Shown in pieces: positions 1-32,140 of a stretch of DNA of 32,140 nt; the stretch's first letter is position 1, and each line of letters starts with the position of its first letter. The DNA comes from Nitrobacter sp. Nb-311A (lineage in GTDB: Bacteria; Pseudomonadota; Alphaproteobacteria; Rhizobiales; Xanthobacteraceae). The notes beneath the pieces are model-generated. The model worked only from the letters and a program-made list of their open reading frames with translations. It was not told where the DNA came from and did not search any database. The stretch is taken from assembly GCF_000152905.1 (NCBI RefSeq), contig NZ_CH672423.1, positions 33,477-65,616 on the forward strand. Reading direction: 5' to 3'. The position numbers and the translations under genes are program-made.

Positions 1-120
1 CGGCAAGGCGTCAGCCGCGGCCGATCAAGACAAAGCGAGCGAGGCTGTTCGTAGCCTCTATTTCAATGGCTGCTGTCGGACACTGACGATCGTCAAAAAA
101 ATTGCTCGCTCTCGGCGCGA

Positions 121-141
121 TCGTATGCTATTGTCATACGA
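121..141. promoter_or_regulatory. Inverted repeat, likely antitoxin operator
   Basis: A perfect 7-bp inverted repeat (TCGTATG, 7-base spacer, CATACGA) lies 18 bases before the antitoxin start codon. Ribbon-helix-helix antitoxins usually repress their own operon by binding such dyads. The repeat is seen directly; its role as operator is inferred from its position. Confidence 0.6.
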
Positions 142-159
142 GCAGAAAGGGAAGCCATC

Positions 160-426
160 ATGTCCAATCTCGCGCCCGTGAGCGTGCGGGTATCCCAAAA
201 GGAACGTGAACTGCTTGAGGCCGCAGCGGATCAATCCCGCACCAATTTGAGTGATTTCATTCGCCGTAAGGCGGTGGAAGCGGCCGAGATCGAGCTTCTT
301 CAGCAGGATCGCGTGATTATCCCGGCCGCGAAGTGGAAGAAATTCGAGGCGTGGGTGAACAGCCCAGCCAAGGATATTCCTGCGCTGAAGAAGCTCTCGA
401 AGAGCCGCCCGGTATGGCAAGACTGA
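160..426 (+). CDS. DUF1778 (TacA-like) ribbon-helix-helix antitoxin
   Basis: This 88-residue protein is the likely antitoxin of a TacAT-type pair. The N-terminal part (residues about 6-45, with VSVRVSQKERELLEAAA and SDFIRRKAVEAAE) matches the DNA-binding ribbon-helix-helix region of DUF1778 proteins. The C-terminal tail would wrap around and block the acetyltransferase toxin. The start at 160 follows a purine-rich AAAGGGAAG. The gene overlaps the next one by 13 bases, the usual translationally coupled antitoxin-toxin arrangement, and a palindrome upstream fits autoregulation. It lies in the element that ends at the tRNA-fMet gene, where such a pair would help the element persist. Confidence 0.85.
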   Translation: MSNLAPVSVRVSQKERELLEAAADQSRTNLSDFIRRKAVEAAEIELLQQDRVIIPAAKWKKFEAWVNSPAKDIPALKKLSKSRPVWQD

Positions 427-929
427 CGCCACCGCGCCAGCTTGAGGAAGTTGACGATTGCAATAGTTTCGATTGCGGTCGCGAGTCGATGAACCAATGG
501 TTTCATCGACACGCCTGGCGCAACCAGCAGACCGACGTGTCGCGAAGCACAGTCATATGCGACGTCGAAACCGGAATGATCGCCGGGTACGTCACACTCA
601 GCATGGGACATATCGAGCGCGAGTATTTGCCAAAGGCGTCGCAACGGAACAGACTGGAGAATATTCCGATCTTCCTGCTCGGCCAACTTGCCGTCGACAC
701 GCGATTTCAGGGCATGGGGATTGGACGGTCGCTGATGTTCTACGCGCTGAAAACCGCGGCGGGCGTGGCGCGGGAAATCGGCTGCTACGGCGTGCTGACG
801 CATCCACTCGATGACGAGGTACGCAGCTTTTATCAGGGCTTCGGTTTCGAGGAGCTACCTTACGATCCGCGTCGCAGCATGATTGTCCATATCAAGGATC
901 TGGTACGCAACGGCTTCGACGCAGAGTAA
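414..929 (+). CDS. GNAT-family acetyltransferase toxin (TacT-like)
   Basis: This 171-residue GNAT protein is the likely toxin of the pair. Family members acetylate the amino group of charged tRNAs and stop translation. The acetyl-CoA binding segment is visible as LGQLAVDTRFQGMGIGRSLM (V/R-x-x-Q-G-x-G-x-G type), and the late FYQGFGFEELP matches the region that carries the catalytic tyrosine in TacT-like toxins. The opening PPRQLEEVDDCNSFDCG resembles the typical start of this family. The ATG at 414 is preferred over upstream in-frame starts because it gives the normal family length and the usual overlap with the antitoxin. The exact tRNA target cannot be told from sequence. Confidence 0.85.
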   Translation: MARLTPPRQLEEVDDCNSFDCGRESMNQWFHRHAWRNQQTDVSRSTVICDVETGMIAGYVTLSMGHIEREYLPKASQRNRLENIPIFLLGQLAVDTRFQGMGIGRSLMFYALKTAAGVAREIGCYGVLTHPLDDEVRSFYQGFGFEELPYDPRRSMIVHIKDLVRNGFDAE

Positions 930-1175
930 AATAGAAGCATTCTCGGTTTATATGGATCTGGACATCTGCCGCATGGCCAACCGCCAAAATCAAGTATTTT
1001 TACGACAACGCTCGCTCTTGTCGCCGCAGAAGTTACGATCATCTGCGAAGCAAAGCGTAGTTGGCGAGCGCTCTACGCGGGAGACCGCTGACGTGACCGG
1101 AAATTCGCATTCTAAATTGCCAACCTTGGGGTCACTGTCCGCCGTGAGTGGAATGGGCTGCTCGGCGACGAGGCG
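930..1175. other. Intergenic region, no gene seen
   Basis: About 245 bases between the toxin gene and the small ORF before the recombinase. Short open frames on both strands have no recognisable motif and no good ribosome site. Promoters for the recombinase could lie here, but none was identified with confidence. Confidence 0.4.
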
Positions 1176-1376
1176 ATGGTGGTGGCAAGACCGAGAAGGA
1201 CGACAGCCGAAAGCGTGCGGTTGGTTCTCGTGCCGTCCGAGCGAGCGGAGACTTACGACCCCGCAAAGCCCGACCCGCGCCTCGTCGCGCTGGTCCGCCT
1301 GCTTGCGCGACAAGCCGCACGGGAGTTCGTTGACACGGAATGGGAGCGCGCTTCCCGCGATCGCCTCCGTAAATAG
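1176..1376 (+). CDS. Small conserved-looking protein upstream of recombinase
   Basis: A 66-residue ORF ends 12 bases before the recombinase start. Its C-terminal half, around RLVALVRLLARQAAREFV, forms an amphipathic arginine-rich helix. I recall similar small ORFs directly upstream of recombinases in rhizobial elements, but this is memory and not a search result. The spacing suggests co-transcription. It could be a recombination directionality factor or a simple DNA-binding accessory, but nothing in the sequence proves either. The start is uncertain because the ribosome site before 1176 is weak. Confidence 0.45.
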   Translation: MVVARPRRTTAESVRLVLVPSERAETYDPAKPDPRLVALVRLLARQAAREFVDTEWERASRDRLRK

Positions 1377-1388
1377 GGAGGTCATCTC

Positions 1389-3083
<1,695 letters not shown>

Positions 3084-3377
3084 TTAAACTTCTGCTTGTC
3101 TCCAAAATCGTGCCGGGCAGCACTTCGTCGACACATTAGCGCCGATCAATTTTCGTGCGAAAAATGACTGAGAAGACAACTCGGACGAACGCCCCAGTGC
3201 GAAATATCTTTACCAATGCACATTCGCTTTGGAAAGGGCTGCATTTCATATTTCCTGACTATTATGAGTCCGGAAGCCAGTCCATTCCCAATCCGGTCCG
3301 CTTTCTCGGGACAAGGCGAATCGATTCGGTTCACGCACGTTAAGCGGCTTTTGAACAACGAGGTTATACCCCTTTGG
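3084..3377. other. Intergenic region upstream of tRNA-fMet
   Basis: About 290 bases that must hold the promoter of the minus-strand tRNA-fMet gene. Short open frames here have no recognisable protein features. No other signal was identified. Confidence 0.4.
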
Positions 3378-3466
3378 TCCGCCCCCCTGAAAAGCGGTCC
3401 TCCCTGAATTAGGCTATCAGCCGTTAGAGAGGAGTTTGGATTGCCCCAGAAGAAGCACAAGGCAGA
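3378..3466 (+). mobile_element. IS3-family 5'-end remnant
   Basis: The segment begins CCCCCCTGAAAAGCGG, then has an untranslated stretch with a purine-rich GAGAGGAG. It then opens a frame reading (M)PQKKHKAD from 3441, which resembles the first codons of IS3-family orfA proteins in rhizobia (MPxKKHKxEE). The frame then runs straight into the truncated tail of an IS630 gene at about 3465. Only the left terminus survives. The family call is from memory of similar ends and is tentative. Confidence 0.45.
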
Positions 3467-3467
3467 T

Positions 3468-4043
3468 CGCAGATACCAGAGTCTGGCCCCTGCGGCGTTG
3501 CTCCGCGGATTTGTGGCTGCCAAGATTGTCCACGACGACGATGTCGCCGGGTTGGAGCACGGTCAACGCTGGAGCCCATCCGCGCAGCGGCGCCATGTTG
3601 GTCTTGATCCAGGTCTCATCGATGAAGACCAACGGCGGGGATCGAGGCCGGCTTGCCACGATCGCCAGAGTCGGCGTCGGCGCGCGACGTCGGAGCGGCC
3701 CTGCTCAAGCGCGAACAGTGTTTTTTTGAACCGTAATCCATCGCACCGCAGGAACAGCCAGATCGTATTATGCCCGACCTTGATCCCGCGCGCGGCCAGT
3801 TCGTCCTTGAGCTGGTGTGGCGTCACGTGCGGATCCGGGCAACGATGAAGCCACGATGCGCTTCCAGCACCGCCGGCCCCATCCTGTCCGGCTTGACCAG
3901 CCGGTCGTCCGATAACGCTGCGACCACTTGACGACCGAGGAAATCGCAACCCCGAACCGTGATGCAACCGAGCGGCAGCTCTCACCCTTCGAAACCGCTG
4001 CCACAACCCGTTGTCGAAGATCGTTAGAAAGAGGTCGCCCCAT
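3468..4043 (-). pseudogene. IS630-family transposase, frameshifted and deleted
   Basis: The reading begins on the minus strand at 4043 with MGRPLSNDLRQRVVAAV and VVKWSQRYRTTG, the helix-turn-helix head of an IS630-family transposase. It continues in a second frame (HQLKDELAARGIKVGHNTIW, then FKKTLFALEQGRSDVARRRR). A third frame has VFIDETWIKTNMAPLRGWAP and DIVVVDNLGSHKSA, which carry two catalytic aspartates. A last frame has GARLWYL, where the protein stops matching. Roughly 60 residues are missing between the two aspartate motifs, and the tail with the final catalytic acid is gone. At least three frame changes make it inactive. Confidence 0.85.
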
Positions 4044-4874
4044 TCTTGCTGACCTCCAATTCGGCAAGGAGCTTGGATCAAATACGTCCGATTTGAAATC
4101 AAAATCCGATTCCGCCTAAACGGGAACTGCTCTAGCTGTAGTCTTTCAGGAGGTTTGTCCATCTGGTCTGAACCGAAGAAGCTGAGGTTGCGAAGCTTCA
4201 GTGTTCTGCGGAGGGACCAGATGAACAGTCACAAGAATGCGCCGCTGACGCCGAGAGGTCTTGGTGCGCAGTGTTACGGAAGGCGGACTGAGGCAGGCCG
4301 AGGCGGCCTGTCGATTCAATATAACACCCAAGACGGTCGCCAAGTGGGTCAAGCGGTTCCGCGTGGAAGGTGTCGATGGGTTGCGCGACCGCTCCTCGAG
4401 ACCCCGTTCGCTGCCAAGCCAAACAGCACTTGCCACGTGCGGGGTCATCGAGGCGTTGCGCCGTCAGCGCCACACCGGCAAGCAGATCGCTGCTGAAACC
4501 GGGGTCTCCCCGGCGACCGTCAGTCGCATCTTGCGGCGACTGGGACTGAACCGGATACGCGACCTGGAGCCGGCCGAACCGGTGCGCCGCTATGAGCGCG
4601 CCGCGCCTGGCGAGATGATCCACATCGACATCAAAAAAACTCGGTCGTTTCGACAGGATCGGCCACCGCATGACCAACGATCGGACCGGGCAGAGCAATA
4701 GCCGTGGCGTCGGCTGGGAGTTCGTCCATGTCTGCATCGACGATCATTCCCGCATCGCCTTCTCCGAGATCAAGCCCGACGAGAAGGCCGACAGCGCCGT
4801 TCCCTTCCTCAAGGCGGCCATAGCCTATTATGAAGGCCTCGGCGTCACCGTCACCCGCGTCATGACCGACAACG

Positions 4875-6536
4875 TCCTAAGAGCGGAAGGAAGTGGAGCA
4901 GCCGATCAAAGTCTCTCCGTTCGCCAGCATGCTCTCGCTGCGTGACGCTGGTCAAGTCGCAAGGTCGAACCAGGCGGCTTCCGCCGGCAAAGGAAAAGGT
5001 CTCGTCCATAGCAAACACAGGGTCCGCACGAAGGCGGCCCTCACCGTCCTCAACACGAGCTTCTGATCCAGGCGGAAGACCCGAACATTATCTACAGGGT
5101 CATCGAACAGATGCCCTCACGGCCCTAGCTGACAGAGGTTCTTCCACCTGGCACCCGCCCCTCGACGAAGGGCCGGTAATCGGAACCGCTTTTGACAACG
5201 GCGTGCACGACGCGCGCCATCTTGGCGGTAATAGCGGTCATCGCCTTGCGGCGCAGATCGGGATTGTCGCGATCTCTAGCGATGTAGCGTTCGAACTTGT
5301 GCCGGAAGCCGTTCTCACGCTGGCGGATGGCAACCTGCCCGGCAATCCATAGGGTGCGGCGCAGCCTGGCATTGCCAAACTTCGAAAGCCGGGTCTGGCC
5401 GCGATATTGGCCGGACCGCTGGGTCGACAGATCCAGTCCGCAGAACTTGAGAAACTGGCGATGGTGGTGGAAGCGGCGAAGATCTCCGGCTTCGGCAATG
5501 ACCGTCAGTGCATTGATCGGCCCGATGCCGGGGATTTGCCGCAGGAGCTGATAATCCTGGCTGTGCCGAAGCAGTTCGTCGGCCTGGGCTTCGATCGCAT
5601 TGCGTTGCCGGATCAGGCTGCGTGCTTCGGCAATGACCATCCGGAACATGCGGATGGCAGGAGCGTCGAGCGGCAACGGCAGTCCAATCGATGTACGCGC
5701 CGTCTGGTAAATATCCATGAGAATCTGCGTCTTGCTGACCTTGCGGCCGACGACATCCCAGGCTGCTTTGACGAACTCCTCCTTTGTCAGCGCCGTGATG
5801 TTTGCCGGCGTCGGAAAGGCATCGAGGAAGGCGAAGAACCAATCGCTGCGGCTGTTGCCCCGGAAGCGTTCGATCTCGGGAAAATACAGCGGCAGGTAAT
5901 GCGTCAGGATGCGGTGCTGGATCTCGGTCTTGGCCCTGGCGATCGCTTCATGCGTCTTCGACAGTTCCTGCACGTCGTTGATGCCGACGCGCAGCGGATC
6001 ATGGTAGACCTGCGTCGCCCGGATCCTCAGCATGTGCAGGATCACCTGCGCATCCTTAGGATCGTTCTTGTCCCAGCTGTTGTGCAAGGCCTCCCGGGTC
6101 CGGGCGAGCGCCAGCGACGACACCAGCTGCACCTCAAAACCCGCTTCAGCCAGCCGCCATGCTATCGGCCGGTGATAGTTCCCAGTCGCCTCAAAAGCGC
6201 AGACCACAGGTCGGCCATACGCCTGCAGCATTTCGATCAGCCGATCATGCTCCGCACGGCTGTTGAGGACCGACAGCCGGCGCCGACGTTTATGGCTAGG
6301 GGCCTCGATCAGGACTTCGTTGCAAGCCTTGGCAATATCAATGGCTACCAACACCGCATCGGCGAGTATAGCATTTGTACTGGTCATGGTCGGTCTCTCC
6401 GGAATGGGTTGTGAACATTCACATTCTAGAGAAACCTTGACTGGCCATGGCCACCTCGACCGGCGCGCGCTTGCAATGAAAGGCTGCGCGCACCGCTCCT
6501 TGGTGGCCTCTCCGCATTCCTTCCGTAGGTGCTACG
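4875..6536 (-). mobile_element. IS110-family insertion sequence nested in IS481
   Basis: Removing 4875-6536 (ambiguous by one G) exactly restores the IS481 frame as D-N-G-S-C-Y, so the ends are well defined. Subterminal imperfect inverted repeats are visible: GCGGAAGGAAGTGGAG at 4883-4898 and CTCCGCATTCCTTCCG at 6510-6525. No target duplication is seen, as expected for this family. About 250 bases lie between the transposase stop and the element end, and about 150 between its start and the other end. IS110-family elements encode a guide (bridge) RNA in such non-coding ends. Confidence 0.8.
5125..6387 (-). CDS. IS110-family transposase (DEDD recombinase)
   Basis: This 420-residue protein looks intact. 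The N-terminal RuvC-like DEDD domain has LVAIDIAK (first Asp), VCAFEATGNY (Glu) and DKNDPKDAQVI (two Asp). The C-terminal transposase_20 region includes LRQIPGIGPINALTVIAEA and FCGLDLSTQRSGQYRG, which also contains the serine thought to act as nucleophile in this family. Members insert through a Holliday-junction-like mechanism guided by an element-encoded RNA. The ATG at 6387 fits the family start. It is the youngest visible insertion in this IS cluster. Confidence 0.93.
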   Translation of the reverse strand: MTSTNAILADAVLVAIDIAKACNEVLIEAPSHKRRRRLSVLNSRAEHDRLIEMLQAYGRPVVCAFEATGNYHRPIAWRLAEAGFEVQLVSSLALARTREALHNSWDKNDPKDAQVILHMLRIRATQVYHDPLRVGINDVQELSKTHEAIARAKTEIQHRILTHYLPLYFPEIERFRGNSRSDWFFAFLDAFPTPANITALTKEEFVKAAWDVVGRKVSKTQILMDIYQTARTSIGLPLPLDAPAIRMFRMVIAEARSLIRQRNAIEAQADELLRHSQDYQLLRQIPGIGPINALTVIAEAGDLRRFHHHRQFLKFCGLDLSTQRSGQYRGQTRLSKFGNARLRRTLWIAGQVAIRQRENGFRHKFERYIARDRDNPDLRRKAMTAITAKMARVVHAVVKSGSDYRPFVEGRVPGGRTSVS

Positions 6537-6827
6537 GTAGTTGCTACAAAGCCTTTGCCTTCCGCGATGCGTGCCGGGACCTGGACATCAAACACATCCG
6601 CACCAAGCCCTATACGCCCAAAACCAATGGCAAGGCCGAGCGTTTCATCCAGACGGCGCTTAGGGAATGGGCTTACGCCCAAGCTTATCCGACCTCCGAC
6701 CGGCGCGCCGAGGAGCTTCCCTCTGGCTGCACCGATACAACTGGCATCGCCCTCACGGCGCTATACAATCTCAAACGCCGATCAGCAGATTCGGGCTAAC
6801 CGAGGACAACCTCCCGAGGCTCCACAG

Positions 6828-7901
6828 CTAGCGAGCGCTGAGTGCGGGAATCAGATTGCTCACGAGCTTCCTAACCAGACCGATGAAAGCCGCTGTCCAA
6901 GCCAGCAGAGCAATATAGACGCACACATCTGCGATCGGCCGTAGGAACTCCAGTCGCATAGCACCAGCCATCTCGTAAGTACACACCGTGTACATTCCTA
7001 ATGGAAAAACCGCACTCCAATACGCGGGGTCATACCTGAGAGGAAATCGCCGATAAAAATGCCGCCAGACGACTAAGACGATAAGAAGCGGTATCCACCA
7101 CGTTCCGGCGGCCCAGAAGAAAATCGTGAACCCCTTAAGGAACGGAAGCAACTCTTCAAGGAACCAAGCATCCGCCGCATTCTCAATCAGCAGGGAACCG
7201 GCAAGGGTCGAGATGGCCATCGCTCCCATGTTAATCCAGTACGAGGGCACGAAATCGGCCGGCGAAAACTTGAAAAACATATACCGATAGAAAATGAGCG
7301 AGATGATTGAAATGTACATCATGCCGCCCCACAGCAACATCGAAAGCGCCAAAAAATTGACGTCCAGCCGAAGGGGTTGATGGATATGGCGCGCGAGCAG
7401 GGCGCTGAGGAGGGAGATCGATTGAGTCGAAACGACCGCAAGCAACCAAGCTCCAGTGATTCCCTGATCAATGGTCGGCTTAGCTTCCATAATCGTCAGG
7501 TTAGCGAAAATTGTGTAGGTTAGAATAATCCAAAGAAGAATACCAAAAATCCAAAGTCCCAGGGCAATGTCTAGTGCGCCAGCGAGTATGAACTGGTTCG
7601 CCATAACACCTGTGGCAGCCACTGCGGAAAGGAATCCAGGCGCCGATCGATGGTCTGTCAGATCGACAATTAGTGCTCGGCGGTAGCGTATGAGTCGCCA
7701 GGACGTAAGAGTCCAAAGTACTATAAATTGTACCGTGTTCAACCAAAGAAGAGCAACGGCGATCGGATGAAATCCGGCCCGCTCCGAAGCAATGGAGACG
7801 ATCCCAGTAGCCATCACCAACGCGAAATAGGCCGGTGAAAGACGGCGAGCACCGCGCATGCGAAGCCGAAAGCGACGTCTTGATGGGTCGAACGGCTGCA
7901 C
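6828..7901 (-). CDS. TDT/SLAC1-family membrane transporter (TehA-like)
   Basis: This 357-residue membrane protein belongs to the tellurite-resistance/dicarboxylate transporter (TDT) family of anion channels. About ten hydrophobic helices are visible. The first, LSPAYFALVMATGIVSIASE, resembles the conserved opening of the family, and a late WSAVFPLGMYTVCTYEMA matches its conserved C-terminal helix. The longest frame starts with GTG at 7901 without a clear ribosome site; ATG at 7859, just before helix 1, is an alternative. It is the last gene of the NXR cluster, where a TDT protein also occurs in Nitrobacter as I recall. A role in nitrite, nitrate or organic acid export is possible but unproven. 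Its stop codon lies in the CTAG where the IS481 element inserted. Confidence 0.8.
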   Translation of the reverse strand: MQPFDPSRRRFRLRMRGARRLSPAYFALVMATGIVSIASERAGFHPIAVALLWLNTVQFIVLWTLTSWRLIRYRRALIVDLTDHRSAPGFLSAVAATGVMANQFILAGALDIALGLWIFGILLWIILTYTIFANLTIMEAKPTIDQGITGAWLLAVVSTQSISLLSALLARHIHQPLRLDVNFLALSMLLWGGMMYISIISLIFYRYMFFKFSPADFVPSYWINMGAMAISTLAGSLLIENAADAWFLEELLPFLKGFTIFFWAAGTWWIPLLIVLVVWRHFYRRFPLRYDPAYWSAVFPLGMYTVCTYEMAGAMRLEFLRPIADVCVYIALLAWTAAFIGLVRKLVSNLIPALSAR

Positions 7902-7939
7902 TAGACTTTACTGACCTTCAGCTCGGCACCGTGTAAACT

Positions 7940-7963
7940 CACCGCCCCCTTCCGGGGGCGGTG
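7940..7963. terminator. Strong hairpin between narK and TDT gene
   Basis: CACCGCCCCC pairs perfectly with GGGGGCGGTG around a four-base loop. No good T-run follows on the minus strand, so it may act as an attenuator or an RNA-stabilising hairpin between narK and the TDT gene and not as a full terminator. Confidence 0.6.
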
Positions 7964-8010
7964 GTGGCGATGGTTACATCAGGCGAACCGTGAAGATCGC
8001 CTGAGAGGCT

Positions 8011-9267
8011 TCAATGAGCTGGAACGGCTTCGGCGATCGCGGCGCCGATCGGTTTCACGTCCCTGAAGCCAACTCTCGAGAACGAAACGTAAAAAGCTGC
8101 CATGTTCATCAGCGCCCAAACCACAAAGCCGAGCGTATACCCGCCTACCAAGAAGTTACTAGCCGCCAGAACAGCGGTCATGGTGAAACCACAAGCGGCA
8201 CCCGCAGCTTTGGCGAGTCCACTGACTGCACCGACGTGTTCAAAATAAATCGGAATAAGCTTGATAACTGCCGCCGCCGACGCGCCCGACAGCAACGCCA
8301 ATCCGTAAATAGCGACCAACTCCAGACTCAGCGACATCTGCAAGGCCATCAGTACGGCCAGGACGGACATGGCACCAAACATCCAACTCAGAATTGAAAG
8401 AACATCATAACGATCAGCCAGCCAACCCCCGAGAGGCCGGGTAACTGCCACGCAAACCACCAGGAGAGGCGTATAAAATGCAACCGCTGAGGTGGCGTCC
8501 ACGTGCCAGTGGTCAACTAGATAAGTCGGCATGGTCGACGCGAAAAAAACCAGTGTACCGAAAGCCACCCAATAGAGACCAGGCACAAGCCATACCACTA
8601 TGCCCGAGCGATAGACGGCAAGAATCTCTTTCGTCGACGTGTTCTTAAGCTTCCTGTTCGGCGGATCGGAGGTGAAAAACATGTAAACCGCCGCCATTAA
8701 CAGCGTAGGAATGGCAAAGATAGGGAATATGATACGCCAGCCGTCAGGATCGCTCGGGTCTGCCACGCTCGTGATGACGAAGGTAACAGCCATCATACCG
8801 AAGGTAATCCCGATATTACCCAAGGCAAAAAGGCCCAGCGCCATTCCCTGTCTCGACTTGGGATACCACGACGACACGTGAGCGTTACCTACCACGAACG
8901 TCGCGCCGCCAAGTCCCAGCATGGACCCAAGGAACAAGAATGAGTAATAACCCTCCGCGAAGGTTCCTAAAATAAGAACCACCGAAAGACAAACCAACAA
9001 AATCGTAAAAACGGTTCGCCCACCGAACTTGTCAGTCCAGATACCAAGCGGAATACTGATAGCGGCGGCAAAAAGCGGTTCCATAGCCGCTAAGACCAGC
9101 ACCTGAGTGCTTGTAAAATGGTACCATTCAATCAAAAAAGGCGCAAGTGCGGAGAACATCCCCCAAATAGCGAAACCGAGCGAAAACGCTAAAGTCGATA
9201 TCCACAACACTTTCGCATTGCCTTGCGGCTCGCCCGTCGCCTCTACCTTGCCAACTGAATCTTCCAC
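8011..9267 (-). CDS. narK: NarK-type nitrate/nitrite transporter (MFS)
   Basis: This 418-residue major facilitator has about twelve membrane helices. The nitrate-porter signature appears as GLGGATFVVGNAHVSSWYPK followed by SRQGMALGLFALGNIG. The second half has VAVTRPLGGWLADRYD, which carries an arginine expected to bind the anion. It would bring nitrite in and move nitrate out, matching a cytoplasm-facing NXR. The start is GTG at 9267, with GGAG about nine bases upstream. It lies downstream of nxrI and is separated from it by a large dyad. Base composition is visibly less GC-rich than in nxrA. Confidence 0.9.
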   Translation of the reverse strand: MEDSVGKVEATGEPQGNAKVLWISTLAFSLGFAIWGMFSALAPFLIEWYHFTSTQVLVLAAMEPLFAAAISIPLGIWTDKFGGRTVFTILLVCLSVVLILGTFAEGYYSFLFLGSMLGLGGATFVVGNAHVSSWYPKSRQGMALGLFALGNIGITFGMMAVTFVITSVADPSDPDGWRIIFPIFAIPTLLMAAVYMFFTSDPPNRKLKNTSTKEILAVYRSGIVVWLVPGLYWVAFGTLVFFASTMPTYLVDHWHVDATSAVAFYTPLLVVCVAVTRPLGGWLADRYDVLSILSWMFGAMSVLAVLMALQMSLSLELVAIYGLALLSGASAAAVIKLIPIYFEHVGAVSGLAKAAGAACGFTMTAVLAASNFLVGGYTLGFVVWALMNMAAFYVSFSRVGFRDVKPIGAAIAEAVPAH

Positions 9268-9437
9268 CGGCAGCTCCTACCAAGAAAATGTATCTAGCTG
9301 ATTAGCGTTGCGTTGCGTTGCTACTAAGAACTTAAGATTATCGCCCGGACGATGACTTAACTTGCTGGCTTGCCGCGTTGGCAATACCAACAGACTCGCT
9401 CGCTGGATCTTCTCGATCCGACGACATCACCTCATAT

Positions 9438-9470
9438 TTCTCGCCGGCGAGTAAAACTCGCCGGCGAGAA
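9438..9470. terminator. Large perfect hairpin between nxrI and narK
   Basis: A perfect 15-bp inverted repeat, 9438-9452 and 9456-9470, surrounds a three-base loop. Each arm itself contains the self-complementary 12-mer CTCGCCGGCGAG. The T-run lies on the plus-strand side (9477-9483), not after the hairpin in the direction of the nxr genes. Termination or mRNA protection is likely, but a double operator is also possible. Confidence 0.6.
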
Positions 9471-9511
9471 CTGCCTCTTTTTTATCAGAACCTAACTATT
9501 CCGCCAAGCGA

Positions 9512-10189
9512 CTAGTGAGCGGATCTCACAGTGTTTCTGATCTGAAGCTGATACGGCCGCCACAAATACCAGAAGGGGAACATAATAAGGTGAACCAGCC
9601 GCGAAAACGGAAACAGCGCAATCACTAGAAACCCGGTAAGCATATGCGCTTTAACAGGAAGCGGCAGCGCCGAAACATAATGTGTTTGCGGGTTCAAAGA
9701 TACCAGCGAGATCAACCACGGTACCGCTGTATCGATGTACCAGTCAGCTCCCCAGCGATAAGCCAGCGAAACCCAAAAACCAAGCGCCACCTGGACTAGC
9801 AAAGCGACCAGCAATATGCCGTCCATAGGGCTCGTCACAGCAAGAATTCGTTCCGTTGTGAACCGGCGCACTATCAATACACACAGGCCTATCAGCGCAG
9901 CGAAGCCGAACGCAAAGCCGATCAGTTCGACCGTGTACAGTGCGGTCGGGGTAGACGTCAGGCTTGACCACATACCGGGAACAAGAAACCCGACTAGATG
10001 CGCTGTTAGCACGACTACAATGCCATAGTGCCAAGGCACCGAGCCCCAGAACAAGCGGCGATTCTCCAAAAGCTGAGACGACAACGTCGAATACGAAAAA
10101 CGATTTGTGCGGTAACGATGAACACCACCGAGAACCGCCACCACGACCGCCAAGTATGGCAGAACCGCGAACAGGAATACGTCATACAT
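9512..10189 (-). CDS. nxrI: NXR haem-b membrane subunit (NarI-like)
   Basis: This 225-residue protein with five predicted membrane helices matches NarI, the dihaem cytochrome b of respiratory nitrate reductase. Four histidines have the NarI spacing: His54 and His64 (PWHYGIVVVLTAHLVG) and His182 and His200 (HMLTGFLVIALFPFSRLVH). In nitrate reductase this subunit takes electrons from quinol. In NXR it would carry electrons away from the iron-sulfur subunit. The ATG at 10189 is preferred because MYDVFLFAVLPY is the normal NarI beginning; a longer frame upstream overlaps nxrJ. The start lies 34 bases after the nxrJ stop. Confidence 0.93.
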   Translation of the reverse strand: MYDVFLFAVLPYLAVVVAVLGGVHRYRTNRFSYSTLSSQLLENRRLFWGSVPWHYGIVVVLTAHLVGFLVPGMWSSLTSTPTALYTVELIGFAFGFAALIGLCVLIVRRFTTERILAVTSPMDGILLVALLVQVALGFWVSLAYRWGADWYIDTAVPWLISLVSLNPQTHYVSALPLPVKAHMLTGFLVIALFPFSRLVHLIMFPFWYLWRPYQLQIRNTVRSAH

Positions 10190-10223
10190 AGAATTTGCCT
10201 CCGTCACACATGGGATATTCCTC

Positions 10224-11252
10224 TCACGCTCGCCAATCCAGCAGGTCGTCTGCTGCGACCTCCGCAAGTGGCTTATACACCTTGAAATGCTGCCGACCGG
10301 CCTGCGTCCAGAACACGACATGCGTTTCCACTGGAGGACAACCGGGATCAGAACAAGGTAGCTCTGACACCATGATCGTTTCGTCCTCGTCAAGATTAAA
10401 ACGCTCCCGCGTCCAACTCAGCACACGCTCCTGCTCAACTGACCGATCGGCACGCTTCTTCGTCATACCCTCATTAAGTAAAAGCCTTAGTGAATCGAGC
10501 ACCTGATGATATGGGTGCGCACGCTTCTCCGCCTCTTCGGCATCATAGTCTTCACTCATAGCCAGTAGGAAACCGCCTTCCAAAACGTCACTCTGACCTT
10601 GGCCCTTAAGTTGCTTACGATCATCCTCTTGACTTTGTCCCTCGAGCAACTTCCGCGCCTCGCGCTGTTGTGCCTTCAGCTGCTTTCGCAAGTCTCGGTC
10701 ATCTAGCTTCGCACGTTCAATTCCGGTGTCGCCATCGATGTCGGCTGGCCCGTGCTGATGGCTTTCGGTTTCCGGCTTCGTAGTCATACGCTCTAGCGCC
10801 GGTAATAACCCTTTGTTCAAAAGGGCATCGATGTCATCACCTTCGTTTTGCGCAGCAAAGCGCAATACGATTGACAGGCGATCCGGCATTTCCGTAGCGT
10901 CAGGCTCAAACCCACTTGCGCGGTAGCTCTTCTTAAGCTCCACCAAAAAAACGCTACGCTTGTAGTTCTCACCGAACAGCTGATAACCAACATAAGGGTG
11001 ACATATCGAGTTCAGATCAAAAAAGCCGCTATAAACCTCTTGCAGCTTCCCAACCTCCGTCTCCTCAGCAAAATCCCGGAAGCTCGCCAACAAAGCCGCA
11101 GCTTGTGGCTGTACAGACTTTATCAAGGCCACACATTCAGCAGCCTTATGTGCCAAACCCGAACTAGGATAATCAAGAATGTCAGCAAACAGGCTCAACA
11201 CCTTGGCTCGGTTCGAATACAAGACCTCTGCACGATGTGAAAAACGACTCAT
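10224..11252 (-). CDS. nxrJ: NXR assembly chaperone (NarJ-like) with extra regions
   Basis: NarJ-type chaperones hold the molybdenum subunit for cofactor insertion and membrane docking. Residues 1-160 match NarJ (FADILDYPSS, YSGFFDLN, CHPYVGYQLFGENYKRS). E. coli NarJ is about 236 residues; this protein has 342. The added length is a charged, Gln/Lys/Arg-rich insertion (about 165-245, with KQLKAQQREARKLLEG), possibly coiled coil, and a C-terminal segment (about 293-342). That segment contains LPCSDPGCPPVET and a possible small-domain ending HFKVYKPLAEV. The paired cysteines C300 and C305 suggest metal or disulfide chemistry. It lies between nxrB and nxrI, as in narGHJI operons. Starting ATG at 11252. 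Confidence 0.88.
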   Translation of the reverse strand: MSRFSHRAEVLYSNRAKVLSLFADILDYPSSGLAHKAAECVALIKSVQPQAAALLASFRDFAEETEVGKLQEVYSGFFDLNSICHPYVGYQLFGENYKRSVFLVELKKSYRASGFEPDATEMPDRLSIVLRFAAQNEGDDIDALLNKGLLPALERMTTKPETESHQHGPADIDGDTGIERAKLDDRDLRKQLKAQQREARKLLEGQSQEDDRKQLKGQGQSDVLEGGFLLAMSEDYDAEEAEKRAHPYHQVLDSLRLLLNEGMTKKRADRSVEQERVLSWTRERFNLDEDETIMVSELPCSDPGCPPVETHVVFWTQAGRQHFKVYKPLAEVAADDLLDWRA

Positions 11253-11344
11253 GATCTCTGCGTCGGGCTTGGAATACTAAACATTCTCTAGTGCTTCTAG
11301 TGCAGCCAAGGCGGTCGTCCTATTTCGGACCACCCCTAAACCAA

Positions 11345-11389
11345 GCGCGAGACGGATCCGAATTACATAACATCGAAACCGTCTCGCGC
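11345..11389. terminator. Inverted repeat between nxrB and nxrJ
   Basis: GCGCGAGACGG (11345-11355) pairs with CCGTCTCGCGC (11379-11389) across a 23-base loop. It lies in the 162-base gap between nxrB and nxrJ. The T-run (CTTTT) is on the plus-strand side. In the direction of the nxr operon it would most simply protect the upstream nxrA-nxrB message from decay or reduce read-through to nxrJ. Confidence 0.55.
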
Positions 11390-11414
11390 CTTTTGCCATA
11401 CGGTAAAGAGAAGC

Positions 11415-12956
11415 CTATGGCCCTCTTGCCGGATCGGTGTGGAAGCCGACGCCGACCGCACCCTTGCGGATCGGATAGTTGTGCGAGACCGGGTCGAGCT
11501 GCGGGAACAGGGCGTCAACCGCCGTCTCACGCTCCATCGGCGGAACCACGAAGCGCTCCTCGAAGGTCGGCATCGATGTCAGCCGCCAGATCGCCTCGAC
11601 TTCCGCCGCGGTGGTCTTGCCTTCGGACAGCGCCCGCTGCACCTCCTCGTCCGGAATGTCCTTGACCTTCCTCGAACGCATGTAGACGCGCACCGCAACC
11701 AGCTTCTTGTAGACGTCGCGGATGATCTCCTCATTACCGCCCGCCAACAGGCTCGCCATATAGCGAAGCGGAATACGCGACCGCTCGAGCGAACTCATCA
11801 ACGGTCCCAGCCGCGATTCATTGGCTATGTTGTCATAGACCCCGTTCTCCACCTTGGCCAGAACCGGCCCCAGCGGCGGCACATAGAACAGCATCGGCAG
11901 CGTGCGGAACTCCGGATGCAACGGCAGCGCGATGCCCCATTTCTTCACGAACTGGAAAACCGGGAGACTTCTGCGCAGCCTCGATCTTCGCATCTGGAAT
12001 CCCGTTCGCCCTCGCGGCGGCGATGATCTCCGGATCAAACGGATCCTTGATGATGTTGCGCTGAGCCATCACCAGCTGGTCTGCGGCGACTTCGCGGTCT
12101 CCTCGATCGCATCCGCATCGTAAAGCACGAGGCCGATATACCGGATGCGTCCGACGCAGGAGTGGAAGCACGCCGGCGGCTGGCCGCTCTCCAGACGCGG
12201 ATAGCACAGGATGCACTTCTCGGCCTTGCCGGTCGACCAGTTGAAGTAGGTCTTCTTGTAGGGGCAGCCGGAAACGCACATGCGCCAGGCGCGGCAGCGT
12301 TCCTGGCTCACCAGCACAACGCCGTCCTCACCGCGCTTGTAGAGCGCGCCCTGCGGACACGCCGCAACGCATCCCGGATTGAGGCAATGGTTGCAGATGC
12401 GCGGCAGATAGAAAAACACCGTGCTGTTGATCTCGTTGATCTGGCGCATCTCCTCGTCGGAAGCGCCGTCGAAGTTCGGGTCGTTGTTGGCGTAAACCTG
12501 CGAACCGCCGAGGTCGTCGTCCCAGTTCGGACCCGCCTCGATCGTGTCCATGTACTTGCCGGTCACCATCGAGATCGCCCGCGCAGTCGGCTGCTCGTCG
12601 GCCAGCGGCGCATTGATCAGGTTCTGGTAGTCGTAGGTCCAGGGCTCGAAATAATCGTCGAGCGTCGGCAGATAGGGGTTGTAGAAAATGTTCGTCAGCG
12701 TGCCCCACTTGCCCTGCAGCCGCAGCCGCAGGCTCTTCTGCCGCTGACCGTCAACCACCCAGCCGCCACGATACTTGGTCTGGTCTTCCCAACGTGTCGG
12801 GTAACCCGTACCCGGCTTGGTCTCCACGTTGTTCCAGTACATGTACTCGGTGCCCTTGCGATCGGTCCAGATGTTCTTGCACGCGATGCTGCAGGTGTGG
12901 CAACCGATGCACTTGTCCAGGTGAAAGACCATCGAAACTTGAGCTCGGATGTCCAT
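11415..12956 (-). pseudogene. nxrB: NXR beta subunit, iron-sulfur (NarH-like), two compensating frameshifts
   Basis: The full span is 514 codons, the expected NxrB length. As given, translation from ATG 12956 (AGGAG just upstream) stops after 295 residues at 12069. Near 12085 one base is missing relative to the expected frame (AKSP, then DQLVMAQRN in the next frame). Near 11960 one extra base restores the frame (QKSP, then FQFVKKWG). The out-of-frame stretch still reads as good NxrB protein. All iron-sulfur ligands lie before the break: C16/19/22/26, C188/191/196/200, C221/227/231 with W224 (the NarH-type Trp), and C248/251/263/267. NxrB relays electrons from NxrA to NxrI. A sequencing error or genuine decay are both possible. 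Confidence 0.9.
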
Positions 12957-13019
12957 GTGTATACTCCTTCGTTCCTATGGCTCGTTCTTATGACTTCATT
13001 TTCGATTATCGTTGCGCAC

Positions 13020-13715
13020 TTATGTGTTGCCGTTCTCATCGACAGCGCCGGGCGCAGACGGTTCTGACAATTCATCACTTCGCTTACGACGCGAGTCGAC
13101 CGTCGCTTGCGCAGCAGCCAGCGCAAGTCCGTCACCCATGCTCGCTATTGTCGGGTCGATATGCTGATGTCCCGCTGGAGTTGGAGTGTCGCGTACTGCC
13201 ACGATGCTCCCCTCAAACTCCAACGTCATTCCGGCAAGCGGGTGATTTGTATCTACTACCACATACCCGTTATCCTCATCGACCTCGGTAACGATCACGT
13301 TTTCAACCCGACGCTCGTCATCGCTGTGCGCAAGAAAACACATTCCCGGCTCTATTTGATCAACACCGCCAAACGTTTCAGCCGGCACTCGTTGCTGCAA
13401 CGCTTTATCCCGTTCTCCGTAGGCTTCCTCAGGCGGCAACGTCACTTCAAATCGATCGCCCGCAGCCCTACCCTCGAGCGCTCGCTCAAGGGCAGGCAGC
13501 AAACGTCCACTCCCGTGCTGATATTCCAGCGGCTCATCGCCCCACACAGCTGACCGAATGTGACGAATCTGACCGTTAGTCCGCAGGGTGTAGTTAATGG
13601 TCACGTATTTCCCGACGCTAACCCGCTCTGGCGCACCGAAGTGCGCCGGAGCCGATTCATGATCGTGATCATGATGGTCGTGATCATGATCATGCGTCGC
13701 GACATCGCCTACCAT
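13020..13715 (-). CDS. nxrX: FKBP/SlyD-type peptidyl-prolyl isomerase NxrX
   Basis: This 231-residue protein has an FKBP-like domain: [16 protein letters not shown] (about 34-49), [29 protein letters not shown], and [15 protein letters not shown] near 160, the SlyD-like ending. Before it is a His/Asp tract (residues 8-19, [12 protein letters not shown]), a likely nickel, zinc or cobalt binding tail. It lacks a signal peptide, so it should act in the cytoplasm, probably folding or metallating the NXR subunits. An isomerase gene between nxrA and nxrB is typical of Nitrobacter as I recall. The ATG at 13715 overlaps the end of nxrA by 7 bases, implying translational coupling. Confidence 0.9.
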
Positions 13716-16700
13716 TCCAGCTTCTCCATCTTGCGCACGACGACATGGGTGTCGCGCGTGAAGATACCAGTCGGGCCCCAGTAGTTAAAGCCGTAGGTGA
13801 ACTGAGCATATCCACCGGCCAGGAACAACGGGTTGATGCGAGTACGCGTCAGACTGTTGTGTCCACCGCCGCGCCACTTCCGCTCCTGCGACTTCGGAAT
13901 GTACACCGTGCGCTCGACCGCGTGGTAATACATGCAGGTGCCGGGCTGAATTCGGCGGCTCACATTGGCTCGGGTCACAACCACGCCGTTGTCGTTGTAA
14001 ACCTCGACCCAGTCGTTGTCCTCGATACCGACCTTCTCCGCATCCCGGTCGTTGATCCATACCGGATCCATGCCGCGAGACAGCATCAGCATACGGTGAT
14101 TATCCTTGTAGGTGGAATGAATGTTCCACTTACCGTGCGGCGTGATGTAGTTCAGAACCAATGAACGATCATCAACCCGGCTCTTCACGATATCACCGGT
14201 CTTGCGCGGATTGAGCCGCGGCTTGTAGGTCGGGATGTGCTCGCCGAAGTCCAGATACCACTGGCTGTCAATGTAAAGCGTTTGACGGCCTGTCAACGTA
14301 CGCCACGGCACCAACCGCTCGACGTTCATGCACCAGGCTGAATACGCACGACCATCGTTGGTCATACCCGTCCAGCAAGGGCTGGTCAAAATCCGCCGCG
14401 GCTGCCGCGTCAGATCATAGAACGTCGAAGAGACGCCCCTCGTGGGTTCCGCGATATCGACAAGCGGCAAGCCAACATGATGCTCCTCGTTATGGAAGCC
14501 CTGATAGCACACCTCACCGTTCGCCTCCGGCGCGCACATCAGCAACGTGTTGCACGCATCCAGCACGTCCTCGAGACTCGGGTAACGCTTGCCGCCCCAT
14601 TCCACACACCGCATGTGCCTTGGATCAGGCATCGGCATGATGGGATTATCGAGCATCTGGTCGTACTGCTTCTTGATCGGAATCTGCACGCCGACCGCAG
14701 AAACACCATCCTCCCTCGCCTTCGGACCAAACGAGATGAACTTGTTGTACAGGTTCGCATAATCTCGCTCGACCACTCGGACGTGCGGGAAGGACTTGCC
14801 CGGCACAGGCTTGCACTCACCCTCGGCCCAGTCGAGAATCTCCGGCTGCGCCAACTCATCGGGAGTATCGTGCATAAGAGGCTGAACAACCACGTCCCGA
14901 ACAGGCTTCGAGAACGCCAGCGGAGACAGTTCGCTGACCTTCTTCGCAATCAGCTTGAAGATCTCCCAGTCGGTCTTGGACTCCCACACCGGCGGAACCG
15001 CCTGTCCCAGCACGTGCAGGAACGAGTGCAGATCCGTCGTGTTGAGGTCGTTCTTCTCGTACCAGAACGCCGTCGGCAGCACGATGTCGGAGTAAAGCGA
15101 CGTCGTGTTCATGCGGAAGTTCAGATCGACCACCAGGTCGTACTTTCCGCGCGGCGCCGTATCGCGATACTTCACCCTTTGCGTCTTACCCTTGGCACGA
15201 TCTTCGGCGATCGAGTTGTCGTGAGCCCCAAGATAGTGGCGCAGGAAGAACTCGTGACCCTTGGCGCTCGACTGGATCGCGTTGCCGCGCCAGATGAACC
15301 ACATCCGCGGCCAACTCTCCTCTGCATCGGGATCATCGATCGCAAAGTTCACCTTCTTGCTGGCGACCTGATCGACGACGTGAGTTACGATATCGTCCGT
15401 GCTCTTCGCACCGGCACGCTCGGCTTCAGCCGCGAGCTCGATCGGGTTGCGGTTGAAGTGCGGGGTAAACGGCATCCAGCCCGAGCGCACCGCCTTCGCC
15501 TGCAGGTCGATCGCGTGACCCTTGGCCCAGCGCGGGTTCGGCGCCGTCAGACCATACTCGGTGAACTCCTGCTCGTAGCGCCACTGACAGCTATGGGCAT
15601 AGTGCCAGGTCGACGACTGCACCACGCGCGGCGGCTTGGTCCAGTCCAGAGCCATCGCAATCGTGTTCCACGGAGCCACCGGCGCAAGCTTTTCCTGCCC
15701 GACGTAGTGGTTGATGCCGCCGCCGTTGACGCCGCAGCAGCCGCACAGGATCAAGGCGACCGTCGCCGACCGGTAGCACAGGTTGTTGTAGTACCAGTGG
15801 TTGGCGCTGGCGCCCACGATCACCATCGACTTGCCGTTGGTGAGCTCCGCGTTGGTCGCGAACTCACGCGCGAACCTGATCGCGGTCTCGCGGCCGATGC
15901 CGGTGTGACGCTCCTGCCAGGCCGGCGTGTAGGGCGCGTTCTCGTCGTCATAGCTGGTCGCAAACGAGCCTTCCAGGCCGCGGCTGTGACCGAACTGGGA
16001 CATCATGATGTCGAAGCCGGTCGTGACCAGCACCTCGCCCTTGTCGGTCGCGATGCGCTTCACCGGAACGCCGCGCGAAACGACGCTGCCGTTGACGAAG
16101 TCGTCAAACCCGACCTGCACCACGCCGTCGGACTGATCGATGAAGCTCAGCACCGGATCGATCGGGCTGTTGTCCAGCGTATCTTCCGCGGACAGATTCC
16201 ACTTGCCGTGCGTGGAGCCCCAGCGATCGCCGACCTGACCCTTGAACGCGCGCGGCTCGCCGGTTTTGGAATCGAGCACCAGCATCTTCCAGTCGCCGTT
16301 CTCGACGTCCTGATAGCGCGCCACACGCTTGGCTCGCAGCAGCCGGCCCGTCTTGTAGGTGTTGCCGTTGGGCTCCAGCTCGACAAGGAACGGAAGGTCG
16401 GTATAGCGCTTCACATAGTCGATGAAGTACGGAACCTGGCGGTCGATATAGTACTCCTTGAGAATGACGTGGTTGGCCGCCATCCACAGCGCCGTGTCCT
16501 GGCCCGCCTGGATCGGAATCCACTCGTCGCAGTACTTCGCGATCTGGCTGAAGTCGGGCGACAGAACCACGAACTTGGTGCCCTCGGTCCGAGCCTCGGC
16601 AATAAAATGCACGTCGGGGGTCCGCGTCATGTTCATGTTCGCAGCCATCGAAACAATGAACTTGGAGTTGTACCAGTCGGCGCTTTCGCACACGTCGGTC

Positions 16701-17353
16701 TGGTCGCCCCAGATTTCCGGGAACGAGGTCGGCAGATCGGCGTACCAGTCGTAGAAGCTCATATTGACGCCGCCGAAGAGCTGCAGGAAGCGCGAACCCG
16801 CAGCATACGACAGCATCGACATCGCCGGGATCGGCGAAAAGCCCATCACCCGGTCCGGACCCCATTTACGGGCCGTGTACAGCGCAGCCGCGGCAATCAG
16901 CTCGACCAGCTCTTCCCACTTGGCGCGGCGGAAACCACCCTTGCCGCGCGCCTTCTGCATGCGCAGACGCTTCTGTTCATCTCCGACCAGCGAGGCCCAG
17001 GCCTGCACCGGATCCGGATGCGACGCCTTGGCCTCACGCCAAAGATCGTAAAGGGGACCGCGAATATATGGGTACTTCACCCGGATCGGACTATAGACAT
17101 ACCAGGAGGCCGAGATGCCACGCTGGCATCCGCGGGGTTCGTAGGGCGGCAGACTGCGCTCAAGAAGCGGATAGTCCGTCTGCTGCATCTCCCAGGTAAT
17201 GATGCCGTCCTTGACGTAGATCGCCCAGGAGCAACCACCGGTGCAGTTCACGCCGTGCGTGCTGCGGAAGACGTTATCGTGGGACCAGCGGTTGCGGTAG
17301 AACTCTTCCCACTTGCGCTCCCGGGGATTAACGAGATCAAGTATCCAGCTCAT
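13709..17353 (-). CDS. nxrA: NXR alpha subunit, molybdopterin catalytic (NarG-like)
   Basis: This 1214-residue protein oxidises nitrite to nitrate at a bis-MGD molybdenum site. The N-terminal FS0 iron-sulfur motif is visible as His33, Cys37, Cys41 and Cys76 (HGVNCTGGC, then PRGCQRG). The Mo-ligand aspartate is probably Asp206 in [20 protein letters not shown], matching Asp222 of E. coli NarG. There is no Tat signal, so the enzyme should face the cytoplasm like NarG and Nitrobacter NXR. C-terminal molydopterin-binding motifs such as [18 protein letters not shown] are present. The start ATG shares one base with the stop of the cytochrome gene (TGATG). The reverse reaction, nitrate reduction, is also possible for this family. 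Confidence 0.96.
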
Positions 17354-18333
17354 CAGTGTCTCCTCGGTGCGTTCGCCCGGCCGCGAGGCCTATTACTATT
17401 ACCGTCAGTTCCCTTAAACCTTCCGATCCAACCATCGGAATACGTACCCGTAAACCAACCGCCGTTGTAAGGACCGGTGCTTCGTCCAGTCGTAGGCGTG
17501 GCCATCATCGGCCGCCGTACACCAAACTTCAGTCGATTACGCCACCTGAAACCCGCGATCAGCAACAGGACCACGGCACCCAAGCCGGTCAGACCCGCTA
17601 ACTGCCAGATTGCCGACGCAGACCGTACGGCCAACCCTTCCTGGGCAAGGAAGGCGGCAACGTCTGCCCGCTCCTGCGGAGTCGGCGGCTGCTTCGTCCA
17701 AACCGCCTTCATGGTCGGGGTAGGCAAACCGGCCAACCAGGAGGACAGTCCGTTAGCTCCACCAAGTCGCTTTGACACAGTGGTCAAATCGGGAGCAAGC
17801 GCACCACCGCCGAACGCTCCGAGGCCGCCAGTACTGTGGCAGGCCATACAAGGTGGGCCACCATTAGCGAAGCGATCATTTCCAGTGAATAGATCCTTGC
17901 CCCTCTCGGCATCGCCCTTGAGGGCCGGCGCCGCAGCAGCCGAGGAGCCTCCGGCTCCACCCGCCTCCAGGAAGGCAATAATATTGTCTACCTCGGCGGA
18001 GGTCAGCCCCAAATTGGGCATCTCCATGCCGTTAAATTTACCGAGGAGCTCGACCGCAACCGGATCTTTCTTGGCGATCATTGCGTCCGGCGCGGTAATC
18101 CACGCATGCAGCCATTCGCGAGGGCGCTCTTTCGTGACGTTCTTCAGGTCGGGACCAACAAGGTCCCCCCCGCCTATACTGTGACATGCACTACATGTCT
18201 TATCATCGAATAATTTCTTACCGGCCGCTGCATCGGCTGCGTTAGCCACTGTCGGCAACGCTGCCCATATGGCTGTCGTAGCTAGCGCAACAACGGGCAT
18301 AAATCGCCACGACGCTAGGGGCTTTTTGCTCAT
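17353..18333 (-). CDS. Membrane-anchored dihaem cytochrome c, first gene of NXR operon
   Basis: This 326-residue protein has a signal peptide (residues 1-32, ending VANAADA), two class I cytochrome c domains with CSACH (47-51) and CMACH (162-166), and candidate axial methionines in GMEMPNL and [10 protein letters not shown] membrane helix lies near 245-262 ([18 protein letters not shown]). The tail after the helix is Gly/Arg-rich. The protein would sit on the periplasmic face and accept electrons from nitrite oxidation for delivery to the aa3 oxidase. It heads the cluster and overlaps nxrA by one base. The ATG at 18333 follows a GAGGACGAGGG ribosome site that lies inside a duplicated leader segment. 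Confidence 0.92.
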
Positions 18334-18459
18334 GATCCCTCGTCCTCAGATCCATATGATCGGGCGGGCATTAAGTTTATGTTAGACAACAGACGTTTCC
18401 CGCTCGTGACCCGTCGTTCTCAGACCCACATGATCGGCGACGGTAGGTTTATGCTAGAC
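18327..18459 (-). repeat. Imperfect direct duplication of the NXR operon leader
   Basis: Bases 18327-18387 and 18401-18459 are copies of about 60 bp, roughly 80 percent alike by eye, with a 74-bp period. Shared blocks include CTCAGAYCCAYATGATCGG and GTTTATGYTAGAC in plus-strand reading. The copy nearer the gene holds the real ribosome site and the ATG. In the far copy the ATG position reads ACG, so that copy cannot start translation from it. This could double a promoter or regulator site. Confidence 0.75.
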
Positions 18460-19005
18460 TAGAATCGTTAGAAAGCGCAAGGGCGTTGATCCTCCAAAAG
18501 AGCATTTTTTTCGTCCTGCGAAAGTAGTGTTGGAGCACAATGGCCCAACTGTCGCTTGCTTCCGATTCAATGGCACAGGTTAGTCCGGCGCGTCCTCAGA
18601 TTACGCTTCTTGTTCAGCTAGCAAGTCCTCTACAATGAACAAGTTTATAATTAGGCTCCGGAACAACGCGACGCGAACCCGCTCCCGAATCGAGAGCCCC
18701 AATCGTTCGGCGAGCAGGCCAAGCGGACGTCGATAGCCCCCTACGAGGGTCGTTGACTCCATCGCACAACCGCTTGCAGTGCCGGTTCGTTCGTCGCGGC
18801 GCCGCGGGGATCGCGGCCGAAACATGAGCCAGCTTCAGGGAACCTGACCCTCGCGACGAAACGAGACCCTTACCAAAGCAGCCGAAGCCCGATTTCACTG
18901 CGATGGCCAGCCATTCATCAAAGTTCAATCCGAATTACATTGAAGCCCGGCACGGAATGCTCGATCATGGTCGGAATTTCCCCTCCCACCGCCTAGGAGA
19001 CTAAC
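18460..19005. other. Divergent intergenic region, no clear gene
   Basis: This 546-base gap separates the minus-strand NXR operon from the plus-strand gene at 19006. It should contain the operon promoter. Open frames on the minus strand (for example 18601-18825) have no recognisable motif or strong ribosome site, so I do not call them genes. An A/T-rich stretch at 18490-18520 could be promoter sequence, but I cannot place -35 and -10 boxes with confidence. Confidence 0.4.
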
Positions 19006-19752
19006 ATGGCTAAGTCACGCTTGCCCGCGTTCCTGCAGGACTATCCGGGTCTTGGCAGTCTCGGTAACGTGGAAGTGCCGCGACTAAAGCTGCTTCAGGC
19101 TTCATCGCCAGAACTTGCCCAAGCGGAGAACGCAAAAGAAGGTGAGTTCTGGCACAGCCTGCTGGGTCGCAGCATCGGATCGTCCGTTCGCATCTGCCCG
19201 GTTTTTATCAACTGGTGCTTCATCTTGTGGCGTCCGCGGGAGGCCGGCGGCGGAATTCTTGCTCGGGCTGACGATGGCAAGCATTGGATTCCCGCCGATG
19301 CCGAATTTACGGTCAAGCTCAAAAGCGGCGACGAAGTCACTTGGAAGACTGGCCGCACGGTGACGGCATCGGGTCTCAATAAACGGGGCAGCTATAATCC
19401 GAACGATCCCAATTCTCCCCCTGCCGCCACGCGTTTATATTCGGTCGTATGTTCATTTCCGGATCAGCAAAACTGGCCGCCTGCGGTGGTGACTTTACAG
19501 CGGGCGTCGGCCAAGGCGGCAACCAAGCTGATCGATCAATTGAAAGTCCTTCGCGCGCCGTCTTTCGGAGTCATTTTGGAGATGGCTTCGATCAAGGATG
19601 AGTCTCCGTCAGGCGAATTTTATAACTACGCGTTCGAACTGTATGGGCCGGTGGAAGATAAGCCGTTCTACGAGGAGAACTCGCGGCAGTACCGTTTTTT
19701 CATCGAGCACGGCCTCAAGGTGAAAGACCTGGAAGGCGCGCAAGATGATTAG
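19006..19752 (+). CDS. Unassigned soluble protein, possibly phage-derived
   Basis: This 248-residue protein has no membrane segment or signal peptide. I do not recognise its function. Features seen: an opening LPAFLQDYPGLGSLGNVEVP, a KEGEFWHSLLGRSIG segment, VFINWCFILWRPREAGGGIL (a beta-rich core), and a long run with PPAATRLYSVVCSFPDQ and FGVILEMASIKDE. The style is reminiscent of conserved hypothetical proteins in rhizobial prophages, but that is an impression. AGGAG lies eight bases before the ATG. It is divergent from the NXR operon and ends where an interspersed repeat begins. Neighbours give no clear hint of its job. Confidence 0.7.
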   Translation: MAKSRLPAFLQDYPGLGSLGNVEVPRLKLLQASSPELAQAENAKEGEFWHSLLGRSIGSSVRICPVFINWCFILWRPREAGGGILARADDGKHWIPADAEFTVKLKSGDEVTWKTGRTVTASGLNKRGSYNPNDPNSPPAATRLYSVVCSFPDQQNWPPAVVTLQRASAKAATKLIDQLKVLRAPSFGVILEMASIKDESPSGEFYNYAFELYGPVEDKPFYEENSRQYRFFIEHGLKVKDLEGAQDD

Positions 19753-19854
19753 AGCGCTTTCGAGCGAAGAGACACCGGTTCGCGTGAAGAAGGCGCGTCA
19801 AATCAGAATCTGAGAGCCCCGCTTCTGATTCAATCAGACGCGGAAAGGCTCTAG
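19752..19854 (+). repeat. Alphaproteobacterial interspersed palindromic repeat, copy 1
   Basis: A segment of about 103 bases begins AGAGCGCTTTCGAGCGAAG, continues through ACACCGGTTCGCG and ends CGGAAAGGCTCTAG. It includes the small palindrome CTGATTCAATCAG. I recognise the pattern as a repeat common between genes in Bradyrhizobium and Rhodopseudomonas relatives. Its terminal CTAG served as target for the adjacent IS5 element. A related inverted copy lies at 25402-25503. Confidence 0.75.
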
Positions 19855-21130
19855 CAGGCTGTTGAAGAAGTGTCCCGTCTGGCTTTCGGGATGGCTTAAT
19901 CGCCGTTGTGATGAGATTTGGATTGAGCTGTCGAGCAGTTTGGCGTGGCCGTGGGACGGGGGGTCATGCTGGCACCGCCATGAGCTTCGGCAGTCGCACC
20001 AGATTGTAAGCGGCGGCTGCGAAGGTGAAGGCCCATTCGACGCGGTCGCGGCCGCGGAAGCGGGTCTTGTCCTGGCGGGCGACCGTCTTGATCCAGCCGA
20101 AGGCTTCCTCAATGCGCTTGCGGATACGCTGGCTGACGGCATAGCCGCTGTGCCGCGTCGTGCGTCCGTCGATCGCCGAGCTTCGGCCTCTCGTGTTCTG
20201 CGCCACGTGCGGCGTCACCTTCATCGCGCGCAACTCATTGACGAAGTCCTCCGTGTCATAGGCCTTATCAGCGCCAAGTGTGATGGCCAGGGGCCGGTCG
20301 GCGCGAGGTTCGATCATGTGCAACGCCGCCACCCGCTCGGCATGTCCGTCGGCCAGCGTCAGGCAGGCGTCGACCAACAGGCCGTGGCGGTTCTCCATCA
20401 GCCCATGACCCATGAAGCATAGCTTCGCCTCCTTGCCCTTGCCCTTCTTGTAGAGCCTTGCGTCCGGATCGGTGGTCGAGGCATGCGTGTCGTTAGTCCG
20501 CTTCTGGCCGTGGAAGTCGGCTTCGGCATTGCGCCCGACGCCGCCGGCCGGCGGCTCGCCAGAGCCGTCCTTCGGTTTGACGCTCTTCATCGAAGCCCAG
20601 GCCTCGATCAGCGTGCCGTCGACCGAGAAGTGATCTGTCGACAGCAGCTTCTTCACCTTGGGCTGGGCCAGCACCGCACTCAGGAATTTGGCCGCGATGT
20701 CGCCCTCAAGCAGCCGCTCGCGATTCTTCGAGAACACCGAATGGTCCCAGGCTGGATCGTCGACGCCGATGCCCACGAACCAGCGGAACAGAAGGTCGTA
20801 TTCCAGCCGCTCCATAAGCAACCGCTCCGAGCGGATCGAGTAGAACGCCTGCAAGAGCATCGCCCTGAGCAACTTCTCGGGTGGGATCGACGGCCGCCCG
20901 AGTGGCGAGTACAGCGCCGCGAACTCCCGCTCCAAAGCGACAAGCCCTTCGTTCACCGTGACCCGGATGGCGCGAAGCGGGTGGTCGCGTCGAACCCGCG
21001 CCTCCAGATCAACGTAGCTGAACAGCTCGCCAGTCAGATTGTCACCACCGCGCACTCATCATCTCCAAATCGCTTCGGAGCAATAAATCATGCTCACAGC
21101 TCGGCCGCGACTGGCTTTTTCAACAGCCTG
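19855..21130 (-). mobile_element. IS5-family insertion sequence with CTAG duplication
   Basis: Terminal inverted repeats read CAGGCTGTTGAAGAAG at the left end and CAGGCTGTTGAAAAAG inward from the right end, with one mismatch. A CTAG duplication flanks them (19851-19854 and 21131-21134), fitting the YTAR target of the IS5 group. The 1276-bp element looks complete. Its right copy of CTAG supplies the stop codon of the neighbouring transposase frame. Confidence 0.88.
19964..21055 (-). CDS. IS5-family transposase
   Basis: This 363-residue transposase appears intact. An N-terminal DUF772-type region has YSPLGRPSIPPEKLLRAMLL and LEYDLLFRWFVGI. The DDE core follows with STDHFSVDGTLIEAWAS (first Asp), LGADKAYDTEDFV (second Asp) and RIRKRIEEAFGWIKTVA (the catalytic Glu region). 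A KPKDGSGEPPAGGVGRNAE insertion before the core is usual for this group. The ATG at 21055 lies about 75 bases inside the element end. The gene is wholly inside the element bounded by matched inverted repeats. Confidence 0.93.
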   Translation of the reverse strand: MRGGDNLTGELFSYVDLEARVRRDHPLRAIRVTVNEGLVALEREFAALYSPLGRPSIPPEKLLRAMLLQAFYSIRSERLLMERLEYDLLFRWFVGIGVDDPAWDHSVFSKNRERLLEGDIAAKFLSAVLAQPKVKKLLSTDHFSVDGTLIEAWASMKSVKPKDGSGEPPAGGVGRNAEADFHGQKRTNDTHASTTDPDARLYKKGKGKEAKLCFMGHGLMENRHGLLVDACLTLADGHAERVAALHMIEPRADRPLAITLGADKAYDTEDFVNELRAMKVTPHVAQNTRGRSSAIDGRTTRHSGYAVSQRIRKRIEEAFGWIKTVARQDKTRFRGRDRVEWAFTFAAAAYNLVRLPKLMAVPA

Positions 21131-21900
21131 CTAGGTCATCGACTCATTAAATCGCAACCAGATGCGGATTGAGGCGAGCTTGATGGCAGCGAGGAAGTTG
21201 TCGTCACGTTTGTCGTAGCGGGTGGCGACGGCTCGATAATGCTTGATTTTGTTGAAGAACCGTTCGACCAGGTTGCGCTTGCGATAGAGCTGCCTGTTGA
21301 AGCGCAGGGCGACGACGCGATTTGGCATCGGCTTCACATTGGCCGTCGCGCCGCGCGCGGCCAGGGTCTGGCGCAGGGCGTTGGAATCATAGGCTCGATC
21401 GGCCAGCAGCACGTCGCCGCGCTCGACGGTGTCGATCATGTCCTGCGCACTGCGCCCGTCATGGGCCTGGCCTTCGGTGATCTTGAGGCAGATCGGCAGG
21501 CCGCAGGCATCCACCAGCGCGTGGATCTTGGTTGTCAGCCCGCCGCGCGAGCGACCCATGCAACGGGATCTGGTCTGTTTTTTTGACCGTTGGCCGCATG
21601 CTGATGCACGCGGATCGACGAGGAGTCGATCATCTGGATGTCGCCATCATAAGCCTTTGAAACCGCCGACAGAATACGATCCCAAACGCCTGCCTTGCGC
21701 CACCGGTTGAAGCGGTTCACGCAGGTCGTATGCGGGCCGTAGCGCGCCGGAATATCCGCCCACGGCGCACCGGTACGCAGCCGCCAGAAGATCCCGTTCA
21801 GCACCCGCCGGTCATCCACCCGTGCAACGCCGCGCGATTTGTTCGGCAAAAGCGGCTGAATCACAGACCACTCGAAATCCGTCAGATCAAAACGAGCCAT
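21131..21900 (-). CDS. IS5 superfamily (IS427-like) transposase, two frames with -1 frameshift
   Basis: orfA runs from 21900 to 21535 (MARFDLTDFEWSVIQPLLP, FWRLRTGAPWADIPARYG, and the first DDE Asp in IQMIDSSSIRVHQHA). orfB lies in the next frame to 21131 (MGRSRGGLTTKIHALVD, VLLADRAYDSNALR with the second Asp, LVERFFNKIKHYRAVATRYD with the Glu). The frames join at an A7 run on the minus strand (21578-21584). That is a classic slippery site: a -1 shift gives one transposase of about 256 residues, as is normal for IS427-group elements. The stop TAG lies in the CTAG shared with the adjacent IS5 insertion, so the 3' terminus of this element is not resolved. Confidence 0.85.
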
Positions 21901-22261
21901 TCAATCCTCCTCCCTCCGGAGATTGAATCACGCCTCCCGTCCAAACGGAATCCCATTTATGGGTTCGTGACCTAGCTTGACGAGACCGGACGAGCTTTGA
22001 TGCGCTCGTGAGGGGATCGTTCTTTATCGCGGCCACCATCGGCGCCCGACCCCTCATTGGGGCCTGGTATGGCCAACGACGATCATGATAATTCGTTAGT
22101 ATTTTCAATAACTTGCTCATCAGCCGCATCCGTCAGTCATTCCCTCCCCCCGATTTCAATTGACCTCGTGGCCCTACTCGGTACTCTCGAAAAATTGGAG
22201 TACGCGCCGTCTGATTTTGTCACGGATCGTGCCAGTTCTCCCTGTCCGAAGACCCATTGAT
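21901..22261. other. Region between transposase and cyoB; no cyoA
   Basis: About 360 bases. No part reads as the C-terminus of CyoA in any frame, so the usual first gene of a cyo operon is absent here. The region includes the 5' end of the IS427-like element and presumably the cyoB promoter. A short open frame at 22057-22260 has no recognisable feature. Confidence 0.5.
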
Positions 22262-24235
22262 ATGCTCGGTAAGCTGACGATTGACGCCCTGCCCTTTTAT
22301 AGCGGCATCGCCATGGCAGGAGCGCTGACCGTCGCGTGCGGCGCAGCGGGCGTGATCGCCCTCATCACCTGGCTCGGTCAATGGCGCTCTCTGTGGTCCG
22401 AATGGCTGACCAGCCTCGACCACAAGAAGATCGGCATCATGTACGTGATTCTGGCGCTGATCATGTTGGTGCGCGGCGTCGTTGATGCCCTGATGATACG
22501 CACCCAGCAGGCCTTTGCATTCGAACCGCACGGCTATTTGCCGCCGGACCATTTCGATCAGATCTTCACGTCCCATGCCACGATCATGATGTTCTTCGTG
22601 GCGATGCCGTTTGTGCTCGGCCTGTTCAGCATGGTCATCCCGCAGCAGATCGGTGCGCGCCAGGTCGCGTTTCCGTTCATGAACTCGGCGGGCCTGTGGC
22701 TGACAGTATCAGGCGCCGCATTGGTGATGATTTCGCTCGTCGTCGGCAGGTTCTCTGCCGCCTATTGGACCGCCTACCCGCCCCAATCGGGAATGCAGTT
22801 CAGTCCGGACGTCGGCGTCGATTACTGGATCTGGGCAGTCCTGCTCAGCAGCGTCGGCTCGATACTCGCAGGAATCAGTTGTTTCGTCACGATCGTCAAA
22901 CGGCGCGCGCCAGGGATGCGATTGATGATGATGCCGCTGTTCACCTGGACGGCGCTATGCGCCAGCATATTGATAATATTTGCCTATCCCTCCTTGATCG
23001 TTGCCGCTGCGCTGCTTGGTCTCGACCGACATCTTGGCACGCAATTTTTTGCCGGCAGCGACGGAGTCATGAACTACATCAGCCTGTTCTGGATCTGGGG
23101 GCACCCGCACGTTTACATTCTGATTTTACCGGCTTGCGGCATCTATTCGGAAGTCGTGGCAACGTTCTCCCGAAGACGATTGTTCGGCTACGCGTCGCTC
23201 GTCTATTCCATGATCGCCATTACCGCGCTGTCGTTAGTCGTCTGGTTGCACCATTTCTATACGATCGGTTCCGGCGCCGACGTGAACGCCTTCTTCGGCC
23301 GCGCAGCTCCGCTCATTGCCGTGCCGACCATGGTGACAATCGTCTGCTGGTCGCTCACGATTTATCGTGGTCAGGTGCAGTTCTCGGTGCCGATGCTGTT
23401 TACGCTCGGCTTTATCGTCACATTCCTCGTCGGCGGCATCACCGGCTTTTTGTTCGCGGTAATACCGCCGAGCATACACGACACCACTTTTCGGGCGGCA
23501 CATTTCCACAACCTGCTGATCCCCGGCGCGCTGTTCGGCTATTTCGCCGGCTATCAGTATTGGTTCCCAAAGGCGTTCGGCTTTCGCCTCGAGGAAAAGT
23601 GGGGCAGACGGGCCTTCTGGTGCTGGATCGTCGGCTTTTGCCTGGCCTTCATGCCGCTGTACATCCTCGGCTTCATGGGCATGCCGCAGCGCCTCAATCG
23701 CAGCAATGTCGCCGACTGGCAGCCGTATCTTATCATCGCCCAGGCCGGCGTCCTCTTCATCGTATGCGGGGTCGCCTTCCTGGCCGTCCAGATCGCCGTC
23801 AGCATTCGCGACCGCAAAGCGCTTGCAGCCTCAAGCAACGATCCATGGAACGGCCGGACGCTCGAATGGGCGACTGCCTCGCCGCCGGCCGTCTACAACT
23901 TCGCCGCCGTGCCCCGGGTGCAGAGCGTGGATCCGTGGTGGGCCTTGAAGCAGGCAGGAACGGCGGACCATCGGCCCACACGTTTTCATGACATCCTCAT
24001 GCCCGGCAAGAGCGGTGCGGCAATCATGCTTGGCGCGATGTCGTTCGTATTCGCCTTTGCCATGATCTGGCAAATCTGGTGGCTGGCCGCCGCTGGCGGG
24101 CTAGGCATGTTTGCGGCAGTGGTCTCGCAGACATTCCATGATCATGCTGGCCACCGTATCCCCGCAAGCGAAGTTGAGGCGATCGAAAGCCGGCGCGTCC
24201 TCGCGCCCGTGCTCGGACGTGAGGCGCCGACGTGA
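22262..24235 (+). CDS. cyoB: bo3-type haem-copper oxidase subunit I lacking proton-channel residues
   Basis: This 657-residue protein aligns along its whole length with E. coli CyoB (opening MLGKLTIDALPF against MFGKLSLDAVPF, which fixes the start at 22262, downstream of other in-frame starts). Kept: quinol-site R71, D75 and H97; low-spin haem H105; CuB histidines H281, H330, H331; active-site Y285; haem ligands in HFHN (H414, H416). Changed: D-channel Asp135 is Gln134 (GARQVAFPF), Glu286 is His283 (GHPHVYILI), K-channel Lys362 is Thr359 (PTMVTIVCW), and one of the two haem-propionate arginines is Gln (GMPQRLN). It is followed by cyoC with a 4-base overlap. cyoA is missing. Normal O2-driven proton pumping is unlikely; NO reduction or another gas reaction is an inference. 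Confidence 0.9.
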   Translation: MLGKLTIDALPFYSGIAMAGALTVACGAAGVIALITWLGQWRSLWSEWLTSLDHKKIGIMYVILALIMLVRGVVDALMIRTQQAFAFEPHGYLPPDHFDQIFTSHATIMMFFVAMPFVLGLFSMVIPQQIGARQVAFPFMNSAGLWLTVSGAALVMISLVVGRFSAAYWTAYPPQSGMQFSPDVGVDYWIWAVLLSSVGSILAGISCFVTIVKRRAPGMRLMMMPLFTWTALCASILIIFAYPSLIVAAALLGLDRHLGTQFFAGSDGVMNYISLFWIWGHPHVYILILPACGIYSEVVATFSRRRLFGYASLVYSMIAITALSLVVWLHHFYTIGSGADVNAFFGRAAPLIAVPTMVTIVCWSLTIYRGQVQFSVPMLFTLGFIVTFLVGGITGFLFAVIPPSIHDTTFRAAHFHNLLIPGALFGYFAGYQYWFPKAFGFRLEEKWGRRAFWCWIVGFCLAFMPLYILGFMGMPQRLNRSNVADWQPYLIIAQAGVLFIVCGVAFLAVQIAVSIRDRKALAASSNDPWNGRTLEWATASPPAVYNFAAVPRVQSVDPWWALKQAGTADHRPTRFHDILMPGKSGAAIMLGAMSFVFAFAMIWQIWWLAAAGGLGMFAAVVSQTFHDHAGHRIPASEVEAIESRRVLAPVLGREAPT

Positions 24236-24849
24236 CAGATGCCGTCATCACCGCCGATCCGGGCGATGAAGCTGATGCCGACGCAGTCCAACGCGCCATC
24301 GAGGAAAAGATCTACGGCTTTTGGCTCTGCCTGATAAGTGACGCGATCATCTTCGCGCTGCTGTTCGCAATCTTTGTTGTCATGGCGCAGAACACCGCCG
24401 ACGCATCTGCCGGACGCACGTTATTCCAGCTCCCCCGCATCTTCGCAGCAACCGTGCTGTTGCTGGCGAGCAGTGCCACCTTCGGCCTCGCCAGCGTTGC
24501 GATAGCAGCCAGGCAACGCGGGCGCGTGATCGTCTGGCTGGGGATGACCATCATGTTCGGTCTCGGCTTCGTCGCCACGGAGATCACGGAGTTCCACGGC
24601 ATGGCCGTCGCCGATGCCGCCCCGTGGCGAAACGGCTTTCTTTCTGCTTTTTTCGCTCTGGTCGGCACCCACGGGGCTCATGTCAGCTTCGGCCTGGTTT
24701 GGATTGTTTTGCTGGGATGCGAGATCGCATTGCGCGGGCCGACCCCCATCGCCGCCTCGCGCCTTTATCGCCTGGGCTTGTTCTGGCATTTCCTCATTAT
24801 TGTCTGGATCAACATTTTCTCATTCGTTTACCTGCCGAGGCTTCTGTAA
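24232..24849 (+). CDS. cyoC: bo3-type oxidase subunit III
   Basis: This 205-residue membrane protein matches CyoC, with five hydrophobic helices. Conserved parts include KIYGFWLCLISDAIIFALLF, FVATEITEFHGMA, and the strongly kept GFLSAFFALVGTHGAHV followed by LFWHFLIIVWINIFSFVYL. The start is a GTG (24232) overlapping the stop of cyoB in GTGA, so the two are translationally coupled. Subunit III stabilises the catalytic subunit. Unlike cyoB it shows no obvious loss of conserved residues, which suggests the complex is still assembled. Confidence 0.92.
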   Translation: MTDAVITADPGDEADADAVQRAIEEKIYGFWLCLISDAIIFALLFAIFVVMAQNTADASAGRTLFQLPRIFAATVLLLASSATFGLASVAIAARQRGRVIVWLGMTIMFGLGFVATEITEFHGMAVADAAPWRNGFLSAFFALVGTHGAHVSFGLVWIVLLGCEIALRGPTPIAASRLYRLGLFWHFLIIVWINIFSFVYLPRLL

Positions 24850-24906
24850 CATGGCGGCGGCGCCGCAATCGCCTGAAAGATCGAACGTCTGCACCACGGG
24901 GATATC

Positions 24907-25215
24907 ATGCTGAAATCGTACCTCGTCGGCGTGCTTCTGGCGTCGGTGCTGACCGCGATTCCATTCGGCTTCGTCGCCACCCGCACACTACCTCCGGGAC
25001 AAACCTTGATCGTCATCGGCGTCGCTGCGGTTGCCCAGGTCGTTGTCCACTTGCGGTACTTCCTGCGTCTTGATCTGAAGTCACGGTCGCAAGACAAATT
25101 CATCGCGCTGTGCTTCGCCGCCACCGTGCTCTTCATCCTCGTCGGCGGCACGCTCTGGATCATGTTTGATCGCTTACCGTACCGCGTAGTCGGTGACGCC
25201 ACCACGATATCTTAA
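24907..25215 (+). CDS. cyoD: bo3-type oxidase subunit IV
   Basis: This 102-residue protein has three membrane helices and matches CyoD, the small subunit of cytochrome bo3. Shared features: SYLVGVLLASVLTAIPF at the N-terminus, AAVAQVVVHLRYFLRLD in the middle helix, and a final LVGGTLWIMFDRLPY. The subunit is thought to assist assembly around CuB. It starts at ATG 24907 with a GGGG-rich upstream stretch, 57 bases after cyoC. No cyoE haem-O synthase follows; ctaB on the other strand may provide haem O. Confidence 0.9.
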   Translation: MLKSYLVGVLLASVLTAIPFGFVATRTLPPGQTLIVIGVAAVAQVVVHLRYFLRLDLKSRSQDKFIALCFAATVLFILVGGTLWIMFDRLPYRVVGDATTIS

Positions 25216-25401
25216 AGACCGGCAAAACTGATGGCGATAGGAGCGCGGGTCCCTTGCCTTTGATTGCGATTCCTCTCGATCGTTGTGATCGCGAATGCGG
25301 GCACGGACCGCAGGCATGAATGGCCATTGTCCACGATGCAATCATTCCTGATGAACTGTCGGCGGGCGGCAAAACGCTGATGCCGCTGGACGACGACGGT
25401 A
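25216..25401. other. Convergent intergenic region after cyoD
   Basis: The gap between cyoD (plus) and surf1 (minus) totals 318 bases including the repeat that follows. The ORF spanning 25320-25508 crosses the repeat and is not convincing. No clear terminator was found. Confidence 0.4.
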
Positions 25402-25503
25402 AGGCGATTTCAGATTTGATGGACTCAAAGCCGGGGCCTCAGCTTTGTGTTTTGAAGCGTTTTCTACCGCGAACCGGTGTCCACTTCGCTCGAAAACACG
25501 CTG
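25402..25503 (-). repeat. Alphaproteobacterial interspersed repeat, copy 2 (inverted)
   Basis: The reverse complement reads GCGTGTTTTCGAGCGAAGTG, ACACCGGTTCGCG, then AAAACGCTTCAAAACA. It aligns along about 100 bases with the copy at 19752-19854, but in opposite orientation and more diverged in its 3' half. It lies between the convergent cyoD and surf1 genes. Confidence 0.65.
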
Positions 25504-25533
25504 CATGAGTGGCGAATCGGGAAAAATCGCGAG

Positions 25534-26292
25534 CTACATCGCGCGACGCTGGCTGCGCCACCAAAAGCCAAAGGTGAAAAGCACCGCTGCGGCAAGACCG
25601 AACCAGGTAATGGCGTATTGAAGGTGATCATCCTTCAAATGCACATCGAGCGGGCCAGGCTTCGGAACGCCGTCCGCAGGCACCGGCGTCTCAAGGTCGA
25701 TGTAGAACGGTGCAACGTTTCCCCAGCCGAGAGCCTGCGCCATCGCGCCTATGTCGCGCGAAAACCACAGCCGCTTGCCGCGATTGGGAGACGGAGTCAG
25801 AATACCAGCTTCTTCCGGAAAGCGTAAATAGCCTGTCATTGCGACAAGCTGGCCCGTCACCAACGGTTTCACAGCACGATTCTGCTGGTTGCGATCCTGC
25901 TTGGTGTTTCGCACAAAGCCCGCATTAACAACGAGCACACGACCATCGGGCAGACGCGCGGGCAGAAATGCCCACGTACCGAGTCCAACATCCGGACGCA
26001 CTGCCGAACCGGAGCTGTAAACCATCGCGTCGGATTCCGCCTCGTAGGTCGCCGAAAAACTCACCCGGCGAAACTCATCCCCGGTCGACGATAATGTCGG
26101 CCACTCTGCCGGCGGGGGCAAGGCGACGGGCGCGGCTGTCAATCGCTCGGTGAGCGCAGCAATCAGCACGTGCTTCTCGGCGCCACGCCGCAACTGCCAG
26201 ACGCCAAGGCCGATGAGCACGGCGACCATGGCCAGCGCAACAAGGCCAAGGCCGAGTCCTCCGCTGCTGCGGTGACGGCGGGGAGCGCTCAT
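25534..26292 (-). CDS. surf1: SURF1-family cytochrome oxidase assembly protein
   Basis: This 252-residue protein is anchored by one helix at each end (residues about 13-32 and 228-246). The N-terminal helix is followed by the SURF1 motif GLGVWQLRRGAEKH. The C-terminal helix is preceded by HLQYAITWFGLAAA, also typical. Conserved internal parts include GTWAFLPARLPDGRVLVVNAG. SURF1 helps insert haem a into subunit I of aa3 oxidase. Its ATG overlaps the DUF983 stop by four bases (ATGA), so it belongs to the cta operon and not to the nearby cyo genes. Confidence 0.92.
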   Translation of the reverse strand: MSAPRRHRSSGGLGLGLVALAMVAVLIGLGVWQLRRGAEKHVLIAALTERLTAAPVALPPPAEWPTLSSTGDEFRRVSFSATYEAESDAMVYSSGSAVRPDVGLGTWAFLPARLPDGRVLVVNAGFVRNTKQDRNQQNRAVKPLVTGQLVAMTGYLRFPEEAGILTPSPNRGKRLWFSRDIGAMAQALGWGNVAPFYIDLETPVPADGVPKPGPLDVHLKDDHLQYAITWFGLAAAVLFTFGFWWRSQRRAM

Positions 26293-26681
26293 GGATGATT
26301 ACGAGAGACTAATCGCCCCTCAGCAGCCTTGTGATGGAACTGGAGGCTGATCAGAAGCGATTTCATGGCGCGCAAGGGCCAAAGGGTGACCGCGAGGACG
26401 AGTGGGATCCAGAGAGCTGCGTGGAGCCAGAGGGGTGGCTGATATTTGACTTCGACGATGAGGGCGGCGGCGACGACGATGAATCCTGCGATGAGGATGA
26501 TGAACACAGCGGGTCCATCGCCGGCATCGATGAAGGCGTAGTCCAGTTCGCATCGATCGCAGGAGGGCCTCAGGGTCAGGAATCCGGAGAAGAGTTTTCC
26601 CTTGCCGCAGCGCGGGCATTTGGAAGCGATTCCGCGCAGGATTGTCTGGGAGAGTGTTGGCCGGGCATGGAAGCTGGACAT
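26289..26681 (-). CDS. DUF983 small zinc-ribbon membrane protein
   Basis: This 130-residue protein has a zinc-ribbon-like head with CPRCGKGKLF and SCDRCELDY, then two membrane helices (about 60-80 and 85-105, with AVFIILIAGFIVVAAALIVEV). This is the DUF983 pattern. In alphaproteobacteria it is found in the cytochrome aa3 operon next to ctaE and surf1, as here; its exact role in assembly is not known to me. The start MSSFHARPTLSQ at 26681 is chosen over an upstream extension that would cross the hairpin behind ctaE. Confidence 0.85.
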   Translation of the reverse strand: MSSFHARPTLSQTILRGIASKCPRCGKGKLFSGFLTLRPSCDRCELDYAFIDAGDGPAVFIILIAGFIVVAAALIVEVKYQPPLWLHAALWIPLVLAVTLWPLRAMKSLLISLQFHHKAAEGRLVSRNHP

Positions 26682-26690
26682 TGGTATTCT

Positions 26691-26760
26691 CCGAAAGAGA
26701 CGTTGTCCGAAAGAGACGTTGTCCGAAAGAGAAAGGGCGGCCCGGCGGCCGCCCTTGTTG
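26691..26760 (-). terminator. Hairpin and 16-bp tandem repeat between ctaE and DUF983
   Basis: GGGCGGC and GCCGCCC near 26735-26754 form a strong stem, followed on the minus strand by CCCTTTCTCTTT. This resembles an intrinsic terminator or attenuator behind ctaE. Directly beside it the unit CCGAAAGAGACGTTGT is repeated about 2.6 times (26691-26731), ending ten bases before the DUF983 start. Confidence 0.6.
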
Positions 26761-26788
26761 GTGATGGTGTTGATCGTGCGGGTCCCGG

Positions 26789-27643
26789 TCAGTGCGCGGC
26801 GTGCGCCATGGCCGCGGCGCCGTTGCCCCAGACATAGATGCAGACGAACAGGAACAGCCACACCACGTCGACGAAATGCCAGTACCAGGCGGCGAACTCG
26901 AAGCCGAGGTGCTGGGAGGGCGTGAAGTGTCCGGCATTGGCGCGGAACAGGCAGACGATCAGGAAGATGGTGCCGACCAGCACGTGGAAGCCGTGGAATC
27001 CGGTCGCCATGAAGAAGGTGGCGCCGTAGACGTTGCCGGCGAAGCTGAAGGCGGCGTGATGATACTCATAGGCCTGCACGCAGGTGAAGATGGCGCCGAG
27101 CGCGATGGTCAGGATCAACCCCCACTTCAGCCCCTTGCGGTCGCCATTGAGCAGGGCATGGTGGGCCCAGGTCACGGTGGTGCCCGAGGTCAGCAGGATC
27201 AGGGTGTTGAGCAGCGGCAGGTGCCAGGGATCGAAGGTCTGGATGCCCTTGGGCGGCCAGACGCCGCCGAACAGCGCCTCGCGCGTCACATGCACGGGAT
27301 CGCCCGGGAACAGCGCGGAGTTGAAGAAGGCCCAGAACCAGGCGACGAAGAACATCACCTCGGAGGTGATGAACAGGATCATGCCGTAGCGGTGGCTGAT
27401 CTGCACCACGCGGGTGTGATCGCCCTTATGCTCGGCTTCGCGGATCACATCCGCCCACCAGCTCGCCATGGTGTAGAGCACGCCGACCACGCCGATGCCG
27501 AAAATGATCGGCGCGGCCGCGGTCATATGATGCATCCACAGGATCGCGCCGACGGCCATGATGAAAGCCGCGGTCGCGCCTACGATCGGCCACGGACTCG
27601 GGTCGACCAGGTGGTAATCGTGCTTGACTTGCGCCGTAGCCAT
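26789..27643 (-). CDS. ctaE: Cytochrome c oxidase subunit III
   Basis: This 284-residue protein has seven membrane helices and matches subunit III of aa3 oxidase. Key parts: [20 protein letters not shown] with its conserved Glu, [34 protein letters not shown], and [20 protein letters not shown] at the end. It stabilises subunit I and the oxygen path. It lies between ctaG and DUF983 in the standard alphaproteobacterial cta order. The start [19 protein letters not shown] is the usual family beginning, preceded by GGGAGAGA on the minus strand. Confidence 0.95.
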
Positions 27644-27737
27644 TGCGGTCTCTCTCCCTTAGCGGTGCCGGCGGTATTGGGCACCTATTGATCTCAAAAC
27701 AAGACGCGCGGTAACGAAACGCGTCGGCCCTCGAAGG

Positions 27738-28388
27738 TCAGATGCTTCCCCCTGACCTGTCCGGCTCGTTTGCCGCCACCGGCTTGGGCGTGGCATTCTT
27801 CACCGGAAAGAAGGTGTAGGACAGGGTGATGGTGTTGACGCCGTCGTTCTCGCTGTCGGCGGCGAAGGCCTGATCGACATAGAAGACGACGTCCATCTCC
27901 CGCTTCTCACCGGGCGCCAGGGTTTGCTCGGTGAAACAGAAGCAGTTGATCTTGGTGAAATAGGATCCGACCGTCAGCGGCGTGACGTTATAGGCCGCCT
28001 GTCCCATCGTGGTCGCCGCCGACTCGTTGGTGATGGCGTAATGCACGGTGGTGACCTCGCCGATCCGGACCTTTATCTCGGTCTGTTCCGGCTCGAACTT
28101 CCAGGGCAGCCCGCCGGAGACGTTGGAGTCGAAGCGCACCGCCACCGTTCGCGCCAGCGGCGCGGCCCGCGGCGCCGTCGCCGCCACCTGCGTCGTTCCG
28201 TTGAAGCCGGTGACGCGGCAGAACCAGTTGTAAAACGGCACCGCCGCATAGGCGGCGCCGACCATCAGCGCGACCAGCAGGCCGCAGGCGGCGCCGATCT
28301 TCACGTCGCGGCCGACGCGCGGCGCAGCCTTCGGCGGCGCCGGGGCTGCGGTGGCGGGTTGCTGCGGATGGTGCGGCGCGTCCGTCAT
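27738..28388 (-). CDS. ctaG: Cytochrome oxidase CuB assembly protein (Cox11/CtaG)
   Basis: This 216-residue protein has one N-terminal membrane helix (about 30-50) followed by a periplasmic domain. Recognition comes from [20 protein letters not shown] and from [20 protein letters not shown], the copper-binding CFCF motif. The end YTFFPVKNA is also typical. It delivers copper to the CuB centre of subunit I. A Pro/Ala-rich leader (residues 5-25) is likely unstructured and cytoplasmic. It starts 6 bases after the small coxF stop, as usual in rhizobial cta operons. Confidence 0.95.
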
Positions 28389-28394
28389 CTCAAA

Positions 28395-28565
28395 TCACAT
28401 CGGACGGACGAGAACGCCCGGCCCCTTGATGAAGGTGACCGCGAAAAACAGCAGGACCAGGACCCCAAGCGCCCAGGCGATCGCGATCGACCGCTCGCGC
28501 CGCCGCTTCTTCTGGGCCTCGGTGAGAACGATTCCGTCTCCGTCCGGCTTGTTTTCGCTGTCCAT
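28395..28565 (-). CDS. Small CoxF-like oxidase assembly protein
   Basis: A 56-residue ORF starts at ATG 28565, after a GGGCGTATGGTCCG leader. It reads MDSENKPDGDGIVLTEAQKK, then an Arg-rich stretch (RRRERS), one membrane helix (about 27-46, AIAWALGVLVLLFFAVTF) and a short tail ending RPM. Small proteins of this shape sit between ctaB and ctaG in rhizobial aa3 operons and are often called CoxF. It fills the gap between the two genes with 15 and 6 bases to spare, which supports it as a real gene. Its biochemical role is not known to me. Confidence 0.8.
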   Translation of the reverse strand: MDSENKPDGDGIVLTEAQKKRRRERSIAIAWALGVLVLLFFAVTFIKGPGVLVRPM

Positions 28566-28580
28566 CGGACCATACGCCCT

Positions 28581-29519
28581 CTACCAGATCAACGGCGCGA
28601 GGGCCTTCGCAACCACATCGAGCAGCAGAACGGCAAACAGCGCGAACAGATAGAGGATCGAAAAGGCGAACAGCCGCCGCGTGGCGCGCAGCGCCTGGCT
28701 TCCGGTGCGATGGCGATAGACCTGGATCGCGAGCACCAGCATGCCGGCGCCCAGGATCAGCGAGGTGACGCCATAAACCCAATCGAAGTAGCCCAACGGC
28801 CAGGGCGCGGCGGCGATCGCCACCAGCACGATGGTGTAGAGCAGGATCTGCAGCCGCGTCGCGTCCGGACCGGCGACCACCGGCAGCATCGGCACCCCGG
28901 CGCGCGCGTAATCGTCGGAACGGAACAGCGCAAGCGCCCAAAAATGCGGCGGCGTCCAGAAGAAGATGATCAAGAACAGAAGCAGCGGCTCCATCGACAG
29001 CGATCCCGTCGCCGCCGCCCACGCCACCACCGGCGGCAGCGCGCCGGCGGCGCCGCCGATCACGATGTTCTGCGCGGTCCGCCGCTTCAGTCCCATCGTA
29101 TAGATCACAACGTAAAAGAAGATCGTGAAGGCGAGCAGCCCTCCCGCATACCAGTTGACCAGGGCGCCGAGCGTCATCACCGAGAAGAACGACAGCGTGA
29201 GGCCGAACCCCATCGCCTCGCCGCGGGTGATGCGGCCGCGCGGGATCGGCCGGTTGGCCGTCCGCGACATCAGCACGTCGATATCGCCTTCCAGCGCCAT
29301 GTTCAGCGCGCCGGAAGCGCCGGCTCCGACCGCGATGCAGAGGATCGAGATGAATCCCAGCACCGGGTGAACATGGCCCGGCGCGATCATCAGCCCGACC
29401 AGCGCGGTGAAGATCACGAGCGACATCACCCGTGGCTTCAGCAGCGCGAAGTAATCGGCGACACTCGCCTCCGAGATCCGGGGCGGCAGTTCAACGGCTT
29501 TTTGATCGACAACCGACAC
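28581..29519 (-). CDS. ctaB: Protohaem IX farnesyltransferase (haem O synthase)
   Basis: This membrane prenyltransferase makes haem O from haem B, needed for haem a and for bo3-type enzymes. The UbiA-family aspartate motif is visible as [20 protein letters not shown], and a second motif as [20 protein letters not shown]. About eight to nine helices are present. I prefer the GTG at 29519 ([20 protein letters not shown], 312 residues) because rhizobial homologues begin this way; the longer frame starts at 29573. The gene follows ctaD by 60 bases. It may serve both the aa3 and the cyo enzymes in this window. Confidence 0.93.
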
Positions 29520-29579
29520 GACACAACCCGCTTGTTGGGTGCGCGGCGCGTCACGCGCGCCGCGCACATTCACATTGAC

Positions 29580-32140
<2,561 letters not shown>

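Follow-up and report, generated by a model that had tools for sequence, protein, structure and literature searches.

A bo3-type oxidase subunit I that has lost its proton-channel residues and accompanies nitrite oxidation genes in Nitrobacter

Described relatives of the Nitrobacter CyoB

Proton channels are central to the function of haem-copper oxidases, among which the bo3 oxidase of E. coli (CyoABCD) served here as the reference. In the window, the whole stretch of 32,140 nucleotides of Nitrobacter sp. Nb-311A that was analysed, a cyoB-like gene at 22262–24235 on the forward strand encodes a 657-aa subunit I that matches E. coli CyoB in fold and length, is 53% identical to it, and shares its haem/CuB ligands, Tyr288 and quinone site; cyoC and cyoD genes are also present, as in E. 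coli. The two systems differ in that the Nitrobacter locus has no CyoA, that D135, E286, K362 and R481 are gone, and that the protein scores below the cut-off of the NCBIfam CyoB equivalog (875.8 against 1020.35 bits). The protein nevertheless matched PDB 8f68 in phmmer (E 2.9e-235), and its model (mean pLDDT 75.1) matched 7n9z in Foldseek with a TM of 0.92; all 50 Foldseek matches listed were oxidases, with no NO reductase among them. The nearest channel-bearing CyoBs (loci L016–L019, 61–62% identity) belong to the same wider CyoB clade and bacterial family and share the cyoBC(D) order, but they retain D, E and K and have cyoA immediately upstream of cyoB.

Three other described systems bear on the comparison. 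Proton channels are predicted to be absent from NO reductases of the cNOR, qNOR, sNOR and gNOR families, though not from eNOR (PMC8756737 Table A4), and the Nitrobacter protein likewise lacks the channel residues. The active-site column of that table gives Tyr for the oxygen reductases, E for cNOR and qNOR, N for sNOR and CuANOR, Q for eNOR and D for gNOR, whereas the Nitrobacter CyoB has Tyr; the table is without the newer family nNOR, and the comparison covers the families tabulated. A title cited in PMC12724360 identifies the cytochrome a1 of Acetobacter as a cytochrome ba ubiquinol oxidase, and the introduction of that paper terms it a bo3 homologue; compared by description only, it is thus another bo3 homologue to which the name "a1" has been given, but one taken to pump protons and reduce O2. 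A title cited in PMC8387239 describes Nitrobacter cytochrome a1c1, the nitrite oxidoreductase (NXR), as an iron-sulphur molybdoenzyme that contains haems a and c, and cyoB lies 3–5 kb from nxrA in six of the seven Nitrobacter assemblies.

Loss of channel residues, its order and selection on cyoB

Residue numbers throughout are those of E. coli CyoB, and D135, E286 and K362 were located by alignment. The sequence-only reading of this DNA had described a subunit I in which both channels' key residues were replaced and all metal ligands kept, and the codons bear this out: CAG (Gln; codon 134, 22661–22663) stands where the D-channel Asp135 is expected, CAC (His; codon 283, 23108–23110) at the D-channel Glu286 and ACA (Thr; codon 359, 23336–23338) at the K-channel Lys362, all on the forward strand and in phase with the ATG at 22262 of an intact frame. 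The haem-propionate Arg that it reported as Gln is R481, and R482 is retained. In the alignment to E. coli CyoB, the residues it had described as kept are indeed present, namely H106, H284, H333, H334, H419 and H421, which we take to be the haem/CuB ligands, Y288, presumably the cross-link Tyr, and R71, D75 and H98, presumably quinone-site residues; Q101, presumably of the same site, is kept as well. Also as described, there is no YS motif, which where it replaces the Glu we take to be the mark of A2-type oxidases; the sequence at this place is WGHPH.

The sequence-only reading had suggested a look for the same substitutions in other Nitrobacter-like genomes; the six other Nitrobacter orthologues found share the losses, and D, E and K are all absent in 7/7. 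Each of D135, E286, K362 and R481 was changed in the seven Nitrobacter proteins and invariant in 107/107 distinct outgroup CyoBs, a set from which identical sequences and duplicate clade loci were removed along with the 10 clade members and L156 (Halomonas ventosae, which reads X at position 135), and which leans to near relatives, being drawn from best-scoring loci (the best 80 of 570 relatives in one set) and a few others. The reading of D, E and K covered the retrieved loci and thus part of the 191 genomes with a CyoB match. Judged from these counts, the channel losses are far from chance, while the ligand, Tyr and quinone-site positions were unchanged in all 10 clade members. Position 407 was S or G in 6/7 Nitrobacter, compared with D in 79/107 and N in 28/107 outgroup CyoBs, and Y169, Y243 and R416 were new residues in 7/7; together with R481, these sites presumably lie on the P side of CyoB. 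Position 407 and the three new residues had gone unmentioned in the sequence-only reading, as had the absence of cyoA and the presence of nxrA 4.9 kb off.

The clade received 100/100 support in the CyoB tree and contains living intermediates. K alone was lost in two sister-genus genomes, D was also lost and E changed to D in one metagenome-assembled genome (MAG), and E became H in Nitrobacter, with codon routes GAA to GAC to CAC at E286 and AAG to ACG or ATG at K362; as read from the tree and codons, the losses are stepwise, K going before D with E to D, and E to H coming last. Identical residues in seven genomes and the stepwise codons rule out sequencing error. The DNA pattern of the Glu to His change was found in one of 385 genomes of the class, the source genome itself, in a sample that held no other Nitrobacter. 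The channel loss is not a general trait of the host, a point on which the sequence-only reading was right: the ctaD product (29580–31196, reverse strand; aa3 oxidase subunit I), which served as internal control, retains D, E, K, R481 and D407, and the two ordinary CyoBs of clade genome G083 (L081 and L082) both retain D, E and K.

Selection on cyoB was estimated at a dN/dS of 0.116–0.191 over 21 pairs and, in the same three species, at 0.155 compared with 0.149 for ctaD. Because the frame is intact and cyoB dN/dS is close to that of ctaD, a simple pseudogene is unlikely and the earlier argument against simple decay stands; its own refuting condition, this copy standing alone among close homologues with D, E and K, does not hold, given that the other six Nitrobacter orthologues found share the losses. 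Constraint was weaker on cyoC (mean dN/dS 0.25) and cyoD (mean 0.29), and pairs of Nitrobacter with an intermediate gave higher cyoB values (0.196–0.264); as cyoD is also gone and cyoC carries an insertion in two genomes, some loosening of selection on the cyo locus may have occurred. These comparisons make CyoB a haem-copper subunit I of the A1 type (bo3-like) that goes with CyoC and CyoD and is kept by selection.

Missing subunit II and the neighbouring nxr cluster

Downstream of cyoB on the same strand are cyoC (24232–24849; subunit III, 205 aa), which overlaps the cyoB stop, and cyoD (24907–25215; subunit IV, 102 aa), although in two related genomes the locus showed no cyoD and its cyoC is lengthened by an in-frame insertion. 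No cyoA was present at any of the ten clade loci, and a CyoA profile search of nine clade genomes gave no match above the cut-off of 266.2 bits in any of the nine, which speaks against a cyoA encoded elsewhere; this cut-off is an imperfect test, because the true cyoA of G215 and that of G083 also score below it. The best matches scored 29.8–80.1 bits in eight clade genomes (52.7 in the source genome) and 233.8 bits in G083, there beside an ordinary cyoB, and the COX_ARM domain was found in 0/11 genomes. The entry Glu of the K channel sits in subunit II, as stated in a passage of PMC8239185, and the absence of cyoA therefore matches the loss of K362. Upstream of cyoB, a conserved block at 22158–22187 (forward strand) consists of AATTGACC, 16 bp and TACTCT; AATTGACC recurs in 10/10 aligned upstream regions and TACTCT in 9/10, with TAGTCT in L087, and we infer that the block is a promoter.

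Divergent from cyoB and 4.9 kb off lies nxrA (13709–17353, reverse strand), encoding a nitrite oxidoreductase alpha subunit of NarG type. The other genes of the nxr cluster, also on the reverse strand, encode a cytochrome c upstream of nxrA with two CXXCH motifs and, as judged by eye, a hydrophobic C-terminal stretch (17353–18333), an FKBP-type peptidyl-prolyl isomerase (13020–13715), NxrB (11415–12956), whose reading frame in this copy contains a stop at codon 296, a NarJ-type chaperone (10224–11252) and a NarI-type gamma subunit (9512–10393), in which four His align with what we take to be the haem-ligand positions of E. coli NarI. Between the cluster and cyoB are a conserved 248-aa protein with PF23977 (19006–19752, forward strand), which also precedes cyoB at the six other Nitrobacter loci, a DDE-type IS transposase (19964–21055, reverse strand), whose stretch corresponds to a 509–551 aa frame in most relatives, and, immediately before cyoB, another insertion judged transposase-like by eye (21131–21900, reverse strand). 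On the far side, surf1 (25534–26292) forms the end of a convergent cta operon; it lies on the reverse strand, as do ctaD and ctaC (31313–32113; aa3 oxidase subunit II).

Nitrobacter-type nxrA was found in 10 of 296 genomes of the family, nine of which carry a CyoB of this clade, while the tenth has its start at a contig edge; the CyoB search used an E-value limit of 1e-100 and misses short contig-edge pieces such as that in G183. No other long CyoB match above 62% identity was found among the 296 genomes. Two genomes of the same genus (G119 and G150) have neither nxrA nor a CyoB of this clade, and the REEB74 MAG has both. Physical linkage was observed in Nitrobacter only, with nxrA divergent and 3.2–4.9 kb from cyoB in 6/7 assemblies; in G164, G115, G146, G183 and the REEB74 MAG the two genes are on separate contigs, which end, and in L044 no nxr gene occurs within the 2.7 kb that precede cyoB. 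By genome content, this CyoB goes with nitrite oxidation, a co-occurrence within one clade and not many independent events. A NirK model gave matches in nine of 11 clade genomes, none above the cut-off, and NirK was not relied on as a partner.

Possible roles of the channel-less CyoB

The sequence-only reading had proposed a quinol-fed NO reductase or a non-pumping oxidase. Its account of the loss of both proton-uptake routes holds, as a change that is shared by Nitrobacter and is not simple decay, but assignment to an NO reductase family fails: the Tyr was kept in 10/10 clade members, which rules out the known families of PMC8756737 Table A4, all without it, and the structure matches listed were oxidases. 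The loss of subunit II and the association with nxr also change the most likely role. Our preferred reading, tentative and with a rough probability of 0.4, is that CyoB serves as a non-pumping haem-copper redox module of the nitrite-oxidation chain. The protein would neither pump nor take substrate protons from the cytoplasm, which points to such a module, and its electron exchange with the NXR/cytochrome c/quinone system would take place at the periplasmic face. A more specific version is possible but doubtful, in which CyoB would bind haem A at the high-spin site and be the "cytochrome a1" purified with Nitrobacter NXR as a1c1, the c part being the di-haem cytochrome c encoded in the nxr cluster. 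Similarly doubtful is a history in which a proton-pumping bo3 quinol oxidase, in a nitrite-oxidising lineage, first gave up subunit II together with its K channel, later gave up its D channel, and ended as the haem-a electron-transfer module of the nitrite oxidoreductase. The identity of CyoB with the haem a of purified NXR is put forward as a hypothesis, supported by the presence of haems a and c in a1c1 and by the kinship of Acetobacter a1 with bo3. Against it, haem type is unreadable from sequence, and the haem a of old NXR preparations was possibly contaminating aa3. Against the redox module more broadly, a pure electron relay would have no need of the CuB ligands and Tyr288 that are kept in 10/10, the NarI-type subunit with its four aligned His offers a transmembrane electron route that bypasses CyoB, the two haems of subunit I lie at similar membrane depth, and co-occurrence falls within one clade, with linkage seen in Nitrobacter only.

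The intact quinone site and the binuclear centre with its Tyr (10/10) would also suit a scalar, non-pumping quinol oxidase, a rather unlikely alternative in which quinol is oxidised at the kept site and O2 is reduced at haem-CuB-Tyr with protons from the periplasm, entering on the P side, which the absence of subunit II would leave open, so that electrons or O2 are used with less proton motive force. In nitrite oxidisers electrons come in at the level of cytochrome c, which stands above the quinol pool; this counts against the alternative, and the association with nxr is left without explanation. The P-side changes at R481, 407 and the three new residues are in its favour, as is the Tyr as the mark of oxygen reductases (PMC8756737 Table A4), but mutation of the channel end residues in A-type oxidases is reported to cause activity loss in a passage of PMC8239185. 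Less likely still is an NO-converting enzyme, oxidising NO to nitrite at CuB and returning it in this form to the nitrite pool next to NXR, or reducing NO to N2O. NO oxidation at CuB, which releases a proton and an electron, would require no proton uptake; such an oxidation to nitrite via CuB, with one electron staying in the enzyme, has been described for haem-copper oxidases (PMC8780969), and nirK without nor has been described for a N. vulgaris genome, in line with other Nitrobacter (PMC13101473). The clade coincides with the carriers of nxrA, and the haem-copper matches of the source genome are four of equal score (ctaD), the channel-less cyoB and a short weak one. However, NO oxidation is presented as a route of inhibition rather than the work of a physiological enzyme, the tabulated NO reductases lack the Tyr that CyoB retains, and NirK matches are below cut-off in 11/11 clade genomes; according to PMC6967387, A1-type oxidases are not known to reduce NO as a side activity, in contrast with PMC8780969, which counts bo3 among NO reducers. 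A protein without turnover, kept as a structural, assembly or membrane-organising partner or decaying slowly as a relic of an old cyo operon, is improbable. The missing subunit II, the two genomes without cyoD and with expanded cyoC, and the weaker constraint on cyoC and cyoD favour it, as does an Acetobacter COX1-like gene without metal-binding residues, kept probably for structure (PMC10715153); the Nitrobacter pattern is the opposite, with all metal ligands kept, ctaD-like dN/dS in cyoB and the promoter-like block at 10/10 loci.

Among the titles and passages covered by a literature search, no paper was recognised as dealing with a channel-less Nitrobacter cyoB. Residues invariant in all other CyoBs read have been lost here in a readable order, with the metal site kept and intermediates still living, which makes the clade a natural test of channel function. 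The handling of NO by Nitrobacter without a nor gene is a puzzle to which CyoB may relate. The association with nxr suggests that nitrite oxidation in Nitrobacter has a component so far unrecognised, and since the haem a of purified NXR is, to our knowledge, assigned to no gene, cyoB may be the gene behind the old puzzle of the "cytochrome a1" of Nitrobacter.

Residues lost and kept in the channel-less CyoB

The uninterrupted frame at window 22262–24235 (+) encodes a 657-aa bo3-like subunit I. In an alignment with E. coli CyoB (8f68; numbering checked), the D-channel residues D135 and E286 were replaced by Gln and His, the K-channel residue K362 by Thr, and R481 by Gln. Nothing was lost among the six haem/CuB His, Tyr288, Arg482, or R71, D75, H98, and Q101 of the quinone site. 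The codons and the alignment bore out the sequence-only reading, which had placed Gln, His, and Thr at CAG (22661), CAC (23108), and ACA (23336), had seen one haem-propionate Arg become Gln, and had listed the haem and CuB His, the Tyr, and the quinol-site residues as retained. Its statement that the window ctaD product (aa3 oxidase subunit I) keeps its channel residues also stood, with D, E, K, R481, and D407 all aligned in that protein.

NCBIfam named the window protein CyoB at 875.8 bits, below the model cut-off of 1020.35. Compared with E. coli bo3, it lacks D135, E286, K362, and R481; bo3 was the best structure match (TM 0.92) to its AlphaFold2 model (21 sequences; mean pLDDT 75.1, pTM 0.84), and the best 50 of 89 structure matches at E up to 0.001 were all oxidases. 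The channel-less CyoB is a bo3-like oxidase by descent in which two defining features of that family have failed. Among the papers listed by the literature searches, none was recognised as dealing with this gene. In the own genome (G000), ctaD gave four matches with identical scores on contigs C4, C40, C42, and C44 (L001–L004), and a 207-aa frame at L006:1300–1920 held a short COX1-like stretch (weak PF00115 match) with no NCBIfam match.

Distribution and order of channel loss

A search of 296 family genomes with the window CyoB (E up to 1e-100) recovered six more same-genus orthologues (L008–L013, 82–92% identity) and two sister-genus CyoBs (L014 and L015, 73–74%), followed by L016–L019 (61–62%), L020 (57%), and then ordinary CyoBs (∼48–54%). 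A second contig scan, covering the best 80 of 570 relatives, added L087 (77%) from the MAG Proteobacteria bacterium REEB74; L086 (Nitrobacter vulgaris Ab1) was taken as the same sequence as L008. In all seven Nitrobacter CyoBs, position 135 was Q or R, position 286 was H, and position 362 was T, so that the loss of D, E, and K first read in one genome recurred in every one of them, and the three intermediates had R, D, T (L087), D, E, T (L015), and D, E, M (L014) at these positions. Across 107 distinct other CyoBs, D135, E286, K362, and R481 were each invariant. At 98% conservation or higher, those 107 share 175 positions; sixteen of these were changed in all seven Nitrobacter proteins, including D135, E286, and K362 and none of the ligand, Tyr, or quinone-site positions; the chance of all three falling among the 16 is 0.0006 if three of 175 are drawn randomly, for a set chosen post hoc.

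Phylogenetic analysis of 45 CyoB proteins (IQ-TREE) grouped the seven Nitrobacter proteins and three intermediates in one clade (100/100) with the topology L015, (L014, (L087, Nitrobacter)), in which the L014 step was weak (84/44) and the union of L087 with Nitrobacter strong (100/96). Together with the residues of the intermediates and the codon paths (K362, AAG to ACG or ATG; E286, GAA to GAC to CAC), this order shows that K362 was lost first, then D135 along with E286 to Asp, and finally Asp to His. The R481 position was Gln in nine of the ten clade members and Glu in L011; position 407 was S or G in six of seven Nitrobacter (D in 79 and N in 28 of the 107 others), and three new residues, Y169, Y243, and R416, occurred in all seven Nitrobacter and none of the intermediates. 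The Nitrobacter genome G083 additionally carries two ordinary CyoBs (contigs C1 and C4; L081 and L082) with D, E, and K kept and Glu at D75, and in the Halomonas ventosae CyoB (L156) the D135 codon reads X (stop or ambiguous base).

Loss of subunit II and constraint on the cyo genes

In loci of the 56–62% relatives (L045–L049), cyoB is immediately preceded by cyoA. No CyoA match beyond chance was found at the seven Nitrobacter loci, at L014 (1.45 kb of upstream DNA covered), at L044, the longer contig of L015 (2.7 kb), or at L087 (3.1 kb). Over whole genomes, the CyoA model exceeded its cut-off of 266.2 bits in none of nine clade genomes; eight had best scores of 29.8–80.1 bits, and G083 reached 233.8 bits beside an ordinary cyoB. 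That cut-off is strict, since the cyoA of G215 scored 239.1 bits; G150, which lacks the channel-less gene, had one match above it (278.2 bits). COX_ARM was found in 0 of 11 genomes, a weak test because it also missed the CyoA of G083. The K channel comprises Lys362 and a subunit II Glu near its entry (PMC8239185), and the relatives' CyoA had E or D there in five of five. As far as sampled, subunit II and K362 were lost on one branch.

The dN/dS comparison proposed in the sequence-only reading gave similar means for cyoB (0.155) and ctaD (0.149) in the same three species. By the Nei-Gojobori method, cyoB ranged from 0.116 to 0.191 in 21 Nitrobacter pairs, 0.196–0.264 between Nitrobacter and intermediates, and 0.170–0.214 among intermediates; five ordinary CyoB pairs gave 0.108–0.214. 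Means were 0.25 for cyoC (seven loci) and 0.29 for cyoD (four loci), so that among the three cyo genes constraint is strongest on subunit I. Two loci, L039 and L040, lack cyoD, and their cyoC (L039:8109–8834 and L040:6938–7672) carries an in-frame insertion of 36–39 aa with a palindromic core in its DNA. Upstream of cyoB, AATTGACC occurred in 10 of 10 loci, with TACTCT 16 bp further in nine, consistent with a putative promoter of cyoB's own.

Association with nxrA and candidate roles

With nxrA (window 13709–17353, minus strand) as query, ten of the 296 family genomes gave an NxrA match of at least 82% (G000, G019, G061, G083, G102, G135, G164, G115, G146, and G183); the remaining matches listed were at 44–62%, as NarG would give (47% in PMC13101473). 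Nine of the ten hold a full CyoA-less CyoB, and the tenth, G183 (79% complete), holds CyoB residues 1–23 at a contig edge (96% identity). No CyoB match above 62% was found in the other 286 family genomes (E limit 1e-100), same-genus G119 and G150 included; among 20 sister-genus genomes, the channel-less CyoB occurred only in G115, G146, and as the G183 stub. The REEB74 MAG likewise contains both the channel-less CyoB and NxrA ends at 92–97%. Because the channel-less CyoBs form one clade, this co-occurrence does not represent many independent events. The two genes are divergent and 3164–4909 bp apart in six of seven Nitrobacter assemblies, to which the linkage evidence is confined, the matches being on separate contigs in G164, G115, G146, G183, and REEB74.

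Besides nxrA, the window nxr cluster holds an FKBP isomerase gene, nxrB, narJ, narI, and a gene for a cytochrome c that carries two CXXCH motifs and, towards its C terminus, a hydrophobic stretch. The nxrB frame (11415–12956, −) is interrupted at codon 296 by an in-frame stop, after which come ∼45 residues unlike NxrB by eye before the frame resumes, and a second nxrA copy lies on contig C6. Two transposase-type insertions (19964–21055 and 21131–21900) occupy the site of a 509–551 aa frame, taken for the putative glycosyltransferase mentioned in PMC13101473, that is intact in four Nitrobacter relatives, broken in L040, and absent in G083. Upstream of cyoB, all seven Nitrobacter loci encode a 248-aa protein (window 19006–19752) that matches PF23977 (Pam3 phage gp34-like) and whose dN/dS is very low, averaging 0.08 in three species. 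In one sister-genus genome, a membrane protein resembling a formate/nitrite transporter by eye (L044:86–946, −) lies ∼1.7 kb upstream of cyoB.

With D135, E286, K362, and subunit II all gone, no known cytoplasmic proton route is left, and activity loss on channel-end mutation is reported for A-type oxidases (PMC8239185); on these grounds, proton pumping and ordinary O2 reduction are very probably absent from the channel-less CyoB. As rivals to a role in the nitrite-oxidation chain, it might be a scalar oxidase fed from the P side, a pseudo-oxidase, or an NO-converting enzyme. NO conversion would fit a genus with nirK and without nor (PMC13101473), for which earlier speculation made NO an intermediate in oxidising nitrite (PMC3578206), and oxidases convert NO to nitrite at CuB (PMC8780969); on NO reduction by A1-type/bo3 enzymes, PMC6967387 and PMC8780969 disagree. 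The kept Tyr, absent from the NO-reductase families of PMC8756737 (Table A4), counts against the NO reading and led to rejection of membership in the families tabulated there, and the NO reductase idea of the sequence-only reading fell to that extent.

In a more specific form of the nitrite-oxidation reading, the channel-less CyoB may be the haem-a part of cytochrome a1c1, an old Nitrobacter NXR preparation. That preparation shows a band at 589 nm, and its subunits run at ∼55, 29, and 19 kDa, sizes that might suit CyoB, the cytochrome c, and CyoC on gels, which is a lead and not evidence. Titles on cytochrome a1c1 include Fukuoka 1987, giving it haems a and c (cited in PMC8387239), and Tanaka 1983 (cited in PMC6606698 and PMC9127996), and that of Matsushita 1990 equates Acetobacter cytochrome a1 with cytochrome ba (cited in PMC12724360). 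This identity is less likely than not; against it count the retained CuB site, the retained Tyr, and the NarI-type subunit with its four His. The broader reading, in which the channel-less CyoB serves in the nitrite-oxidation chain, is probable at roughly 0.8, a figure marked down slightly because linkage to nxrA was shown only in Nitrobacter.
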